Assembly: GCA_021781455.1 (NCBI GenBank)
Contig: JAJXWV010000064.1
Location: 124,001 to 188,000 of the forward strand
Length of the DNA stretch: 64,000 nt
Source: Acidobacteriota bacterium
Lineage (GTDB): Bacteria; Acidobacteriota; Thermoanaerobaculia; Gp7-AA8
Direction of reading: 5' to 3'
Translations under genes and position numbers: made by a program
Shown here: positions 1-64,000 of the stretch, one piece after another
Position numbering within the stretch: position 1 is the first letter of the stretch
How the letters are laid out: the number at the start of each line of letters is the position of its first letter
Notes under the pieces: generated by a model
Told to the model about the DNA's origin: nothing
What the model saw: the letters and a program-made list of their open reading frames with translations, nothing else
The model's database searches: none

Positions 1-2
1 GC

Positions 3-77
3 AAATGGGAAACCCTGTCGAAGGAGAAGGAAGCGCTGGTGCCGTCGTCATCCCGAGCGCAGTCCCCGTCACTCTGA
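3..77 (+). CDS. possible C-terminal end of an upstream gene
   Basis: Reading frame 3 is open from the window edge to a TGA at 75-77 and gives a plausible charged tail (KWETLSKEKEAL) followed by a low-complexity serine-rich end. The stop codon lies inside the first arm of the family I palindrome (GTCACTCTGAG), which is also where RecQ and IspE of this window end. Only about 24 residues are visible, so no function can be given, and the frame could be spurious. Confidence 0.3.
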   Translation, partial: KWETLSKEKEALVPSSSRAQSPSL

Positions 78-267
78 GCCGGCGCAACCGCGGGGGTGGT
101 GGACGGGCGGGAGCGGTCGAGCGCGGCGAAGAGTCTCTTACCGGGACGATCAGTAAGCTTGAGACTCTTCGCCGCGCTACGCCGCTCCAACCACCCAACC
201 CTTTCGCGGCTTCGCCGGCTCAGAGTGACGGGAGCCGCGGCTCCGCCGGCTCAGAGTCAGAGTGACC
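68..267 (+). repeat. family I palindrome, copy 1 (18-bp stem, 23-nt loop)
   Basis: The outer arms are GTCACTCTGAGCCGGCG at 68 and its complement ending at 229. Inside is a perfect 18-bp stem, AGCGCGGCGAAGAGTCTC at 120-137 with its complement at 161-178, closing a 23-nt loop that begins TTACCGGGACGAT. A truncated extra outer arm follows to 267. The element fills the leader of the outer-membrane protein gene at 336 and contains no ORF with family features. Other full copies are at 29914, 32960 and 38276, all on the same strand. Confidence 0.9.
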
Positions 268-335
268 ATGGCCCTGGACTGCGTCAGGTGCGAACAATCA
301 CTGCGGGCCGTTGCGCTGTGCGAGAGATTCGCGCC

Positions 336-1670
336 ATGCGTACCGCGGGATTTGTTCTGCTGTCCTGCCTCGCCTTTCCCGTCGCGCTCGTCGCCCAGAA
401 CACCGACATCGAGGCTCTCTCCGGCCTTCAGTTCAACTTCGGCAATCCGGGCGCCCGATCGCTCGGAATGGGAGGAGCGTTCATCGGCCTCGCCGATGAT
501 GCTTCCGCCGCGGAAGCAAACCCGGCCGGCCTGACGATCCTGCGCAAGGCGGAGATCTCGCTCGAGGCGCGCCGCACGACCACGGCGCAGACTTTCGTGA
601 CCGGCGGGACGTATCCATTCATCAACACGAGCGACTTCGCCGCCGCGCAGAAGTCGATCACCTTCGCGAGCGCGGTGGTGCCGGCGCGAAACTGGGTTCT
701 GGCGGTGTACTACCACCGGCCGCTTTCGTTCCGGAACAGCGTCGACGTCACGCAGCGCTACAGCATGCCGGTGTACTTCATTGGACCGTCCGGGCCGGTG
801 TCGCGCGAGGACTGCGCGTCGATGGTCGACTGCCAGCAGCGGCAGATTTACCCGTTCAGCACGTCCGTCGACGTGCAGATGGAGACGTATGGGATCGCCG
901 CGGCGCGCGAGTGGAAGACAGTCTCGGTCGGCGTGGCCGTGCGCTATCAACGTTTCGAAGAAGCGGCCGACACGATTCGCCGCGATGTCGACCTTCCCGG
1001 TCAGCCGACTTTCATCGTCGCCCAGACCAACAGCGGCAAGTTCTACGGCGACGCAGCCAACTCCGACGTCACGTTCGTCGGTGGAGCGAAATGGAGTCCC
1101 TCGCCTCGTTTCAGCATGGGTGGCGTCTACAAGCAGGATGCGACGTTCGCGGCTCCTGTGACCGCCGCCCAGGCCGGTACGGCACAGACCGTGATCGGGA
1201 TGACCCGTTTCCACGTGCCGGCCTCCGCGGGTGTGGGTGTCGCTTTTCGTCCGGCTCCCGCACTCACGATCACAGCCGACGCGATCCACGTCTCCTACGC
1301 GCACCTCACCGACAACTTCGTATCGGTCATCGAATACGGCGCAGGCGGTGGCGGCCTCGAACAGGTCACCGGATACGAGGCCCGGAACGTCATAGAGCGT
1401 CATCTCGGCCTCGAGTACTTCATCCTCGGGCGAACGCCCGTGGCCATTCGCGGCGGCTGGTGGCGCGACCCGGCACACGCGATCGCCTATCGCGGGTCAC
1501 TGGTCACCCCTGAAGAAGTCGCGGCGCATATCCTTTTTCCCGGCGCACGCGATGAAAACCACTACTCCGCCGGGATCGGCGTGGCCTGGCAGCGCTTTCA
1601 GATCGACGCCGCGTACGACACATCGCGCACCTTGAAGAACGCGTCGGTGTCGGTGATCGCGCGATTCTGA
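336..1670 (+). CDS. FadL/OmpP1/PorV-like outer-membrane protein
   Basis: Encodes 444 residues. The chosen ATG gives a clear Sec signal peptide (residues 1-20, ending VALVAQ); the open frame runs further upstream, but only through the palindrome at 68-267, so a longer start is unlikely. Residues 40-66 carry the block ARSLGMGGAF...DDASA...NPAGL that is typical of OmpP1/FadL and PorV-like outer-membrane barrels, and the C-terminus ends in aromatic-terminated strands with a final Phe (SVSVIARF). It is probably a 14-stranded barrel for hydrophobic substrate passage or a secretion-associated barrel; the family call is firm, the substrate is unknown. It stands alone between repeat elements. Confidence 0.8.
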   Translation: MRTAGFVLLSCLAFPVALVAQNTDIEALSGLQFNFGNPGARSLGMGGAFIGLADDASAAEANPAGLTILRKAEISLEARRTTTAQTFVTGGTYPFINTSDFAAAQKSITFASAVVPARNWVLAVYYHRPLSFRNSVDVTQRYSMPVYFIGPSGPVSREDCASMVDCQQRQIYPFSTSVDVQMETYGIAAAREWKTVSVGVAVRYQRFEEAADTIRRDVDLPGQPTFIVAQTNSGKFYGDAANSDVTFVGGAKWSPSPRFSMGGVYKQDATFAAPVTAAQAGTAQTVIGMTRFHVPASAGVGVAFRPAPALTITADAIHVSYAHLTDNFVSVIEYGAGGGGLEQVTGYEARNVIERHLGLEYFILGRTPVAIRGGWWRDPAHAIAYRGSLVTPEEVAAHILFPGARDENHYSAGIGVAWQRFQIDAAYDTSRTLKNASVSVIARF

Positions 1671-1694
1671 TTTCGCCGCCGCCCGGCCGATTAC

Positions 1695-1766
1695 GAGGTT
1701 GCGCGGTTGCGGGGTTCCGTGGTGTTCGGACGGTAGTCCACCGCGCAACCGCGGAACCGCGCAACC
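1695..1766. repeat. family IV palindrome of 8-mers (GCGCGGTT type)
   Basis: Left arm is a run of GGTTGCGC/GGTTCCG units, right arm the complementary CGCAACCG/CGGAACCG units, separated by about 16 nt of unrelated sequence. It sits between the outer-membrane protein gene and cinA. Related elements are at 9621, 22737, 28120 and 57372. Confidence 0.8.
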
Positions 1767-1818
1767 ATGATCAGACCGGGACGATGGTTCGCCTGCGATG
1801 GCGGTACCATTCGCGCCC

Positions 1819-3168
1819 ATGTCCGATCCTCGCCACAGCGCCTCGATCATCGCCATCGGCTCGGAGATGCTCGGCATCACGCGCGTGGATACGAACTCGC
1901 TGAAGATCACGGCCGCGCTCGAAAATGCCGGCATTCCGCTCGTTCGAAAGAGCGTCGTCGGCGACAGCCGCGGCGATCTCGTTGCCGAGATCCGTTTCTC
2001 GCTCAGCCACTCCGACATCCTCGTGACCAGTGGCGGCCTGGGGCCGACCGAGGATGATCTGACGAGAGAGGGGCTGGCAGATGCGTTGGGGCTGGAGATA
2101 GAAGTCGATCAGTCGATCGTCGACAAGATCGCGGCGCGCTTCGCCGCGCGCGGCTGGAAGATGCCGGAGGTCAACAAGCGCCAGGCGAACATCTTCCGCG
2201 GGCAGAGGGTTCTCTACAACGAGCGAGGCACGGCACCCGGTTTTCATCTCGTCATCCCCGGCGATCGCAGGGACGCGCAGCAGCGCGTCCGCAGCCCCGG
2301 CGGTGAGGGGGCGACCGAAGTTGCGGACGCGCTGCTGCGCGTCCCTACGGCCGCTGAGACGCACGTCTGGGTTTTTCCCGGAGTTCCGCATGAGCTCGAG
2401 TGGATGGTGGCGAAGTACTTCGTGCCATGGCTCGCGGAAATCAGTGGAGGTCGGGCGCGCCGTCGCCGCGTGCTGAAGATCGGCGGGCTGACCGAATCTG
2501 CCGTCGAGGAGCGCCTGAAGCCGTTCTACGAGGCGCACCCGGGCGAGCCGGTGACGATCCTCGCGTCCCCCGCCGGAATCGAGGTCCACCTGATCACCGA
2601 TGCGGGCGCGGAGGACGCGGAATCGTTCGTCACCACGCGCGAGAACGAGCTGCACGAGATCTTCGGCGCGACCGTCTTCGGCTACGACGACGACACGCTG
2701 GAGTCCGTCATCGGGCGGACGCTCGCCGAGCGTGGAGAAACGGTGGCCACGGCGGAATCGTGCACGGGTGGCCTGCTCGCCTCGCGGATCACCGATATAC
2801 CCGGGTCGTCCGCCTACTTTCTCGGCGGCGCCGTCTGCTACACGGCCGCGGCGAAGACCGATCTCGCGGGAGTCGACGCGGCGCTGATCCGCGCGAACGG
2901 CGAAGTCTCCGAGCCGGTCGCCATCGCCATGGCGCAGGGGATTCGGCAGCGGTTCGGGTCGACGTACGGCATCGGCGTCACCGGCATCGCCGGCCCGACT
3001 GGCGGCACGCCGGAGAAGCCCGTCGGTACCGTGCACATCGCGGTGGCGAGCGCCCTGGCAGTCGAGCATCGCAAGCTGCAGTGGCAGGGGCCGCGGACGA
3101 TCATCAAGTGGTACTCCACACAGCAGGCGCTGGACATGCTCCGGCGCTTCGTTCCGAAGGCGCGATGA
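1819..3168 (+). CDS. cinA: CinA-type nicotinamide-nucleotide amidase/pyrophosphatase
   Basis: Encodes 449 residues from the ATG at 1819 (MSDPRHS); a longer start at 1798 is possible. The N-terminal half is a MoaB/MogA-like COG1058 domain (SGGLGPTEDDLT near 70-81, later VFPGVPHELEWM), and the C-terminal half is the PncC-type NMN deamidase (AESCTGGLLASR near 311, GVTGIAGP near 392). Together they belong to pyridine-nucleotide salvage/housecleaning. The unusual part is residues about 151-176, encoded by an exactly 78-nt palindrome placed between VIPGD and the VFPGVP motif, where family members normally run straight through. The stop overlaps the start of the next gene by ATGA, so the two are probably translationally coupled. 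Confidence 0.93.
   Translation: MSDPRHSASIIAIGSEMLGITRVDTNSLKITAALENAGIPLVRKSVVGDSRGDLVAEIRFSLSHSDILVTSGGLGPTEDDLTREGLADALGLEIEVDQSIVDKIAARFAARGWKMPEVNKRQANIFRGQRVLYNERGTAPGFHLVIPGDRRDAQQRVRSPGGEGATEVADALLRVPTAAETHVWVFPGVPHELEWMVAKYFVPWLAEISGGRARRRRVLKIGGLTESAVEERLKPFYEAHPGEPVTILASPAGIEVHLITDAGAEDAESFVTTRENELHEIFGATVFGYDDDTLESVIGRTLAERGETVATAESCTGGLLASRITDIPGSSAYFLGGAVCYTAAAKTDLAGVDAALIRANGEVSEPVAIAMAQGIRQRFGSTYGIGVTGIAGPTGGTPEKPVGTVHIAVASALAVEHRKLQWQGPRTIIKWYSTQQALDMLRRFVPKAR
2269..2346. repeat. perfect 25-bp inverted repeat inside cinA
   Basis: Arms at 2269-2293 and 2322-2346 are exact reverse complements over 25 nt and are separated by 28 nt. The whole unit is 78 nt, i.e. 26 codons, so it does not shift the frame and contains no stop on the coding strand. 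It would form a very stable GC-rich hairpin in the cinA mRNA. I saw no second copy of these arms in the window. Confidence 0.92.
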
Positions 3169-3872
3169 AGCTCGTCGTTTTCGATCTCGACGGAACGCTG
3201 ATCGACATCAACCCGATCGAAGACGAGGCCTTCGTCACGGCGTTCCGCGAGGAGCTGGGCATCGACTGCACGACCACGGACTGGTCACAGTTCGAATTCG
3301 TGACGAACGCCGGCATCGCCGGAGCGTTCATGGAGGCCGTCGAAGAACCGCTGCGGACAGAGGCTCTGCGCCGCGTGCGCCGGCGCTTCGTCGATCTTCT
3401 GGAGCGCGGTTCGGCGAGCCGTGCCTTCCGGCCGATCCGCGGTGCCGCCGCACTCATCGAGCATCTGCGGCGAACGGACTGGCGCGCCGTCATCGCCACC
3501 GGATGCTGGCGGTCGTCGGTCGAGGTGAAGCTCCGCTCGTCCGGACTGGAAGGACTTCTGCCGTTCATCTCCTCGGATGAGGATCGCTCGCGCGAAGGGA
3601 TCGTGCGGCGCGCCATTGCGCTGGCGGCCGAGCAGCACGCGAGCGAATTCGATCGCATCGTCATGATCGGCGACGCGTCGTGGGATGTCCGGACAGCCAG
3701 GAAGCTCGCACTGCCGTTCGTCGGAGTGGGTTCCCAGCCTGACCTCCTTCTTCGCCTCGGCGCCACACAGGTCCTGCGCGATTTCGAAGATGTCGATGCG
3801 GTGATCGCGGTGCTCGAATCGGCCGTTGTCCCGGCGAGCATCGGACAATTCAGGGGCAGTCCGTCATCCTGA
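3165..3872 (+). CDS. HAD-superfamily phosphatase (phosphoglycolate-phosphatase-like)
   Basis: Encodes 235 residues starting at the ATG that overlaps the cinA stop. Motif I is FDLDGTL (residues 5-11, the two catalytic Asp), motif II is the Thr of IATGC near 110, and motif IV is IGDASWDV near 168; a helical cap of about 70 residues lies between motif I and II, as in the PGP/beta-PGM subgroup. It probably dephosphorylates a small phosphorylated metabolite, but the substrate cannot be told from sequence. Coupling to cinA suggests damaged-metabolite clean-up. Its last residues (SPSS) are encoded where the following repeat region begins. Confidence 0.85.
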   Translation: MKLVVFDLDGTLIDINPIEDEAFVTAFREELGIDCTTTDWSQFEFVTNAGIAGAFMEAVEEPLRTEALRRVRRRFVDLLERGSASRAFRPIRGAAALIEHLRRTDWRAVIATGCWRSSVEVKLRSSGLEGLLPFISSDEDRSREGIVRRAIALAAEQHASEFDRIVMIGDASWDVRTARKLALPFVGVGSQPDLLLRLGATQVLRDFEDVDAVIAVLESAVVPASIGQFRGSPSS

Positions 3873-3881
3873 AAAGCTTCT

Positions 3882-4198
3882 GTCATTCCGAGCGTGAGCG
3901 AGGCTGGGCGGTGCGCCACATCAGCCGTGACCGCTCATTCAGCGTGCCGCCCTTCCGCTCGGATCCCTCGCTGACGCTTCCAAGAAACTCCCATTGTTCA
4001 TGCGGGCTCTGGCGTTCGTTGCCCTTCTCCCCGCCGCTGCGGGGAGAAGGTGCCGAAGGCGGATGAGGGGTCTCCTTTTGAACGAGACGAGACCCCTCAC
4101 CCCGGCCCTCTCCCCGCTGCGGCGGGGAGAGGGGGAACGATCGAGCGTTTCTTCTCTCCGGCGTCGCGCAGGCGCGATTCGATTGCTCGGGATGACAA
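3882..4198 (+). repeat. family II long dispersed element, copy 1
   Basis: Starts TGTCATTCCGAGCG and ends GCTCGGGATGACAAG. Internally it has two nested palindromes: a GGATCC-type block (3900-3985) and a block of CCCTTCTCCCCGC...GCGGGGAGAAGG followed by CCCTCTCCCCGCTGCGGCGGGG. A second copy, in inverse orientation, is at 48361-48685, and an end-to-end shortened relative is at 8721-8837. The short frame beginning MRALAFVALLP is present in both long copies but loses frame after about 11 codons, so the element is treated as non-coding. It fills the whole gap between the HAD gene and rseP. Confidence 0.85.
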
Positions 4199-4203
4199 GG
4201 CCG

Positions 4204-5520
4204 CTACCCGTTCTTCAGCCGAAGGACGTTCTGCACGACGTCGTTGTACATCACGACGATCATCAGGGCGGCCAGAAGGGCAAAGCCGAGCTGCTGGATC
4301 CGCTCCTTCACGTTGAGGGACAGATCGTGGCGGGCCGCCCCTTCGATCAGCAGGATGAAGATGTGACCGCCGTCGAGCACGGGAATGGGCAGAAGATTCA
4401 TCACTCCGAGCTGCAGCGAGATCATCGCCATCAGCGCCACGAGATCCATCCAGCCCCGGCGGAACATGTCGCCGGAAATGCGGGCGATGGAGATCGGGCC
4501 GCTCAGCTCCTTGACGCTTCCCTCGTGCCGGAAGATGCGGCCGATGGCGACGAAAGCGTAATTGAGCATCTTCCAGTTCTGCTCGACGGAGTCCTGGAGC
4601 GCGGGGATCAGCGACAGCTTCCGGACCAGGGTGGGAGGATAGAAGCCGCGGTACGGATCGCGAGGATTGAAGTGGACGGCCGGCAGAACGGTGTGAACGA
4701 TCGTCGCTCCACGCTGCAGATCCAGCGCGATCGCGGCACCCTTCGACTGCTCGATGGCGGAGTCGAACTCGGCGAATTGCGTGTCGGGTTTGCCGTTGAT
4801 CGCCACGATGCGGTCCCCGCTGCGCAACCCTGCACGTTCGGCGGGCGAGCCCGGCCGCACACGGCCGACCACGGGTTCGATGAGCGGCAGGATGCCCGCC
4901 TTGCCCACCGGGCCGTAGTCGCTCTCCTGCTTGACCGGAGTGAGCGTCGTCGCGTGGCGCACGCCGTTGCGGACGTATTCGACTTTGAGCGGCGAATCGG
5001 CGTTCATCGTGATGACCAGCCGCAGATCGTCGAAGCTCGTGATCGGCTCACCGTTGACGGCGACGATCCGATCGCCGACCTGCAGACCGGCGCGCGCCGC
5101 CGGATATCCCGGCGAGATCGCACCGATGACGGGGTTGATGATCGGAGCCTCGGTCCCCACCATCGAGATAACCGCCAGGAACACGATGGCGATCACGACA
5201 TTCATGAACGGGCCGGCGAGGAGGATCAGAAAACGCTGCCACTTCGGCTTGGCCAGAAACTCGGCGGGATCGGTGGGAGTGCTCTCTTCGGGAGTGTCGC
5301 CCGCCATCCGGACGTAGCCGCCGAGCGGAATCAGGGAGACGCGGTAATCGGTGTCGCCGCGCTTGAATCCGAAGAGCCGGTTGCCGAATCCGAACGAGAA
5401 GACGAGCACGCGGACCCGGAAGAGCTTCGCCACGAAGAAGTGCCCTGCTTCGTGCGCGAAGATCAGAAAACCGAGAACGATGATGAACGCTAGAAGGTTA
5501 CTGGCGAAGGTCGAAGCCAT
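4204..5520 (-). CDS. rseP: RseP-type site-2 zinc metalloprotease (M50)
   Basis: Encodes 438 residues; the ATG at 5520 is used because upstream codons only translate the heptad repeat. An N-terminal membrane helix carries the zinc motif HEAGH (residues 23-27). Two PDZ domains follow (each with a G-DRI-A-NG core), and a C-terminal helix carries the second metal-binding/active-site motif NLLPIPVLDGGH. The family performs intramembrane cleavage of anti-sigma factors or leftover signal peptides in the inner membrane. It is the last gene of the uppS-cdsA-dxr-rseP run, whose order is conserved in many bacteria. The two PDZ domains are as in E. coli RseP. Confidence 0.95.
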   Translation of the reverse strand: MASTFASNLLAFIIVLGFLIFAHEAGHFFVAKLFRVRVLVFSFGFGNRLFGFKRGDTDYRVSLIPLGGYVRMAGDTPEESTPTDPAEFLAKPKWQRFLILLAGPFMNVVIAIVFLAVISMVGTEAPIINPVIGAISPGYPAARAGLQVGDRIVAVNGEPITSFDDLRLVITMNADSPLKVEYVRNGVRHATTLTPVKQESDYGPVGKAGILPLIEPVVGRVRPGSPAERAGLRSGDRIVAINGKPDTQFAEFDSAIEQSKGAAIALDLQRGATIVHTVLPAVHFNPRDPYRGFYPPTLVRKLSLIPALQDSVEQNWKMLNYAFVAIGRIFRHEGSVKELSGPISIARISGDMFRRGWMDLVALMAMISLQLGVMNLLPIPVLDGGHIFILLIEGAARHDLSLNVKERIQQLGFALLAALMIVVMYNDVVQNVLRLKNG

Positions 5521-5525
5521 ATTGA

Positions 5526-5590
5526 AGTGCTGAGTACTGAGTGCTGAGTACTGAGTGAAAGAATGGCCAGACCACTCAGTACTCAGCACT
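5526..5590. repeat. family III heptad palindrome (TGAGTNC) between dxr and rseP
   Basis: Left arm 5526-5556 is four tandem TGAGTNC-type units, right arm 5574-5590 the complementary units (ACTCAGT, ACTCAGC), with a 17-nt centre. It occupies nearly the whole 74-nt gap between the two genes. Confidence 0.9.
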
Positions 5591-5594
5591 CGTT

Positions 5595-6755
5595 TCAGCG
5601 TTCTATTGCAACACCGATCCCTCGGGCTTCATTGCGTGCCCAGGCGTCCCAGTGCAAAGCGTCTTCCACGCTCTGGATCGGCCGTGTCCTACCGGCATGA
5701 AGGTCGAGAACGCGGCTGACGACTTCTACGATCCCGGTGAAGGGAAGTTCTCCGGCAAGGAAACGTTCCACCGCGATCTCATTTGCGGCGTTCAGGACGG
5801 CGGGCATGGAGCCGCCCTCGCTGCAGGCGGCGTAAGCGAGCTCCACAGCCGGGAAGCGCTCCGAATCGACGGGGAGAAACTCCAGACTGCGGATCCGGGC
5901 CAGGTCGAGCCGCGCGAATGGAGCCGTGACACGCGCGGGGTAGAGCAGTGCGTACTGGATCGGGAACTTCATGTCCGTGGTCGAGAGCTGGGCCACGATC
6001 GATCCGTCGACGTATTCGACCATGGAATGAACGATCGACTGCGGGTGGATGAGGATGTCGATGCGCTCGGCCGGCATGGCGAAGAGGTGATGCGCTTCGA
6101 TCACCTCCAGTCCTTTGTTCATCATGGTCGCCGAGTCGATGGAGATCTTGCTGCCCATCCGCCAGGTGGGATGGTTCAGGGCATCCTCGATGCTGATGTC
6201 GCCGAAGGTCGAAGGGTCGCGGCGCAGGAATGGGCCGCCTGACGCGGTGAGGATGATGCGCTGGATCTCGGTGTGATCGCCGCAGCGAAGCGCCTGGTGG
6301 ACGGCGTTGTGCTCGGAGTCGACCGGGAGGATCTCGCCGCCGAATTCGGCAGCGGTGCGGGTCATGACGTCGCCGGCGGCCACGAGCACTTCCTTGTTGG
6401 CGATGCCGACGCGCTTGCCGGCGCGCAGAGCCGCATACACCGGAGGAATGCCGGCCGCGCCGACGATGGCCGCAATGACCGCGTCCGCGCTGCCCAGGGT
6501 GGCCACGTCCGAGGCACCTTCCGGCCCGTGGACGATCTCCACGCCCTTCGTGCGTCCCCGCAGTCTGGCGGCGTCCTCGGCGCTGCGGACCGAAACCAGC
6601 TCCGGGCGATAGCGCTCCATCTGCTCGACGAGCAGCTCGAGGTTTGCACCGGCGGCAAGGCCGACCACGCTCAGCTCGTCGGGAAACGCGTCCACGACGG
6701 CCAGGGTGGAGCGGCCGATCGAGCCCGTACTGCCCAGAATGGAAATCTTTCGCAT
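5595..6755 (-). CDS. dxr: 1-deoxy-D-xylulose 5-phosphate reductoisomerase
   Basis: Encodes 386 residues from the ATG at 6755; longer frames only add translated repeat. The Rossmann motif GSTGSIG (residues 7-13) binds NADPH; the central metal/substrate site appears as LPVDSEHNA and the following LTASGGPF block; NHPTWRMG-KI-IDSATMMNK-LE is the family signature. The enzyme converts DXP to MEP, the committed step of the non-mevalonate isoprenoid pathway, which fits with ispE at 55331 and uppS at 7777. It sits between cdsA and rseP on the same strand, with heptad repeats on both sides. Confidence 0.97.
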   Translation of the reverse strand: MRKISILGSTGSIGRSTLAVVDAFPDELSVVGLAAGANLELLVEQMERYRPELVSVRSAEDAARLRGRTKGVEIVHGPEGASDVATLGSADAVIAAIVGAAGIPPVYAALRAGKRVGIANKEVLVAAGDVMTRTAAEFGGEILPVDSEHNAVHQALRCGDHTEIQRIILTASGGPFLRRDPSTFGDISIEDALNHPTWRMGSKISIDSATMMNKGLEVIEAHHLFAMPAERIDILIHPQSIVHSMVEYVDGSIVAQLSTTDMKFPIQYALLYPARVTAPFARLDLARIRSLEFLPVDSERFPAVELAYAACSEGGSMPAVLNAANEIAVERFLAGELPFTGIVEVVSRVLDLHAGRTRPIQSVEDALHWDAWARNEARGIGVAIER

Positions 6756-6770
6756 GAAAGTAGTGAACCA

Positions 6771-6901
6771 AGTGCTGAGTACTGAGTGCTGAGTCCTGAG
6801 TAAGAACGAGACCACTCAGTACTCAGCACTCAGTACTCAGCACTCAGTACTCAGCACTCAGTACTCAGCACTCAGTACTCAGCACTCAGTACTCAGCACT
6901 C
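6771..6901. repeat. family III heptad palindrome with expanded right arm, dxr/cdsA junction
   Basis: The left arm (6771-6801) has about four TGAGTNC units; the right arm (6814-6901) has about twelve units alternating ACTCAGT and ACTCAGC. The strong asymmetry suggests recent tandem expansion of one arm. The centre is only about 12 nt. Confidence 0.92.
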
Positions 6902-6903
6902 CA

Positions 6904-7737
6904 TCAGCCCTGCATGATATTCAACGTCTTGAATCCGCGCACGATCAGCGACCAGTAGGTGTAAAGAATGGGCGCGGTGTAGAAGATCGAGTCGAAGCGA
7001 TCGAGGAACCCGCCGTGGCCGGGAATCAGCGTCCCGGAGTCCTTGACTTCGGCCGACCGTTTCCACATCGACTCGGCGAGGTCGCCGACGATGCCCGCGG
7101 CTGAAAGGATGAATCCGGCGATGATTGCGTGGACGAGCGGGAACGCCGGGAAGAAGGTGAAGTGGATGACCACCGCGGCAATCACGGACGAGAGCAGCCC
7201 GCCGATTCCGCCCTCCACCGTTTTCTTCGGGCTGATGAGCGGCGAGAGTTTATGTCGGCCAAGAGTCTTGCCGGTGTAGTAGGCCCCGGCGTCGCCAAGC
7301 CAGACCACGAGCAGCAGAAAAAATACGAGCTTCGGACCGTTGTCGGCGAAGTCGCCTCGAAGCCTGATGATCGAGCCGCCCAGCATGCCGACGTAGAGCG
7401 TGGCCAGGACGGCGATCGCGCTCGACGGCAGTGCCTCCTCGAGGCTCGGGTGGCTGAGCACGTACCAGCCCGGGATGACGAGCAGGGTTACGAACACGCC
7501 GAACTCGACCGAGATCGGCTCGAGGACGAAGGCGGCCAGGATGAAGAAGGCCACAGTCATGCAGAGGACGATGGGAACGCGGTAGCCCTTCCTCTGGCCG
7601 AGGGTCAGGAATTCGTACAGTGCCAGCAGCGCGATGAGCCCGAGGGCTGCGTCGAATACGAGCGGGTGAGACCATCCCACGATCCAGACAGCGAGCGGCG
7701 CAGCAACCAGGGCAGTGATCTCGCGGGTGTGCTTCAT
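6904..7737 (-). CDS. cdsA: phosphatidate cytidylyltransferase
   Basis: Encodes 277 residues with about seven to eight hydrophobic helices. The C-terminal signature is complete: a Ser-x-x-Lys-Arg block, then KDSGTLIPGHGGFLDRFDS (near 232-250) with the metal-binding Asp residues. The enzyme makes CDP-diacylglycerol from phosphatidic acid and CTP at the inner membrane and so stands at the branch to all phospholipids; PlsC at 44311 supplies its substrate. It lies between uppS and dxr as in the conserved cluster. Confidence 0.95.
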   Translation of the reverse strand: MKHTREITALVAAPLAVWIVGWSHPLVFDAALGLIALLALYEFLTLGQRKGYRVPIVLCMTVAFFILAAFVLEPISVEFGVFVTLLVIPGWYVLSHPSLEEALPSSAIAVLATLYVGMLGGSIIRLRGDFADNGPKLVFFLLLVVWLGDAGAYYTGKTLGRHKLSPLISPKKTVEGGIGGLLSSVIAAVVIHFTFFPAFPLVHAIIAGFILSAAGIVGDLAESMWKRSAEVKDSGTLIPGHGGFLDRFDSIFYTAPILYTYWSLIVRGFKTLNIMQG

Positions 7738-7751
7738 GGGCGGGGTTGTCG

Positions 7752-7780
7752 GTAGCAGGAGCGCCGGAGGCGTCTGCTAC
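7752..7780. repeat. short palindrome at the uppS/cdsA junction
   Basis: GTAGCAG at 7752-7758 and CTGCTAC at 7774-7780 enclose a GC-rich, itself nearly palindromic centre (GAGCGCC/GGAGGCG). The right arm covers the uppS stop codon. With the two heptad elements this means that every junction of the uppS-cdsA-dxr-rseP run carries a hairpin. Confidence 0.75.
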
Positions 7781-8607
7781 TCGTGCGGCATCCCTTCATC
7801 CGCGTCGGCTTCCACGAACATCTGCGCGTCTTCAGATTCGTCCACGCCACCGTAACGCCGTTCACGCGACTGGAAGTCGATGATCGCCTCGAACAGGTGG
7901 TGCTTCCGGAAATCGGGCCAGAGCACTTTGGTGACGTGGATCTCGGCATAAGCGATCTGCCACAGCAGGAAATTCGAAACTCGCTGCTCGCCGCTGGTGC
8001 GGATCAGCAGATCGGGATCGTCCACGCCGGCGGTATAGAGATGGGCGGCGAAGAAGTCCTCGTCGATGACTGCGTCGCTCATCTCCCGGTCGCGGAGCAG
8101 TCCCATGATCCGGTTCACCGTGTCGACGATCTCGGCGCGTCCGCCGTAGTTGAGCGCGATCTGAAAGAGGAGACCGCTGTTTTTTGCGGTCTCGTTCTCG
8201 GCGTATCGCAGCTCGCGCTGGACGCTGGCGTCGAGCCCGTCGATGCGGCCAATCGGGACGAAGCGGATGTTGTTGGTCATCAACGTGACCAGCTCCTTCC
8301 GCAGGTACTCCTTGAGCAGCATCATCAGGGTCGCCACTTCGTAGCGGGGGCGCTTCCAGTTCTCCACGGAAAAGGCGTAGAGGGTGATCACCCGGAGCTC
8401 GAGGCGCGCGGCGGTCTCGACGATCTCACGGACCGAGGCGATTCCGGAGCGATGGCCTTCGACGCGCGGCAGCCGGCGCGCCCGCGCCCAGCGGCCGTTG
8501 CCGTCCATGATCACGGCGATGTGGCGGGGCAGCCGGCTGAAATCGATTTTTTCGAGAAGGGTTTCCTCGATCGAGCCGGGTTCTGCCAGCTTGGAAAGGT
8601 CAATCAT
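7777..8607 (-). CDS. uppS: polyprenyl (undecaprenyl) diphosphate synthase
   Basis: Encodes 276 residues from the ATG at 8607; a TTG at 8622 would add five residues and cannot be excluded. Characteristic blocks are IAVIMDGNGRWA with the catalytic Asp at residue 35, the GHRSG block, LYAFSVENWKRP, and DLLIRTSGEQRVSNFLLWQ with the diphosphate-binding Arg residues. The cis-prenyltransferase makes the C55 lipid carrier for peptidoglycan and for the polysaccharide cluster at 12.6-24.7 kb. It is the first gene of the run uppS-cdsA-dxr-rseP; the frr/pyrH genes that often precede it are not here. Confidence 0.96.
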   Translation of the reverse strand: MIDLSKLAEPGSIEETLLEKIDFSRLPRHIAVIMDGNGRWARARRLPRVEGHRSGIASVREIVETAARLELRVITLYAFSVENWKRPRYEVATLMMLLKEYLRKELVTLMTNNIRFVPIGRIDGLDASVQRELRYAENETAKNSGLLFQIALNYGGRAEIVDTVNRIMGLLRDREMSDAVIDEDFFAAHLYTAGVDDPDLLIRTSGEQRVSNFLLWQIAYAEIHVTKVLWPDFRKHHLFEAIIDFQSRERRYGGVDESEDAQMFVEADADEGMPHE

Positions 8608-8720
8608 CGCTTGCGGCACCAAATGTTAGCACTTGAGGAATGGGACGAATGAGACCGATGGGAGTCCCCGTCACTCTGAGAGGCTGTGCGGAAATCGAGA
8701 GCGGCGCGGACGCGCGCACC

Positions 8721-8837
8721 TGTCATTCCGAGCGTCAGCGAGGAATCTGGTGGGCTGGGGCGCGCCGCGTTAAGCGGTTTCAGCACATTCAGCGCGCCAC
8801 CCTTTCCCCCAGATCCTTCGCTGACGCTCGGGATGAC
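8721..8837. repeat. family II element, shortened copy
   Basis: Begins TGTCATTCCGAGCGTCAGCGAGG and ends CCTTCGCTGACGCTCGGGATGA, so the ends are inverted repeats, with GCGCGCC blocks in the middle. It corresponds to the outer part of the long element at 3882 without its CCCTCTCC block. Together with a remnant of family I at about 8657-8672 it fills the space between uppS and truA (8608-8855); I see no gene there. Confidence 0.8.
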
Positions 8838-8855
8838 CGCCGAGCCGTTCGTCCG

Positions 8856-9584
8856 TCAGTATTCGATCTCTTCGAGCGTCAGGCCGCGGGCCGGTGCGGT
8901 CCAGCGCGCCGCTTCGAACGCCGGTTCCAGCGACCTTCGCAGGGCGTCGGTCTCCATCTTCCCCCGGCCGATCTCGATCAGCGACCCGGCGATCCGGCGA
9001 ACCATGAAGCGCAGGTATCCGTCGGCGGTGAGCCGGATCGTGATCTCGCGGCCGCTGCGCTCGAGCTCCAGGGCGGTGATGGTCCGCTCCGTCGAGGAAA
9101 CTTCCGGCTCCGCCACCGTGAACGCGCGAAAGTCGTGTTTTCCGGTGAGGCCGGCCGTGGCCTCGCGCATCAGCGATTCGTCGAGCGGCTGCCGCGTATG
9201 CGCGTGAGTCTGCCAGCGGAAGACGTCCATCACCTCGTCGTTCCAGATCCGATACGCGTATCGCTTCCTCTTCGCGCGGAAGCGGCAGTGGAAATCGGCG
9301 GCGATCTCTTCCACGGCCAGCACCCGGATGTCGTGCGGCAGAAGGTCGTTCATGCCGAGCACGAGGCCGCGCAAGGGAATGGCGAAAGGAACGTCGCAGT
9401 GCGCCTTCTGCGCGGAAGCGTGGACACCGGCGTCGGTCCGGCCCGCGCCCTCGATGCGCGTTCTGGCGCCGAACAGCTTCTCCAGGACGGATTCGAGGAC
9501 ATCCTGAACCCCGACGGCGTTCTGCTGCGACTGCCATCCGGCGTAACGCGTGCCGAGATACTGAATCGTGAAGAGGACGCGCAT
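8856..9584 (-). CDS. truA: tRNA pseudouridine(38-40) synthase
   Basis: Encodes 242 residues from the ATG at 9584 (MRVLFTIQYLGT); the open frame upstream is only translated 8-mer repeat. The catalytic motif GAGRTDAGVHA places the nucleophilic Asp at residue 51, and the RRIAGSLIEIGRGK segment is the usual C-terminal family block. It isomerises uridines 38-40 in the anticodon arm of many tRNAs. It points the same way as the VWFA gene upstream, from which it is separated by a palindrome. Confidence 0.96.
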   Translation of the reverse strand: MRVLFTIQYLGTRYAGWQSQQNAVGVQDVLESVLEKLFGARTRIEGAGRTDAGVHASAQKAHCDVPFAIPLRGLVLGMNDLLPHDIRVLAVEEIAADFHCRFRAKRKRYAYRIWNDEVMDVFRWQTHAHTRQPLDESLMREATAGLTGKHDFRAFTVAEPEVSSTERTITALELERSGREITIRLTADGYLRFMVRRIAGSLIEIGRGKMETDALRRSLEPAFEAARWTAPARGLTLEEIEY

Positions 9585-9620
9585 CGCAAGTTGGAGGATA
9601 CAGCGGCGGCGAGCCTCTGG

Positions 9621-9710
9621 GTTGCGCAGTTGCGCGGTTGCGCGGTTGCGCGGTTTTCGAGCGAGTCGCTCAGTTCCCATAACCGCGGAACTGCCGAACT
9701 GCGCAACCGC
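9621..9710. repeat. family IV palindrome of 8-mers between VWFA gene and truA
   Basis: Left arm is four tandem GGTTGCGC-type units (9621-9655), right arm AACCGCGG-AACTGCCG-AACTGCGC-AACCGC (9680-9710). The arms are complementary with a few differences; the centre is about 25 nt. Confidence 0.85.
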
Positions 9711-9720
9711 CTTCGCGTCT

Positions 9721-11517
9721 TTACCGCAGATCCTTCGCCAGCACCTGGTCGCGGGCGAAGCCCGTCGCATTGGACACGGAGTCGATTACGCCGATGGAGA
9801 TCCTGTTCAGTCCCGGTTCCATCAGGAGGTCGAGGCTGTACGTGTAGAACTTTCCTGCGGCCTTCGGCTTCTCCGCGCGGGTGAGGCGGATCTGATGCGA
9901 CTGCCGGGCGACGTCGGACATGTCCCCTTCCTTGTTGGCGACGACGCAATAGACGTCGAAGCCGCCGGCGTACTCGGTGTCGCCGAGGGGCAGGAAGGTC
10001 AGCGAGTCCATGGGGATCTGCACGTCGACCGGAACGCGGAAGTAGCCCTCTTCGGTCGGACGGGGGCGGTCGGACTTGACCATGATGTGCAGGTCATTCT
10101 GCTTGCTCGTGTAGAGGAGGTTGGCGATGACGCGGTCGCTCATTTCGGCGTAGGTCGACTTCTCGACGAAGGAGCGGCGGCTGCGGACCACGTAGTTGCG
10201 GTGGTTCTTGACGCGAACCTCGAGCGAGCGCTGCCGGTCGACGCGCTCGGTGCCGCCGCGGTAGCCGAGGGAGTAGTACGAGTCGAGGTCTTCCTTGATG
10301 CGTTTGAAGGCCGCGGCAAAGTTGTTGGTCTGCAGCGAGGCAAGCCCGCCGGTCTCTTCGGCCATGGTCTGCATCGACTCGGTCGAGTTGGAGATGGCCG
10401 CCTGAGACACGGCGAATGAAGTCGGTTTCGAGTTCTCGGCGCTGGTCTCGTTGCCGGCCGCCAGCCCACCGGCGTGGATGGTGTACAGCGTGATGCCGTT
10501 CGCATTGGCCGTGCGGGCGACGGACTGGATCTGGTCGTGGGAGTCGAAGCCCATGCCTTCCATCAGCGTCGACCCGTAGGTCCAGCCCTTTTCCCTCGAG
10601 ATGTCGTCGAGATACTGGAAGGCCTCGCGGCCAGGCTGCATGGGGAAGCCCTCGCTGGTGAGCACGAGGATCTTCTTTCCCTCGACTCCGGCGAGTGTCG
10701 ACATCAGGCCGTTGATCGATTCGACCGACTGCCGCAGATCATGTTGCGTCGACTCCGCGTACGTGCGCGCGGTGGACAGGGCTTCGTCGTAGCTCTGCGC
10801 CTGGTCCATCTGCTCCTCGGCCGTCTTGAACTCGCTCTTGTTCGACAGCCCCATCGCCGACTCTCCGGCGATGACGTCGAGCGTCTGCTTCAGGGCGACG
10901 GGATCGCGCACGAACTGCATGCGGATCTTCATGCTGCGGTTGAACGTGGCGATCATGCCCTCGTCGCCGGGGCGCATGACCTCGTCGATGAACTGCTTCA
11001 TCTGCTTGAACACGCGGTTCCGGTTGAACGGCGCCAGAGAGAGGTTGTCGATGTAGAAGATGATGCGGCGGCGTTGGTTGTCCGGAATGGGCTCGCTGAC
11101 GGTAGGGGCGGTGGCGACCCCGGGCGCCGCTGCGGAAGGCGCCGTCTTCGCCGGCGTCGCCGGCGACGTCACTTCGTAGAAGTTCGAGATCGGCTTCTCC
11201 GTGCCGTTCTCGAAGAGCTGGAAGTCGTCCTTGGTCAGCCCGGTGATCGGCTTCCCCTTCCTGTCGGTGACCACGACGTCGACGTTGATGATGCGCACTT
11301 CCATGCTCTCGACGAGCTTCGGCAGCGGGCTGGTCTGCGTGGCGGCACTGGTCGGGGCCGGCGAAGCGGCCGTGATCGGCGCGACGTTGCCTTTGCCGAT
11401 CGGGGCCACGGATGAGCCTGCCGGTGCTTGCGCCGGGGCTGCCGGTTGGGTCTGCTGCGCGTCGGCGGTCAGGCCGATGGCGAACGCCGCCAGGACAATC
11501 AGAGCCAGTCTCTTCAA
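9721..11517 (-). CDS. secreted VWFA-related domain protein (Acidobacteria type)
   Basis: Encodes 598 residues from a TTG at 11517 that follows a strong GGAGGAAG ribosome site; no ATG gives a signal peptide. Residues 1-20 form a signal peptide (LALIVLAAFAIGLTADAQ), then comes an Ala/Pro/Thr-rich linker. The block DVVVTDRKGKPITGLTKDDF followed by LFENG is the N-terminal hallmark of the Acidobacteria VWFA-related family, and RRIIFYIDNLSL...GDEGMIATF marks the VWFA fold. The metal-site DxSxS is degenerate, as in that family. The role is unknown, probably periplasmic or surface protein binding. It is divergent from dapF with about 180 nt between them. Confidence 0.82.
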   Translation of the reverse strand: MKRLALIVLAAFAIGLTADAQQTQPAAPAQAPAGSSVAPIGKGNVAPITAASPAPTSAATQTSPLPKLVESMEVRIINVDVVVTDRKGKPITGLTKDDFQLFENGTEKPISNFYEVTSPATPAKTAPSAAAPGVATAPTVSEPIPDNQRRRIIFYIDNLSLAPFNRNRVFKQMKQFIDEVMRPGDEGMIATFNRSMKIRMQFVRDPVALKQTLDVIAGESAMGLSNKSEFKTAEEQMDQAQSYDEALSTARTYAESTQHDLRQSVESINGLMSTLAGVEGKKILVLTSEGFPMQPGREAFQYLDDISREKGWTYGSTLMEGMGFDSHDQIQSVARTANANGITLYTIHAGGLAAGNETSAENSKPTSFAVSQAAISNSTESMQTMAEETGGLASLQTNNFAAAFKRIKEDLDSYYSLGYRGGTERVDRQRSLEVRVKNHRNYVVRSRRSFVEKSTYAEMSDRVIANLLYTSKQNDLHIMVKSDRPRPTEEGYFRVPVDVQIPMDSLTFLPLGDTEYAGGFDVYCVVANKEGDMSDVARQSHQIRLTRAEKPKAAGKFYTYSLDLLMEPGLNRISIGVIDSVSNATGFARDQVLAKDLR

Positions 11518-11520
11518 GGT

Positions 11521-11528
11521 CTTCCTCC
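11521..11528 (-). promoter_or_regulatory. ribosome binding site deciding the TTG start of the VWFA gene
   Basis: On the minus strand GGAGGAAG precedes TTG at 11517 by three nucleotides from its end (seven from the GGAGG core). It supports the TTG over any upstream ATG in the open frame. Confidence 0.7.
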
Positions 11529-11695
11529 GGGGTGCGCAACGAACGAGTGGAGCGGGCGAACTCTGACTGCAGCCGCTGCTCTGGTCTGTGACGTCCACAC
11601 GAAACGGGGGTTCCGCCCGGATACCCCGTGCTCCGTGAGAAGATACAAGACCGCCCGGTGGAAACCGGCTGCGAAGCCGAAACAATTTCACGATC

Positions 11696-12601
11696 ATGAC
11701 CGTCGGCCAGACCTCCCCGCCCAAACAGGATCCGTTGCCCTTCGCCAAAATGGCGGGCGCAGGGAACGATTTTGTCGTGATCGACAACCGCACCGGCCGC
11801 GTGGAGGATCCGTCAGGGCTCACGCGGCGCATCTGCACGCGGCGGCTCTCGGTCGGCGCCGACGGTCTCATCCTGATCGAGAACACTCCCCGGGCCACCA
11901 TCCGCATGCGCTACTACAACTCCGACGGCGGACTGGCGGACTTCTGCGCGAACGGCACCCGCTGTGCGGCCCGTTTCGCGTTCGTGAACGTCATGGCCGG
12001 CCGCCGGATGACGATCGAGACCGACGCCGGCATCGTCGGGGCCGAGATCAACGAGCAGGGCGCGGTGACGCTTTCGCTTCCCGCGCCGCGGAAATTCCGG
12101 CCCGATCACCCTCTCGTCGTCGAGGACACGACCGTGCACGGCAGCTCGATTCTGGTGGGCGTTCCTCATTACGTCGTCTTCCTGCGGGGCGATCTGTGGG
12201 CGCAGAACATCGATCCGCTCGGACGCGCCATCCGCAGTCATCACGACCTTCAACCCGAGGGCGCGAACGCGAACTTCGTCGTCATCCGCGGCTGGCATGC
12301 CATCGAGATCCGGACCTACGAGCGCGGTGTGGAGGCGGAGACCCTGGCCTGCGGCTCGGGCATCGTCGCGTCCGTCTCGACCGGCGCGCTTTTCGGCAAG
12401 CTCAAGTCCCCGGTCTCCGTGTTGACCCGGAGCGGAATCACGCTGGAAGTCTCATTCGACGTCGAACGCGGCGAGCTGCAGAACGTCCGGCTCAAGGGTG
12501 ACGCGCGGATCGTCTATCGCTCCACCGTGACTCCCGAAACGCTGGAGGGATTCGATCCCGAATTCGTGCGTCGCCCGACGGAGCGGGTCGAGGTGCCGTA
12601 A
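11696..12601 (+). CDS. dapF: diaminopimelate epimerase
   Basis: Encodes 301 residues. The two active-site cysteines are visible: Cys84 in FCANGTRC and Cys219 in LACGSG, with KMAGAGNDFVVID at the N-terminus and RYYNSDGG before the first cysteine. It interconverts LL- and meso-diaminopimelate for lysine and peptidoglycan synthesis in the cytoplasm. It is divergent from the VWFA gene and is followed after 10 nt by the polysaccharide cluster, so it may share a transcript with it. Confidence 0.96.
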   Translation: MTVGQTSPPKQDPLPFAKMAGAGNDFVVIDNRTGRVEDPSGLTRRICTRRLSVGADGLILIENTPRATIRMRYYNSDGGLADFCANGTRCAARFAFVNVMAGRRMTIETDAGIVGAEINEQGAVTLSLPAPRKFRPDHPLVVEDTTVHGSSILVGVPHYVVFLRGDLWAQNIDPLGRAIRSHHDLQPEGANANFVVIRGWHAIEIRTYERGVEAETLACGSGIVASVSTGALFGKLKSPVSVLTRSGITLEVSFDVERGELQNVRLKGDARIVYRSTVTPETLEGFDPEFVRRPTERVEVP

Positions 12602-12611
12602 CATCGGCGTA

Positions 12612-13742
12612 GTGGTTTCGGAGCAAGCAGCCCGGGAGGTGAGGCGATCGGACGCGCTGAGCGCGGTTGCGCTCTGCGCCGGCATCGTCATCGCCTGGGC
12701 CTACGAACGCGGCGCGACGCACGCCACTCCCATCGACACCGCCCTGCCGTTCATCGCCGTCGTCGTCTCGTTCGTGGCCTGGCTGGTTCGCGAGGAGCGC
12801 GCCTTTTACGCCATCTCCTGCGCCGTGCCGCTGCTGCTGGGCTGCTCACTGGCGATCGTCGATGAGCGAATGCGGCTGATCGGGTTCGGGTTGATTGCAG
12901 CCAGCGCGTTCGGAGCGGCCCTGTTCGCGCGTGAGACTCTCACCGCGGCACGCGCAGCCGGCTTTGTGATCGCTTCCGTCGGGCTTCTGCGCTGGATCGG
13001 GCGCGACCGGTTCGAGCCCGGCCGCGAGTTGCTCATCGTTCTCGGCTGCGTTCTCATCGCCCTGGCCACACGAGGCCGGAAGTTCGGTGTGATGCTGGCG
13101 GTCGCGGCGGGCCTCGTGAGCCCCGCCATTCCGGTCCGCACCGTGGCGATTCCGTACGTCGTCGCAGTCGTCTGCTGGATCGCGTTCCTGCCGCGGTCGC
13201 CCCTCAATCCGGAGCGTGAGCGGCGGCCGTCGGTCCTCATCGAGAGCGCCAGTGCGCTGGTCGTCGCGTCAGCCGTCCTGCTCTTCCCCTGGAGCGGCGC
13301 GGCGGCGCGCTCGCTTCCATACTTCTGGCGCGTGCCGCCCTCCGGTGAACGGATCGCACTGAACTGGGCGCTCGCGCCCGGGCAGACGGAGACGCTCGAC
13401 CTTCCCGAAGGGGCGACGTCGCTGATCGTCTCCGGCGCGAACGCTCTGCAATTGCACCGCGGCACGATCCTCGGCCGCATCGACCCGGGGGCGATTCCGA
13501 TCCGAATCGGTCAGGTCGCGGACTGGGGATACGCGCGGCGGGAGCAGTTCTGGAAATCGCGCAATGTCATGCCGCAGAACCCTGCGGGTCTCATCCGCGA
13601 CTACGGCTACGACGCCTGGATCGAAGGTGCCGGGCGGGTTCCTCTGCCCGCTGCGGTGAAGCGCATCCGGATCACTGCCGACCGCGGCCTGCCTGCCGAG
13701 GCACGGCTGCAGGTCGAAGCGATCGAGGTGGAGCGGCGATGA
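12612..13742 (+). CDS. polytopic membrane protein of unknown function
   Basis: Encodes 376 residues from a GTG. About nine hydrophobic helices occupy residues 15-225; the last 150 residues are hydrophilic and probably periplasmic (starting after the YFWRVPPSGERIALNW region). I do not recognise a family motif. It overlaps the next gene by ATGA and is the first gene of the polysaccharide/glycosyltransferase cluster, so a role in surface-glycan assembly is the contextual guess. The start codon is uncertain, as no strong ribosome site precedes it. Confidence 0.75.
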   Translation: MVSEQAAREVRRSDALSAVALCAGIVIAWAYERGATHATPIDTALPFIAVVVSFVAWLVREERAFYAISCAVPLLLGCSLAIVDERMRLIGFGLIAASAFGAALFARETLTAARAAGFVIASVGLLRWIGRDRFEPGRELLIVLGCVLIALATRGRKFGVMLAVAAGLVSPAIPVRTVAIPYVVAVVCWIAFLPRSPLNPERERRPSVLIESASALVVASAVLLFPWSGAAARSLPYFWRVPPSGERIALNWALAPGQTETLDLPEGATSLIVSGANALQLHRGTILGRIDPGAIPIRIGQVADWGYARREQFWKSRNVMPQNPAGLIRDYGYDAWIEGAGRVPLPAAVKRIRITADRGLPAEARLQVEAIEVERR

Positions 13743-15643
13743 CGCGCTGGATCATCCTGCTCGTCATTGCATTTCTCGCTCTGCCGCTGATTGTGTTTCG
13801 GGGCCGGACGCTGAAGCGCTATCTCGCTTTCGAGGCAGCGAGTTACGCGTTCCTGGCATTGGTCTGGTGGGTGGCACGGCCGGGTGATCCACGGCTGGCC
13901 CTCGTCGCCTGCGCAGTATCGAAGCTGGCCGCCTTTTCGGTCGCCCTGGCCGGCGGCCGCGAGGTGGTCTGGTCCCCCAATCGTGCCGCGCTGATCGCCG
14001 CGATCGTCTTCGCCTTCGTCATCCCGACGCAGATGCGCACTCCGATCGACGGCGACGAGCCCTTCTACCTGCTGATGACCGAGTCGCTCGTGAAGGACCA
14101 CGATCTCGATCTCGCCAATCAATACGCCGATCTCGCGCATTCGGCGACCGGGCGAACGGACCTGAAGCCTCAGGTCGGCGACACGCGCGGACCACGGGGC
14201 GAGGAGTATTCGCGCCTCGAGCCGTTCCTGCCGCTCCTTCTCATCCCTGGTTATGTCGTTGCGGGTCTTCCGGGAGCGCTCCTGACGATGGCGCTTTTCG
14301 GGGTGCTGCTCGTCCGCTCGACCATGCGGCTCTTCGAGGAGCAGGGAATCGAAAGTGCAACGACGCGCGCTCTTTTCCCGCTGTTTGCCTTCGCCCCGCC
14401 CGTGATTTTCTACGCTGCGCGAATCTGGCCGGAAGTTCCGGGCGCGTTCTGTTTCGTGGAGGCCGTGCGCGGAGTGCGGGACCGGCGTCCTCAGCGCTGG
14501 GTGCCCGCTCTGATCGTGCTGTCGTTGCTCAAGCTCCGATTCGCGCTCGTGGCGATCGTGCTGGTCCTCCTGGTGATCTGGCGGAACAGGCGGCGCCTGA
14601 GCCCCCGGCGCGTCGCCGTGGGGCTGGCCATCGTCATCCTGCCGCTGCTGGTCGGATTCTTGATCACGGGCAGTGCCCTCAGTGGACACACGGCCAGAGA
14701 GCTGCTGCCGGCGCCGGTGGCGCAGTACGCAAGGGGCCTGTTCGGGATCCTGCTCGACGGTTGGGGCGGCCTGCTCTTTCAGGCTCCGGTGTATTTGTTA
14801 GGCGTGTTCGCGCTGACGCGATGGCGTTCCATGCCCGACGCATTCCGACTCGGTTCGATCGCCGCTGTTCCTTACATCGTTTCGCTGCTCCCGCGCGCCG
14901 AATGGCACGGCGGCTGGTCTCCGCCGCTGCGCTACATCGTCGTGTTCATGCCCCTGCTCATTCTCGGCGCGGCAGCGCTCTGGCAGAAGGTCCGCTGCGG
15001 GGGGTACGTGGCCCTCGCCGCGATCTGGTCGGTCGGGCTGACCATCCACGGGCTGGCTTTCCCCTGGCGGCTGTTCCACATCGAGAGCGGCGAGAACCCG
15101 GTCGGCGAATGGCTCTCAACGATCTACCACAGCGATTTCTCGCGGCTCTTTCCGAGCTTCATCAGACTCAATCACGCCGCCATCGTAGCCAGCGTCGCCT
15201 TCACGATCGTGTTCATCCTCTTTGCGCTGCGGCGCGTTCCCTTCCCCCAGGCGTTCTACGCTCCGGCGGCGGCACTGCTCGTCGCGGCCGCATTCGTGAC
15301 CGGTCGCGCGCCGGCCGACCGCATCGAGTTCGAAGACGCGCACGTGATTCACAACGGCGGCGAGCTGTCTCCGGAGCTCTACACCGTGGCCCGCTTCCTC
15401 TATCGCAGCGGCTGGATCATCGGTCCGGGAGAGTCTGTGTCGTTTCTGGCGCGCGGCGGGCCGTCCACCGTGGCATACGCCTGTGCCGTTCCGACGACCA
15501 TCGCTCTCGCCGGTCGGACGTACGTCGTTCCGGCGACAGGAAGGCGCTTCGGGATGGTGCTCGTGGAAATCCCGCACGACGGCCGTGTCACGATCCGCTG
15601 CGTGAGCGGCAGGCTCATGCTCGACTGGATGCAGCATGATTGA
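13739..15643 (+). CDS. GT-C-like polytopic membrane glycosyltransferase (putative)
   Basis: Encodes 634 residues with roughly a dozen helices. After the third or fourth helix comes PIDGDEPFYLLMTESL, an acidic DxDE-type motif in an external loop, as in GT-C enzymes that use lipid-linked sugars (ArnT/PMT-like). A soluble C-terminal domain of about 120 residues follows the last helix. It overlaps both neighbours, which argues for a single transcript with the glycosyltransferases. Sugar and acceptor are unknown, and assignment to a named GT family needs profile comparison. It contains one of the five TTA codons of the window (14798). Confidence 0.72.
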   Translation: MTRWIILLVIAFLALPLIVFRGRTLKRYLAFEAASYAFLALVWWVARPGDPRLALVACAVSKLAAFSVALAGGREVVWSPNRAALIAAIVFAFVIPTQMRTPIDGDEPFYLLMTESLVKDHDLDLANQYADLAHSATGRTDLKPQVGDTRGPRGEEYSRLEPFLPLLLIPGYVVAGLPGALLTMALFGVLLVRSTMRLFEEQGIESATTRALFPLFAFAPPVIFYAARIWPEVPGAFCFVEAVRGVRDRRPQRWVPALIVLSLLKLRFALVAIVLVLLVIWRNRRRLSPRRVAVGLAIVILPLLVGFLITGSALSGHTARELLPAPVAQYARGLFGILLDGWGGLLFQAPVYLLGVFALTRWRSMPDAFRLGSIAAVPYIVSLLPRAEWHGGWSPPLRYIVVFMPLLILGAAALWQKVRCGGYVALAAIWSVGLTIHGLAFPWRLFHIESGENPVGEWLSTIYHSDFSRLFPSFIRLNHAAIVASVAFTIVFILFALRRVPFPQAFYAPAAALLVAAAFVTGRAPADRIEFEDAHVIHNGGELSPELYTVARFLYRSGWIIGPGESVSFLARGGPSTVAYACAVPTTIALAGRTYVVPATGRRFGMVLVEIPHDGRVTIRCVSGRLMLDWMQHD

Positions 15644-16439
15644 CACGGAGGTCATCGTCCTCGACATCGACGGCGGCACGATGCTCCAGGCGTGCATCGA
15701 CTCACTGCAGCAGCAGACGGTCAAGCCGCGAAAGATCGTCGTCTTCGACAACGGCTCGCGCACGCCGGTCTCGGAACGGCTTCGCGGGAGCGCGGAGATC
15801 GTCCGGAGCGAGACGAACCGCGGATTCGCCGAAGGGAACAACGCCGCCTTCACTCAGACGGAGTCGCCCCTCGTGGCCCTGGTGAACAACGACGTCGTGC
15901 TCGATCCCGACTGGCTGGCGACGCTCGTCGCGGCGTTCGACCAGGAGGCCTCGCTCGGCGCCGCGCAGACCTTGCTTCGCCGCGACGCGACGACCGTCGA
16001 CGGAGCGGGGATCGACGTCAGCCGCGGAACCATCCGTCAGATCGGGCACGGCGCCACTGTCGGAGATCCGTTGCCGGATGCCTGGGGCGTTTCAGCGACG
16101 GCGGCCCTCTACCGGCGTGCTGCGGTCGGCGATCGTCTCTTTGATCCCCGCTTCTTCGCCTACTACGAGGACGTCGAGCTCTGCGCGCGTCTGCACGAAG
16201 CGGGATGGAAGACGCGCGTGCTGCCCGTGGCCAAGGCGACCCATCGAGGATCGCATTCCGCCTCCGTCCTCGGCTCCGACGCGCTTCGCCTCAGGACTCG
16301 CAACCGCTACCTCGTGGCTCGCATGCATCGCGGGGTCGGCCGGACCGGCGCGCTGCTGTGGGAGGACGTAAAGCTGCTGCCGACCGGGCGGTCGTCGCTG
16401 CGGGGAATCTGGGAAGGGCTGACGATGCGCGTGAATTGA
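15636..16439 (+). CDS. glycosyltransferase family 2
   Basis: Encodes 267 residues; the start overlaps the previous stop. It has the GT-A fold landmarks: VFDNGSR near 36-42, ETNRGFAEGNNAAF near 60-73, VALVNNDVVLDPDW (the DxD-equivalent strand) near 84-97, and FFAYYEDVELCARLHEAGW near 169-187. The C-terminus is short and lacks membrane helices. It probably adds a sugar from a nucleotide donor to a lipid-linked glycan on the cytoplasmic face. Substrate unknown. Confidence 0.88.
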   Translation: MIDTEVIVLDIDGGTMLQACIDSLQQQTVKPRKIVVFDNGSRTPVSERLRGSAEIVRSETNRGFAEGNNAAFTQTESPLVALVNNDVVLDPDWLATLVAAFDQEASLGAAQTLLRRDATTVDGAGIDVSRGTIRQIGHGATVGDPLPDAWGVSATAALYRRAAVGDRLFDPRFFAYYEDVELCARLHEAGWKTRVLPVAKATHRGSHSASVLGSDALRLRTRNRYLVARMHRGVGRTGALLWEDVKLLPTGRSSLRGIWEGLTMRVN

Positions 16440-16532
16440 AGATTGAGAACTGAAAGTTGAGGCTCTTCAGGATATTCAGTGGGTCCGGCGAAATTCCGAA
16501 GAGAGAACTCCAGCCGCGGAGCGGCGAGATTT

Positions 16533-16757
16533 GCGGTAAGGCGGCGTAGCCGCCGGAAGAATTTAGCGGCGGCCATCAGGCCGCCGGGGCAAGCGACCGC
16601 ATCAGCGTACCAGGGCACGAAGTGCCCGACAGAAGGCCGGGGAAACTGACCGGATCTGCCGCGCGCTGCGCGCGCTCGGACGCTGGGCCGCGCCGATCGG
16701 ACGGCGGCCTGACAGCCGCCGCTAAATGATGTCGACGGCTCCGCCGCCTTACCCCTT
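16533..16757. repeat. large imperfect inverted repeat (arms of about 60 bp)
   Basis: The left arm 16533-16592 (GGTAAGGCGGCG...TTTAGCGGCGG...CAGGCCGCCG) is complementary, with scattered mismatches, to the right arm 16698-16757. The centre holds two smaller palindromes, GGGCACGAAGTGCCC and a CGCGCGCTGCGCGCG block. It fills the gap between two glycosyltransferase genes (16440-16794), apart from about 90 nt of lower-GC sequence at 16440-16530 in which I see no gene. Confidence 0.85.
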
Positions 16758-16794
16758 GATCCCCGCCTCACGATCGGTCATCGTTCGCGACCGG

Positions 16795-17895
16795 ATGTTC
16801 AATGTCGTGGTCCACACGGCGGACGTGGTCGGGGAGCGGATGGCGGGGCCCGGGATTCGCGCGTGGCACTTTGCGCGCGAGCTGGCGAAGGTTGCGCCCG
16901 TGACCCTCGTCGGCCGGCTCGACAACGTCGCCGCAGACAGCGAGCCGTTCCGAGTCACGGCGCGCGGGACGCCGGAGGCGCGCGAGGCAGTGCGCGGCGC
17001 ATCCGTCCTGATCGGTCAGCCCAAGCGCGGATTCATCAAGCGCCGTCGCGGCCAGAAGATCGTCTACGACCTCTTCGACCCCGTCGTTCTGGAGTTGCGT
17101 GAGCTCTACGGCAACCGCCCTTCTCTGCGGCAGCGGATCCATCTCGCTGCCGAATGGTCGCGGGTCTCGTTTGCCCTGCGATTCGCAGACCTGCTGATCG
17201 CCGCGGCTCCGCGGCAGCGGTACTTCTATCAGTCTCTACAGGCCGGCGACACGCCCTGGATCGAAGTCCCCTTCGGAGTCGACCCGATCGGATCCTGCCA
17301 GCCGTCGCCCGACAACATCGTGGTGTGGGGCGGCGGCGCCTGGGAATGGCTCGATCCTGCGACCGCCGTGGAGGCGGTCGTCGCGCTCAATCGCCAGGGT
17401 CTGCGCTGCCGTCTTCTCTTCCTCGGCCGGACCCGCCCCAATGCCCACGTCGTCGAGCGCCGGCGGGAGAGCCGCTTCGAGCAGCTGCTGGCTTCGGGCG
17501 CGCCTTACGTTTCCGCGAACTCCGACTGGATCCCGTTCCGGGAGCGCCTCTCGTGGCTGCAGGCCGGCAAAGTCGCTATCATGCTTCACCGCCCGACGGC
17601 CGAGGCTGAGTACTCGATCCGCACCCGGCTGTTCGACGCCATCGCGGCGGGCCTGCCGGTCGTGGCGACCGAGAAGGGATATGCCGCGGAGCTGGTCGGG
17701 CGGGAAGGGTTGGGCATCGTGGTTCCGCCGTCGGATGTCGGCGCGGTTGCGGCCGCGATCCGGCGCCTCTTGACCGACGACGATTTTCACGCGGCGTGCG
17801 TAAGAAATCTCGAGCGCATCCGGCCGGCGTTTGCGTGGGACGTGGTGACACGGCCCCTGGTGGAAGCAGTACGGGAATGGCAGATACGACACTGA
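16795..17895 (+). CDS. GT4-type glycosyltransferase
   Basis: Encodes 366 residues from the ATG at 16795 (MFNVVVHTADVVGERMAGPG); an earlier ATG at 16726 would only translate the palindrome arm. The N-terminal domain has GPGIRAWHFARELAK, and the C-terminal donor domain has the GT-B pattern with LFDAIAAGLPVVAT and AAELVGREGLGIVVPP. It lacks helices and is probably cytosolic or membrane-associated. It overlaps the next gene. The sugar donor is unknown. Confidence 0.85.
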   Translation: MFNVVVHTADVVGERMAGPGIRAWHFARELAKVAPVTLVGRLDNVAADSEPFRVTARGTPEAREAVRGASVLIGQPKRGFIKRRRGQKIVYDLFDPVVLELRELYGNRPSLRQRIHLAAEWSRVSFALRFADLLIAAAPRQRYFYQSLQAGDTPWIEVPFGVDPIGSCQPSPDNIVVWGGGAWEWLDPATAVEAVVALNRQGLRCRLLFLGRTRPNAHVVERRRESRFEQLLASGAPYVSANSDWIPFRERLSWLQAGKVAIMLHRPTAEAEYSIRTRLFDAIAAGLPVVATEKGYAAELVGREGLGIVVPPSDVGAVAAAIRRLLTDDDFHAACVRNLERIRPAFAWDVVTRPLVEAVREWQIRH

Positions 17896-18932
17896 TGATT
17901 GCAGGCGAGCCGTCCGAGGAGCCGGAGGACGCACGTCGTCTGCGTCAGGTCCGCACCGGCGCGCAGGCGGTGGCGATCTCGGTCGTGATCGTGACCTGGA
18001 ACAGCGAGCGCTGGATCGAGCGGTGCCTGCGCTCGATCGGTCCGGCCTGCGGCGAGCTGCCGCACGAAGTGATTGTCTGCGACAACGCTTCGACCGACGC
18101 CACGCTCCAACGGCTGGCCGCTCTGACCGGATCGCCGTCGAATGCCGTCGCCGGTGCGCGAGTGATCCGGTCGGCCGAGAACCACGGCTTCGCGGCCGGG
18201 ACGAATCGCGCTCTCGCCGATTCACAGGGCAAATACGTTTTCCTTCTCAATCCCGATTGCGAGCTGGCGCCGGGCGCCCTCGCCGTTCTGCATGATTTTC
18301 TCGAAGCCGACCGGAACGCAGCGGCAGCGGCGCCCCTGCTGATCGACGAGACCGGCGACTCGCAGCGGGAGTTTCAGCTGCGTCGCTTCCCCACGCTTCG
18401 CACGTTCGCCTGGGAGGTCTTCGGGCTGGATCACTTTGCGCCGCAGAACCGTACCAGCGCGCATTACCGCTATCGAGATCTCGACCTTACGCGGCCGCAA
18501 CGCATCGAGCAGCCGGCCGCGGCGGCGTTGCTGATCCGCCGCAGCGTGGTCGAAGAGATCGGTCCCTTCGACGAGCAGTTCGAGCCGGCGTGGTTCGAAG
18601 ATGTCGACTACTGCCGGCGTCTGGCGGCCAGCGGCAAGGCTGTGTTCATCGTGCCCGCGGCGGGCGCGAGGCACTTCGGCGGGTCGAGCCTGGAGAACCT
18701 CTCCTTCGCCGAGTTCACCGACGCGTTCTACCGGAACATGTGGCGCTACGCGAAGAAATGGCTGCGGCCGTCGAAGGCCGAGGCGTTGCGGTGGATCATC
18801 GTCGTGGGCATGCTGCTGCGGGCAGCCGCGGCGCTCGGCGGGATCGCCCATCGAGAGGTCGGCCGGTGGAAGGCGTTCCGAGCCTACGCGGAGGTCGCGA
18901 AGAGGGCGTTCAGGCGATGGAGCGCGGCCTGA
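17877..18932 (+). CDS. glycosyltransferase family 2 (rhamnosyltransferase-like)
   Basis: Encodes 351 residues from the ATG at 17877, which overlaps the previous gene by 19 nt; the ATG at 17895 (TGATG overlap) is the alternative. Landmarks are VVIVTWNSERW, VCDNASTDAT, AENHGFAAGTNRAL, YVFLLNPDCELAPGAL and FEPAWFEDVDYCRRL. The architecture matches the large GT2 group that includes rhamnosyltransferases. A C-terminal amphipathic/hydrophobic segment (RWIIVVGMLLRAAAAL) may attach it to the membrane. It overlaps the next GT2 gene by 16 nt. Confidence 0.88.
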   Translation: MADTTLMIAGEPSEEPEDARRLRQVRTGAQAVAISVVIVTWNSERWIERCLRSIGPACGELPHEVIVCDNASTDATLQRLAALTGSPSNAVAGARVIRSAENHGFAAGTNRALADSQGKYVFLLNPDCELAPGALAVLHDFLEADRNAAAAAPLLIDETGDSQREFQLRRFPTLRTFAWEVFGLDHFAPQNRTSAHYRYRDLDLTRPQRIEQPAAAALLIRRSVVEEIGPFDEQFEPAWFEDVDYCRRLAASGKAVFIVPAAGARHFGGSSLENLSFAEFTDAFYRNMWRYAKKWLRPSKAEALRWIIVVGMLLRAAAALGGIAHREVGRWKAFRAYAEVAKRAFRRWSAA

Positions 18933-20056
18933 CCGGAACGCCCGACCGCCTCGTGTCGATCGTTCTCGTGACGTGGAACAGCGCGGCCTGGCTCCCTCGC
19001 TGCCTCGCCGCGATCGCACAGCAGACCTGGCCGTCGCTCGAGCTGATCGCAGTCGACAACGCCTCGCAGGACGATTCGCCGAGTGTTCTGGAGACCCTCG
19101 GGTCCCGGCCTGAGCTCGGCCGCCGCGTTCCTGTGACGATCATCCGCAACGCGAGCAACGCCGGCTTTTCCCGCGCCGTCAATCAGGCGATCGAAGCAGC
19201 GTCCGGCGCATTCGTTCTGCTCATCAATCCCGACGCCTCGATGGAGCGCGACTACCTCGAGCAGCTGATCCACGCCTTCGATGCGGCAGGCGAGGCGTTC
19301 GGCGCAGCCACAGGCCTGCTCATGCGCGGTGAAGGCAACGGCATCACCCCGACCGACATCGTCGATTCCATGGGCATTCGCATGACCCGCAGCGGCCGCC
19401 ATCTCGACGTCGGGCAGGGGCGGCGGCTAGGGGAGGACAAGCGAGGGCTGCGGGAATTGCAGACCGCAGACCGCAGACCGCAGACGGCAGACTCTCTGGC
19501 GGATCACGAACATGTCGATCACGATGGCGAGCCGAACCGCGGTCTGCGGTCTGCGGTCTGCGGTCCCGTCTACGAAGTCTTCGGTGTTTCCGGCGCCGCC
19601 GCGCTGTTCCGCATGTCGTTCATCCGCGACCTCTCCATCGACGGCGAGTTCCTCGATGAAGACTTCTTCGCCTTCCGCGAGGACGCCGACCTGGCCTGGC
19701 GCGGCCGGATCTTCGGCTGGCGGGCGCTCTGTGTTCCAGCTGCAGTCGGGGCTCACGTCCGGACCGTGACCCCGGAGCGGCGCCGCGACGTGCCGCCGGC
19801 GATCAACATGCACTCCGTGAAGAACCGGTTTCTGCTGCGCCTGAAGAACGAGGGCGCCTGGCTGGCGTTGCGCAACGCGCCCTTCGAGATCGCACGCGAT
19901 CTCGTGACCATCGGTGCCGTGCTCACGGTCGAGCGCACCTCGCTGCCGGCGCTTTCGTGGCTTTGGCGGAACCGTTCGCGAATTCGTGAGCGTCGTCGCC
20001 ACGTCCAGCGCCGGCGGCGCGTTTCCGATCGGTCCCTGGCCGGGTGGTTCCGATGA
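18917..20056 (+). CDS. glycosyltransferase family 2 with an in-frame palindromic insertion
   Basis: Encodes 379 residues from the ATG at 18917 inside the end of the preceding gene. It has the GT2 landmarks LVSIVLVTWNSAAW, AVDNASQDDS, SNAGFSRAVNQAI, VLLINPDASM and DEDFFAFREDADLAWRG. Residues about 181-216 (from ELQTADRRPQTADS to RGLRSAVCGP) have no counterpart in the family pattern and are encoded by the GCAGACC heptad palindrome at 19459-19564, just before the VFGVSGAAALFR block. The frame stays open, so the protein may still be functional with a loop insertion; alternatively the enzyme could be impaired. The stop overlaps the next start by ATGA. Confidence 0.87.
   Translation: MERGLTGTPDRLVSIVLVTWNSAAWLPRCLAAIAQQTWPSLELIAVDNASQDDSPSVLETLGSRPELGRRVPVTIIRNASNAGFSRAVNQAIEAASGAFVLLINPDASMERDYLEQLIHAFDAAGEAFGAATGLLMRGEGNGITPTDIVDSMGIRMTRSGRHLDVGQGRRLGEDKRGLRELQTADRRPQTADSLADHEHVDHDGEPNRGLRSAVCGPVYEVFGVSGAAALFRMSFIRDLSIDGEFLDEDFFAFREDADLAWRGRIFGWRALCVPAAVGAHVRTVTPERRRDVPPAINMHSVKNRFLLRLKNEGAWLALRNAPFEIARDLVTIGAVLTVERTSLPALSWLWRNRSRIRERRRHVQRRRRVSDRSLAGWFR
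19459..19564. repeat. family VI heptad palindrome (GCAGACC) inside a GT2 gene
   Basis: Five tandem units at 19459-19493 (GCAGACC three times, GCAGACG, GCAGACT) and three tandem GGTCTGC units at 19541-19561 form the arms; the centre is about 47 nt. The element is transparent to the reading frame of the host gene. Confidence 0.92.
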
Positions 20057-21222
20057 AGGTCGCCATTCTCGGCACGCGCGGCGTCCCTCCGGCATACGGA
20101 GGATTCGAGACGTTCGCCGCCGAGCTGGGAACCCGCCTGGTGCAGCGCGGCCACGCCGTCACCGTCTACTGCCGGGCGCAAGGTGTCGAGCGCTGGAACG
20201 GCATCCGCCGCATCGTCCTCCCCGCTGTCGGCCACAAGTACCTCGAGACCGTCAGCCACTCGTTTCTTTCCGCACTCGACGCGCTGCGGCGGGACTTCGA
20301 CGCCGTCCTCGTCTGCAATGCGGCGAATGCCTTCGTCCTTCCGCTGCTTCGCGCCGTCCGGATTCCTGTCGCCATCAACGTCGACGGCATCGAGCGGCGG
20401 CGGCGCAAGTGGAACGTTCTCGGCCGAGCGGTCTACGCCTGCGGCGAGGCCTTCTCCGCAGCATTCGCCAATGCCGTCGTGGCCGATGCGGATGTCATCG
20501 CCAACTACTACCGCACGGCCTACGGACTCGATCCGGTGACGATCCCGTACGGCGCCGAGTTTCCGGTCGAAGAGGACAGCGACGTGCTCGAGAGGCTCGG
20601 CCTGCACCGCCGCGGCTACATCCTCTACGTCAGCCGCTTCGAGCCCGAGAACAATCCGCTCGAAGTAGTGCTGGCGTACGAGACTCTGGTCACGAGGTCA
20701 CGAGGTTACGAGGTCACCAGGCCAGCTCACCTCGCGACCTCGCAACCTCGCAACCCCGTGACCAACGTCCCCCCTCTGGTCATGTTAGGCGCCGGTCTGT
20801 ACGCTCCTGACCTGGTCCGGGAGCTCCACCGCCACGCCAGCGACACCATCCTCTTCCCTGGCGCGCTCTATGATGCCGACTACCGGACGCTCCAGCGGAA
20901 CGCCCTCGTGTACCTTCAGGCGACCGAGGTCGGCGGGACACATCCCGCGCTGATCGAAGGAATGGCGTCGGGAGGGTGCGTCCTCGCCCATGACACCCCC
21001 GAAAATCGGGAAGTCGGAGGTGACGCAATTGGTTACTTCCAGCTCCGCCCGGCTGAAACGCTGTCGGCCGAGCTCGCCAGGCTTCTGGCCGACACCTCGG
21101 GGATCGACTCGCTCCGGCAGGCCGGAAGGCTCCGCGCCCGAGAGCGGTTTTCCTGGGGACGGGTTGTGGACAGCTACGAAGCGCTGCTCGAAGCGCTCGC
21201 GGGACAGCGGCCCCGTCCTTAG
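20053..21222 (+). CDS. GT4 glycosyltransferase with N-terminal DUF1972-type domain
   Basis: Encodes 389 residues. The N-terminus MKVAILGTRGVPPAYGGFETF is the hallmark of the DUF1972/rhamnosyltransferase group, INVDGIERRR-KW is typical of it, and the C-terminal domain has YVSRFEPENNP and EVGGTHPALIEGMASG. Residues about 213-238 (from VTRSRGYEVTRP to QPRNPVTN) are encoded by the GGTCACG palindrome at 20688-20764 and interrupt the spacer between the YVSRFEPENNP helix and the VMLGAG strand. A TTA codon is at 20785. The ATG at 20053 (ATGA overlap) is preferred to the GTG at 20044. Confidence 0.9.
   Translation: MKVAILGTRGVPPAYGGFETFAAELGTRLVQRGHAVTVYCRAQGVERWNGIRRIVLPAVGHKYLETVSHSFLSALDALRRDFDAVLVCNAANAFVLPLLRAVRIPVAINVDGIERRRRKWNVLGRAVYACGEAFSAAFANAVVADADVIANYYRTAYGLDPVTIPYGAEFPVEEDSDVLERLGLHRRGYILYVSRFEPENNPLEVVLAYETLVTRSRGYEVTRPAHLATSQPRNPVTNVPPLVMLGAGLYAPDLVRELHRHASDTILFPGALYDADYRTLQRNALVYLQATEVGGTHPALIEGMASGGCVLAHDTPENREVGGDAIGYFQLRPAETLSAELARLLADTSGIDSLRQAGRLRARERFSWGRVVDSYEALLEALAGQRPRP
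20688..20764. repeat. family V heptad palindrome (GGTCACG) inside a GT4 gene
   Basis: Left arm 20688-20718 is about four units of GGTCACGA/GGTTACGA; right arm 20731-20764 is CTCGCGAC/CTCGCAAC/CCCGTGAC. Arms pair imperfectly (about four fifths of positions). The coding frame is kept. The same heptads form the intergenic element at 28050. Confidence 0.9.
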
Positions 21223-21292
21223 ACGCCTGCTGCCCCCGCTCCGTATACCCCCACGGTATCCTTTGCAGTAGATTTCCGAGGTTGGTCGGGGA

Positions 21293-22735
21293 ATGCTCAA
21301 GCAAAAAGCGCGACTGGTAGCGAGGATCGTTTACCTGGTGGACCTCGCGTTGACGTCGGGAGCGTTCTTCGCTGCGTTCTTCATCCGCGACCTCGTCCTC
21401 CCGCACATCCACCCGCAACGCTTCCCGACCGGTCTCTTCCCGCTGACCGAGTATCTGAAGATCTATCCTCTCGTCCTGATCATCTGGTCGGTGCTGCTGT
21501 TCAGTTATCACAGCTATCACAGCCATCGCACCGTGCCGGTGACCGTCGAAGCGGTGACGATCCTGCGCGTCGTCGTGTTTGGAATCGTCCTTCTGGCGAC
21601 GGTTGCGTACCTGATTCCGATGCGGCAGCTGTCGCGCGTCTGGTTCGTGCTCTTCGGCGCGATCTCGGCGGTGTTGCTGGTCGCCGAGAAGATTCTTCTG
21701 CGCGTCATCGCGCGGTACGTGCGTTCCAAGGGCCTGAACTACCGCACCATCCTGATCGTCGGCACGGGGCGGCGAGCCATCGAGATCGCCGGCATGATCG
21801 AAGCGCACAAATACTGGGGCTACAAGCTCCTCGGCTTCATTTCGGACGGGCACCGGCTGTCCAACGGATGGGCGAGCCACCGCGTCTTCGGCGCCGTCCC
21901 TGACCTCAGGCGGATCGTCGAGGATGGCCAGATCGGCTTGCCGGTCGACGAGATCGTCTTCGCCGTCACGCGCAAGAAGCTCGACGAGATGAAGCAGATC
22001 TTCCTGATGTGCGAGGAGCTGGGCATTCGCACGCGGGTGGCGATGAACTTCTTCCAGAACCGCATCGCCAGGATGGAGATCGAGGAGCTGGAGGGCGTTC
22101 CCTTCCTGACCTTCACGACCACCCCGTCGAACGAGACGCAGCTGGCGCTGAAGCGGACGCTCGACATCGCCATCTCCCTTGCCCTGCTGGTTGTGGCGAC
22201 GCCGGTGATCCTGCTGGTTGCCCTGGCCATCAAATTCAGCTCGCCCGGTTCGGTGCTCTTCAAGCAGCCGAGGATCGGGCTCAATGGACGGCTCTTCACG
22301 CTCTACAAGTTCCGCACGATGATCGAGGATGCGCACGAGCGGCGGAACGAGGTCGAGCATCTCAACGAGATGACCGGTCCCGTGTTCAAGGCGAAGGACG
22401 ATCCACGCATCACGCGCGTGGGACGGCTGCTGCGCAAGTTCTCGCTCGACGAGTTGCCGCAGTTGTGGAACGTGCTGAAGGGCGACATGAGCCTGGTCGG
22501 GCCGCGGCCGCCGATCCCCGAAGAGGTGGAGTCGTACCACCGCTGGCACCGGCGGAGGCTGTCGATGAAGCCGGGTCTGACCTGCCTGTGGCAGATCAGC
22601 GGGCGCAACAACGTCGACTTCGACCGGTGGATGCAGATGGACCTGCAGTACATCGACAACTGGTCGCCGGCGCTCGATCTGAAGATCCTGCTGCGAACGA
22701 TTCCCGCCGTGCTGTCTGGCAAGGGCGCGTCGTAA
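21293..22735 (+). CDS. polyprenyl-phosphate sugar-1-phosphate transferase (WbaP/EpsE type)
   Basis: Encodes 480 residues: N-terminal four to five helices, a central nucleotide-binding CoA-binding-like domain (ILIVGTGRRAIEIA near 152), then one hairpin helix and the catalytic bacterial sugar transferase domain. The latter shows KFRTM near 339, FSLDELPQLWNVLKGDMSLVGPRP near 388 and KPGLTCLWQISGR near 428. It starts lipid-linked repeat-unit synthesis by moving a sugar phosphate to undecaprenyl phosphate on the inner membrane, so it is the entry enzyme of this cluster and links it to UppS. The initial sugar is unknown. Flippase and polymerase genes were not recognised nearby. Confidence 0.93.
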   Translation: MLKQKARLVARIVYLVDLALTSGAFFAAFFIRDLVLPHIHPQRFPTGLFPLTEYLKIYPLVLIIWSVLLFSYHSYHSHRTVPVTVEAVTILRVVVFGIVLLATVAYLIPMRQLSRVWFVLFGAISAVLLVAEKILLRVIARYVRSKGLNYRTILIVGTGRRAIEIAGMIEAHKYWGYKLLGFISDGHRLSNGWASHRVFGAVPDLRRIVEDGQIGLPVDEIVFAVTRKKLDEMKQIFLMCEELGIRTRVAMNFFQNRIARMEIEELEGVPFLTFTTTPSNETQLALKRTLDIAISLALLVVATPVILLVALAIKFSSPGSVLFKQPRIGLNGRLFTLYKFRTMIEDAHERRNEVEHLNEMTGPVFKAKDDPRITRVGRLLRKFSLDELPQLWNVLKGDMSLVGPRPPIPEEVESYHRWHRRRLSMKPGLTCLWQISGRNNVDFDRWMQMDLQYIDNWSPALDLKILLRTIPAVLSGKGAS

Positions 22736-22736
22736 C

Positions 22737-22919
22737 CCGCCACCCGACCGGTTGCGGGGTTCCGCGGTTGCGGGGTTCCGCGGTTTTCGAGGGCACGGGT
22801 GGCGTGCTGGCCATACATACAGGCTCCTCGATTGCGTTGATGGCCGACCGGTCGTTCGAGTTCGCAGACCGCGGAACCGCGCAACCGGTCGGGTGGCGGT
22901 GCGCAACCGCGCAACCTCG
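22737..22919. repeat. family IV palindrome with long outer arms
   Basis: Outer arms 22737-22767 and about 22869-22899 (CCGCCACCCGACCGGTTGCG and complement) pair over about 30 bp with one mismatch; inside them are tandem GGTTCCGC/GGTTGCGG 8-mers. The centre of about 90 nt is unrelated to the other copies. It fills the space between the sugar transferase and the next small gene. Confidence 0.88.
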
Positions 22920-22941
22920 CGCGCGTGCTACTCTCGACCGA

Positions 22942-23376
22942 ATGCATCCGCGGGCCATCCTGTCGATCGCGTGCTTCATCGGCCTCGCCATCGCTTCCAT
23001 CCGAACGCCGCCGCTGGTCCTGCCGTTCATCGACCGAACCAACGCGCATGAGAGCATGACGATGTATCCCGATCGGGGCGTCTGGTGGCCCGACTACCCG
23101 CGCTTTCTCGAGGCCGTGCGCGCACATACGAAGAGCGGCGACTCCATCGCCCTCGCTGATCCGACGATGCGCTGGGACGCCGGCTATTCGTACGCGTACT
23201 ACCGCGCCAGCTACTTCCTCTCGGGCCGCGAAGTTCTTCCCCTGGTCGGCCCCGACGATCGCCGCATCATGGCTAATGTGGGTCGTGCACAGTACGTCGC
23301 GGTCTGGCACAACCGCCCGCCGCGCGGCCGGCCGGTGGTCTTCGCCGGATACGGCGGCGTGCTGGTGAGGCGTTGA
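22942..23376 (+). CDS. small membrane-anchored protein of unknown function
   Basis: Encodes 144 residues with one N-terminal hydrophobic segment (AILSIACFIGLAIASI) and a hydrophilic remainder containing ADPTMRWDAGYSYAYYRASY. I recognise no family. Such a helix plus small extracytoplasmic domain resembles the detached C-terminal part of GT-C proteins. It overlaps the following membrane protein (TGATG), so the pair may act together. The start is chosen because upstream sequence is repeat. Confidence 0.7.
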   Translation: MHPRAILSIACFIGLAIASIRTPPLVLPFIDRTNAHESMTMYPDRGVWWPDYPRFLEAVRAHTKSGDSIALADPTMRWDAGYSYAYYRASYFLSGREVLPLVGPDDRRIMANVGRAQYVAVWHNRPPRGRPVVFAGYGGVLVRR

Positions 23377-24707
23377 TGGCGCTCGTTCTGGCCGCGCTCT
23401 TCACGACGCTCGTCCTCGGGATTCCGGCGGCGCTGGCAATTGACAGAGAGTGCCGCGGCGGAGCGCTGGTCGGCCTGTCGTTTCTCTATGGCAGCGGCCT
23501 GCTTTACGGAGCGCTTCTCACGTTGTCGCTGCTGCACATCACATGGTCCGCCATTACGACCACAGTCGCGGCCCTCGCCGTCGCCGCAGGGCTCGCATTC
23601 GTGGCCCGGCGAAAGAGCCTCGAGGCCACCGGCACGGCGGGGCGGGCCTGGTCGCCCGCCGCGCTGCCGATCGATCTGCTGACCGCCTACACGCTCTTCT
23701 CGTACGCGCTCTACGCTACGCTGGCCCGCGTCTGGGAGTGGGATTTCTGGGCGATCTGGGGGCTGAAAGCGCGCGTTTTCGTCGAGGCCAGCGGGATCGA
23801 CTGGCGCTTCCTGCGCAGCCCGTTCAACGAATTCTGTCACCCCGACTATCCGCTGCTACTGCCGCTCAATTACGCCTACACGGCGCTCATCGGCGGCGGC
23901 TGGGACGACCGATGGCTCGGTCTCTTCGGCGTTGCGTACGGCCTGGCGCTGCTCCTCATCGTGCGGAGCCTGGCCAGCCGGGAGATGCCGCCAGTTGCCG
24001 CCGCGGTCCTGACGTTCGCGGCCACAGCCTTTGCGCTGTCGCACTATGTCGGGCTCGCGGAAGCGCCGATGATCGCGTTCGGCAGCGCGGGGGTGCTCTT
24101 CATCCGGCGCGCAGTCATGTTCGACGAACGGGCCGCAATGCGTCACGGCGCAGTGCTGCTCGGCCTGGCAGGCTCGACGAAGAACGAAGGGCTGGCGCTG
24201 ATCGTAGCGGTGGGGGCGGCGATGCTACTCGTCGATCGGAGCCATTGGCGACGTCTGCTGCGCCTCTGGCCAGCCGTCGCCATCGTGGCGCCCTGGACGA
24301 TTATCCGGATCGCCCTGAATCTTCATACGGACATCGTTCGCGGCGGCGCGTTTGCGCGGGCTGTCATCCGGCTTCACGAAGGCATTTCCCTGCTGCAGCG
24401 GCTCATCGCTCAACTTCCGGACTCGTGGATGTGGATCCTGATGCTCGCGGCGCTCGTGATTGCCAGCCATCGGGTTCGCGCCGCGGAGCGCTTCGTCTTC
24501 AGCGTCGTTGCCATTCAGCTGTTTTTCTATGTCGGGGCGTACCTGGTGACGCCGCACGATCTGGAGTGGCACATCGAGACCTCCTGGCCCCGCCTGACGC
24601 GGCAGATTGCCGTCCCGCTGCTCTTTTCCGTGACTGTCCTGCTTGCGCGAACGTTCGCGGGCGAAGAAACTCTCGCCCATGCCGAAGCTGGACAAGACCT
24701 CCACTGA
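23376..24707 (+). CDS. polytopic membrane protein, GT-C-like
   Basis: Encodes 443 residues with about ten to eleven helices; the ATG at 23376 overlaps the previous stop. The segment RVWEWDFWAIWGLKARVF after the third helix has the acidic residue expected of an external catalytic loop, and GSTKNEGLAL is a conserved-looking cytoplasmic block. Together with its small partner it may transfer a sugar from a polyprenyl donor. The family cannot be named from sequence reading alone. It overlaps the PLP decarboxylase gene by 29 nt. Confidence 0.7.
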   Translation: MALVLAALFTTLVLGIPAALAIDRECRGGALVGLSFLYGSGLLYGALLTLSLLHITWSAITTTVAALAVAAGLAFVARRKSLEATGTAGRAWSPAALPIDLLTAYTLFSYALYATLARVWEWDFWAIWGLKARVFVEASGIDWRFLRSPFNEFCHPDYPLLLPLNYAYTALIGGGWDDRWLGLFGVAYGLALLLIVRSLASREMPPVAAAVLTFAATAFALSHYVGLAEAPMIAFGSAGVLFIRRAVMFDERAAMRHGAVLLGLAGSTKNEGLALIVAVGAAMLLVDRSHWRRLLRLWPAVAIVAPWTIIRIALNLHTDIVRGGAFARAVIRLHEGISLLQRLIAQLPDSWMWILMLAALVIASHRVRAAERFVFSVVAIQLFFYVGAYLVTPHDLEWHIETSWPRLTRQIAVPLLFSVTVLLARTFAGEETLAHAEAGQDLH

Positions 24708-26082
24708 GTTCCGCGAAGCCGGTCACCGCATCGTCGACTGGATCGCCGACTACCTTGACGACACCGACCGCTACGACGTCCTCTCGCGCGCGAACCCGGG
24801 AGACATCGAACGTCAGTTCGCGGCGTCACCGGACGAGCGCGGCAAGCCCTACGAGGCCCTCCTCGAGGAGTTCAAGTCGAAGCTCCTGCCTGGTATCACG
24901 CACTGGAACCATCCTGCGTTCTTCGCCTACTTCTCGATCACGGGATCGCAGGCCGGGATCCTGGCGGAGCTCCTCACCGCGGCGCTCAACGCCAACGGCA
25001 TGCTGTGGAAGACCTCTCCTTCGCTGACCGAGCTCGAGACCGTGACGCTGCGATGGCTGCGCAACGCGATGGGCCTTCCGCAGGGACTCTTCGGCATCAT
25101 CAACGACACGGCCTCCATCAACTCGTTCCTGGCACTGGCAGCGGCCCGCGAAGCGACCGGCCTCAACGTGCGAGGCGAAGGGCTGACCGGGCGCAACCTG
25201 CCTCCGCTCCGCGTCTACTGCTCGGACCAGGCACACTCGTCGATCGAAAAGGGAGCGCTGGCCCTCGGGATCGGTGCGCGCGGCGTCGTGAAGATCCCCA
25301 GCGACGAAGCCTTCCGCATGCGCGTCGACGCGCTCGAGGAGGCCATCGCCCGCGATCGCGCCGCCGGCTCCCTTCCGGTGGCCATCTCCGCCACGGTCGG
25401 GACGACCTCCACCGCGTCGGTCGACCCGCTCCGCCGCATCGGCGAGATCGCCGCCCGCGAGAAGATCTGGCTGCACGTCGATGGCGCCTACGGCGGCTCC
25501 GCCACGATCGTACCGGAGTTCCGCTGGCTCTGGGACGGCATCGAGTACGCCGACTCGATCGTCGTCAATCCGCACAAGTGGCTCTTCACGCCGATCGACT
25601 GCGGCGTCCTCTACACGCGCAGGCCGGACGTGCTGCGGGAGACCTTTTCGCTCGTCCCTGAGTATCTGAAGACCACCGACAGCGCCGAGATCAACTACAT
25701 GGACTACGGTCTGCAGTTAGGCCGTCGCTTCCGGTCGCTGAAGCTGTGGATGGTCATGGAGCATTACGGTCTGGAGCGGATGCGCGAGGTGATCCGCGAG
25801 CACGTCCGTTACGCGCAACGGCTCTCGGCCGAGCTGCGGAAGCGCGACGACATCGAGCTCGTGGCGCCGCAGTCGCTGAGCGTCGTGGTCTTCCGCAAAG
25901 TCGTCCCGGGCGGCGAGGAGGCCTGCGAGCGCGAGAATGCCGCGCTGATCGAGCGGATGAACGCCACCGGAAAGCTCTTCGTCTCGCACACGAAGCTCCG
26001 CGGCAAGTACGCCATCCGCGTCGCCATCGGCAATGGCGCCACCGAATGGCGGCATGTGGAGCGGGTGCTGGAGTGCCTGTAA
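24679..26082 (+). CDS. PLP-dependent group II amino-acid decarboxylase (AADC-like)
   Basis: Encodes 467 residues from the ATG at 24679, close to the usual length of aromatic-L-amino-acid decarboxylases. The PLP lysine is Lys300 in VVNPHKWLF, preceded by HVDGAYGGSA with the PLP-pyridine Asp. THWNHPAFFAYF is the substrate-site block of the tryptophan/tyrosine/phenylalanine branch. It should release CO2 from an aromatic amino acid to give an amine; which one is not readable. Its overlap with the membrane protein upstream puts it in the same transcript, although a metabolic link to glycans is not obvious. It contains a TTA codon at 25717. Confidence 0.9.
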   Translation: MPKLDKTSTEFREAGHRIVDWIADYLDDTDRYDVLSRANPGDIERQFAASPDERGKPYEALLEEFKSKLLPGITHWNHPAFFAYFSITGSQAGILAELLTAALNANGMLWKTSPSLTELETVTLRWLRNAMGLPQGLFGIINDTASINSFLALAAAREATGLNVRGEGLTGRNLPPLRVYCSDQAHSSIEKGALALGIGARGVVKIPSDEAFRMRVDALEEAIARDRAAGSLPVAISATVGTTSTASVDPLRRIGEIAAREKIWLHVDGAYGGSATIVPEFRWLWDGIEYADSIVVNPHKWLFTPIDCGVLYTRRPDVLRETFSLVPEYLKTTDSAEINYMDYGLQLGRRFRSLKLWMVMEHYGLERMREVIREHVRYAQRLSAELRKRDDIELVAPQSLSVVVFRKVVPGGEEACERENAALIERMNATGKLFVSHTKLRGKYAIRVAIGNGATEWRHVERVLECL

Positions 26083-26128
26083 TCCCGCAGACATCACGCG
26101 GCTCGTGCCTCCTGAGTCTTGGAATTCC

Positions 26129-26175
26129 GTCACTCTGAGCCGGCGGAGCCGCGGCTCCGCCGGCTTCAGAGTGAC
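26129..26175. repeat. family I palindrome, minimal copy
   Basis: Only the outer arms are present: GTCACTCTGAGCCGGCGGAG and its complement, directly joined. The right arm contains the recQ stop codon and encodes its last residues (LPSL). It lies between two convergent genes and may work as a terminator-like hairpin, though no T-tract follows. Confidence 0.85.
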
Positions 26176-28034
26176 GGGAGTTCGTTTCCCTTCACGATCT
26201 CCACGACCGCCGCGCCGAAAGCCTCCAGCTTCGCATCCCCGATGCCGTAGACCTCGCGCAGCTGGGTCAGCGTCTCGGGGCGGACCCGTGCGATGTCTCG
26301 CAGCGTCCGATCGCTGAAGATGATGTACGGCGGCACTCCGCGCTCGTCCGCCTCGGCTCGCCTCCATTTTCGGAGGACGTCGAACAGCGCGGCGTCGTAG
26401 TTGCCGTCCAGCGTCGCGGAGGCCGCCCGGCGCTTCCGCCGATCGTCGACTTTCTTCGTCGGGGCGATCGGTTGCCGCAGGCGCACCTCCGCCTCGCCGC
26501 GCAGGACCGATCGCGCCGCCGGCGTCAGCCGCAGCACGGGATATTCGCTCTCCGTCTGCTCGAGATATCCCTGACCGACGAGTTGCCAGATCAGGTCCCG
26601 AATCTCGTTTTTCGAAGCGCCCTTCATCAGCGCATACGTCGAGAGCCGGTCATGGCCGCGGTCGCGGATCCGGTCGATGTCCTCACCTCGCAGGACCGAG
26701 ATGACGTGCCCGATTCCGAAGGACTGCCCCAGCCGATAAACGCACGAGAGGATCTTCTGCGCCACCGTGAGCGCATCGGTCACTTCTTCGGTCTCGCCGA
26801 GGCAGACGTCGCAGGCGCCGCAGGACTCCGACGTCCACGGCTGCCCGAAATACTCGACCAGCGCGCGATGACGGCAGGCGGTTCCGGAGCAGTAGCGATC
26901 GATGTCCACGACGTGCCGCATCGCCGATTCGACGTAGGTCGCATCGACGGCTTCCTCGCCGCGGCCGAGCATCGACTTCCAGGCCACCACGTCGGCGGCC
27001 GAGTAGAGAAGCACGCATTCGGCTTCCAGACCATCGCGGCCGGCGCGCCCGGTCTCCTGCTGGTAATGCTCGATCGACTTCGGCATGGCCGTGTGGAGGA
27101 CGAAGCGGACGTTGGAGCGGTCGATGCCCATCCCGAAGGCGACCGTGGCGACGACCACGTCGCACCGTTCCTTCGCGAAGTCCTCCTGCGCAGCATGCCG
27201 TTCCTCGGAAGTCATGCCGGCGTGGTAGGCGCGGACGCTGTATCCGCGCTTTGCGAGCTGAGCCGCCAGAGCGTCGACGTCCTTGCGGCGGATGCAGTAG
27301 ATGATGCCCGACTCGCCGCGATGGCGCTCGAGCACTTCCACGACCTGCTTCCACTCGTCGCGGCGCGGCAGGATCCGATAGACGAGATTGGCGCGATCAA
27401 AGTCGCCGACCAGGAGCAGCGGATCGCGCAGGGCCAGCTGCTCGACGATGTCCCGGCGCACCTGCCGGGTCGCCGTGGCGGTGTAGGCGTGGATCGATGC
27501 CGTCGGAAAGTGTTCGCGCAGCGCGCCGAGCTGCCGGTATTCGGGTCGAAAGTCGTGGCCCCAGTGGCTGATGCAGTGGGCCTCGTCGACGGCGAAGCTC
27601 CGGGCTCCGGCCTGCTGCAGCAGCGCGCGGAACGAAGGAACCATCAGGCGTTCGGGCGAGGCGAAGAGCAGCTTGATCCTGCCCGCAAGCAGCTCCCGCT
27701 CCACCGCGTGCTGGGCCGTACTCGACTGCGAGCTGTTCATCATCGCCGCCGGCGCACCGTTCGCCCGAAGAGCGTCAACCTGGTCCTTCATCAGCGAGAT
27801 GAGCGGCGAAACGACGACCGTGACGCCATCGGCGAGCAGTGCCGGAGCGGCGTAGCAGAGCGATTTGCCTCCGCCGGTGGGCATGATCACGACCGAATCG
27901 CGGCCCGTAAGAACGGCCGTCATCGCCTCTTCCTGAAGAGGGCGGAAAGAGGAGTAGCCCCAGGTTTTCGAAATGACGCCGAGGAGGCGGTCGCGCACTG
28001 AGGGATTGTAGTCGGGCGTGCCGAGCGCTGGCAT
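26166..28034 (-). CDS. recQ: ATP-dependent DNA helicase RecQ
   Basis: Encodes 622 residues. Walker A is MPTGGGKS (51-58), the DEAH box is FAVDEAHCISHWGHDFRPEY near 147-167, motif VI is QETGRAGRDG. The RecQ zinc-binding cysteines follow (CSGTACRHR, then CGACDVC), then the winged-helix domain and a C-terminal HRDC domain (from about 545, FSDRTLRDIARVRP). It unwinds DNA in recombination repair. The final residues and stop come from the family I repeat. A palindrome of GGTCACG heptads fills the upstream region, so the native promoter is probably inside or beyond it. Confidence 0.97.
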   Translation of the reverse strand: MPALGTPDYNPSVRDRLLGVISKTWGYSSFRPLQEEAMTAVLTGRDSVVIMPTGGGKSLCYAAPALLADGVTVVVSPLISLMKDQVDALRANGAPAAMMNSSQSSTAQHAVERELLAGRIKLLFASPERLMVPSFRALLQQAGARSFAVDEAHCISHWGHDFRPEYRQLGALREHFPTASIHAYTATATRQVRRDIVEQLALRDPLLLVGDFDRANLVYRILPRRDEWKQVVEVLERHRGESGIIYCIRRKDVDALAAQLAKRGYSVRAYHAGMTSEERHAAQEDFAKERCDVVVATVAFGMGIDRSNVRFVLHTAMPKSIEHYQQETGRAGRDGLEAECVLLYSAADVVAWKSMLGRGEEAVDATYVESAMRHVVDIDRYCSGTACRHRALVEYFGQPWTSESCGACDVCLGETEEVTDALTVAQKILSCVYRLGQSFGIGHVISVLRGEDIDRIRDRGHDRLSTYALMKGASKNEIRDLIWQLVGQGYLEQTESEYPVLRLTPAARSVLRGEAEVRLRQPIAPTKKVDDRRKRRAASATLDGNYDAALFDVLRKWRRAEADERGVPPYIIFSDRTLRDIARVRPETLTQLREVYGIGDAKLEAFGAAVVEIVKGNELPSL

Positions 28035-28049
28035 TGATTCACGGCTTGC

Positions 28050-28164
28050 GGGGTCACGGGGTCACCAGGTCACCAGGTCACGGGGTCACGAGGTCACGGG
28101 GTCACGAGGTCCTCCGCCCGGACTCACGGCCGCGCAACCGCGTAACCGCGCAACCTCGTGACCA
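28050..28164. repeat. family V/IV composite palindrome upstream of recQ
   Basis: Left part is nine or so tandem GGTCACG/AGGTCAC heptads (28050-28111). The right part starts with CGCGCAACCG 8-mers of family IV and ends CAACCTCGTGACC, so the two repeat vocabularies are mixed in one element. It lies between the divergent recQ and the gene at 28231. Confidence 0.85.
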
Positions 28165-28230
28165 ATAGATCTCAGCAGACTCAGCAATCCTGCGGACCCT
28201 CCGGATTCCACAGGCATTAGAATCCCGCGC

Positions 28231-28770
28231 GTGCAGTCGATTGCCGCAACTCCCCGCTATGGCCGTGCCATTCGCGCCGTGGCCGAGCTCCTGACGCGGC
28301 TTCGCGCCGGCTTCGTCTTCGTCGGCTCCGTCGCGCGAGCGGCGACCCTCGGCGAGCCGGTGCGGGGCGGAGCGGTCGACGTCCTGGCGGCGATCTCTTC
28401 GGAGCAGAAGAACCAGGTGGCGATGATGGCGAGCCATCGCGGCTTTCTCGTGGATCGTGCGGAGACGGAGGCCACGGAGGAGCTCGACCTGGTGCCGCTC
28501 AAGTTTGCGGACAGCGAGGGGGACGTGCGCGTTCACGTCCTCGTGGCCAGCAACGCCCTGTACGGCCGGATGGTGGCGGAAGGCGTGGAGGCTGCATTCG
28601 AAGAGCTGAGAGTGCGTGTGCCGCGGGCGGAGGATTTCGCGATCCTCCTGCAGCTGGGCGGCGAGCTGGCGGCGCTCGAGCAGCTGGTTGAATCTCCGGA
28701 GTTCGACCGCGCCTCCTACAACCGGAAGGTCGAGTCGATCGGATTGCGCGAACTGGTGATTCCCGAATGA
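28231..28770 (+). CDS. nucleotidyltransferase-fold protein, possibly catalytically degenerate
   Basis: Encodes 179 residues from a GTG. FVFVGSVARAA resembles the G-S loop of the MNT/NTase fold, and the later part (DVRVHVLVASNALYGRMV, then RVRVPRAEDFAILL) matches the pattern of small NTase-fold proteins where the sugar/toxin-type domain ends with a helical tail. The catalytic D-x-D appears only as VDVL, so one acidic residue is missing. It overlaps the RNase D start (ATGA), implying coupled translation. Function unknown; an inactive or tRNA-related NTase is a guess. Confidence 0.72.
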   Translation: MQSIAATPRYGRAIRAVAELLTRLRAGFVFVGSVARAATLGEPVRGGAVDVLAAISSEQKNQVAMMASHRGFLVDRAETEATEELDLVPLKFADSEGDVRVHVLVASNALYGRMVAEGVEAAFEELRVRVPRAEDFAILLQLGGELAALEQLVESPEFDRASYNRKVESIGLRELVIPE

Positions 28771-29870
28771 TCTGGATCGAAAAACAGCAACCCTTGGAAG
28801 AAGCGGTACAGAGGATGGCGGCCCAGCCCGTCATCGCGGTGGACACGGAGGCGGATTCACTGCATTCGTACTTCGACAAGGTCTGCCTGGTGCAGGTCTC
28901 GGCCGACGGCGACGATTTCGTCGTCGACCCGCTCAGCGGCATCAGCCTGGCGCCCTTCGGCGAGGTTCTCGCCAATCCGGCGATCATGAAGATCCTGCAC
29001 GGCGCCGATTACGACCTTCGCATCATGAACCGTGATTTCGGCTTCACCATCGCGAACCTCATCGACACGTCGGTGGCTGCGCAGCTGCTCGGGTACGAGG
29101 CTTTCGGGTTGGGGGCACTCCTGGAGCGCCACTTCGGCGTGAAGGTCAACAAGGCGCACCAGCGCGCCGACTGGGCCATGCGTCCGCTCACGGCCGAGAT
29201 GCTCGAGTACGCGGCGCTGGACACGCATTACCTGGTCGCGCTCGCCGAGAAGTTGCGTGAAGAGCTCGTCGCGCTCGGCCGGTGGGAATGGGCGCTGGAG
29301 GAGTTCTCGCGTCTGGAAGCCATCCGTTTCCGCGAGAACGGCGATCCCGAGCCGTGGCGCAAGATGAAGAATCTCGGCAATCTCGACCGGCGTTCGCTGG
29401 CCATCGTCCGCGACCTGCACGCCTGGCGCGACGGCCTGGCCCGTAAAGCCGACCGCCCCCCCTTCAAGATCATCGGCAATGAACAGATCATCGAGATCGC
29501 CCGCGCCAGGCCCGCCACGACCCCGGAGCTGTCGAAGGTCAAAGGCATGTCGCGATATCACCTGGAGCGGCACGGGCGCGCGCTGCTCGCCATCGTCAAG
29601 CGGGGCGTGGCCATTCCGGAAGAGGAGCTGCCGGAGAAGAACGAAGCCAGGCCCTGGATCCGCGATCGCGAGCTCGAGTCGCGCATCGATCGCATGAAGA
29701 AAGTCCGCGATCGAATGGCGCGGGAGCTGAAGATCGATCCGGCGATGCTCGCTCCGCGGCACGTCCTGATCGCGATCGCCACGGCCGGCGCGCTCGACGA
29801 CGTGGCGGCGATGCGCAACTGGCAGAAGCGCCTGATCGGCGACCAGCTGCTGGCGGCACTGAAGAAGTGA
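28767..29870 (+). CDS. rnd: ribonuclease D
   Basis: Encodes 367 residues. The DEDDy exonuclease motifs are present: DTEADS at 26-31, the ILHGADYDLRIM block, and AALDTHYLVAL near 149-159 with the Tyr of the DEDDy subclass. A HRDC domain follows (near 212-290) and a basic C-terminal helical region resembles a second HRDC. It trims 3' ends of tRNA precursors and other small RNAs. Length agrees with the E. coli enzyme. It is coupled to the NTase-like gene upstream. Confidence 0.95.
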   Translation: MIWIEKQQPLEEAVQRMAAQPVIAVDTEADSLHSYFDKVCLVQVSADGDDFVVDPLSGISLAPFGEVLANPAIMKILHGADYDLRIMNRDFGFTIANLIDTSVAAQLLGYEAFGLGALLERHFGVKVNKAHQRADWAMRPLTAEMLEYAALDTHYLVALAEKLREELVALGRWEWALEEFSRLEAIRFRENGDPEPWRKMKNLGNLDRRSLAIVRDLHAWRDGLARKADRPPFKIIGNEQIIEIARARPATTPELSKVKGMSRYHLERHGRALLAIVKRGVAIPEEELPEKNEARPWIRDRELESRIDRMKKVRDRMARELKIDPAMLAPRHVLIAIATAGALDDVAAMRNWQKRLIGDQLLAALKK

Positions 29871-29913
29871 GCACTCCGCCATCCCGATCCTGAGCAGGCA
29901 TAGCCGCGCCTAC

Positions 29914-30075
29914 GTCACTCTGAGCCGGCGGAACCGCGGGGGTGGTGGATGGGCGGGAGCGGTGGAGCGCGGCGAAGAGTCTCTTACCGGGACGATCAGC
30001 AGGTTTGAGACTCTTCGCCGCGCTACGCCGCTCCGCCCTCCCTTCCTCCCCGCGGCTCCGCCGGCTCAGAGTGAC
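29914..30075 (+). repeat. family I palindrome, copy 2
   Basis: Stem arms 29966-29983 and 30007-30024 are the same 18-bp sequence as in copy 1 and pair perfectly; the loop is again exactly 23 nt and begins TTACCGGGACGATCAG. The outer arms carry GTCACTCTGAGCCGGCGG and its complement. The gap between rnd and trxB (29871-30172) otherwise holds only short flanking sequence with no gene. Confidence 0.92.
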
Positions 30076-30172
30076 GGAAGCTGGGGCTCCGACCGGCCCA
30101 GTGTGACGGGTCACGGCGCTGTGACAGCGGTGAGGCTGCCTTCCGCCAGCGCTCGGGTACAATCCCGCCGCC

Positions 30173-31165
30173 ATGGAACGCGTCACGGATTTCAAAGTCA
30201 TCGTCATCGGGTCGGGGCCGGCTGGATGCACGGCTGCGCTTTACCTCGCCCGCGCCAACCTCAAGCCACTGGTCATCGAAGGGATGCAGCCCGGCGGGCA
30301 GCTGACCATCACCACGGAAGTCGAGAACTATCCGGGATTTCCCGAAGGGATTCTCGGGCCGCAGCTGATGGAACTGATGCGCAAGCAGGCCGAGCGGTTC
30401 GGCGCCGTCTTTCGCATCGAGAACGTCGACAAGGTCGAGCTGAAGTCGCACCCGTTCACGGTGACGACCGATCAGCACGAGTATCAGGCCTTCGCCGTGA
30501 TCATCGCCTCGGGCGCCTCGGCCATGCAGATCGGCCTGTCCACCGAGAAGGCCCTGCAGGGCTTCGGCGTGTCGTACTGCGCCACCTGCGACGGGTTCTT
30601 CTTCAAGGGCAAGGAGATCGTCGTGGTCGGCGGCGGCGATTCGGCGATGGAAGAGGCGACCTTCCTCACGAAGTTCGCGTCGAAGGTCACCATCATCCAT
30701 CGACGTGAGGAGCTGCGCGCTTCGAAGATCATGCAGGAGCGCGCCCGCAGCAACCCGGAGATCGAGTTCATCCTCAACTCCACGGTCGACGAAGTCGTCG
30801 GGTCGAAGGAGCACGGAGTCACCGCGCTCAAGCTCCGCGATCTGAAGAGCGGCGCGACCACGATCTTTCCGACCCAGGGGCTCTTCGTGGCCATCGGCCA
30901 CACGCCGAACACCAGGCCGTTCCAAGGGCAGCTCACCCTGGACGAGCGCGGCTACATCGTCCAGCCCCACCGCAATTCAACGGTCACCAGCATTCAGGGC
31001 GTGTTCGCCTGCGGGGACGTCGTCGACCACATCTATCGCCAGGCCGTGACCGCAGCGGGCAGCGGCTGCCAGGCCGCACTCGATTGCGAGCGCTGGCTGA
31101 CGCACGAGCGGATCACCGAGCGCTGGGACCTGCCCATGGGCGAGGAGGAGCGGATTGATCGCTAG
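30173..31165 (+). CDS. trxB: thioredoxin-disulfide reductase
   Basis: Encodes 330 residues. FAD-binding GSGPAG is at 13-18, the redox pair is Cys136/Cys139 in YCATCDG, the NADPH-binding motif is VVVGGGDSAMEEA, and the C-terminal FAD motif is FACGDVVD. It passes electrons from NADPH to thioredoxin in the cytoplasm. The C-terminus (about 20 residues after QAALDCERWL) is a little longer than in E. coli. The stop overlaps the next gene, which begins with TTG within its last codons. Confidence 0.95.
   Translation: MERVTDFKVIVIGSGPAGCTAALYLARANLKPLVIEGMQPGGQLTITTEVENYPGFPEGILGPQLMELMRKQAERFGAVFRIENVDKVELKSHPFTVTTDQHEYQAFAVIIASGASAMQIGLSTEKALQGFGVSYCATCDGFFFKGKEIVVVGGGDSAMEEATFLTKFASKVTIIHRREELRASKIMQERARSNPEIEFILNSTVDEVVGSKEHGVTALKLRDLKSGATTIFPTQGLFVAIGHTPNTRPFQGQLTLDERGYIVQPHRNSTVTSIQGVFACGDVVDHIYRQAVTAAGSGCQAALDCERWLTHERITERWDLPMGEEERIDR
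31142..31150 (+). promoter_or_regulatory. strong ribosome binding site for the TTG start at 31155
   Basis: GAGGAGGAG lies inside the trxB coding end, four nucleotides before TTG. It decides the start of the next gene, which has no ATG in a sensible position. Confidence 0.7.
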
Positions 31166-32915
31166 CCGCTCAGCAGACACGATTCTCATTCTGGGCGGCG
31201 CAGGCATGGTCGGCGTCCAGGTGGCGCGCGAAGCGGCGCGCGAGCTGCACCCGTCGCGCATCGTCGTCGCTTCACTGACGGAGCGCGAAGTCCGCGAGGC
31301 CGTGGACGCGCTCAAGGCCGAGATCGGCGACGTCGAGATCATCGGCGCGCCCGGCAACATCTTCCTGCCGCAATCACTGCAGGGCGTCGATCGCGCCGCC
31401 ATCCTCTCGAACAGGAAGAACTACGACGCGCTTTTCAACGAGATCTTCTCGCGTGAAGTCGACTACAAGGAATCTGCGCTCTTTCAGCTGATCGACCGCT
31501 TCAAGCCCGATGTCATCGTCGACTCGATCAACACGGCCACCGCGATCAGCTATCAGGACGAGTTCAAGATCGCCCAGACCACCAAGTCGATGCTCGACTC
31601 GCTCGAGAATCGCCAGGGCAGCATTCCGCACGAGGAGCTCCAGCCGCTCTTTGCGGCTGTGCGCGAGCTGATCATCTCGCAGGGCATTCCCCAGATCGCG
31701 CGGCACATCATGTTCCTGCAGCGCGCGCTCGAGCAGACTTCCGTGCGCATCTACGTAAAAGTGGGCACCACCGGAACCGGCGGCATGGGTTTCAACATCC
31801 CCTACACGCACAGCGAAGACAAGCCCTCGCCGCAGCTGCTCGCCAAGTCGGCGATCGGCTTCGCGCACACGGGCCTGCTGTTCCTCCTGGCCCGCACGCC
31901 CGGCGCGTCATCGCAGCACGGCGCCATCATCAAGGAAGTCAAGCCGGGCGCCATGATCGGATTCAAGAGCGTGGCCCGGAAGCACATCCGCCTGCGAGGC
32001 GAGAGCAAGCCCGCGTACCTCGTCGATCCCCGGCAGGAAGCTGTGGGCGACGAGCTGCAGCTCCGGGACCCTGCGCCGTACGGGCGGTTCGAAGAGCGCG
32101 ACGTGCCCCTCGAGATCATCGGCGCCGACACGGGCGAAAACGGTTTCTTCTCGATCGGCGAGTTCGAAGCGATCACCTATCCGCGCCAGATGGAGTACGT
32201 CACCCCCGAGGAAGTCGCACGCACGGTCATCCTGGAGATCCTCGGAGCCTCCACCGGCCGTGACGTCCTGGCTGCCATCGACGGGGCCATCACCGAGCCG
32301 AGCTATCGGGCCGGCGTCCTGCGCGAACACGCCATCCGGGAGATGCAGCGCCTCGAGGAAGTGCTCAAAGCGGAAGTCCTGCCGTCGATCGCTGTCGGCC
32401 ATCTCGGCCCGCCGAAGCTGTCCAAGCTCCTGGCCGAGGCGCATCTGATCCTCCAGGCGGCAGAAACAGACGAAATCGCGGCGATCCGCAGCATCGAGCC
32501 GAAAGAGATGCAGCGGCGGGTCGAGGATTACGTCGCGGCGAATCCGCGGATCGTCAGTCAGATCACCACCATCGGCTTGCCGATTCTCCGCGAGCAGAAG
32601 GGAAAGCTGGTCCTGACGCGCGGTCCGCGCATCAGCATCCCTCCTGCCGGCACGGACGGGACCGTGGTTCCGCTCGACTGCAAGGCTATTGAAAAGTATG
32701 CGCAGACCGGCTGGGTCGACCTCCGCCTGCTCAACTTCGAGCGATGGAACGAGCGGCTCCGCGACATCACCTCGCCCGACATGCAGAAGGAAGGATCGGC
32801 CGCATTCGACGCAGGCACCTATCCGGCGCAGCGCTTCGTTCCCGGCGACGTGGTCGGCTGGCTGCTGACGAACGAGCCGGATGAGCAGGGGATGGTGGGG
32901 CGGAGGCTGTACTGA
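31155..32915 (+). CDS. large Rossmann-fold NAD(P)-binding protein of unknown function
   Basis: Encodes 586 residues. The N-terminus TILILGGAGMVGVQVARE is a clear dinucleotide-binding fold; further blocks are RFKPDVIVDSINTATAIS, VKVGTTGTGGMGFNIPYTHSEDKPS and SAIGFAHTGLLFLLART. The remaining 350 residues have no motif I recognise. The size and the GGMGFN block suggest an oxidoreductase or epimerase-like enzyme, but no substrate can be named. It starts with TTG after a strong ribosome site and overlaps trxB, so the two are co-translated. A family I palindrome and a terminator follow. Confidence 0.8.
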   Translation: MIASRSADTILILGGAGMVGVQVAREAARELHPSRIVVASLTEREVREAVDALKAEIGDVEIIGAPGNIFLPQSLQGVDRAAILSNRKNYDALFNEIFSREVDYKESALFQLIDRFKPDVIVDSINTATAISYQDEFKIAQTTKSMLDSLENRQGSIPHEELQPLFAAVRELIISQGIPQIARHIMFLQRALEQTSVRIYVKVGTTGTGGMGFNIPYTHSEDKPSPQLLAKSAIGFAHTGLLFLLARTPGASSQHGAIIKEVKPGAMIGFKSVARKHIRLRGESKPAYLVDPRQEAVGDELQLRDPAPYGRFEERDVPLEIIGADTGENGFFSIGEFEAITYPRQMEYVTPEEVARTVILEILGASTGRDVLAAIDGAITEPSYRAGVLREHAIREMQRLEEVLKAEVLPSIAVGHLGPPKLSKLLAEAHLILQAAETDEIAAIRSIEPKEMQRRVEDYVAANPRIVSQITTIGLPILREQKGKLVLTRGPRISIPPAGTDGTVVPLDCKAIEKYAQTGWVDLRLLNFERWNERLRDITSPDMQKEGSAAFDAGTYPAQRFVPGDVVGWLLTNEPDEQGMVGRRLY

Positions 32916-32959
32916 CGGTCGCCTGACCGCCATTCTGGGCCGGCGGAGCCGCTCCCCCC

Positions 32960-33128
32960 GTCACTCTGACTCTGAGCCGGCGGAACCGCGTGGGCGGTGG
33001 ATGGGCGGGAGCGGTGGGGCGCGGCGAAGAGTCTCTTACCGGGACGATTCGGCGGTGTGAGGCTCTTCGCCGCGCTACGCCGCTCCACCCGCCCACCCTC
33101 CCTCGCGGTTACGCCGGCTCAGAGTGAC
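32960..33128 (+). repeat. family I palindrome, copy 3 with G.U pairs in the stem
   Basis: Stem arms end at 33035 and begin at 33059, again leaving exactly 23 nt of loop starting TTACCGGGACGAT. Compared with the other copies two stem positions differ (GAGGCTC for GAGACTC in the right arm, and G for A at the base of the left arm); both changes still pair as G.U in RNA. It is followed by the terminator at 33139. Confidence 0.92.
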
Positions 33129-33138
33129 GGGGACAAAC

Positions 33139-33168
33139 AAAAACGCCGCCCTGTGGGGGCGGCGTTTT
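33139..33168. terminator. bidirectional rho-independent terminator
   Basis: CGCCGCCC (33144-33151) pairs with GGGCGGCG (33157-33164), flanked by an A-tract at 33139-33143 and TTTT at 33165-33168, so it can serve both the plus-strand gene ending at 32915 and the minus-strand peptidase ending at 33193. Confidence 0.88.
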
Positions 33169-33192
33169 GACGTTTGCGCGTCGCGCTGGTTA

Positions 33193-34071
33193 TCAGAAGG
33201 CGTTGAGGATGTACTCGAGCGGATTGACCGGATTGTTGTTCAGACGCACTTCGTAATGGAGGTGCGGTCCGGTGGAGCGGCCGGTGGATCCGACGTAGCC
33301 GATGATGTCGCCGCGTTTGACGCGGCTTCCCGGATGGACCTTGAACGCCGAAAGGTGGCCGTATCGCGTCGAGTAGCCGAAGCCGTGCGAAATGTAGATC
33401 ACGTTCCCGTAACCGTTCGCCCACTCCGCCTTGACGACCGTGCCGTCGGCCGGGGCGCGGACGGGCTGGCCGACGGCCGAGGAGATGTCGACCGCGTTGT
33501 GAGTGCCGGGCTCGCCGGTGAACGGATCAGAGCGGCCGCCGAAGCCGTCCGTCAGGATCCCCCGGACGGGCGCGATCGAAGGAGTCGATGAAAGCAGCTG
33601 GTCCTGCGCAACGAACTTCTGCTCGAGCACGGAGAGATCTTTTTCGACCTGGCGCGAGCGGTAGCTCATCTTGTCGAGATCGTCGCTATAGGGGCTGCGG
33701 CTGAGGTCCTCGTTCTGTCTCAGACCTCCGACGCCGCCCTGGCTGCCCTCATCGAGCGTGGAAATGCCGGCGATGATGGCCAGCTTGCGGGTCCGGTCTT
33801 CGACGGTCCGGAGCTGAGTGCGAAGGGATTCGACGGATTTACTGAACTGCTCGTTCGCCGATTGCAGCTCCCGGTTCTCGGTGCGCAGTTTGTGGAGCTC
33901 GTGGGTCTGGGAAAGGGAGGTGAAGTACTGAACCGAGAAGAAGGTCGACAGGCAGAGCGAAGAGGTGACGATGGAGATCAGGGAAAAGAGCAAGCGGTGC
34001 GACACTTTCAACTTCCGGAACTTGGCCCGCGCGTGCGGGACAAAGATGATCGTTGAATAGCGCTTATTCAT
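33193..34071 (-). CDS. membrane-anchored M23 metallopeptidase
   Basis: Encodes 292 residues. A membrane helix lies at about 25-48, a coiled coil at about 55-100 (HELHKLRTENRELQSANEQF), and the M23 (LytM) domain at 170-290. Zinc/catalytic motifs are HNAVDI (first His and Asp; the usual Gly is Ala here), GHLS and HLHYEV. It should cut peptide cross-links of peptidoglycan in the periplasm or, as often with the coiled-coil form, act in cell-shape control. GGAG six nucleotides before the ATG is the ribosome site. Promoter boxes are at 34115-34144. Confidence 0.9.
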   Translation of the reverse strand: MNKRYSTIIFVPHARAKFRKLKVSHRLLFSLISIVTSSLCLSTFFSVQYFTSLSQTHELHKLRTENRELQSANEQFSKSVESLRTQLRTVEDRTRKLAIIAGISTLDEGSQGGVGGLRQNEDLSRSPYSDDLDKMSYRSRQVEKDLSVLEQKFVAQDQLLSSTPSIAPVRGILTDGFGGRSDPFTGEPGTHNAVDISSAVGQPVRAPADGTVVKAEWANGYGNVIYISHGFGYSTRYGHLSAFKVHPGSRVKRGDIIGYVGSTGRSTGPHLHYEVRLNNNPVNPLEYILNAF

Positions 34072-34114
34072 GCTTGCTCCAGACTGGACGAGAATTGGGC
34101 CGTTGTGACCGCGT

Positions 34115-34144
34115 ATTCTTAGTGAATACAGATGGATGAGTCAA
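34115..34144 (-). promoter_or_regulatory. sigma70-like promoter for the M23 peptidase gene
   Basis: On the minus strand TTGACT (34139-34144) and AAGAAT (34115-34120) are separated by 18 nt and lie about 45 nt before the start codon. GTATTC and GAATAC (34113-34129) form an inverted repeat over the -10 box, which could be an operator or chance. Confidence 0.5.
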
Positions 34145-34416
34145 CCCAAAATCCACCCAAACTTGGAAGGTGTGCATATTGGTGCAAGTGCTCATAACAT
34201 AAGGACTTGCGGGCCTAAAATATGGCGTAATCGCATATTCGGTCCACGGAATGGCGCCTTCTCGGTTTCTCGCAAAATAACTCTATTCAACCTTCGCCTA
34301 CTCTATCCCGGCCGAGTCACGACCTTCCGTGCCTGGAGTCACAAAACTAGTAAACTCGGCCGCATCGATCCCACCGGGCCGCTGAGACTCCCGCGGCCCG
34401 CCTCAACGGAGCCCAC
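34145..34416. other. AT-richer intergenic stretch without a recognised gene
   Basis: This stretch is clearly richer in A and T than the rest of the window (for example CCTAAAATATGGCG and CAAAATAACTCTATTC), and has no family repeat. An open frame starting at 34136 runs into the deaminase gene but shows no protein-like pattern. It must contain the promoter of the dCMP deaminase gene and may contain an unrecognised leader or a transferred remnant. Confidence 0.5.
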
Positions 34417-34851
34417 ATGCGCGCTGGCTGGAATGAGTACTTCATGGGCATCGCCCATCAGGCGGCAACTCGCTCAACCTGTCCTCGAAAACATGTCGGA
34501 GCAGTCATCGTCCGCGACCGGACCGTGCTTTCAACCGGCTACAACGGATCTCTTCGCGGCATGCCGCACTGCGAGGAGGTCGGATGCCTGATGGAAGAGG
34601 GCCACTGCGTTCAGACCGTGCATGCCGAGGCTAACGCGATCCTGCAGGCGGCGAAGAACGGCGTCTCCGTCGACGGTGCCGAGATGTATACGACCGCGTC
34701 TCCCTGCTGGAATTGCTTCAAGCTGATCGCCAACGCCGGGATCCGACGAATCTACTTCGGCGAGTTCTATCGCGAGGAGAGATCGCGCCAGGTCGCCGAG
34801 CAGATCGGCATCGAGCTCGTCGATCTGGAGATGCCCGCCTCCCCCAAATAG
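34417..34851 (+). CDS. deoxycytidylate (dCMP) deaminase
   Basis: Encodes 144 residues. The zinc ligands and catalytic Glu are in HAEANAIL and SPCWNCFKLI; the N-terminal WNEYFMGIA and VIVRDR-VLSTGYNG blocks are typical of the ComEB/dCMP deaminase family. It makes dUMP for thymidylate synthesis. The second cysteine motif is CWNC where CPMC is common, which still keeps both ligands. A heptad palindrome separates it from tsaB downstream, so the two may be one transcript. Confidence 0.92.
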   Translation: MRAGWNEYFMGIAHQAATRSTCPRKHVGAVIVRDRTVLSTGYNGSLRGMPHCEEVGCLMEEGHCVQTVHAEANAILQAAKNGVSVDGAEMYTTASPCWNCFKLIANAGIRRIYFGEFYREERSRQVAEQIGIELVDLEMPASPK

Positions 34852-34947
34852 AGTCCTGAGTCCTGAGTCCTGAGTCCTGAGTCCTGAGAACAGACGGGAT
34901 AGACTCGCCCTTTCAGGCTCAGCACTCAGGACTCAGGACTCAGGACT
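34852..34947. repeat. family III heptad palindrome between dCMP deaminase and tsaB
   Basis: Left arm 34852-34888 is five tandem AGTCCTG units; right arm 34918-34947 is GCACTCA then three GGACTCA units and touches the tsaB ATG directly. The arms pair with one mismatch. The AGGA of the last right-arm units is the only ribosome-site-like sequence for tsaB. Confidence 0.93.
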
Positions 34948-35595
34948 ATGTATGCGCTCGCCGTCGACACCTCGCTCCCGCTCCTCTCGGTGGCACTGCT
35001 CTCGGATCGTTCGGTCCTCGGCACGATCGCGCTGGAGGGAAAGGGTTCGCGAAATGAGAAGCTCCTTCCGTCGATCGACTGGCTGCTGACCGAGAGCGGG
35101 ATCGACCGTCAGGCCATCGACCTCTTCGCCGTCACCCGCGGCCCAGGATCCTTCACCGGCGTGCGCATCGGTCTGGCCACGATTCAGGGTCTGGCCCTGG
35201 CGATCGGACGCCCCGTCTGTGCCATGTCGACGCACGAGGCCATTGCGCTGGGGGAGGGGACTTCGGCCGATCACCCGATCGTCCCTCTCGAGCGGATCCT
35301 GGTCTGGGACGACGCCGGACGGGGCGAGATCTACCTTTCGTTTTTCGAAGGTCATCACGAGATCGTGGCGCCTCGGCTCGCGAGCGTGGCCGAGAGGGAT
35401 GAGCTGGCGCGGACGGCGGCGCTCGTGATTCCGACGGCGGAGTTCATCCAGCACGGGAATGTCGCGGCGGGATGCGCGCGGCGCGCGGTGGAGATTCATG
35501 CGTCGGGCGAGGCGGCGCGGTACACGGACGCGACACCGATCTACGTCCGGCTGGCCGAAGCCGAGGTCAAGCTGCAGCGGAAAACGAATGGATGA
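34948..35595 (+). CDS. tsaB: tRNA t6A biosynthesis protein TsaB
   Basis: Encodes 215 residues of the ASKHA fold. YALAVDTS at the N-terminus and VTRGPGSFTGVRIGLATIQGLAL near 63-85 are diagnostic. TsaB is the partner of TsaD in the threonylcarbamoyl transfer to A37 of ANN-reading tRNAs. It overlaps rimI by 8 nt, the usual pairing. Its start codon directly follows a heptad repeat arm. Confidence 0.94.
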   Translation: MYALAVDTSLPLLSVALLSDRSVLGTIALEGKGSRNEKLLPSIDWLLTESGIDRQAIDLFAVTRGPGSFTGVRIGLATIQGLALAIGRPVCAMSTHEAIALGEGTSADHPIVPLERILVWDDAGRGEIYLSFFEGHHEIVAPRLASVAERDELARTAALVIPTAEFIQHGNVAAGCARRAVEIHASGEAARYTDATPIYVRLAEAEVKLQRKTNG

Positions 35596-36034
35596 CGTCG
35601 AGATCGCCGTTGCGACTGCGGAGGACATCGACGGCGTCCACCGCCTGGAGGTCGAGGCGTTTCCGTCGCCGTGGCGCCGCGAGTTCTTCGTCAGCGAGCT
35701 GACCGCCAGCGGGCGCTTCAATCTGGTGGCGCGGCGCGGCGGCAAGGTGATCGGCTACGTGTTCGCCATGTGGTTTTTCGACGAGATGCACGTCAACAAG
35801 ATCGCCGTCACGCGGCGCGAGCGGCGGCGGGGAATCGCGGCCGAGCTGATGGCTCGCTGCGTCGAATTCGCCCGGATCCACCGGATCAAGACGGTCTCGC
35901 TCGAGGTGCGCGTCACCAACAAGGGTGCTCAGGAGTTCTACAAGATGCTGGATTTCCAGGCCACGTATGTTCGCCAGCGCTACTACCCCGACGGCGAGGC
36001 CGCCGTGGTCATGACGAAGACTTTGCCTTCGTAG
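35588..36034 (+). CDS. rimI: ribosomal-protein-alanine N-acetyltransferase
   Basis: Encodes 148 residues of the GNAT fold: HRLEVEAFPSPW, FAMWFFDEMHVNKIAVTRRERRRGIA (acetyl-CoA pyrophosphate loop RRRGIA) and SLEVRVTNKGAQEFYKMLDF. RimI acetylates the N-terminus of ribosomal protein S18 and possibly others. The start inside the end of tsaB is supported by the exact match to the family's N-terminal pattern. The 3' end overlaps the convergent lipoprotein gene by 26 nt. Confidence 0.93.
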   Translation: MDDVEIAVATAEDIDGVHRLEVEAFPSPWRREFFVSELTASGRFNLVARRGGKVIGYVFAMWFFDEMHVNKIAVTRRERRRGIAAELMARCVEFARIHRIKTVSLEVRVTNKGAQEFYKMLDFQATYVRQRYYPDGEAAVVMTKTLPS

Positions 36035-37139
36035 TCCAGCGCAGGACGTATCGCGGGGCCGGCCGCATTTTCGCCATCACGGCCTCGGCGACGTCGGCCG
36101 CGCGCACGACCTCGGCGGCTTTGCGCTCCTGCCCGGCCACTGAGCGCGCCAGATCGACCGCGGTCTGTTCCTTCGTTTCGTTCAGCACGGCCACCAGCGG
36201 ATCGGGAGAGACCCACCGCCCCTGCAGGGAGGCGACAGCGTCGAGGACCTTGGTCATCTCCACCTTGATCGCCCCGTCGGGCGACCGGGAGAACCCTTCC
36301 ACGGCCAGCGGCGCGCCGCGGACGACGACGGTCATCGCAGCCGGGAATGGATTGAAGACGAGATCGAAATCGCGATCGATGCTTCCGGATCCTCCCTCGT
36401 CGTCGGCGGTCATGAGCTCGAGCCATTGCCTCACCTTGTCGACATATGCGGTCTCGTCATCACTGAGCAGCGGTCGTTTGGCTTCTTCGTCATCGAAAAG
36501 GGCCGTAAACATGGCCTCGGCGCGCGCCGGGTTGGCGTCCATGTATCGGTACATCGACCGCAATGCGGCGAAGTAGCCGACGGCACGCTCGGAAAAGACG
36601 CCCAGGCGCTTTTCCACCTTCAGGCGCTGTTCTCTCGTGGCGCGGGTGCTCTGGCCGGTGTAAATCGCCAGCTCTGCCCACCCTTCGCCTCGCGTCACGC
36701 TGACGGTCAGCGGGGTATCCGAAAAGAACCTCTGCAGATTGTCGACTGCGATCGTGCCGCTGTGCTCCGCGCCCACCAGCTCGTGATCGGCCGTATCCAG
36801 GCAGGTGCGCTCCGCCTTCGGGTCGGCATTCGCGAAACGGACGGCCCATTCATCGTGGCCGGCGAGCAATGCCGAACGGGTTTCCTCGACCAGTGCAGCT
36901 TCGGGAGTGCCGGGCTTCTCGTTGTTCAGCCTCGTCTGCGCAGTGATCGTGACAAAGATCCCGGTCTCGTCGAAGGCGAGGGTCACGCTCTGCTCGACCG
37001 GCTCGCCGCACGACAGCACGAGCAGTCCGATCGCCGCGATCGCGGTGGCGCGATTCAGCCGGCGTCGCGAATGGCTTCGATCGGGTCGAGGCGCGATGCC
37101 ACCCGTGCCGGATACCACGTGGCGATGACGGAAAGGCAT
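36009..37139 (-). CDS. predicted lipoprotein of unknown function
   Basis: Up to 376 residues. A lipobox-like segment AIAAIGLLVLSC is preceded by arginines; the true start is uncertain, because the ATG at 37139 leaves 40 residues before it and overlaps the lolC-like gene by 85 nt, while a CTG at 37058 (CTGA overlap with the lolC stop) would give a compact signal peptide. The rest is soluble and charged, with no motif I recognise. Its place directly behind a LolC/E permease gene suggests an envelope function. Confidence 0.68.
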   Translation of the reverse strand: MPFRHRHVVSGTGGIAPRPDRSHSRRRLNRATAIAAIGLLVLSCGEPVEQSVTLAFDETGIFVTITAQTRLNNEKPGTPEAALVEETRSALLAGHDEWAVRFANADPKAERTCLDTADHELVGAEHSGTIAVDNLQRFFSDTPLTVSVTRGEGWAELAIYTGQSTRATREQRLKVEKRLGVFSERAVGYFAALRSMYRYMDANPARAEAMFTALFDDEEAKRPLLSDDETAYVDKVRQWLELMTADDEGGSGSIDRDFDLVFNPFPAAMTVVVRGAPLAVEGFSRSPDGAIKVEMTKVLDAVASLQGRWVSPDPLVAVLNETKEQTAVDLARSVAGQERKAAEVVRAADVAEAVMAKMRPAPRYVLRWTTKAKSSS

Positions 37140-38239
37140 ATGGCCACGACATTAACTCCGATTACGTCCGACGGCTCAAGTGTGAACGGGAGGTAGGTGA
37201 TGAAGTAGATGTCACGCGGCAGCGGAATGAGCTGGTAGTGATTCGCGGCCCAGGAGACGCCGATTCCGAAGATGTTCCCGAGGATCGTTCCGGTCAGGCC
37301 GATCAGGAGCCCGAGCTGAAGGAAGAGCGAAAGGATGGTCCTTTCCGAGGCGCCGAGGGTTCGCAGGATGCCCACGGAAGGTCGTTTCTCCATGATCAGC
37401 ATGGACAGGGAGGAGATGAGGTTCAGCGCGGCGACGAAGATGATCAGCGAGATCGTCGCGAACATGACGATCTTTTCCAGCCGCAGAGCGAGGAAGAGGG
37501 GGCGGTTGATCTCCTTCCACGTCTTCACCTGCACGGCTGGAAAGAGTGTGGCCAGTTGCGACTGCACCGACTCGACGTTGGCGGGGTTGCCGAACATCTC
37601 GATCGATGTGGGCTTGCCTCCGGTGGCGAAGAGGCTGGAGGCATCGTTCTGGTCGAGCCAGGCGTCCGTCGCGTTCGGTTCTCCGGACGACGGGAGCAAC
37701 CGCACGATCCGATACTTCCGCCACACCGGTACCGGGCCAAACGGAGTGAGACGCGTGCGCGGCGCGACGACGGTCACGTCCTGGCCGATGTCCAGCCCGA
37801 GCGCAGCCGCGAAATCGCGGGTGGTGAAGATCACGGCGTCGTGGGCGCCCCAGGTCACCGGGCCCGCCGCGGGTGCACGGCCGGGAGGGTAGGAGATGAT
37901 CCGCATGGGGCGGCCGCGGTGCTCGGCCTCGTTGGCGCCCCAGCCGATGCCGCTGATGACCGGCTCGATGTCGCGCATGCCGAGGCGGGAAGCGGCGGTG
38001 ACGATGGCCGCGGAGTCGTCGATTGTGTTGGAGTGCTTCGGCTCGATCAGAATCTGCGGGCTGGCGGCGATCAGCCGCTCTTTGATCTGGCCCTGCAGAC
38101 CGGAGAGAAGAGCGAGGGAAATCAGAAGGACGGCGACGCCCACGGCCAGCCCGAGCATGCTGATCAGGGAAAGGAATGCCGTATGGGCCTGCTTGCGCGC
38201 GGTCCAGAGATAGCGCCGCGCGATGCGGGATTCGATCAC
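37055..38239 (-). CDS. lipoprotein-releasing ABC transporter permease (LolC/LolE family)
   Basis: Encodes 394 residues from a GTG. One N-terminal helix (ISMLGLAVGVAVLLISLAL), a large periplasmic domain (about 50-265) and three C-terminal helices with LGASERTILSLFLQLG in the cytoplasmic coupling region are the MacB/LolC layout, and the ending VASRLDPIEAIR is typical of the family. It extracts lipoproteins from the inner membrane together with LolD. Only one permease is visible and the ATPase lolD is not next to it, so either they are encoded elsewhere or this is a homodimeric form. Confidence 0.87.
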   Translation of the reverse strand: MIESRIARRYLWTARKQAHTAFLSLISMLGLAVGVAVLLISLALLSGLQGQIKERLIAASPQILIEPKHSNTIDDSAAIVTAASRLGMRDIEPVISGIGWGANEAEHRGRPMRIISYPPGRAPAAGPVTWGAHDAVIFTTRDFAAALGLDIGQDVTVVAPRTRLTPFGPVPVWRKYRIVRLLPSSGEPNATDAWLDQNDASSLFATGGKPTSIEMFGNPANVESVQSQLATLFPAVQVKTWKEINRPLFLALRLEKIVMFATISLIIFVAALNLISSLSMLIMEKRPSVGILRTLGASERTILSLFLQLGLLIGLTGTILGNIFGIGVSWAANHYQLIPLPRDIYFITYLPFTLEPSDVIGVNVVAICLSVIATWYPARVASRLDPIEAIRDAG

Positions 38240-38275
38240 GTTGCGAGTTTATCCCGGGCGGAGGACCGCGGCTCC

Positions 38276-38443
38276 GTCACTCTGCGCCGGCGCAACCGCG
38301 GGGGCGGTTGACGGGCCGGAGCGGTGGAGCGCGGCGAAGAGTCTCTTACCGGGACGATCAGTCGGTTTGAGACTCTTCGCCGCGCTACGCCGCCAGAGGG
38401 CAGGCTGGAAAGCCCGCCCCACACCGGGGGCTCAGTGACGGGG
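38276..38443 (+). repeat. family I palindrome, copy 4, fused to another repeat
   Basis: Stem arms 38328-38345 and 38369-38386 pair perfectly over 18 bp around a 23-nt loop beginning TTACCGGGACGATCAG. The right outer arm is replaced from about 38392 by GGCAGGCTGGAAAGCCCGCC...ACACCGGGG, which is also part of the element at 62242. The composite lies between lysS and the lolC-like gene. Confidence 0.9.
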
Positions 38444-38446
38444 GCC

Positions 38447-40027
<1,581 letters not shown>

Positions 40028-40033
40028 GGTTTG

Positions 40034-40037
40034 CTCC
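40034..40037 (-). promoter_or_regulatory. ribosome binding site supporting the TTG start of lysS
   Basis: GGAG on the minus strand ends six nucleotides before TTG at 40027. It overlaps the edge of the heptad repeat. Confidence 0.6.
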
Positions 40038-40116
40038 AGTCCTGAGTCCTGAGTGCTGAGTCCTGAGTTCTGAGAAGCGTGACCCGCTCAGGACTCAGCA
40101 CTCAGGACTCAGGACT
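40038..40116. repeat. family III heptad palindrome with perfect 30-bp arms
   Basis: Arms 40038-40067 and 40087-40116 are exact complements over 30 nt, including the order of the variable base in each TGAGTNC unit (C, C, G, C). The right arm ends one base before the aminotransferase stop codon. Confidence 0.95.
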
Positions 40117-41283
40117 TTATAGCTTCCGCAGTGCCTCGACCGCCTCTTCAATCACGTCCATGGTGGTGGAGAAGGACATGCGCAGGTGGCCCTCGCCCTC
40201 CTGGCCGAAGACGAGGCCGGGAACCGAGGCGATGCTCGTCGTCGCCAGCAGCTGTTCCATCGCCTTCCAGGAGTCGGAGCCGAGGCGTTCGCGAACATCG
40301 GGGAAAAGATAGAAGGCTCCCGGCGGGGAGGGGCAGCGCAATCCGGCGTCGTTGAAGCCCTGGACGAGAAGATCGCGGCGGCGAAGGTACTCGTCGCGCA
40401 TGGTGGCGAGGTAAGGCGAGCGGTCCTCGATCGCGGCGAGGGCGGCGAATTGAGTGGGCGTCGAAACGCCGTTGATCGAGTTCAGCACGAGCTTCCGCAG
40501 CGGACCCATGAACGCCTGGTCGGCGACCACGTAGCCGATGCGCCAGCCGGTCATGGCGAAGCTCTTGCTCAGCGTGTAGACCGTGAGCGTCCGCGAAAAC
40601 ATGCTCGGGAGCGAGGCCATGGAGACGTGTTCGCCGCGGTAGACGAGATCCTCGTACGCTTCATCGGCGATCACGATCAGGTCGTGCGCGGTGGCGAATG
40701 CAGCGATCGACTGCAGCTGTTCGCGCGTGAGGACGTTCCCGGTCGGGTTCGACGGCGAGTTGACGTAGAGCACCCGCGTCCGGCTGCTGAGTTTCTTCTC
40801 GAGCAGCACGCCAGGGTCCGCGCGATCGCGAATGTCGTCCCAGGCGACCATGACCGGGATCCCGCCGCAATAGGTGACCTGGTCCTTGATCGGCGTCCAG
40901 TAGGGCGAGAAGAACATCACCTCGTCGCCCGGGTTGACCGTCACCTGGAAGGCGCAGAAGAGGCCATGGGCGCCGCCATTGACGACGATTGCGTTGTCGG
41001 TCGTGGTCTCGATGTGGTTGCGCGTCGAGAGCTTGCTGCGCATCGCGTCGAGGAGCGGCGCGATGCCGGAGGAGGGGGCGTACCGCGTCTGGTCGGCGTC
41101 GACGGCGCGCTTGAGAGCTTCCTTCACGAAATCGGGAGTCGGCATGAAGGGCTCGCCGCCCTGAAGCTGCAGGACGCGCTCGCCGCGGGCCTTCATGTCC
41201 AGCACGCGGTTCCGGATGCGGACGATGTCCGAAAATCCGAGGAGCGAGGCGCGTTGCGCAGCGTGAAGAGAGGCGTCGGTCAA
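40117..41283 (-). CDS. class I/II PLP aminotransferase
   Basis: Encodes 388 residues. The PLP lysine is near residue 240 in TLSKSFAMTGWRIGY; other PLP contacts are NGGAHGLFCAF, NSPSNPTGNVLT and IADEAYEDLVY. RMSFSTT is the conserved C-terminal Arg motif that binds the substrate carboxylate. This is the aspartate/aromatic aminotransferase superfamily (subgroup I-gamma by feel); exact substrate is not determined. It precedes lysS on the same strand with a heptad palindrome between. Confidence 0.9.
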   Translation of the reverse strand: MTDASLHAAQRASLLGFSDIVRIRNRVLDMKARGERVLQLQGGEPFMPTPDFVKEALKRAVDADQTRYAPSSGIAPLLDAMRSKLSTRNHIETTTDNAIVVNGGAHGLFCAFQVTVNPGDEVMFFSPYWTPIKDQVTYCGGIPVMVAWDDIRDRADPGVLLEKKLSSRTRVLYVNSPSNPTGNVLTREQLQSIAAFATAHDLIVIADEAYEDLVYRGEHVSMASLPSMFSRTLTVYTLSKSFAMTGWRIGYVVADQAFMGPLRKLVLNSINGVSTPTQFAALAAIEDRSPYLATMRDEYLRRRDLLVQGFNDAGLRCPSPPGAFYLFPDVRERLGSDSWKAMEQLLATTSIASVPGLVFGQEGEGHLRMSFSTTMDVIEEAVEALRKL

Positions 41284-41352
41284 GGCGCGGCGGATTGTAT
41301 TCGAAGCGGACAGCGTGCAGCGGGCAGGGAGGAGGAAACCTGCCCGCTGGCC

Positions 41353-42096
41353 CTACGGTTTCGGAGTGGGTGCCGGCGCCTTGCCTGCCGGCGCGGCCGG
41401 AGGAACGATCTTGTCGGTCGGCGCCACGGGAGAGGGTGCCGGCGGCGCGAGCGTGACGGCCGGCTGCCCGTATCCGGCCGGCATTCCCTGGAACAGCATC
41501 GACTCGCGCGTGTGCTCGTTCGGATACGCCTTGATGAGTGCGTACGCCACCAGTTTGCTGTCGAGGATCTGCGGATTCACTTTCACGTCGAGCAGGGCAT
41601 GGTTGATCGAGAACGCCTTCGCGTAGTCGTCGATGGCGGCGTCGTAGTCGCCGCGTCGCTCCTCCATCAATCCCATCTGGAAGAGCGCCGCGGAGTGGCC
41701 GGGCTTGTAGTGCAGCACGCGGCCGAAGGCGATGCGCGCCCCCGTATAGTCATTGCGCGCCGACCGCATCAGGGCCAGGTTGTACCAGGCCGGATAGAAG
41801 TGACGGTCTGCGTTGACCGACCGCTCGAACTCGAGCTCGGCGTCCTTCGGGAAACCCTTCTCGGATAGGAGCTGCCCCAGCTGATTGTGCAGCGGCGCCG
41901 ACTGCGGGTCGGCGGCGAGGGCAATGACGGTCGCCCGGATGCGGTCGTCGAGCGGATTTCCCGGTGTCAGGTACTTCGCGTAGAAGAGCGGTCTCTGGTA
42001 GGTGTTCCCGGTGTTCCGGTTCCGGTGCAGGCGCGTGGACATCCCGCAGCCGGTGACGACGAGTGCAGCGAAGACCATGACGAAAAGTCGTTTCAT
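41353..42096 (-). CDS. TPR-containing lipoprotein
   Basis: Encodes 247 residues. The signal peptide ends in the lipobox VTGC (Cys17). About four TPR-like helical pairs follow (APLHNQLGQLLSEKG, YPAWYNLALMRSARNDY, SAALFQMGLMEERRGDY), then a Pro/Ala-rich tail. It is probably attached to the outer membrane as a scaffold. It starts three nucleotides after the stop of the next upstream gene (42100), so the two form an operon. Confidence 0.82.
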   Translation of the reverse strand: MKRLFVMVFAALVVTGCGMSTRLHRNRNTGNTYQRPLFYAKYLTPGNPLDDRIRATVIALAADPQSAPLHNQLGQLLSEKGFPKDAELEFERSVNADRHFYPAWYNLALMRSARNDYTGARIAFGRVLHYKPGHSAALFQMGLMEERRGDYDAAIDDYAKAFSINHALLDVKVNPQILDSKLVAYALIKAYPNEHTRESMLFQGMPAGYGQPAVTLAPPAPSPVAPTDKIVPPAAPAGKAPAPTPKP

Positions 42097-42099
42097 CGA

Positions 42100-42699
42100 T
42101 CAATCCTGAAGTGGTTTGGCTTTCAGCTTCACTTTCCCGTCGACGGTCTCGACGCGGAAGGCGACTTTGGTGACGTTGTATTTCCCGCGGATCAGCTCCG
42201 CCTGTTTCTGAACCATCTGGCCCAACTGCTCGAAGGTCACCGTGGTCTTCTTCCCGTTGGCCTTCAGCTGTTCACTGGCGATCTGCTCGTAGAGTTTGCG
42301 AATCTCCTCACCGTCGCTGCCCAGCGCCACTCTTACATACGGATCGGGGGGCGCCGAGGTCACGGCAGCCACGGCCGGGGAGGGCGTGGGCGCATGTTCC
42401 GGCTCGTTCATCAGGGCCTGCCGGCGGCGGAAGTCCAGCGGGCCTTCCTCACGCTCACGGATCTTGCGCGCCCAGTACTCACGGTACTGGTTGTAGCGGG
42501 TCAGCAGCTGGTTGTAGCGGAAGCGGCGCGTGTTGTCGCGCATCTTCTGCTTGCCGAGCTCGTAGATCATGTTCTCGACGTTCCGCCGATGCTGCATGGG
42601 CGGAACCTTCTGGAGTCCGGTGAAGAACTGGTCATAGGTGTTCTTCAACTTGCGGATCTCTTCCTCGAGCCGATCGAGCTCGTCGTCCTGTTTCTTCAA
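42100..42699 (-). CDS. coiled-coil protein, possible MXAN_5187-type C-terminal domain
   Basis: Encodes 199 residues from a TTG at 42699 (no ATG upstream in frame before the divergent selA). Residues 1-80 are strongly helical and charged, probably a coiled coil; a Pro/Ala linker near 105-120 follows; the last 70 residues (RKLYEQIASEQLKANG...GKVKLKAKPLQD) resemble the C-terminal domain known from Myxococcus MXAN_5187. That recall is tentative. It is the first gene of a two-gene operon with the TPR lipoprotein and is divergent from selA with only 30 nt between the starts. Confidence 0.7.
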   Translation of the reverse strand: MKKQDDELDRLEEEIRKLKNTYDQFFTGLQKVPPMQHRRNVENMIYELGKQKMRDNTRRFRYNQLLTRYNQYREYWARKIREREEGPLDFRRRQALMNEPEHAPTPSPAVAAVTSAPPDPYVRVALGSDGEEIRKLYEQIASEQLKANGKKTTVTFEQLGQMVQKQAELIRGKYNVTKVAFRVETVDGKVKLKAKPLQD

Positions 42700-42729
42700 G
42701 GCCGTGTCTACAATACGCGCGTTGAGGCC

Positions 42730-44094
42730 ATGCGTAAAACGCCGGCGGCAGCCACAGATTCCGACCGCTCACGGCTCCGCGCCATCCCTTCGGTGGAGCG
42801 GCTCCTGTCGAGTCAGACGTTCATTTCGCTGGCCGGAGAATTCGGCCGTGAGCGCGTGAAGGACGCGCTGGTCCGCCATCTGGAGGCCGTGCGATCGGGC
42901 TCGAGCGGCTACGACGACACCCGCGCCGCGATGGAAGTCGGAGCGGCGTTGCGGGACGAGACCTCCTCCACGCTTCGCCGCGTGATCAACGGCAGCGGCG
43001 TCATCATCCACACGAACCTCGGCCGGTCGCCCATCGACCCGCAGATCTGGCGCGCCGCTTCCGCCATCGTCGATGGTTACTCGAATCTCGAGTTCGACGT
43101 GGACCGGGGCCAGCGCGGCGCCCGCGACGAGCACCTCGGCTCGCTCTGCCGGTCGCTGTTCGGATGCGAAGCGGCCGTGCTCGCCAACAACAATGCCGCC
43201 GGTACGCTGCTGCTTCTGGCTGCGGTCGCTGCCGGGCGGGAGGTCATCGTTTCGCGTGGCGAGCTCGTGGAGATTGGTGGAGCGTTTCGCGTGCCGGACG
43301 TGATCCAGCAGGGCGGGGCCAGGCTGCGCGAAGTCGGCACGACGAACCGCACTCGCGCCCGCGACTACGCCGAAGCGGTGACGAAGAAAAGCGCGGCGAT
43401 CCTGCGCGTGCACCGCTCGAATTTCGACATCGTCGGCTTCACTGAGACGCCCACGGTGGAAGACCTCGTCGCCGTGGCCCGCAAGAAGAAGCTTCCCATG
43501 CTGTACGACGAAGGCAGCGGCAGGGTGGTCGATCTGGCGAAGTATGGCTTTGCCGCGGGCGAGACTATCCGCGAGCTGATCGCAAAAGGTGTCGACGCTG
43601 TGACCTGCTCGACCGACAAGCTGATCGGGGCCACGCAGGGCGGCCTGATCCTCGGGCGCGCTGAGATCATCGGCAAAGTGCGGAAGCACCCGCTGATGCG
43701 TGCGCTGCGGGCGGGGAAGGAGTCGTACGCCGTCATCGCAGAAACCCTGCGGGCCTTCGCCGTGGGGCAGCACGAGGAGCGGATCGCGATCTATCGCATG
43801 CTGGCCACGCCGCTCGATGCGCTTCGCTCGCGCGCGGCGGATCTCGTCCGCGAAACGGGTGCTCGAGTGGTCGACAGCGATTGCGCGTTGGGAGGCGGCA
43901 CGACTCCGACCGAAACGATCGTGTCGGTCGCCGTCGAGGTGCCGGGGCAGGCCAGTGAGCTGCAGTCGCGGTTTCTCGCACATGACCCGCCCATAGTCGG
44001 TCGCATCGTGGACGACCGCTTCACGATCGAAATGCGCACGTTGCTCGAGGCCGACCTGCCCGACGTACGCCGGGCCCTGCTGCAGGTCCGTTAG
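42730..44094 (+). CDS. selA: L-seryl-tRNA(Sec) selenium transferase
   Basis: Encodes 454 residues, the usual SelA length. RVINGSGVIIHTNLGRSP near 83-101 and the PLP Lys297 in CSTDKLIGATQGGLILG are diagnostic. SelA converts seryl-tRNA(Sec) to selenocysteinyl-tRNA with selenophosphate, so the organism should read some UGA codons as selenocysteine. selB, selC and selD are not in the window. The frame is open far upstream, but only the ATG at 42730 gives the family N-terminus. Confidence 0.95.
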   Translation: MRKTPAAATDSDRSRLRAIPSVERLLSSQTFISLAGEFGRERVKDALVRHLEAVRSGSSGYDDTRAAMEVGAALRDETSSTLRRVINGSGVIIHTNLGRSPIDPQIWRAASAIVDGYSNLEFDVDRGQRGARDEHLGSLCRSLFGCEAAVLANNNAAGTLLLLAAVAAGREVIVSRGELVEIGGAFRVPDVIQQGGARLREVGTTNRTRARDYAEAVTKKSAAILRVHRSNFDIVGFTETPTVEDLVAVARKKKLPMLYDEGSGRVVDLAKYGFAAGETIRELIAKGVDAVTCSTDKLIGATQGGLILGRAEIIGKVRKHPLMRALRAGKESYAVIAETLRAFAVGQHEERIAIYRMLATPLDALRSRAADLVRETGARVVDSDCALGGGTTPTETIVSVAVEVPGQASELQSRFLAHDPPIVGRIVDDRFTIEMRTLLEADLPDVRRALLQVR

Positions 44095-44127
44095 TCCCAA
44101 AGAGATAGAGCCAGAAGGCGCGCGATC

Positions 44128-44305
44128 TTCCTCTCCCACCGGGAGAGGCGATGATCCCTGACGCTCGTTTCGCGCGAACCGGTGAGGGACGTGTTGGAGC
44201 TCGCGGGATCTCGAACGTCAGCGCGAATGGCAAGCCCCTCACCCACATCGTGCGATTCGATCGATCTCGCGAGCTCGCCCTCTCCCGCGGGGAGAGGGAA
44301 ATCCT
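44128..44305. repeat. palindromic element with CTCTCCC...GGGAGAG hairpins at both ends
   Basis: The ends are CCTCTCCCACCGGGAGAGG (44130-44148) and CCTCTCCCGCGGGGAGAGGG, each a hairpin, and the inner flanks contain complementary CTCGCGAG/GATC blocks. It resembles the CCCTCTCC part of family II. It lies between the convergent selA and plsC genes and holds no gene. Confidence 0.75.
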
Positions 44306-44310
44306 GCGGG

Positions 44311-45072
44311 TTACTTCGTGCCGTTCTCGCTCGCTTTCCTGCGGTGGGGGGCGATTTCCTCACTGGTTCCGTAGACGCCGATCATCGCCTCGATCTGCGA
44401 GCGCGCCTCCTCGGCCAGGCGGTCCTTGTCGCGCAAGGTCGTGCCCGTGCAGTCGAGTGGCTGGCCGATCTTCACCGTGACCACTCCCGGCGTGATGCTC
44501 CGCGACCCGACGCGGAAGACGTTGTAGGTGCCGTCCACGGCGATGGGGAGCAGCGTCGTCTCCGATTTGATGGCCAGCAGGAAGGCGCCGCGCTGAAAGG
44601 GACGCATGCGGATCTCACGGGTGCGCCCCTCCTCCGGAAAAATGACGATGGTGTTGCCGCGGCGGATGCGCTGTGCAGCGAGGTCGAACGACTTCACGGC
44701 CGTGCGGCGGTTCTTCCGGTCGATGGGAATGAAGCCCGCCCGCCCGATCGCCCAGCCGAAGACCGGAATCTTGAACAGGCTGGCCTTGGCCATGAAGCGG
44801 ATGGGCTGGGGGATTGCCGAGAAGATGCAGGGGATGTCGAAGTAGCTGTAATGGTTCGACACGAGGATGTACCGCTTCGAGCGGTCGACCCGGTCGAGGT
44901 TCTCGGTGCGCAGATCGATGCCGGCCGCGGCGACGAGAAGGCGTCCCCACAACCGCTCGATCCAGTCGATGAGCGGCGATGAAGACGAGAACATCGCCAC
45001 GACGATGACGGTCGATGCAAGCGGCAGGGTCACGAAGAGCGCCACCAGCGCTACCCACACGGTTCGCAGCAT
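44311..45072 (-). CDS. plsC: 1-acyl-sn-glycerol-3-phosphate acyltransferase
   Basis: Encodes 253 residues with one N-terminal membrane segment. The catalytic NHxxxxD motif is NHYSYFD near 73-79; GRAGFIPIDRKNRR is motif II; motif III reads FPEEGRTR where FPEGTR is standard, so one residue is shifted by an extra Glu; LLPIAVDG is motif IV. It makes phosphatidic acid, the substrate of CdsA, at the inner membrane. The variant motif III might alter acyl preference. Confidence 0.9.
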   Translation of the reverse strand: MLRTVWVALVALFVTLPLASTVIVVAMFSSSSPLIDWIERLWGRLLVAAAGIDLRTENLDRVDRSKRYILVSNHYSYFDIPCIFSAIPQPIRFMAKASLFKIPVFGWAIGRAGFIPIDRKNRRTAVKSFDLAAQRIRRGNTIVIFPEEGRTREIRMRPFQRGAFLLAIKSETTLLPIAVDGTYNVFRVGSRSITPGVVTVKIGQPLDCTGTTLRDKDRLAEEARSQIEAMIGVYGTSEEIAPHRRKASENGTK

Positions 45073-45085
45073 GGTGGCGAATCAT

Positions 45086-45233
45086 AAGTCCTGAGTGCTG
45101 AGTCCTGAGTGCTGAGGGAAGTGCTGAGTACTGAGTCCTGAGTGTTGAGTGCAGCCCGCGTTACCTCAGTCGGCACTCCGCACTCAGTAATAACGACCTC
45201 GACCTCAGAACTCAGCACTCAGCACTCAGGACT
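45086..45233. repeat. large family III heptad element
   Basis: Two blocks of TGAGTNC units (45086-45115 and 45120-45151) face two blocks of complementary units (45165-45189 with variants, 45200-45233). Several units carry extra substitutions (TGTTGAG, CGGCACTC), so this looks like an older, partly decayed double element. It separates the divergent plsC and korA genes. Confidence 0.85.
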
Positions 45234-45280
45234 AAGGGGCTGCTCACGTCGCGTTACAATCTCACGCCTACCGATCAAAA

Positions 45281-45286
45281 AAGGAG
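45281..45286 (+). promoter_or_regulatory. ribosome binding site for the GTG start of korA
   Basis: AAGGAG precedes GTG at 45294 by seven nucleotides and fixes this start. Confidence 0.7.
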
Positions 45287-45293
45287 AGACGCC

Positions 45294-47240
45294 GTGCCCG
45301 AATCCCAAACCGCGTCGGCTGTGCTGGAGACCGCTTCTGCCGGCGGCGACCCGATCGTGAACGACTGCACGATCCACGTCGCCACTGTCAACGGCTCCGG
45401 TTCACAGTCGTCGAACAACGTCCTGATGCGCTCGATCTTCCAGATGGGGGTGCCGGTGAGCGGGAAGAACATGTTCCCGTCGAACATCGCCGGCCTGCCC
45501 ACCTGGTTCACGATCCGGGCGAACAAAGATGGTTGGATCGCCCGCAAGAAGGAAGTCGACATCATGGTCTGCATGAACGCGCAGACCGCGCGCGAAGACG
45601 TGGCGGGCCTTCCGCCTGGAGCGCTCTGCATCTACGACGCGCCGCTGAACCTGAAGTCCTCCCGGCCCGACATTGCCTTCTTCGAAGTGCCGTTCGCGAA
45701 GCTGGCCGGCGAGCTGGCCGACGACTCGCGCCTGCGCAAGCTGCTGGCGAACATGGTCTACGTCGGCGTGGTGGCGCAGCTTTTGGGCATCGAGCGCGAG
45801 GAGCTCGTCAACGCCATCACCAAGCAATTCAAGGGAAAGAAGAAAGCCATCGACCCGAACGTGGCGGCGATCGACAAGGGCATGGACTTCGCCCGGGCCA
45901 GTCTCCCGAAGCAGGAGAAACACCGCATCGAGCGGATGAACGCCACCGCGGGCAAGATCATCATCGATGGCAACGCCGCCGCCGCGATCGGTGCGATGTT
46001 CGGCGGCGTGACCGCAGTGACCTGGTATCCGATCACTCCTTCCTCGTCGCTGTGCGAATCGCTGATCGACTACCTGCGCCAGTATCGCGTGGAGAAGGAT
46101 GGCAAGGCCACCTTCGCCGTCGTGCAGGCGGAGGACGAGCTGGCCGCTGTGGGAATGGTGTTAGGCGCGGGGTGGGCCGGAGCACGTTCCATGACCTCGA
46201 CCGCCGGCCCGGGCATCTCCCTGATGGCCGAGTTCGTCGGCCTCGGCTACTTCGCCGAGATCCCGGGCGTGATCTGGGACATCCAGCGCGTCGGTCCATC
46301 CACCGGTCTGCCCACGCGCACGGCGCAGGGCGACGTCAATCAGGTGGCGTATCTGTCTCACGGCGACACGCAGCACATCGTCCTCATCCCGTCGTCCGTC
46401 AGCGAGTGCTTCGACTTCGCCATCGAGGCCCTCGACCTGGCGGAGGAGTTCCAGACGCCGGTGTTCGTCCTGTCGGATCTCGATCTCGGGATGAACAACT
46501 GGATGTCGGACCCGTTCAAGTATCCGGAGAAGCCGATCAGGCGCGGCAAGGTCCTGACGAAGGAAAAGCTCGATGAGCTGAAGGGGCAGTGGGGCCGCTA
46601 TGCCGACGTCGACGGCGACGGCATCCCCTGGCGCACCCTTCCCGGCACCGATCACCCGATGGCCTCTTACTTCACGCGCGGATCCGGCCATGACGACTTC
46701 GCCCGCTATTCGGAGAAGCCGGAGGTCTACAAGGCCACCGTCGACCGGCTGGCCAGGAAGATCGAGACGGCGAAGCTCTTCGTCCCGCCTCCCGCCGTCG
46801 ACATCAGCGAAGGCGCGCGCATCGGATTCATCGCCTACGGCACGACCGATTTCGCACTCGAGGAAGCGCGCTACCAGCTGCGCACCGAACACGGCATCGA
46901 GACCAGTTACCTGCGCCTGCGATCGCTCCCGTTCACCGGCGATGTCCGCAGTTTCGTCTCCATGCACGACCGCATCTACGTCGTCGAGCAGAACCGCGAC
47001 GGCCAGATGGGCGATCTCCTGAAGCTCGAGCTCGGTGCCGATCAGGAAAAGATCCGCAAGATCCTCCACTACACCGGCCTGCCGTGCGACGCGCGGAGCA
47101 TCACCGAGGCGGTGGTGCAGATGGAGGCCACGATCGAATGTCCGGAGCCGCTGCTTCTGGTACGCGCCGAGCCGCCGGCTGCCAAGGCCAGCCCGATGGC
47201 CAGCGGTACGCAGCCCACGACGCGAGCCACGGAGGACTGA
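45294..47240 (+). CDS. korA: 2-oxoacid:ferredoxin oxidoreductase, alpha subunit (gamma-alpha fusion)
   Basis: Encodes 648 residues. The N-terminal about 200 residues are the gamma (POR_N-type catalytic) domain, including ATVNGSGSQSSNN and GLPTWFTIRANKDGW; the alpha domain starts near 215 with GNAAAAIGAMFGGVTAVTWYPITPSSS and has QAEDELAAVGMVLGAG. This is the KorA/OorA arrangement in which the beta subunit is separate. With the beta gene next to it the enzyme decarboxylates a 2-oxoacid, most likely 2-oxoglutarate, to the acyl-CoA and reduces ferredoxin. It contains a TTA codon at 46161. Confidence 0.92.
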   Translation: MPESQTASAVLETASAGGDPIVNDCTIHVATVNGSGSQSSNNVLMRSIFQMGVPVSGKNMFPSNIAGLPTWFTIRANKDGWIARKKEVDIMVCMNAQTAREDVAGLPPGALCIYDAPLNLKSSRPDIAFFEVPFAKLAGELADDSRLRKLLANMVYVGVVAQLLGIEREELVNAITKQFKGKKKAIDPNVAAIDKGMDFARASLPKQEKHRIERMNATAGKIIIDGNAAAAIGAMFGGVTAVTWYPITPSSSLCESLIDYLRQYRVEKDGKATFAVVQAEDELAAVGMVLGAGWAGARSMTSTAGPGISLMAEFVGLGYFAEIPGVIWDIQRVGPSTGLPTRTAQGDVNQVAYLSHGDTQHIVLIPSSVSECFDFAIEALDLAEEFQTPVFVLSDLDLGMNNWMSDPFKYPEKPIRRGKVLTKEKLDELKGQWGRYADVDGDGIPWRTLPGTDHPMASYFTRGSGHDDFARYSEKPEVYKATVDRLARKIETAKLFVPPPAVDISEGARIGFIAYGTTDFALEEARYQLRTEHGIETSYLRLRSLPFTGDVRSFVSMHDRIYVVEQNRDGQMGDLLKLELGADQEKIRKILHYTGLPCDARSITEAVVQMEATIECPEPLLLVRAEPPAAKASPMASGTQPTTRATED

Positions 47241-47241
47241 A

Positions 47242-48297
47242 ATGGCCGAAAGCACACTGAAGATCGGCACTGCCGAAGTTCCGAAGGAAAACCGCATCGG
47301 CCTCAAGGCCACCGACTATCACGGCGGAAAGTCCACGCTCTGCGCCGGCTGTGGTCACGATGCCATCAGCAACCAGATCGTCCGGGCGTTTTACGAGATG
47401 AGCGTCAAGCCGGAGCGGGTGGCCAAATTCTCCGGCATCGGCTGCTCGTCGAAGACCCCGGCCTATTTCCTCTCCCGTGCCCACGGCTTCAACGCCGTGC
47501 ACGGGCGGATGCCGGCCATCGCCACCGGGGCCATGCTGGCGAACCATCACCTGCTCGGCATCGGCGTTTCCGGCGACGGCGACACCGCCTCGATCGGCCT
47601 CGGCCAGTTCATGCACATGATCCGCCGCAACATCCCGATGATCTACATCGTCGAGAACAACGGCGTGTACGGGCTGACCAAGGGCCAGTTCTCCGCCACG
47701 GCCGATGAGGGCTCGAAGCTGAAAACCGGCGTGATCAACGACCTTCCGCCGATGGACCTCTGCGCGCTGGCCGTGCAGCTCGGCTGCGGCTTCGTGGCGC
47801 GCGGCTTCGCCGGCGATCCGAAGCAGATGGTGAACATTCTCAAGGCCGCCATCGCGCACAACGGGCTGGCGGTCATCGACGTGATCTCGCCGTGCGTCAC
47901 CTTCAACAATCACGACGGCTCGACGAAGAGCTACACCTACGCCAAGGAGCACGACGAGCTGCTCCACCAGATCGGCTTCGTGCCGTCGTACGAGCAGATC
48001 GAAGTCGACTACGAGCCGGGCGAGGTGAAGGAAGTGACGATGCACGACGGCTCGCGCATCGTGCTCAAGAAGATCGAGGAAGCCTACGATCCCACGGACG
48101 CCACCAACGCACTGGTGCGGCTGAAGCAGGCGGAGAGCGCGGGGCAGATGCTCACCGGCCTCGTCCACCTGCAGCCGGAGAAGAAGAGCTTCATGGATCT
48201 TCTGCACGTCGTCGACGAGCCTCTGGCCACACTGACGTTGGAACGCACGCGCCCCCCGCGCGAAGCGCTCGACAAGATCATGCAGGAGCTGATGTAG
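47242..48297 (+). CDS. korB: 2-oxoacid:ferredoxin oxidoreductase, beta subunit
   Basis: Encodes 351 residues from the ATG at 47242 with GGAGG nine nucleotides upstream inside the korA end. Cluster ligands appear in LCAGCGHD near 33-40 and GIGCSSK; the TPP motif is GVSGDGDTASIGLGQF followed by ENNGVYGLTKGQ. It holds TPP and an Fe-S cluster. No separate ferredoxin-like delta gene follows, so external ferredoxin is needed. A good terminator closes the operon. Confidence 0.94.
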   Translation: MAESTLKIGTAEVPKENRIGLKATDYHGGKSTLCAGCGHDAISNQIVRAFYEMSVKPERVAKFSGIGCSSKTPAYFLSRAHGFNAVHGRMPAIATGAMLANHHLLGIGVSGDGDTASIGLGQFMHMIRRNIPMIYIVENNGVYGLTKGQFSATADEGSKLKTGVINDLPPMDLCALAVQLGCGFVARGFAGDPKQMVNILKAAIAHNGLAVIDVISPCVTFNNHDGSTKSYTYAKEHDELLHQIGFVPSYEQIEVDYEPGEVKEVTMHDGSRIVLKKIEEAYDPTDATNALVRLKQAESAGQMLTGLVHLQPEKKSFMDLLHVVDEPLATLTLERTRPPREALDKIMQELM

Positions 48298-48323
48298 GGC
48301 GCGCTCGTCTCACTCGAAAGATC

Positions 48324-48348
48324 GGCCGGCGGAAACGCCGGCCTTTTT
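48324..48348 (+). terminator. rho-independent terminator of korAB
   Basis: GGCCGGCG (48324-48331), loop GAAA, CGCCGGCC (48336-48343), followed by TTTTT (48344-48348). It lies 27 nt after the korB stop. Confidence 0.92.
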
Positions 48349-48360
48349 CGTTTGGCTCCC

Positions 48361-48685
48361 TGTCATCCCCGAGCACTCGAATCGCGGAAGCGCGACACCG
48401 GATAGAAACGTTCGATCGTTCCCCCTCTCCCCGCCGCAGCGGGGAGAGGGCCGGGGTGAGGGGTCTCGTTCTGGTTCCAAAAGGAGACCCCTTGTACGCC
48501 TTCGGCACCTTCTCCCCCGGCGACGGGGAGAAGGGCAACGAACGCCAGAGCCCGCATAACACTGAAGGTTTCTTGGAGGCGTCAGCGAGGGATCCGCGTG
48601 GTCGGTGGCGCCTAACATGAGCAGTTTCGGCACGTTCAAGGCACTCTCCACTCCCAGGTCACTCGCCGACGCTCGGGATGACAAG
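48361..48685 (-). repeat. family II long dispersed element, copy 2 (inverse orientation)
   Basis: Its reverse complement matches the element at 3882-4198 along nearly the whole length, including GCGGGCTCTGGCGTTCGTTG, the GAGAAGGTGCCGAAGGCG block and the CCCCGCTGCGGCGGGGAG block. Differences include a few indels that destroy any shared frame. One GTTAGGC string is here (minus strand, 48606-48612). The rest of the gap 48298-48716 holds only the terminator and about 30 nt before the next gene. Confidence 0.88.
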
Positions 48686-48716
48686 TGGCTCATCGACTCC
48701 GCTAACATGTCGCCGG

Positions 48717-51083
48717 ATGGCGGAGGCAAGCCCAGTCGAAGATCGACGTCCGCGATCGCGCATCGCGGATGTTGCCGCCGTCGCCGTGCTGTTCGGGCTG
48801 ATCACCGTCGTTTTCTCCGACGTCTGGTTCGGTGGCAACGGCTTCTTCATCCGGGACCTGGCGCGCTACTACTTTCCGGTCAAACGGATCCTTCACGATC
48901 TCGTGCGCGCGGGCGAGTTCCCGCTCTGGAACAGGTTCTTTTCCGCGGGCCAGCCGCTCGCCGCAAACCCGGAGTACGAGCTCTTCTACCCGGGCCAGTG
49001 GCCGATCTTCCTTCGCGACTTCTACTTCGGTTTCCGGCTGCACATCCTGCTGCACTTCTATATTGGCGCGCTGGCGATGTACTCGCTGATGCGTTCGCTG
49101 CGGACGAGCGTCGGTGCCGCACTGATCACGGCGACGGCATTCGTTTTTGGCGGACCTCTGCTGTCGCTCGCGAATCTGCTGCCGACGTTTTTCGGCACGG
49201 TGTGGCTGCCGTTCACGATTCTTTTCGGACGCCGCTTTCTTCTGTACCGCCGTCGCAGAGATTTCGTGCTCACGGCGGTCTTCGTCGCTCTGCAGGCGCT
49301 GACGTTCGATCCCGCCGTGCCACTGGAAACGCTCGCGGCACTCGTCGTCTGTGGCGTGTGGATCGGCGAGAGTGGCCGTGCGAAGGCCGCCCTGGCCGCG
49401 ATGGCGTGCGCGATGTTCGCAGGCGGACTGCTCATCGCGGCCGTTCAGGTGATCCCCCTCCTCGGCCACATCCGTGACACGCCGCGGGCCACGCGTTTGA
49501 GCTTCGACACGATCTCCTACTGGAGCATGCCGCCGGTTCGCCTGATGGAGCTGCTCCAGCCGCGCTTCGCCGGCCGCAATCCGTTTCTCAGCGACGACTA
49601 CTGGGGAGGTGCCGCCTACCGTCAGGCGACGACGCCCTATCTGCACAGCCTCTATCTTGGATGCGCAGCGCTGGTCGCGCTCATCGCCGGATTTCTCCGC
49701 AAGGAGCGAGGGATTCTCGCTTTGACGGGCTGCAGCATCGTGGCGTGGATCGCCGCGTTCGGCGAGCACACGCCGCTGCTGCGCATCGCCTACGCAGCCC
49801 ACCTGCCGACCGTACTTCGTTTTCCGGAGCGCTTCGCGGTGATCGCGGCGTTTGCGCTCACGATTGCGGCGGGACTGGCCATCGACCGAATCATCAACGA
49901 GGCGTCGTGGCGCAAGACCGCCGTTGGCGTTTCGGCGGTTCTGGCAGTCATCTGCATCCTCATTTCGTTCTTCACATTCACATCGTCGTACGCAGACTGG
50001 TTTGCGGCGATGTGGCAGGCCACCGGGCTTCCGATCGTCAGGCACTGGATCGCGGAGTCGCGAATCGACTGGCTGCTGACAACGGCTCGTGTCGTGGCGC
50101 TCGCGGCCCTGTTGCTGATCACGCGGCGGATGCCGGCGCGCGTGGTGGCGCTGGCACTCGCTGCGTTCGTTGCTGCGGATCTGCTTCCGCTCACCCGCGA
50201 GATCGTGCCGCGCCAGCCGCGCGAGTTCTTCGAAGCGCCGCCGGTCGTGCGCGAGTTGCGTCAGCCCAGCAGCGGCTACCGCATCTTCTTCGAGCCCGAA
50301 TGGTCGTCGGGATCAATCTCGCGCCGCTACTTCGCCAACGCGCCGACGCGCCCCTGGACTCTTCGCAATGAGCTGTTTCCGCGCCTTCCCGCCGCGTACG
50401 GATTCTCGACCGTGTTCGAACGCGACATCGACCTGACCAACGTGGCCGGGAGCGACGAGCTCACCGAAGCGATGTGGAAGGTGCGGCGCAGCGGTCGTCC
50501 CGACTGGGCGGAGGCGTTCGCCGCCATGTCCAATGTCGGCTACCGGGCTGCCTACCGCCCCTTCGATCAGGAGATCGCGCGTCATCCCGATCCGAAGGAC
50601 GTCGAGCCGATCACTTTCGTACCGGTAGGCCCGAATCCGCGCTACTACTTCGCCGACGAGATCGTCCCGGTCTCGAACACCGACGACTTCGTCCGCCGGA
50701 TGATCGTTGAACGACACAGCGCGCGGGCCGCATATCTGGCCATCGCGCCGTTCGTGCCGGCGCCGGGGTTCATCGGCCGGGCCAGCGAGTCTTCGAACGG
50801 CGCCGTGCTCGACGTGAGTGCCGCCGGACGCGCTCTACTCGTCTGCAGCGTCACCTGGCACCGCGACTGGCAGGCCACCGTCGACGGCGTCCCGGCGACG
50901 ATCCGCCGCACGAACGTGGCCTATCAGTCGGTGGAGATCCCGCCCGGCCGGCACCGCGTCGTTCTGCGCTATCGAGATCCGTTGGTCGTCGTCGGAGCCG
51001 TCGTCAGCGCTCTGGCACTGATGGCCTGCGCGCTCGTCGCCGTGCCGCGGTCGCGGCGCGTTACCGCCGCTTCAACTCTTTGA
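48717..51083 (+). CDS. YfhO-like large polytopic membrane protein
   Basis: Encodes 788 residues from ATG at 48717; the upstream part of the frame is repeat. About twelve helices occupy residues 20-480; the long first external loop has IRDLARYYFPVKRIL and GEFPLWNRFFSAGQPLAANPE, the typical YfhO pattern. A soluble domain (about 490-760) and a final helix follow. Bacillus YfhO is involved in glycosylation of lipoteichoic acid, and the fold is GT-C-like; a role in glycan decoration here is inference. It overlaps the convergent gene by 23 nt. Confidence 0.82.
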   Translation: MAEASPVEDRRPRSRIADVAAVAVLFGLITVVFSDVWFGGNGFFIRDLARYYFPVKRILHDLVRAGEFPLWNRFFSAGQPLAANPEYELFYPGQWPIFLRDFYFGFRLHILLHFYIGALAMYSLMRSLRTSVGAALITATAFVFGGPLLSLANLLPTFFGTVWLPFTILFGRRFLLYRRRRDFVLTAVFVALQALTFDPAVPLETLAALVVCGVWIGESGRAKAALAAMACAMFAGGLLIAAVQVIPLLGHIRDTPRATRLSFDTISYWSMPPVRLMELLQPRFAGRNPFLSDDYWGGAAYRQATTPYLHSLYLGCAALVALIAGFLRKERGILALTGCSIVAWIAAFGEHTPLLRIAYAAHLPTVLRFPERFAVIAAFALTIAAGLAIDRIINEASWRKTAVGVSAVLAVICILISFFTFTSSYADWFAAMWQATGLPIVRHWIAESRIDWLLTTARVVALAALLLITRRMPARVVALALAAFVAADLLPLTREIVPRQPREFFEAPPVVRELRQPSSGYRIFFEPEWSSGSISRRYFANAPTRPWTLRNELFPRLPAAYGFSTVFERDIDLTNVAGSDELTEAMWKVRRSGRPDWAEAFAAMSNVGYRAAYRPFDQEIARHPDPKDVEPITFVPVGPNPRYYFADEIVPVSNTDDFVRRMIVERHSARAAYLAIAPFVPAPGFIGRASESSNGAVLDVSAAGRALLVCSVTWHRDWQATVDGVPATIRRTNVAYQSVEIPPGRHRVVLRYRDPLVVVGAVVSALALMACALVAVPRSRRVTAASTL

Positions 51084-52503
51084 GCCGTTTCGAAGCCACG
51101 GCGTTATCCGGCGCGATCTTCAGGGCGTCCTCGTAGCACGTCTGCGCACGAGTCGTCAGTCCTTCGGCTTTGTACAGATCGCCGAGCGAGATCAGGGCGT
51201 CGACGTGGTTCGGATCGAGAGAGAGAGCCATCTGGAAGCTCTCCGCAGCTTCGCGTCGCCAGTTGGGATTGCGCTCCTGGCAGGAGCCGAGGAGGAACCA
51301 GGCGTCCGCCATGTCGGGAGCGAACTGTACGGCCTGCTTGAGCAGCACGATGGCGCCGTAGTAATCCCCATTGACGCTCAGCTCGCGGGCCCTCGTGAAG
51401 TTCTGCGTGGCAATGGAGCGCTGCGTGACGCGCTGCTGAATGCCGCCCTCACTGCCGCGCGAGGGAGGATTCTGCAGCAGCTTGTCATACGAGGTTCTGC
51501 GCACCGGGTCGGCAAGCACCTTGACCGCTTCATCGATCTGCCGATTGATGGCATTGACCGACTCGCGGACCACAGCCGGATAGGTATTGGGGTCGTATCT
51601 CTTCCTGGTCTCCTCACCGGCGGCGATGATCTGGGTGCGGGTGGCCGCTCGCGGCGCGTTGATGAGCTGGTAGTGGTCGGTGGTGCCGAGCTGGCGCGAG
51701 AGCGCCACGGCGCGCAGTGATCGCTGATCGTTCGATCCGATGGCCGCGAGCAGCTCCAGGTCCCGCTGCATGTCGTCGAAATTCATGGCCACGGCCTGGG
51801 GTGCGCGCACGTCGACGGTGCCGAAGATGCCGAGCGTCAACATGGCGATCACCACTTTCGCGGCCGTCACCGAGTCGGTGGAATAGTGGCGGAGGAACGT
51901 CTCGATCGGTTGCGCTTCGGCGAGGCTCGAGGCGATGCGGCGCTCCGCCTCGGTCAGGGCCACGCCGTCGATGCTGAACCGGCTTTCACGCGACGGCTCG
52001 ATCTCCCGTTTGAGATCGCCGAGCGATCGCCGCAGGACCAGCCCGTTGGTGATCGAGCGGATCCCCTCCAGGATCAGCGACGCCGTCGACTGCAGGAAGA
52101 CCCGCCGTTCGGGTGCGAGGGCGTCGTCATCCGTGAAGGCTGACGTCCCCTCGTCCAGCGAGAAGAGCGGGATGAAGAGCGACGTCACCCATTCGCGCAG
52201 CAGCGTCTGACGCGACGAGAGATCGAGCAATCCGGTCTCGTGGAACTTCAGCACCACGCCAGCGGGGTCGCCTTCGCGCAGCTCGGCGGCCGCTTCGGGG
52301 GGGATGCCGTTGCGTTGAACCAGGAAGTCTGCGAGCGAATCCTCCGATGCGGCCGACGTGATCAGGACGAGCTCGCCCTGGGACCAGTAGAGGACTTTCC
52401 GAAGCGGACTGCGGAGAATCGTCAGAAATCCGGTCCGCCGATTCTGCAGGAGGTCGCCGACGATCGCGGCGAAGGGTGTGATCTCGAGTCGCTCGAGGCT
52501 CAA
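51061..52503 (-). CDS. DUF4388/J-domain-like/TPR protein
   Basis: Encodes 480 residues from a TTG at 52503 (GGGAG about ten nucleotides upstream). The N-terminus (IVGDLLQNRRTGFLTILRS...VLYWSQGELVLITSA) is DUF4388-like, a domain found in gliding/social-motility regulators. The middle (TDHYQLINAPRAATRTQIIAAGEETRKRYDPN) resembles a degenerate J-domain without a clear HPD. The C-terminus has two to three TPRs (ADAWFLLGSCQE, VDALISLGDLYKAEG). It may be a scaffold for signalling or motility; the function is open. Confidence 0.8.
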   Translation of the reverse strand: MSLERLEITPFAAIVGDLLQNRRTGFLTILRSPLRKVLYWSQGELVLITSAASEDSLADFLVQRNGIPPEAAAELREGDPAGVVLKFHETGLLDLSSRQTLLREWVTSLFIPLFSLDEGTSAFTDDDALAPERRVFLQSTASLILEGIRSITNGLVLRRSLGDLKREIEPSRESRFSIDGVALTEAERRIASSLAEAQPIETFLRHYSTDSVTAAKVVIAMLTLGIFGTVDVRAPQAVAMNFDDMQRDLELLAAIGSNDQRSLRAVALSRQLGTTDHYQLINAPRAATRTQIIAAGEETRKRYDPNTYPAVVRESVNAINRQIDEAVKVLADPVRRTSYDKLLQNPPSRGSEGGIQQRVTQRSIATQNFTRARELSVNGDYYGAIVLLKQAVQFAPDMADAWFLLGSCQERNPNWRREAAESFQMALSLDPNHVDALISLGDLYKAEGLTTRAQTCYEDALKIAPDNAVASKRLKELKRR

Positions 52504-52655
52504 GTGGCGATGTCTCCCGGTAACCCGGAGCTTTCTAGCACAGTTCGGTGTCGAACCGAACGATGTGGCATGAAATGGGCTGGAACGGGGGTTACGGGCT
52601 GTCGAGGGCCCGGTAGTGTCAGTGCGGCGTCTGCGCCGGGGGGGCGAATGCTACG

Positions 52656-54569
52656 ATGAACACAATGAGAAAAATGATGCTGATCGCAGCGGCGGCACTC
52701 CTGGTCGCCACGGCCGCTGCTGCGCAGGAGCCCGCCTCCGATCCGTATGATTTTCTGCAGGCGAAACTCGCAGCGGCGGACGGCAAGTACGACCAGGCCC
52801 TGGCTCTTCTGGACAAGGTGATGGCCAGGAGTCCGAACGATCCCACGCTGCAGTACGAGCACGCCACGATTCTCATCGACGCCGGTCGAGTCGATCGCGC
52901 CGAGGCAGAGTTGCGCAAAGTGGTCGTGGAGAAGCCCGACTTCTACGACGCCCAGCGACTCCTCGGCCGCATGCTCCTCGACCGCGCCGGCACCGATCGC
53001 GCCAAGATCGACGAGGCCCTCGTTCATCTTCGCGCCGCCTTCAACAGGAACCCCGATGACTTGAGCAGCGGGATGGCCATCGCCCAGATCTACATCAGCA
53101 CCGATCGGCCCGCCGACGCTGCGAAGATCCTGGCCACGCTGCTGGAACGCGCGCCCGACCAGCGCTCCATCAACTACACCTACGCGCAGGTCCTGACCAA
53201 GCTCGGGCGCGGCGACGAGTCCCGGCAGTATCTCGAGCGCGCCGTCCTCCTCGATCCGACCTTCACTCCGGCCGTCCTCCAGCTGATCGACATCTATCAG
53301 AAGCAGAACGAGTGGGGGAAAGCGGCCGATCTGCTGAAGCCGCTCATCGCCGACGATCCCATGAACCTCGATCTGCAGAAGCAGCAGGCGTTCTATTACC
53401 TGCGCGCCGGCATGGCCGACAAGGCCATGGCCAGCTTCAAGGTCCTCACCGAGGCCGATCCGAAGGACACCCGCTCGAAGTTCTACCTGGCGGAAGCTCT
53501 CAGCGATCTCGAGCGCTACCCCGAGGCCGACAAGATCTACCGCTCGCTCCTCGAACAGGCACCCAACGATCCGGAGCTTCTGGCGAGCTTTGGCCTTTCC
53601 CAGATCGGACAGCAGAAGCTCGACGAGGCCGCCAAGGCCTTTCACCAGATGCAGGCCGTTCCCGATCTGCCGCCGAATCTGCAGGCCCTGGCCAACACCC
53701 AGCTGGCCTACATCGAGCTGCAGAAGGGGAACTACGACGCCGCCATCGCACTGGCCAGGCCGATTCTGGTCTTCAACGACAAGCCGAACGGCCAGGCCAT
53801 CAACATCGCCCTGGAGGCCTTTCGCAAACAGAAGAAGTACAACGAGGCGATCGCGCTGCTGCAGCCACTGGTTGAGCAGTACGGCTCCGATCCTTTCGTC
53901 AATGCCCGCTACGTGGAAATGCTCGTCCGCAACGGCGAGAAGGACAAGGCCCGCCAGGCCGCGGTGACGGAGGCGAAGTTCGGCACCCGCAACACCGTGG
54001 CCGTAGCCGAGGCCTTCATCCAGGCCGAGGACGCGCCGTCGGCGATCGAGCTGGTCAAGGAAGCGCTGAAGAACAAGCCCGATGACGTCGACCTGCAGTT
54101 CGCTCTCGGGTCCGCATACGAGCGGAGCGGCGACAAGAAGGCGGCGGAAGCCGTCTTTCTCCAGCTGCTCGCCAAGAACCCCGACAACGCCGCCGCCCTC
54201 AACTATCTCGGCTACATGTGGGCCGACGCCGGCGTGAACCTCGACCGCGCCACCGACATGCTGACGCGGGCCGTGGGGCAGGAGCCGCGCAATGGCGCCT
54301 ACGTCGATTCGCTCGGCTGGGTCTATTTCCAGAAGGGCAAGCTCGACCTCGCCGAGAAGTACCTGACCGACGCCACGCATTTGCTTCCCCGCGACTCGAC
54401 CGTGCATGAGCACCTCGGCGACGTGCTGGCCCGGCGCGGCGATTACGTCCGCGCTCTCACCCTCTATCGCCTGGCCCTCTCTCTGCAACCGGAGCCGAAG
54501 GACGAGGCCAAGCTGCGGTCGAAGATCGCCGATCTGGAGAAGCAGTCGCAGACAGCACAGCGGCGCTGA
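52656..54569 (+). CDS. exported TPR-repeat protein upstream of lolB-like gene
   Basis: Encodes 637 residues with a signal peptide (MMLIAAAALLVATAAAAQ) and some fifteen TPR units covering almost the whole chain. The C-terminal part AALNYLGYMWADAGVNLDRA...YVDSLGWVYFQKGKLDLAEKYL matches the pattern of the TPR protein that stands before lolB and ispE in Pseudomonas (PA4667). It is probably a periplasmic or outer-membrane scaffold. The next gene starts 2 nt after the stop, so they are cotranscribed. Confidence 0.87.
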   Translation: MNTMRKMMLIAAAALLVATAAAAQEPASDPYDFLQAKLAAADGKYDQALALLDKVMARSPNDPTLQYEHATILIDAGRVDRAEAELRKVVVEKPDFYDAQRLLGRMLLDRAGTDRAKIDEALVHLRAAFNRNPDDLSSGMAIAQIYISTDRPADAAKILATLLERAPDQRSINYTYAQVLTKLGRGDESRQYLERAVLLDPTFTPAVLQLIDIYQKQNEWGKAADLLKPLIADDPMNLDLQKQQAFYYLRAGMADKAMASFKVLTEADPKDTRSKFYLAEALSDLERYPEADKIYRSLLEQAPNDPELLASFGLSQIGQQKLDEAAKAFHQMQAVPDLPPNLQALANTQLAYIELQKGNYDAAIALARPILVFNDKPNGQAINIALEAFRKQKKYNEAIALLQPLVEQYGSDPFVNARYVEMLVRNGEKDKARQAAVTEAKFGTRNTVAVAEAFIQAEDAPSAIELVKEALKNKPDDVDLQFALGSAYERSGDKKAAEAVFLQLLAKNPDNAAALNYLGYMWADAGVNLDRATDMLTRAVGQEPRNGAYVDSLGWVYFQKGKLDLAEKYLTDATHLLPRDSTVHEHLGDVLARRGDYVRALTLYRLALSLQPEPKDEAKLRSKIADLEKQSQTAQRR

Positions 54570-54570
54570 G

Positions 54571-55269
54571 GTGACTGGTCAGGCACGCAGGGGCGGATGG
54601 GCCCGCCGTCTCGCAGGCGCACTGGCCGCGCTCGCCCTCGTGGTCTCGTGCCGTACGACGCGGCCGGCCGGCAACGAATCCTCGTTGACGCCCCTCACGC
54701 CAGGATCCCGCGAGGCGGTGATGCGTCAGCTCACCGCCCGGATGGAGTCTCTTCACGCCGTCCGCAGCCTCATGCGCATCCGCATCACAACGGCTGCGCG
54801 CACGCAGTCGTTCCGCGCGCAGCTCCTCGTCGAGCCGCAGCGCGGGCGCATGCAGTTGAGCGCCTACACGCCCTTCGGAACGGAGGCCATGACGCTCTCC
54901 GCGGACGGCGACCGCATCGTCTTTCTCGATCACGTCAACCACACCGCGTGGCAGGGAAGCGCGGCTGGCCTGGCAGGGACCATTGGATTCTTCGACCCGC
55001 AGACGAATCCGGCGGCCTGGGCGCTGGACGTCACCGGGTTCCCCGCTCGCGGCGACTTCGAGACGAGCGATCGCGGGCTGGCCGGCGGCACCATCGGCAG
55101 CGTGCAGATCTCGTTCGATCCTCCGTCGTTCCCGCCGCATGGCGTGACCGTCCGCCGCGGAAGCGAGACGCTCGAGATCACGCACCTGGAGCTGGTCTCG
55201 ACGGACGCGGACGTTCAGCCGGCGACGATCCCGAGCGGTTACCGTTGCTGCGTCGAGCCACGGATGTGA
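54571..55269 (+). CDS. LolB-like / DUF4292-type outer-membrane lipoprotein
   Basis: Encodes 232 residues from the GTG at 54571. The signal peptide ends LALVVSC, giving an N-terminal lipid-modified Cys near residue 28. The mature part (MRQLTARMESLHAVRSL, then AQLLVEPQRGRMQLSAYTPFG) is the LolA/LolB half-barrel pattern. LolB receives lipoproteins at the outer membrane; the neighbours (TPR protein before, ispE after) support this assignment. The sequence similarity to true LolB is weak, so DUF4292-type is an equal possibility. Confidence 0.75.
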   Translation: MTGQARRGGWARRLAGALAALALVVSCRTTRPAGNESSLTPLTPGSREAVMRQLTARMESLHAVRSLMRIRITTAARTQSFRAQLLVEPQRGRMQLSAYTPFGTEAMTLSADGDRIVFLDHVNHTAWQGSAAGLAGTIGFFDPQTNPAAWALDVTGFPARGDFETSDRGLAGGTIGSVQISFDPPSFPPHGVTVRRGSETLEITHLELVSTDADVQPATIPSGYRCCVEPRM

Positions 55270-55330
55270 GACCGCCGCGCGTCGTGGCGACCACTGATGC
55301 CTCGCTTCGCTCGGCATAAACTGGACGCAC

Positions 55331-56152
55331 ATGCGCGTCCGCTCCTACGCCAAGATCAACTGGTCGCTGCGGATCACCGGGAAGCGCAGCGACGGCTTTC
55401 ACGACCTGGAAACGCTTTTTCAGAGTGTGTCACTTCACGACGAGCTCACCTTCGAGCGCGCCAGCCGGCTGGCGCTGACCTGCACTGATCCGTCGATTTC
55501 GACGGGAGAGTCGAACCTCGTCGTCCGTGCCGCGCGTGCGCTCGGCGTGGCCCCTGTCGCGATTCACCTGGACAAACGCATCCCCGCCGGCGGGGGGCTT
55601 GGCGGCGGCTCGTCGAACGCCGCAGCGACCCTTCTGGCCCTCGATCAGATGTTCGGTCTCGGCACGCCTCGCGACAGGCTGCTGGCGATCGCGCTGAGCC
55701 TCGGATCGGACGTGCCGTTCTTTCTCCTCGGCGGCACGGCGTACGGCACCGGCCGCGGCGAAGTCCTCACGCCGCTGCCGACGCCCGCCGGCATTGCGCT
55801 GCTGCTTCTGCTGCCCGAGGAGCGCGTCGCGACCGCCGAAGCATTCCGCGCAATCCGAAGCTACTCGCCGCCGATTGGCGTCGATCGATACCGCGCAATG
55901 CTCGCCGGCGACTTCCTGGCGCATTGCGGCGACCTCGTCAACGACTTCGAGGAGCCCGTCTTCGCGCGCATGCCGAAGCTGCGGGAGCTGAAGGAGCGGC
56001 TCTACGCGGAGAACGCGGCATGGGCGGGCATGAGCGGGTCGGGATCGACGGTCGTCGGCGCGTTCCGCAGCGTTCGGGAGCGCGATGCTGCCGCCGACCG
56101 ATTCGGCGATGTGCGGGTGGAGCGTGCGAGCGTGGGGACCTCGTCACTCTGA
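55331..56152 (+). CDS. ispE: 4-diphosphocytidyl-2-C-methyl-D-erythritol kinase
   Basis: Encodes 273 residues. The GHMP-kinase ATP loop is PAGGGLGGGSSNAAA near 86-100, the N-terminus RSYAKINWSLRITGKRSDGFHDL is characteristic, SLGSDVPFFL holds the catalytic Asp, and AGMSGSGSTVVG is motif 3. It phosphorylates CDP-methylerythritol in the MEP pathway, in line with dxr. Its last three residues and stop (SSL, TGA) are encoded by GTCACTCTGA, an arm sequence of the family I repeat. It is convergent with the tetR gene. Confidence 0.96.
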   Translation: MRVRSYAKINWSLRITGKRSDGFHDLETLFQSVSLHDELTFERASRLALTCTDPSISTGESNLVVRAARALGVAPVAIHLDKRIPAGGGLGGGSSNAAATLLALDQMFGLGTPRDRLLAIALSLGSDVPFFLLGGTAYGTGRGEVLTPLPTPAGIALLLLLPEERVATAEAFRAIRSYSPPIGVDRYRAMLAGDFLAHCGDLVNDFEEPVFARMPKLRELKERLYAENAAWAGMSGSGSTVVGAFRSVRERDAAADRFGDVRVERASVGTSSL

Positions 56153-56169
56153 GAATCTTCCTGCGCGCC

Positions 56170-56829
56170 TCAGTCGATGAAGTCCGGGCGGGCGGCGGTC
56201 GTACGCCGGACGTTGACCGGTTCCGTTGCCGGCGGTGCGCCGTCGATGCGCAGCGACTCCAGACGGTGCTCGATGGCCACCCGGGCGCGCTCGATGGCGG
56301 TGCGATCCTGGCGCAACTTGTGGGCGAAGTTGGCGCCGAAGAAGAGCGCATTGATCTCGAACGACAGCTGGGCGGGCTCGATCTCGGGATCGAGATGCCC
56401 TTCGGCCTGTGCCAGCTCGACGGCCTTCTCGATCGCGCCGATCCAGTCGTCCATCATGCGGGCGATGGCGTCCCGCACCGGACCGCTGCGGCTGTCGAAC
56501 TCGAATGACGCCGCAGCGAAGAAGCACCCGCCGGGAAAGACGTCGCGATTGACGTAATCGAGCCAGGAGCGGCAGATCTCGACCAGGCGGGGATAGCCGC
56601 GCTCCGCTTTCAGCGCCGGGCGGAAGACCTCATCGATGAAGCGCTTGCGCGCCGCTTCCACGGTGGCCAGCTGCAGCTCCTCCTTGGAGCCGAAGTGCGC
56701 GAAGACGCCGCTTTTCGACATGCGCAGCTCGTCGGCGAGCCGGCCGATGGTCAGCCCTTCGAGACCGTCGACCGAGGCGATGTCGACGGCACGCTCGACG
56801 ATGGCGGCGCGGGTGCGGTCACCTTTCAT
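56170..56829 (-). CDS. TetR/AcrR-family transcriptional regulator
   Basis: Encodes 219 residues. The N-terminal helix-turn-helix is standard (IVERAVDIASVDGLEGLTIGRLADELRMSKSGVFAHFGSKEEL pattern over residues 9-52). The C-terminal domain is TetR_C-like with many aromatic residues. It overlaps the upstream thioesterase gene by ATGA and so is the second gene of that operon. It probably binds the palindrome ACGAACGTTCGT in the operon promoter and represses itself. The ligand is unknown, perhaps an acyl compound. Confidence 0.92.
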   Translation of the reverse strand: MKGDRTRAAIVERAVDIASVDGLEGLTIGRLADELRMSKSGVFAHFGSKEELQLATVEAARKRFIDEVFRPALKAERGYPRLVEICRSWLDYVNRDVFPGGCFFAAASFEFDSRSGPVRDAIARMMDDWIGAIEKAVELAQAEGHLDPEIEPAQLSFEINALFFGANFAHKLRQDRTAIERARVAIEHRLESLRIDGAPPATEPVNVRRTTAARPDFID

Positions 56830-57278
56830 GCGTAGGCGTGCAGCGTCCGGAGGAACTTCGAGTGTTCCTCGACGAAGCCGCGGCTCCAGGGAGAGGGGCG
56901 CAGGAGCGCCGGGTCGAGCTTGACCACCGTTCGCTCGCCGCGGGCGTACGGGGTCAGGCCGTCCTCGCTCGAGCAGAGGAAGCCGTAGGTGCAGCTGTTC
57001 TCGTCGAGCGTTTCGACCCAGACGTCGATCCGGAGAGTGCCGGCAGCCGTGACGGGATTGAGCTGCTCGACGGTGATGTCGCGGACGACGCTGACCTCGT
57101 CGCCGGTGCAATGGCGGCCGCAGCCCTCGCCGGTATGGAAGGCGTCGGCGGCGGCGGCGAGGTGGGAGACGAGGCGGTCGTGGGAAAGGCGGTCGTCGGG
57201 GGAGAGCTCATCGAAGAAGACAGGGCTGAGGAAGACGAATCTGGGGTTCAGTCCGTCGTCATGAATGGTATCGAACAT
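56826..57278 (-). CDS. hotdog-fold thioesterase-like protein
   Basis: Encodes 150 residues with a GGAG ribosome site before the ATG. Pattern FVFLSPVFFDELSPDDRLSHDRLVSHLAAAADAFH and the following beta strands (VSVVRDITVEQLNPVTAAGTLRIDVWVE) agree with the 4HBT acyl-CoA thioesterase fold. The usual Tyr-Asp acyl hydroxybenzoyl catalytic pattern is not obvious (several Cys-His residues near CGRHCTGDE are unusual). It is coupled to the TetR gene, which may sense its substrate or product. Confidence 0.8.
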   Translation of the reverse strand: MFDTIHDDGLNPRFVFLSPVFFDELSPDDRLSHDRLVSHLAAAADAFHTGEGCGRHCTGDEVSVVRDITVEQLNPVTAAGTLRIDVWVETLDENSCTYGFLCSSEDGLTPYARGERTVVKLDPALLRPSPWSRGFVEEHSKFLRTLHAYA

Positions 57279-57301
57279 GGGCGCTCCTTTCAGGCGGGGT
57301 T

Positions 57302-57331
57302 AGAATAGCACGAACGTTCGTTTATCGACAA
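57302..57331 (-). promoter_or_regulatory. promoter with probable TetR operator
   Basis: On the minus strand -35 TTGTCG (57326-57331) and -10 TATTCT (57302-57307) are 18 nt apart. The perfect 12-bp palindrome ACGAACGTTCGT (57310-57321) lies exactly between them. The position fits repression of the thioesterase-tetR operon by its own TetR protein. Confidence 0.7.
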
Positions 57332-57371
57332 CCATCCATGTGTAACGAAATGGAAACGAGAGGGTTGCGAC

Positions 57372-57525
57372 CGCCGGGGTGGTTGCGCGGTTGCGCGGTT
57401 TCAGGCCGATATCGATTCTGGCTCCGATTTAAGGTCGGAATCCATGAGCATTACGGCTGTCAGGCTGGTAACGCCGTCGCGAACGCGCGACCGCGCGACC
57501 GCGCAACCGCTTCCACAACCGCCCT
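57372..57525. repeat. family IV 8-mer palindrome upstream of the protease fusion gene
   Basis: Left GGGTGGTTGCGCGGTTGCGCGG (57378-57400) and right CGCGACCGCGCGACCGCGCAACCGC (about 57487-57512) frame 90 nt of unrelated, lower-GC sequence. No gene is seen in 57332-57543. Confidence 0.8.
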
Positions 57526-57543
57526 CGCTAAACTAACGCCTCA

Positions 57544-60294
57544 ATGTCCCGCCCAATCGCCGCCGCTCTTTTCCTGACCTTCCTCGCCTCCGCCGCGTTC
57601 TCCCAGACCCCCGCCGCTCCCTGGCGCACGGTGACCACGCCGCATTTCCGGCTTCACTATCCCGCGCCTTACGAGGCCTGGGCCCTGCGCGCGGCCTCGA
57701 GGCTCGAGTCGATCCGTGAAGCCATCGTCACCGAAACCGGATTTGCCCCGGCGGAAACGACCGACATCGTGGTCGAGGATCCCGTCGCCCAGGCCAACGG
57801 CATCACCATCCCGCTGCTGGACACGCCGCGTATCGTCCTCTTTGCCGAGCCTCCCGGCCCGGAGTCGACGATCGGCGATTACAGCAACTGGATCGACCTC
57901 CTCGTCGTGCACGAGATGACGCACATGGTTCATCTGGTGCGCGCGTCGCGGAACCCTCTGGATCGCACGCTGGAGAAGCTCGTGCCGATCGGCCCGATCG
58001 CGCTCAACTCTCCGCGCTGGGTGACCGAGGGCTACGCCACGGTGGTGGAAGGACGCCTGACCGGATCGGGACGGCCGAGCAGTACCCTGCGCGCCGCCAT
58101 CCTCCGCAAGTGGGCGGAATCGGGCCGCCTTCCCAGTTATGCGCAGCTGCAGTCGGACCAGCGCTTTCTCGGCATGTCGATGGCGTACCTGGCGGGCTCG
58201 GCGTACCTGGAATGGCTCGAGGATCGAAACGGCGCCGGCAGCCTGCTCAGGTTGTGGCCGCGCATGAACGCGCGGAAGCGGCGCAGCTTCGAGGAGGCCT
58301 TCAAAGGGGTCTTCGGCGACTCCCCCCAGCGGCTCTACGGCCGATTCACGGCGGAGTTGACCGCGCATGCCCTCTCGGTCGATCGGGAAGGGGGGGCCGG
58401 CCTCCGCGAAGGCGACCTCTGGCAGGAAACCGAGTACGGCACCGGCGACCCGGACGTGTCGCCGGACGGCAAGAGCATCGTCGTGGTGAGCCGTCTCCGC
58501 TCGAAGCCGCAGCGCCTGGTGGTCTGGTCGACGGGGCCGGAAACAGAGGAAGAGAAGAAATTCGAGGAAGGCCTGAAGAAGACTCTCGCGCGCGACGCGC
58601 AGGACGTGGCGCCGGTCCGCACGAAGCCGCTCCCTCGCAAAGCGCTGCACACGCTCGTGCTTCCCGACGCCGGGGACATCGAAACTCCGCGCTGGATGCC
58701 GGACGGCCGCTCGATCCTGTTTTCCCATCGCGTGCCGGACCGCAGCGGCGACCTCCATCACGATCTCTACCGATGGTCGCCCGCCGGTGGGGAGCTCGCC
58801 CGCGTCACTTCACTCGCCGACGTCAGCGATGCGGACCCGCTGCCGGACGGAAAGGAAGCCGTGGCCGTCCGGACGCGCGACGGTTTGTCCCAGCTGGTGG
58901 TCGTCGATCTCGCATCCGGTGCCGTCCGGCCGCTGACCGAACCGTCACTGCAACGGGTGATCACGCATCCGCGCGTGGCCCCGGACGGCAGGCGCGTCGT
59001 GTTCACCGCCCACAGCGGCGGGACGTGGCACCTGGTCGTCCGCGTTCTGGTCTCCGGCGCCGAGCGCACCTTCGCCATGCCGCCGCGTGCCAACGCCGCC
59101 ACGCCGGAGTGGAGCCGCAACTCCGCAGACATCTTCGCCACGGTCATGTCCGGCGGGTACATTGATATCAATCGTTTTGGGCCGGACGGCAGTATCACAC
59201 CCGTCACCCGCATGTCCGGCGGCGCCTTCAGCCCCGCACCCTCCAGCGACGGACGCCTCTTCTTCATGTCTCTCGAGCCCGACGGCTATACGGTCCGCGT
59301 CCTGAACTCCATCGCCGCCGTTCCGCCGCGGGAGCCGTTCAATCGTTCTCTCGTTCCGGCCCTTCCGCCCCTCCCGCCCAACGCTCCCGCCTTCACCGCG
59401 CAGGCTCTCCCGCCCTCGCGGCCGTACGGCCTCGGCCGGCAGGAGCCGGACTGGCTGCTGCACGCGAACGACGCACCCGCCGCCCGCACCCTGGAAGCCG
59501 GCCTGCGCCTGGGCGACGTGGTCGGCCGCCTCGACACCATCGCCGTCGCCGCCATCGGTCGGGCAGGCTCGCAGCGCGGAGCGACCCTGGCCACCGCGTG
59601 GCGCGGCTGGCCGGTCGAGGTGGCGGCGCAGATCTACCGCATGCGCGAGCGCAACTCGCGCCAGGGCGGCCTCGAGCTGCGAGCGTCGTGGGACACTCAC
59701 TCGGCGCTGACTCACTTCGCAGTCGACGGCGGAGTGCTCGGCAGCCGTCTCTCTTCGCGCAGCCGCAATCTCGGGTTTGCCTCCGCCTCCTGGAGCGGCC
59801 GCCACCATTTCGGCGACGCACGCGTCGACGGAGGAGCTCTTTTCGCGGGCGAGGCCGGCGATGCGCCGCATGCGCGCGGCATCGTCAAAGCCGGCCTCAG
59901 ATTCGGCGACGTGCGATTCGGCGCGGAGCTCGAAGCCGATCGAGCCGGCGGGAGCGAGCCGATGACTGTCGGCGGCATCGCCACGACGATCGTTCCCCCC
60001 TCGGCGATCGCCAATCGAGTCCTCGACCCTGCACTGGAGACGGCGACGCTCCAGGGGAAGCGCTACACGGGCGGGCGGGTGGAGGCGTCATTCCGCGGCC
60101 TGACGTTCTTCTATCGGGAGCACAAGCTCGGCCAGCGGCTTTCGCTGGCGGGCGTCGAGGTGGCGCGCTCGCTCGACCCGATCCCGCTGATCAAGACGCC
60201 CGGCCTCGCCTTCACCATCGGCGCGGCGCGGATCCTCGACGAGCCGCTGCGGAACCGGACGCGCTGGTGGATCGGCATCCGTTTCGAGCCTTGA
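57544..60294 (+). CDS. exported gluzincin metalloprotease with TolB-like propeller and probable beta-barrel C-terminus
   Basis: Encodes 916 residues with a signal peptide (ALFLTFLASAAFSQ). Residues 120-180 contain the zinc motif HEMTHMVH and a downstream WVTEGYA with the third ligand, the gluzincin (Peptidase_MA) pattern. Residues 290-600 have several PD40/WD40-like repeats (DPDVSPDGKSIVVVS, TPRWMPDGRSILFSH, HPRVAPDGRRVVFTA). The last 250 residues alternate hydrophobic strands and end ...TRWWIGIRFEP, resembling an outer-membrane barrel. Homologues with protease plus propeller exist; the extra barrel-like end is notable. Function unknown, probably at the cell surface. Confidence 0.82.
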   Translation: MSRPIAAALFLTFLASAAFSQTPAAPWRTVTTPHFRLHYPAPYEAWALRAASRLESIREAIVTETGFAPAETTDIVVEDPVAQANGITIPLLDTPRIVLFAEPPGPESTIGDYSNWIDLLVVHEMTHMVHLVRASRNPLDRTLEKLVPIGPIALNSPRWVTEGYATVVEGRLTGSGRPSSTLRAAILRKWAESGRLPSYAQLQSDQRFLGMSMAYLAGSAYLEWLEDRNGAGSLLRLWPRMNARKRRSFEEAFKGVFGDSPQRLYGRFTAELTAHALSVDREGGAGLREGDLWQETEYGTGDPDVSPDGKSIVVVSRLRSKPQRLVVWSTGPETEEEKKFEEGLKKTLARDAQDVAPVRTKPLPRKALHTLVLPDAGDIETPRWMPDGRSILFSHRVPDRSGDLHHDLYRWSPAGGELARVTSLADVSDADPLPDGKEAVAVRTRDGLSQLVVVDLASGAVRPLTEPSLQRVITHPRVAPDGRRVVFTAHSGGTWHLVVRVLVSGAERTFAMPPRANAATPEWSRNSADIFATVMSGGYIDINRFGPDGSITPVTRMSGGAFSPAPSSDGRLFFMSLEPDGYTVRVLNSIAAVPPREPFNRSLVPALPPLPPNAPAFTAQALPPSRPYGLGRQEPDWLLHANDAPAARTLEAGLRLGDVVGRLDTIAVAAIGRAGSQRGATLATAWRGWPVEVAAQIYRMRERNSRQGGLELRASWDTHSALTHFAVDGGVLGSRLSSRSRNLGFASASWSGRHHFGDARVDGGALFAGEAGDAPHARGIVKAGLRFGDVRFGAELEADRAGGSEPMTVGGIATTIVPPSAIANRVLDPALETATLQGKRYTGGRVEASFRGLTFFYREHKLGQRLSLAGVEVARSLDPIPLIKTPGLAFTIGAARILDEPLRNRTRWWIGIRFEP

Positions 60295-60351
60295 GCGCTG
60301 ATGATGTCGAACACTTGCGATGCCCTTGTCCCCCCAAAGTGCAAGATCCCC

Positions 60352-60376
60352 TGCCCTCTGCCCTCTGCGCTCTGCG
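60352..60376. repeat. short heptad run (TGCCCTC)
   Basis: TGCCCTC twice, then TGCGCTC and TGCG, in tandem, without a complementary arm nearby. It may be half of a decayed heptad palindrome. It lies in the 118-nt gap before the DUF1835 gene. Confidence 0.65.
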
Positions 60377-60412
60377 ATGATCCGCGCGGCGCTCGGGATA
60401 AACTGAAAACCG

Positions 60413-61336
60413 ATGATTCACATCCACAACGGCGACGTCGTTGCGGAGCTGGCGTTGCAGGCGGGGTTGCCGGGGGAGCAGGTCGCGTTCCGGGAGGCGC
60501 TGGCGAACGGTCCGGTGCCGAGCGACGTCGACCTGGAGATGCGCGCACAGTTCCTGGCCGCGGGCTACGACCTGAAACTGCTGCGCGTCCGCCATGGTCT
60601 GCAGCAGCTGGAGGAGACTCTCGGTGCTGCGATGAAGGAGGACGAGGTCGTCCTCTGGTTCGAGCACGACCTCTTCTGCCTGATCAATCTGGTGTCGCTG
60701 TTGGTGCGCTTCGCGACGCACCGCCGGCTGACTCTGATCTGGAATCCGCAGCCGCTGTCGCAGGCCGAGCTCGTGCCGCTGTTCGAGTCGCGTTCCGCGG
60801 TCACACCCTCGATGATCAAGGCCGCGGCACGGGTCTGGGACGCCTACCGATCGAACGACGCCACGGGGCTGAATCGGTTTACGAAGCGCGCCAACCCCGA
60901 TTTCCCGTTCCTCCGCGAAGGGTTGCGCCTGCACGCCTCGCGGTTTCCGTCGTTGCGCAACGGGTTGGGCGGGATGGAGCAGCGGCTGCTGGAGATCATC
61001 GCCGGCGGGGTGAACGAATTCCGCTTCATCTTCGAGCGCTTCAGCGTCGACGTGCCGCGCTTCGGGTTTGGTGACGGTGACGTCATGCGCACGCTGCGCC
61101 GGCTGGCCAGTGGCTCGACGCCGCTGCTGTCGATCGTGGAGCAGCCGGCCTCACCGGTGCGGGTCGCCTTCACGCTGACGCCGGTGGCGAGGAAAGTCCT
61201 GGCCGACGAAGCGGACTACGTGGAGTTGAATCCGCCCACCGGCTGGCTGGGTGGCGTCGATCTGGCGCACGAGAACTGGTGGCGATGGGACGAACGGCAA
61301 CACGAGATCATTCTGAGCCCCTCTGCCGTCTCGTGA
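60413..61336 (+). CDS. DUF1835 domain protein
   Basis: Encodes 307 residues. The N-terminus MIHIHNGDVVAELALQAGLPG and VLWFEHDLFCLINLVSLLVR near 82-101 are typical of DUF1835; the C-terminal part has a winged-helix look (DVMRTLRRLASGS...LTPVARKVLADE). No enzyme activity is established for the family. It overlaps the next gene, an alpha/beta hydrolase, by GTGA, so the two are coupled. Confidence 0.82.
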   Translation: MIHIHNGDVVAELALQAGLPGEQVAFREALANGPVPSDVDLEMRAQFLAAGYDLKLLRVRHGLQQLEETLGAAMKEDEVVLWFEHDLFCLINLVSLLVRFATHRRLTLIWNPQPLSQAELVPLFESRSAVTPSMIKAAARVWDAYRSNDATGLNRFTKRANPDFPFLREGLRLHASRFPSLRNGLGGMEQRLLEIIAGGVNEFRFIFERFSVDVPRFGFGDGDVMRTLRRLASGSTPLLSIVEQPASPVRVAFTLTPVARKVLADEADYVELNPPTGWLGGVDLAHENWWRWDERQHEIILSPSAVS

Positions 61337-62232
61337 GCTTCGAGGCCACGGACGGAGTGGAGCTGGCGGGACTGCTGTACGAGCCGCGCCGGCCGGTGCG
61401 GCGCGCAGCCGTCTTTCTGCACGGTACCGGCGGCGCCTCGGTCTTCGACTCGAAGAGGACCAACCTCCTGGCCGAGGAGCTCGTGGCACGCGGCATCGCC
61501 TTCCTGCCGTTCAACAACCGCGGAGCCCATCTGGTGAAGCGGCTGCGCATCAGGCGCGGGCGGCGATCGCGCAGCCAGGCCGGCGGAGCGGCTCATGAGC
61601 TGATCCGCGACTGCGTGAAGGACATCGACGGAGCGGCGCGCTTTCTGCGGCGCCGCGGAGTCCGGGAGATGTTCCTCATTGGCCACTCGACCGGCGCGAA
61701 CAAGATCGCCGTCTACGATCACTACAAGATGCGCAACCCGTTTCGGAAATACGTGCTGCTGGCGGGCGGAGACGACACGGGGATGAGCTACGCGGCCCTG
61801 GGGGAGCGGCGGTTCCATGCCGCGCTGGAGAGATCGCGAGCCATGATCGCGGAGAAGCGCGGCGATGACATCGTGCCGCCCCGTATCTCGGCGCAGATGA
61901 TCAGCTGGCGCTCGCTGCGGGACGTGATCAACCCGGACGGCGACTACAACGTCTTCCCGTTCCTCGAGGTGACGCGCGGACTGAGCCTCTCGCGAAGGGG
62001 ACGCTTCCGATACGTGCGTGCCATCCGCAAGCCGGCCCTCTTCGTCTACGGCGATCGCGACGAGTACTGCTATGACGACGTGGCGGGATGCGTGCGCGTG
62101 CTGGCCGATGCCATCGGTCCGAACCCGAACAGCGAGATCGTCGTAATGGAAGACGCCACCCACGGCTTCAGCGGCCGCGAGCATGAGTTAGGCAGCCTGA
62201 TCGCGGAGTGGCTCCTGTCATCCCGGGCATGA
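61333..62232 (+). CDS. alpha/beta hydrolase (DUF1749-like)
   Basis: Encodes 299 residues from the GTG overlapping the previous stop. The nucleophile elbow is IGHSTGANK with Ser near 117, the acid is in YGDRDEY near 241, and the His in DATHGF near 281; FLHGTGG is the oxyanion loop. It resembles fungal/plant DUF1749 esterases. Substrate unknown. Its end (SSRA, TGA) is encoded by GTCATCCCGGGCATGAG, a variant of the family II repeat end. A TTA codon is at 62188. Confidence 0.85.
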   Translation: MSFEATDGVELAGLLYEPRRPVRRAAVFLHGTGGASVFDSKRTNLLAEELVARGIAFLPFNNRGAHLVKRLRIRRGRRSRSQAGGAAHELIRDCVKDIDGAARFLRRRGVREMFLIGHSTGANKIAVYDHYKMRNPFRKYVLLAGGDDTGMSYAALGERRFHAALERSRAMIAEKRGDDIVPPRISAQMISWRSLRDVINPDGDYNVFPFLEVTRGLSLSRRGRFRYVRAIRKPALFVYGDRDEYCYDDVAGCVRVLADAIGPNPNSEIVVMEDATHGFSGREHELGSLIAEWLLSSRA

Positions 62233-62241
62233 GCGAATGCC

Positions 62242-62332
62242 GTGTGGGACAGGCTTTCCAGCCTGTCCTGTTCTCGCCCTGTTTGGGGGGGGCAGGCTGG
62301 AAAGCCTGCCCTACACCGGGGTCAGAATGACG
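62242..62332. repeat. palindrome GGACAGGCTTTCCAGCCTG / GGCAGGCTGGAAAGCCTGCC
   Basis: Arms 62242-62268 and 62291-62316 each contain a small hairpin and are complementary to each other (GTGTGGGACAGG.../...CCTGCCCTACAC). The right part with ACACCGGGG recurs at 38396-38430 fused to a family I element. Confidence 0.85.
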
Positions 62333-62341
62333 GACGCCTGA

Positions 62342-62821
62342 TCACTTCCCCTCCCGAATCATCTTCACGACCGTCTTGGCCAGCGAGTTCGGGATCGGGA
62401 TGGTCAGGTTGTAGAGGGACATCTTCCACTGGCCGCCGACTTTCTCCAGCGCTCCCGAGCCGCGGCAATCGCCGTACGAGGCGCTGTCGAGTTTTTCGTC
62501 GAACCAGGCCGCGTCGCCGGCGGGCGAGATCGTCACGTGCCGGTCGTGCGGCGTGAACGTCCATCCTGTTCCCTTCGAAAAGTAGGGGTGGACGAACGCG
62601 CGGAATGCCGTCAGATCCCATCGCTCCGTCGCGTCCGTACCGAGGAAGACGAAGTCGGGCGCCATCAGGCCGAAATACTGCGGCTCGTCAGCGGCCGCGG
62701 CGGCTTTGTGGAACTGATCGACGACGGCGTTCACCGCGGTGCTCTCTTGTTGTACGGTGGCGGCGCCGGCTGTGGCCCAGGCTGCAGCGATCATCAGGCA
62801 GAACAGCAGGGTTTTTCGCAT
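62342..62821 (-). CDS. exported SnoaL/NTF2-like protein
   Basis: Encodes 159 residues with a signal peptide (LLFCLMIAAAWATAGAA). The mature chain has the NTF2/SnoaL-like layout: VVDQFHKAAAAADEPQYFGLMAPDFVFLG, then SPAGDAAWFDEKLDS and GGQWKMSLYNLTIPIPN. This matches the nuclear-transport-factor-2 superfamily protein group that is secreted in several phyla. Function unknown. Its ATG overlaps the ATG of the divergent gene, leaving no separate promoter region; a start at 62830 is possible. Confidence 0.8.
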   Translation of the reverse strand: MRKTLLFCLMIAAAWATAGAATVQQESTAVNAVVDQFHKAAAAADEPQYFGLMAPDFVFLGTDATERWDLTAFRAFVHPYFSKGTGWTFTPHDRHVTISPAGDAAWFDEKLDSASYGDCRGSGALEKVGGQWKMSLYNLTIPIPNSLAKTVVKMIREGK

Positions 62822-63437
62822 GAACAGCATTATCCCGCTCGTGGAAGTGGAGCGTGTGCGCAGGGCCGTGGACGAGGCGCACGACCTCGCCGCGGCGCGA
62901 TTCCGCGAAGCCTTCGACACGAGCGCGTTGCCGCCCGAGGAGCGGTTCGGGATGTACATGCAGATGCGCGCCGACTCCCTGCTCGAGGCGGCGAAGTACA
63001 TTCGCCTTCGCCATGGACGTCTCGCGTACGCGTTTGACGGCCGCTCGGTCACGCCGTACGTGATCGCCGGCGAGCCGGTCTACTCGCACTTCGATGTGCC
63101 CCGAATTGCGGAGGCCATCTACGAGTATTTCGTTCTTTCCGGCGAGATCTTCGCCACGCCGGCATGGAATCTGACGCGCGTCATCGCCAGCGCTGACGAA
63201 TACGGCGCAGCGCTGAAGATGATGACGCAGCCGCAACTGGTCGATGTCACGATCGCTTCCTTTCTCCCTGAAGCCGACTTGCGCGAGGACGGCTCCGCGC
63301 TCCTGCACGTGACCGTCTACACCCGCGCCGCCGAGGAGCGCGTCGAGCGCCGGACTCTCGCCCTCGACGCCTGGAACGAGCTCTCCTTCCACTCGCGCCA
63401 GCTGATCGCCGAAGGATCGGCCGGCGTCGCTGTCTGA
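62820..63437 (+). CDS. conserved-looking protein of unknown function
   Basis: Encodes 205 residues starting ATG at 62820; an upstream extension exists in the open frame but runs opposite the signal-peptide codons of the divergent gene. The sequence is soluble, with FRIAEAIYEYFVL-type helices and a C-terminal beta section (LLHVTVYTRAAEERVERRTLALD). I recognise no family. The TGA stop is part of the first heptad of the palindrome at 63434. It is convergent with recO. Confidence 0.72.
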   Translation: MNSIIPLVEVERVRRAVDEAHDLAAARFREAFDTSALPPEERFGMYMQMRADSLLEAAKYIRLRHGRLAYAFDGRSVTPYVIAGEPVYSHFDVPRIAEAIYEYFVLSGEIFATPAWNLTRVIASADEYGAALKMMTQPQLVDVTIASFLPEADLREDGSALLHVTVYTRAAEERVERRTLALDAWNELSFHSRQLIAEGSAGVAV

Positions 63438-63510
63438 GTCCTGAGTGCTGAGTCCTGAGTCCTGAGTAGAATCGCGGTCACTCAGGACTCAGCACTCAGG
63501 ACTCAGCACT
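63434..63510. repeat. family III heptad palindrome overlapping two gene ends
   Basis: Left arm of four TGAGTNC units (63434-63467) and right arm of four complementary units (63480-63510) around a 12-nt centre. The left arm contains the stop of the plus gene, and the right arm encodes the last residues (SAES) and stop of recO. Confidence 0.93.
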
Positions 63511-64000
63511 GGCGACGCTGGCCAGCACCTCGAACGATTTCAGCTCGTGGCCGAGAAAGTGACGGCGGATCGAGCCGGCGAGCGAGCGGATCTCGAACAA
63601 GACTTCGTCCGGCGTGGACCGGGCGGCGAAGTCGGCGGCCGGCAGCTTCCCGATCGCTTCGAGAGCATCGGTGATCTCGTTGGCCACGACGTACGCGTCG
63701 CGGCCGGCGCAGTCGGGACAGGCGAACCCCTGCAGTGCGGCGTCGAATCGCAATGGCCGGTTGAGAGGCGCCCCGCAGGCGATACAGTTGCGCGCCGGCG
63801 GAAACACTCCGCCGAGCCGGAGGATCCACACCTCGGCGTACGCGACCACCGCCATCGGCGGCGCTCCTTCGAGCAGCGCCTCGGTCGACCGGTCGAGCAG
63901 GCGGTACATCAGCTCGGCCGGATCTTCCGCCGGTGCGAATGTGTCCATCATCTCGGCGATGTACGTCGCCGCTACGCTGCTGAGCAGGTTCTGCTGCGCC
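63496..64000 (-). CDS. recO: DNA repair protein RecO, 3' part
   Basis: The frame runs off the window (5' part missing); about 167 residues are visible, corresponding to the C-terminal two thirds. It has the helical AQQNLLSSVAATYIAEMMD block, LYRLLDRSTEAL, and the zinc cysteine pairs CIACG and CPDC near positions 63786 and 63711. RecO loads RecA with RecR on gaps. The C-terminal residues come from the heptad repeat, so the natural end has been replaced or extended. Confidence 0.9.
   Translation of the reverse strand, partial: AQQNLLSSVAATYIAEMMDTFAPAEDPAELMYRLLDRSTEALLEGAPPMAVVAYAEVWILRLGGVFPPARNCIACGAPLNRPLRFDAALQGFACPDCAGRDAYVVANEITDALEAIGKLPAADFAARSTPDEVLFEIRSLAGSIRRHFLGHELKSFEVLASVASAES

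Follow-up and report, generated by a model that had tools for sequence, protein, structure and literature searches.

REPINs, doublets of REP units, have been defined previously (PMC3116915), and RAYTs, the REP-associated tyrosine transposases, are defined by a rayt gene lying between inverted REPs (PMC2817692). The RAYT known as TnpA_REP recognizes GTAG together with the hairpin and cleaves at CT (PMC8266576). REPs located inside genes, of both the GTAG and the CGTC type, were described in 2013; they are frequently dimers encoding 20 to 30 residues. The GTAG type was described in Opitutus terrae, Thauera, and others, and recB in two Xanthomonas species is reported to carry REPs that differ from each other but lie at nearly the same position (PMC3733652). 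The palindromic elements of Rickettsia (RPEs) are assigned in the same report to the CGTC class, and they are described as lying in frame inside ORFs and as having no associated transposase gene (PMC3733652).

Here we describe a palindrome inside the cinA gene of an acidobacterium, found in a stretch of 64,000 nt (referred to below as the window). It is very probably a copy of a genus-restricted, nonautonomous REPIN family moved by a RAYT of the HuH-Y1 type that is encoded on contig C1. With REPIN/BIME systems that have a RAYT (TnpA_REP), this family shares GTAG-footed inverted doublets, >100 copies, a REP-enclosed RAYT, the lack of any target duplication seen, and a narrow taxonomic range; it differs in that about a fifth of its ends are GCAG and in its acidobacterial host, probably a member of gp7/Thermoanaerobaculia. 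With the intragenic GTAG REPs, as described in PMC3733652, it shares the occurrence of REP dimers within an ORF that supply 20 to 30 residues, and cinA, with distinct REPs at nearly the same position in two genera, parallels Xanthomonas recB; the main text of that report makes no mention of cinA. Intragenic REPs are already known, and what is new is the host, the gene, the repeat member, and the identification of the likely RAYT. No description of this repeat sequence was found in the literature searched, which was covered in part. At this locus, the gain of protein sequence from a REPIN can be traced cleanly in an acidobacterium, with the empty state represented by some 60 orthologues, of which almost all lack the insert. 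REPIN-derived protein segments, and the places where they are tolerated, thereby become countable across a whole bacterial family.

The palindrome in cinA

The product of the ORF has Pfam matches to MoCF_biosynth, CinA_KH, and CinA, and its closest relatives are CinA records of a Thermoanaerobaculia bacterium and of Acidobacteria gp7, in agreement with the probable acidobacterial host named by the original prediction. That prediction had also described a palindrome with perfect 25-nt arms between two conserved CinA blocks. Both blocks are present, and the arms are exact reverse complements of each other within an uninterrupted reading frame (Table 1). Comparison with other copies places the boundaries of the element at a GCAG on the left and a CTAC on the right, and the insert is consequently 82 nt long, not 78 nt as first proposed.

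The RNA fold predicted for positions 2255 to 2360 is very stable (−82.9 kcal/mol; z = −9.3 versus shuffles). A 21-nt core, with ≤3 mismatches allowed, matches the window four times, always in the cinA element, against an expectation of 0.02. A chance palindrome is excluded by this count, by the z value of the RNA fold, and by the genome-wide REP hits relative to the control (see below). The sequence is that of a draft assembly, and the palindrome is known from the assembled contig. Longer inverted repeats, based on heptamers and with perfect arms of 27 to 30 nt, occur elsewhere in the window. Translational bypass, with ribosomes skipping the hairpin, was considered and is unnecessary because the reading frame runs through the insert without a break.

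Table 1. Coordinates of the cinA element, the candidate RAYT gene, and other genic copies (positions without a prefix are those of the window)
Feature	Position	Strand	Description
cinA ORF	1798..3168	+	456 aa; MoCF_biosynth/COG1058, CinA_KH, and CinA/PncC domains; open across the insert
REPIN (REP doublet) in cinA	2267..2348	.	82 nt; ends GYAG...CTRC from comparison of 62 copies; touches codons 157-184
Left REP unit	2267..2290	+	GCAG + GGACGCGC AGCA GCGCGTCC; GCAG is a GTAG variant
Right REP unit, inverted	2325..2348	-	GTAG + GGACGCGC AGCA GCGCGTCC
Left perfect arm (original prediction)	2269..2293	+	Exact reverse complement of 2322-2346
Right perfect arm (original prediction)	2322..2346	+	Exact reverse complement of 2269-2293
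Spacer between perfect arms	2294..2321	+	28 nt; variable, length and sequence differ between copies
RAYT gene	C1:23757-24311 (= L079:1560-2114)	-	184 aa; between two clusters of these REPs
Genic REPIN	L021		Interrupts polyketide KR domain
Genic REPIN	L159		Polyketide synthase, between KS linker and KR
Genic REPIN	L158		RNA uracil methyltransferase, between TRAM and methyltransferase parts
Genic REPIN	L160		Between methyltransferase and AMP-binding domain
REPIN near gene end	L145		Iron-sulfur protein

Copy number and structure of the repeat

Further copies of the palindrome, which the original prediction had implied, are abundant. The 106-nt cinA region was searched against the genome of the organism itself (4.88 Mb in 90 contigs) and gave at least 82 matches at about 40 places (40 of 207 candidates scored), and a REP-core pattern with ≤2 mismatches gave 244 hits, compared to 0 for a control pattern. 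One fixed REP pattern had 230 hits in this genome and 122 in the sole congener, and it had none in 16 other genomes of the bacterial family; the REPIN family is genus restricted. Roughly a hundred copies of the hairpin are present in this acidobacterium, probably scattered by a transposase-like enzyme.

Each arm of the cinA element is itself a hairpin, consisting of a GYAG foot, an 8-bp stem, and a 4-nt loop, and the end sequence of the family is GTAGGGACGC. Across 62 distinct doublets, the foot was GTAG at 90 of 124 ends and GCAG at 27; aligned copies have a left end of GTAG or GCAG and a right end of CTAC or CTGC, with similarity lost directly beyond these ends. The cinA copy, with its ends read inward, has GCAG on the left and GTAG on the right. 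Doublet length is mostly 77 to 87 nt, with a variable spacer, and most of the REP hits listed form plus/minus pairs whose starts lie about 36 to 75 nt apart, typically 50 to 55 nt. A check for target-site duplication, which had been proposed with the original prediction, was negative: over the 62 doublets, direct matches at the junctions were no commoner than in shuffled pairs (k = 1 to 12). Because the copies share sharp GYAG/CTRC ends, take the form of doublets, and lack target-site duplication, the palindrome is identified as two inverted GTAG-tagged REP units, i.e., a REPIN/BIME.

The size of about 82 nt and the terminal inverted symmetry would also suit a MITE belonging to an insertion sequence of the DDE type that has terminal inverted repeats. 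This origin is very improbable, however, given that target-site duplication is lacking over 62 copies, that each arm is a hairpin with a GTAG foot, and that the sole transposase gene found to lie between such ends belongs to the HuH-Y1 RAYTs.

The candidate RAYT and the proposed mechanism

The distances between REP hits on contig C1 led to the RAYT gene, which is bracketed by hits at 23555 to 23721 and 24379 to 24559; each of these two clusters ends in an inverted doublet. The encoded protein has the HuH motif MPNHFH, a WQ motif, and the Tyr motif YIANNP of the Y1 superfamily, which are near the subclass 2.7 signature of PMC6006769. It matches the NCBIfam model REP_Tyr_transpos (NF047646) with an E value of 5e-14, although its score of 52 bits is below the curated cutoff of 80; it has no Pfam match, and among PDB chains the best hit, a weak one (E = 0.3), is TnpA_REP 4er8. 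The nearest homologues (34 to 40% identity, same class) are adjoined by GTAGGGGC-type hairpins, a repeat related to but distinct from that in cinA, as joint divergence of gene and repeat would predict. No full-length copy of the gene was found in the 87%-complete assembly of the congener, despite its 122 REPs.

The Pfam Y1_Tnp model identified 14 genes in the same genome, which were rejected as the cognate RAYT: REPs of the cinA family are absent from the vicinity of all 14, and several lie between hairpins of other families. Each of the Y1_Tnp genes of L032, L038, L041, L042, and L044 has its own set of flanking hairpins with GTAG or GGAG feet, and several RAYT/REP systems seem to coexist in this genome. 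The window itself holds, at 62291 to 62314 (minus strand), a single REP from a different family, GTAGGGCAGGCTTTCCAGCCTGCC, which is of the type that flanks the Y1_Tnp gene of L038.

The tag and the RAYT together decide against the identity originally proposed, a Rickettsia-type palindromic element, CGTC tagged and REP-like, with its mover unspecified. The resemblance in behavior is real, in that both are in-frame palindromes in genes that contribute 20 to 30 residues and occur in many copies, but the tag at the ends of the cinA repeat is GTAG/GCAG rather than CGTC, and the repeat encloses a RAYT gene, whereas CGTC repeats are reported to have no associated transposase gene (PMC3733652). The hosts of RPEs are, in addition, obligate intracellular organisms. 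Membership in the RPEs is contradicted by the tag and the RAYT association and is scarcely credible; what holds of the earlier view is that a mobile palindrome, present in many copies, lies in frame in a gene, with its family being that of the GTAG-REP/RAYT systems.

For the REPIN, we propose the following course of events. In single-stranded DNA, the REPs would fold into hairpins, and the RAYT would bind a hairpin with its GTAG (as single-stranded GTAG-GGACGCGCAGCAGCGCGTCC), nick beside it, and join the strand, whether excised or copied, at a new position without duplicating the target site. The cinA copy would have survived because the frame meets no stop, the overall gain in length is divisible by three, and the insertion fell in a turn between two β strands, with about 31 to 32 extra residues being tolerated as a flexible loop in the MoCF-like domain. 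The REPIN reading is based on observed copy number, structure, sharp ends, lack of duplication, the REP-enclosed RAYT, and the derived state of cinA (see below), while the mobility of these REPINs is what we infer. By analogy, GCAG copies, including the left end of the cinA element, may be less mobile, because a change to GCAG strongly lowered cleavage in one TnpA_REP system (PMC8266576).

Insertion into the CinA loop

The loop that holds the insert was measured between the motifs N..G[ST]AP[GA] and PG[VP]P in about 60 orthologues, a few of which were unmeasurable. It comprises 24 to 31 residues, mostly 25, in Acidobacteriota, Actinomycetota, Clostridia, Deltaproteobacteria, and others and 34 and 41 residues in two Myxococcota, compared to 57 in the window CinA and 51 in that of G006, a genome of the same bacterial family. 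Because the loop of the orthologues is nearly constant, the insert in cinA is the derived state. Its absence from nearly all orthologues is as the original prediction had supposed, and neither of the contrary outcomes that it had named, the same loop in distant phyla or a genome with no other copy, occurred.

The net gain was underestimated at 26 residues, as the window CinA exceeds its nearest relatives by 31 to 32 residues. This is equivalent to 93 to 96 nt, more than the 82 nt of the element, which on its own fails to account for the full length change: 82 is not a multiple of three, and 11 to 14 nt are left over. Candidate sources of the additional 11 to 14 nt are an older, longer loop and flanking DNA carried along with the element. 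A search for cinA in the congener assembly gave no hit, and hence no insert-free cinA was seen within the genus.

Alignment-invariant columns (with the window protein included) cover the known CinA motifs, and the window CinA is presumably functional. An AlphaFold2 model (32 sequences) had a mean pLDDT of 88.3 and placed insert residues 157 to 184 between strands at 148 to 154 and 187 to 193, with residues 164 to 180 forming the sole internal stretch with a pLDDT of <50. As modeled, the insert would lengthen a turn in the MoCF-like domain, and breakage of the fold is not predicted.

In G006, which belongs to another genus, the corresponding CinA loop holds a REP copy of an unrelated family (L046:1966-2006; G006 C272). 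This insert contains GCAGCGGCGGCCGCTTCCGCCGCCG, two mismatches from GGAGCGGCGGCCGCTTCGGCCGCCG, and the latter has 170 hits in the G006 genome at ≤3 mismatches, versus 2 for a control. The insert region matches at least 39 other places in G006, the best match being 61 nt and most being about 40 nt, past the hairpin. In G009, a Y1_Tnp gene is flanked by hairpins of the GGAGCGGCGGCCGCTTCGGCCGCCG family, and in G006 one such hairpin is close to a weak Y1_Tnp hit. Because the G006 insert belongs to a different repeated hairpin family, two unrelated REP families entered the same CinA loop independently. It is nevertheless rather doubtful that this turn is a recurrent landing site for REPs; if it were, the explanation could be a preference of the RAYT or selection for a REP-encoded loop in a protein related to NMN deamidase.

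Co-option of the insert, with the REP peptide or the mRNA hairpin regulating CinA synthesis or activity, would be compatible with a REPIN origin. The very stable hairpin predicted in the mRNA and the occupation of the same loop by an unrelated REP copy in another genus are in its favor, but the loop is predicted at low confidence, as for a disordered segment, the insert sequence is that of the generic repeat, and purifying selection alone predicts in-frame survival in loops. We consider such a role quite improbable and regard the cinA copy as a REPIN tolerated in a turn.

Other genic copies and other inverted repeats

The genic fraction of the family was estimated from a sample of 51 distinct doublets of the same genome. 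The codon score was poor at separating true from false frames, and therefore genes were accepted on Pfam support alone. In addition to cinA, four in-frame genic REPINs were found, with Pfam domains of the same ORF either preceding and following the element or interrupted by it, and a further copy lies near the end of a gene (Table 1). ORFs that run across REPINs in L151, L003, and L149 are without domain support and were not counted as genic. About 5 or 6 of the 51 doublets (approximately a tenth) lie inside domain-supported genes; the family is mostly extragenic, and the cinA copy is an exception. Bacterial genomes are typically coding over a much larger proportion than this, a shortfall that would be expected from the removal of most genic insertions.

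The window contains a separate class of long inverted repeats, distinct from REPs, whose arms are tandem heptamers (40038 to 40116, 63434 to 63506, 34852 to 34947, 6771 to 6886, 19462 to 19565, and 5526 to 5591). The arms are, e.g., (AGTCCTG)n/(CAGGACT)n, and those at 19462 are (GACCGCA)n/(TGCGGTC)n. The CTGAGTC-type heptamer had about 500 pattern hits in the genome and is present in 9 of 18 genomes of the family; the reversed pattern is invalid as a control because this heptamer is a mirror palindrome. Imperfect inverted repeats of the CCTTCTCCCCGC.../GCGGGGAGAAGG and CGCCGGCTCAGAGTGAC types are found at positions 4013 to 4143 and 58 to 266 of the window.

Follow-up and report, generated by a model that had tools for sequence, protein, structure and literature searches.

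A GCAGACC heptad palindrome inside a glycosyltransferase gene of an acidobacterium, and the genome-wide set of palindromic arrays around it

How can tandem copies of a 7-letter unit, folded back on themselves as a palindrome, lie in the middle of a glycosyltransferase gene without destroying it, and what brought them there? The question is raised by a GT2 gene in the window, by which we mean the whole stretch of 64,000 nucleotides that was analysed. The host is a soil acidobacterium of the Thermoanaerobaculia, in which hundreds of small hairpins are built from tandem units of 7 or 8 letters. A preliminary description had reported a GCAGACC palindrome with five direct and three inverted copies inside the gene, and the palindrome turned out to be real by tandem repeat search (TRF), exact copies, inverted repeat and Markov simulations. 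The left arm consists of 4.9 copies of GCAGACC (96% matches) and the right arm of 3.9 copies of GCGGTCT (100% matches), and the two pair as a 27-nt inverted repeat with 96% complementarity (Table 1). Each strand carries three exact GCAGACC copies, which agrees with the three inverted copies; as for the five direct ones, three are exact while the others are GCAGACG and a truncated GCAGAC. The two period-7 arrays of the element score 24 and 20, whereas among 40 order-3 Markov simulations of the window a single array reached 12 and none reached 18. The window has 25 occurrences of the exact 7-mer, where 12.7 would be expected. A strong hairpin is predicted, with folding z-scores against shuffles of -7.8 for RNA and -7.9 for DNA, and a search of the window in Rfam gave zero matches. 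The core between the arms is nearly unique, with one further genomic match at 3 mismatches, and since it is not repeated, the element is not a copy of one fixed element.

Table 1. Coordinates in the window of the GT2 element, its gene surroundings and the other palindromic arrays
Feature	Position	Strand	Basis
GT2 glycosyltransferase CDS, 379 aa, PF00535, intact, predicted GT-A fold	18917..20056	+	ORF, Pfam, structure prediction
GT2 residues 183-209, predicted disordered, missing from homologues	19463..19543	+	pLDDT < 50, alignment
Left arm, GCAGACC x3 + GCAGACG + GCAGAC	19459..19492	+	TRF, exact-copy search
Core separating the arms, 46 nt	19493..19538	.	genome match search
Right arm, GCGGTCT x3.9, reverse complement of the left arm	19539..19565	-	TRF, inverted-repeat search
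GT4-type glycosyltransferase CDS next to GT2, octad palindrome in loop	20053..21222	+	
Octad palindrome within GT4, GGTCACGA / ACCTCGCA	20688..20755	.	
Intergenic heptad palindrome, family CTGAGTN	6771..6901	.	TRF, element grouping
Intergenic octad palindrome	28049..28163	.	TRF, element grouping
Intergenic heptad palindrome, family CTGAGTN	34851..34947	.	TRF, element grouping
Intergenic heptad palindrome, family CTGAGTN	40038..40116	.	TRF, element grouping
Intergenic heptad palindrome, family CTGAGTN	45087..45236	.	TRF, element grouping
Intergenic octad palindrome	57381..57510	.	TRF, element grouping
CTGAGTN heptad palindrome overlapping recO 3' end, stop-free arm on the recO side	63434..63510	.	

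The gene itself is an ordinary member of its family. Its frame is open over all 379 codons, the protein matches PF00535 (Glycos_transf_2) and the predicted GT-A fold keeps the conserved motifs, which bears out the view of an otherwise normal glycosyltransferase without a stop; the invariant columns of the 27-sequence GT2 alignment are intact in the window protein by construction. A homologue is present in all of the relatives searched (60 of 60), and in most of them the match stops at about residue 169 and restarts at about residue 219. In the alignment, the segment from GRH[LF] to EVFGVSG has 56 residues in the window against 12-22 in relatives without palindromes, and 75 residues in the second sampled species of this genus (G001), which also carries a GCAGACC palindrome there. 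Residues of about 181-216, proposed earlier as an insertion, are indeed missing from GT2 homologues of other genera, and the loop is lacking in most homologues rather than shared by them, which would have spoken against an insertion. In the confidently predicted GT-A fold, the single long stretch with pLDDT below 50 is the insert, residues 183-209. Between the window species and G001, dN/dS is about 0.24 (0.20/0.84) outside the loop and about 0.77 (0.35/0.46) inside it. By these substitutions, the enzyme is constrained by purifying selection and the loop much less so.

Neither 7 nor 8 shares a factor with 3, and for this reason an array yields the same codon cycle in each of its three frames. 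GCAGACC reads ADRRPQT and its complement GLRSAVC, with zero stops in any frame on either strand, while CTGAGTC has a stop in every frame and its complement is stop-free. We looked at the arms of the elements inside called genes, and every arm is stop-free on the gene strand in 11 of 11, including single CTGAGTN-type arms; this sieve comprises only 11 elements, with genes called by a home-made gene finder. No whole CTGAGTN palindrome was found inside a gene among 91 elements in 464 kb, and as a table of unit type by location the sieve is not significant in Fisher's test. For the frame to be retained, it suffices that selection removes stops and net lengths that are not multiples of three. It had been suggested that the frame was kept either by selection or by a frame-neutral insertion. 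The first part agrees with the low dN/dS outside the loop, while a special insertion is unnecessary, since both strands of the unit are free of stops in every frame, the arrays inside genes are all stop-free, and a length divisible by 3 is a simple sieve.

To place the element among its like, we surveyed 464 kb of the host genome, 200 kb of which had been picked around GCAGACC hits. It turned out that this sample contains 112 period-7 and 28 period-8 arrays, against 2 and 0 in shuffles, and other periods gave few arrays apart from multiples of 7 and 8. Grouping of the arrays led to 91 elements, most of them intergenic (about 81%; 74 of 91) despite a coding fraction of 0.89. From the remaining 264 kb, which was not picked for the repeat and holds 32 elements, we infer a total of about 590 palindromic arrays in 4.88 Mb. 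Among the units, CTGAGTN, GCAGACC and the octad GGTYNCGN predominate, and AAAATTG is one of several rarer ones. A typical element has two inverted tracts of 3-6 tandem units each around a short, mostly non-conserved core; the cores vary between elements and only the arms are shared. There are 44 opposite-strand array pairs, and an inverted repeat scoring at least 14 was found in 47 of the 91 elements, compared with 14 of 200 random places. Private units were counted at no more than 1 mismatch. Two AAAATTG palindromes (L156, 8395-8489 and 8588-8689) have the identical core ACTGGAAGGCTGACAGCACTTGGTTTAGCGC, and therefore a whole element was duplicated nearby in this case. Besides, giant open frames of several thousand codons in L147-L149 (G000 C40:1-60000) contain heptad and octad arrays.

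The GT2 element had been introduced as a second, sequence-unrelated case after cinA. In cinA (1819-3168), an in-frame 40-nt inverted repeat (85%) lies at 2261-2354 of the window and belongs to a dispersed palindrome family, GGACGCGCTGCTGCGCGTCCCTACGG, with 229 genomic matches (at most 3 mismatches) against 0 in the reversed control, whose copies often form inverted pairs about 60 nt apart. The two cases are unrelated, as the cinA insert comes from this different family, but the GT2 element is more than a second case, being one of a genome-wide set.

Palindromic arrays are abundant in most sampled genera of the host's GTDB family and rare in other Acidobacteriota, where 802 kb yielded only five period-7 arrays. 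The nearest relatives with names are MAGs of Acidobacteriota, of which one is labelled Thermoanaerobaculia and two gp7. Among 60 genomes, the pattern GCAGACCGCAGACCGCAGA (GCAGACC) is confined to both genomes of genus g1, the genus of the host, while GGAGTCGGGAGTCGGGAGTC (GGAGTCG) occurs in three g5 genomes with three stray matches in two others. CTGAGTN arrays are almost confined to family f1, and other members of the family carry units of their own, such as GCAGAAN, CCCGACN and AACATTC. Small samples of three array-poor genomes of the same family (G006, G010 and G016) gave no arrays.

The same coding loops have been occupied more than once. The GT2 loop carries the GCAGACC palindrome in both sampled species of g1, GGGAGTC palindromes in two species of g5 with one arm in a third, and a single-arm TCAGTTG/TCGGTTC array in one genome of g7 (G007). 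In most relatives, the neighbouring GT4 gene has a short loop after YVSRFEPENNPLEVV. In both species of g1 this loop contains the octad palindrome, in g5 it contains GGGAGTC-type arrays, and in another g7 genome (G015) a third heptad, GTTGGCC/GGCGAAC. Nested and duplicated heptad arrays enlarge the GT4 loop to about 100 residues in L003 (G005). On the GT2 tree, g5 clusters with g7 and g8, away from g1, and therefore either the insertions had separate origins, or an old insertion later underwent loss and a complete exchange of its unit. That these loops were occupied repeatedly is most simply put down to their tolerance, though more than tolerance could be involved.

In our view the GT2 feature is probably a member of the genome-wide palindromic set that sits as a passive insert in a tolerant loop, its frame kept by purifying selection. 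A palindromic array would have arisen in, or been copied into, a tolerant and disordered surface loop of GT2, at the latest in the ancestor of both sampled species of the genus. Ordinary purifying selection would then have retained the frame, given a stop-free unit and a net insert that is a multiple of three. The tracts may lengthen by 7-nt slippage, and the match of the arms may be made by fold-back template switching or by hairpin selection. The insert most likely does nothing for the enzyme.

What drives the arrays is a further matter. Across the 55 arrays of the CTGAGTN family, conservation reaches at least 99% at six positions, whereas at the seventh 58% of the bases depart from the consensus. 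A single free position is also seen in G017 and G009 and two free positions in G005, and GCAGACC is less clear, with its most variable position at 16%; the array detector favours few variable positions, but leaves open which position varies. A fixed hexamer with a free base is unexpected from slippage of an arbitrary unit, and together with the near-equivalents in other genera it counts against pure slippage and suggests that the unit is recognised or that arrays are copied from those already present. Within one CTGAGTN element, the free bases of the two arms are more alike than they are between elements, consistent with arms made together. Exact mirror order of the free base was also considered, with agreement of 0.59 at offset 0 against 0.41 in shuffles, but offsets 1 and -2 exceed the shuffles as well, and therefore the arms share composition rather than exact mirror order. 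It is conceivable, although we would not expect it, that a copying system which reads the sequence spreads palindromic arrays throughout the chromosome, each array made of a lineage-specific hexamer plus a free base, the hexamer being replaced from genus to genus and the coding loops being by-products. Such a system would be somewhat like templated telomere repeats, or like a transposase and its site. A link with reverse transcriptase was rejected, as the single RVT_1 gene of the genome has zero arrays near it.

A related and improbable reading is a dispersed mobile element of the REP/BIME type, which a dedicated transposase would spread by recognising the hexamer. The hundreds of dispersed copies, the fixed hexamer with one free base and the 14 Y1_Tnp genes in the genome (G000) would fit it. 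REP elements with their RAYT transposases have a conserved palindrome, fixed ends and a flanked cognate Y1 transposase, whereas the elements here have neither conserved core nor conserved ends, and arrays lie near only one of eight Y1_Tnp loci examined (the one at C13), with no excess beside the eight of the 14 genes that were examined. Besides, several unrelated units coexist in one genome, and one transposase would hardly recognise them all.

The array might also be a contingency locus, in which gain or loss of a 7-nt unit shifts the frame and switches a surface-polysaccharide glycosyltransferase off and on. The unit length is not a multiple of three, the gene sits in a run of glycosyltransferases beside a sugar transferase, and the adjoining GT4 gene has a second array. 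Phase variation nevertheless seems unlikely here: the tracts are short (4-5 units) and imperfect, palindrome-bearing GT2 copies are in frame in four of four species (one genome per species), and arrays in this genome adjoin ordinary housekeeping genes, mostly between genes. The two inverted arms and the mid-gene position of the GT2 element are also untypical of contingency loci.

Still more doubtful is a functional hairpin serving as a terminator, attenuator or mRNA-stability element, of which the GT2 copy would be a stray or would control translation. The strong predicted hairpin and the position of many intergenic elements, no more than about 10 nt from a stop codon, fit this reading, but 39% of the divergent intergenic regions have elements, against 33% of the tandem and 18% of the convergent ones, the reverse of what is expected of terminators, and this disfavours a terminator role. 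An assembly or amplification artefact, the former allowed for as a refutation in the preliminary description, is hardly credible even though inverted tandem arrays are difficult to assemble, as the separate MAG G001 of the genus has the loop with GCAGACC at the same site and in frame, which in the main refutes it, and similar arrays occur in many independent genomes.

Several known repeats resemble these arrays, in part. Rickettsia palindromic elements (RPE) are palindromic repeats that have entered coding sequences without breaking the frame, at tolerant surface regions; they form families of about 100-150 bp whose sequence is conserved over the whole length. Loop alignment, dN/dS and pLDDT point to the same kind of in-frame insertion in a tolerant coding loop for the GT2 element, which differs from RPE in having heptad arrays around a unique core, with the arms alone shared among elements.

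The closer likeness is with bacterial heptads, above all those of Xanthomonas and Nostoc, which often come in inverted pairs. The excess of heptameric repeats in bacteria goes back in the literature to 2007, and the accounts that relay it give no explanation (Mrazek 2007, via PMC4692102 and PMC4679880). In Xanthomonas, GGGAATC or GGGANTN arrays, commonly of 4 units, are dispersed and mostly intergenic, with 70-75 convergent inverted GGGANTN array pairs per genome and positions 1-4 and 6 of the unit conserved; their function is unknown, and one G-rich unit per genus with a proposed G-quadruplex is described (PMC4692102). Direct repeats of the heptad GGGGA(C/T)T are dispersed between genes in Nostoc (PMC4679880, PMC4692102), and the TAACTGA heptads of Beggiatoaceae are dispersed and intergenic, with a stop-containing orientation that excludes mid-coding positions (PMC4679880). 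The host arrays share with the latter two their dispersal between genes, while TAACTGA is almost only direct, a single unit, and mostly just upstream of start codons. Like the Xanthomonas heptads, the host arrays are dispersed above chance (112 against 2 in shuffles of 464 kb), mostly intergenic (74 of 91) and arranged in inverted pairs (44 opposite-strand pairs; strong inverted repeats in 47 of 91), with some unit positions conserved and others free. GCAGACC, CTGAGTN and AAAATTG have no G3 runs, and G-richness marks the Xanthomonas/Nostoc subtype rather than the class. Unlike in Xanthomonas, several unrelated units coexist in the host, octads and non-G-rich ones included; they differ from genus to genus, arrays have settled repeatedly in the same coding loops, and divergent intergenic regions are not avoided. 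A search of open-access papers for the unit strings gave zero matches. Borg tandem repeats, as far as they are outlined in PMC9879509, are fast-evolving and create disordered protein regions; they resemble the GT2 array in adding disordered segments to proteins, and differ in being direct and on archaeal extrachromosomal elements, whereas the host arrays are inverted heptads on a bacterial chromosome.

In conclusion, the host elements are of the same kind as the Xanthomonas heptads, but their units are more diverse, include octads and turn over between genera, and coding loops are used repeatedly. The newer points are the six near-fixed bases with a free seventh in several families, the change of units between genera and the repeated colonisation of the same loops. 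With sister genera that have different units, loops that are reoccupied and unit families with one free position, the clade is a natural experiment, in which one can test whether heptads owe their spread to slippage alone or to an agent that reads the unit. The GT2 case shows a route by which repeat DNA can give enzymes disordered segments.
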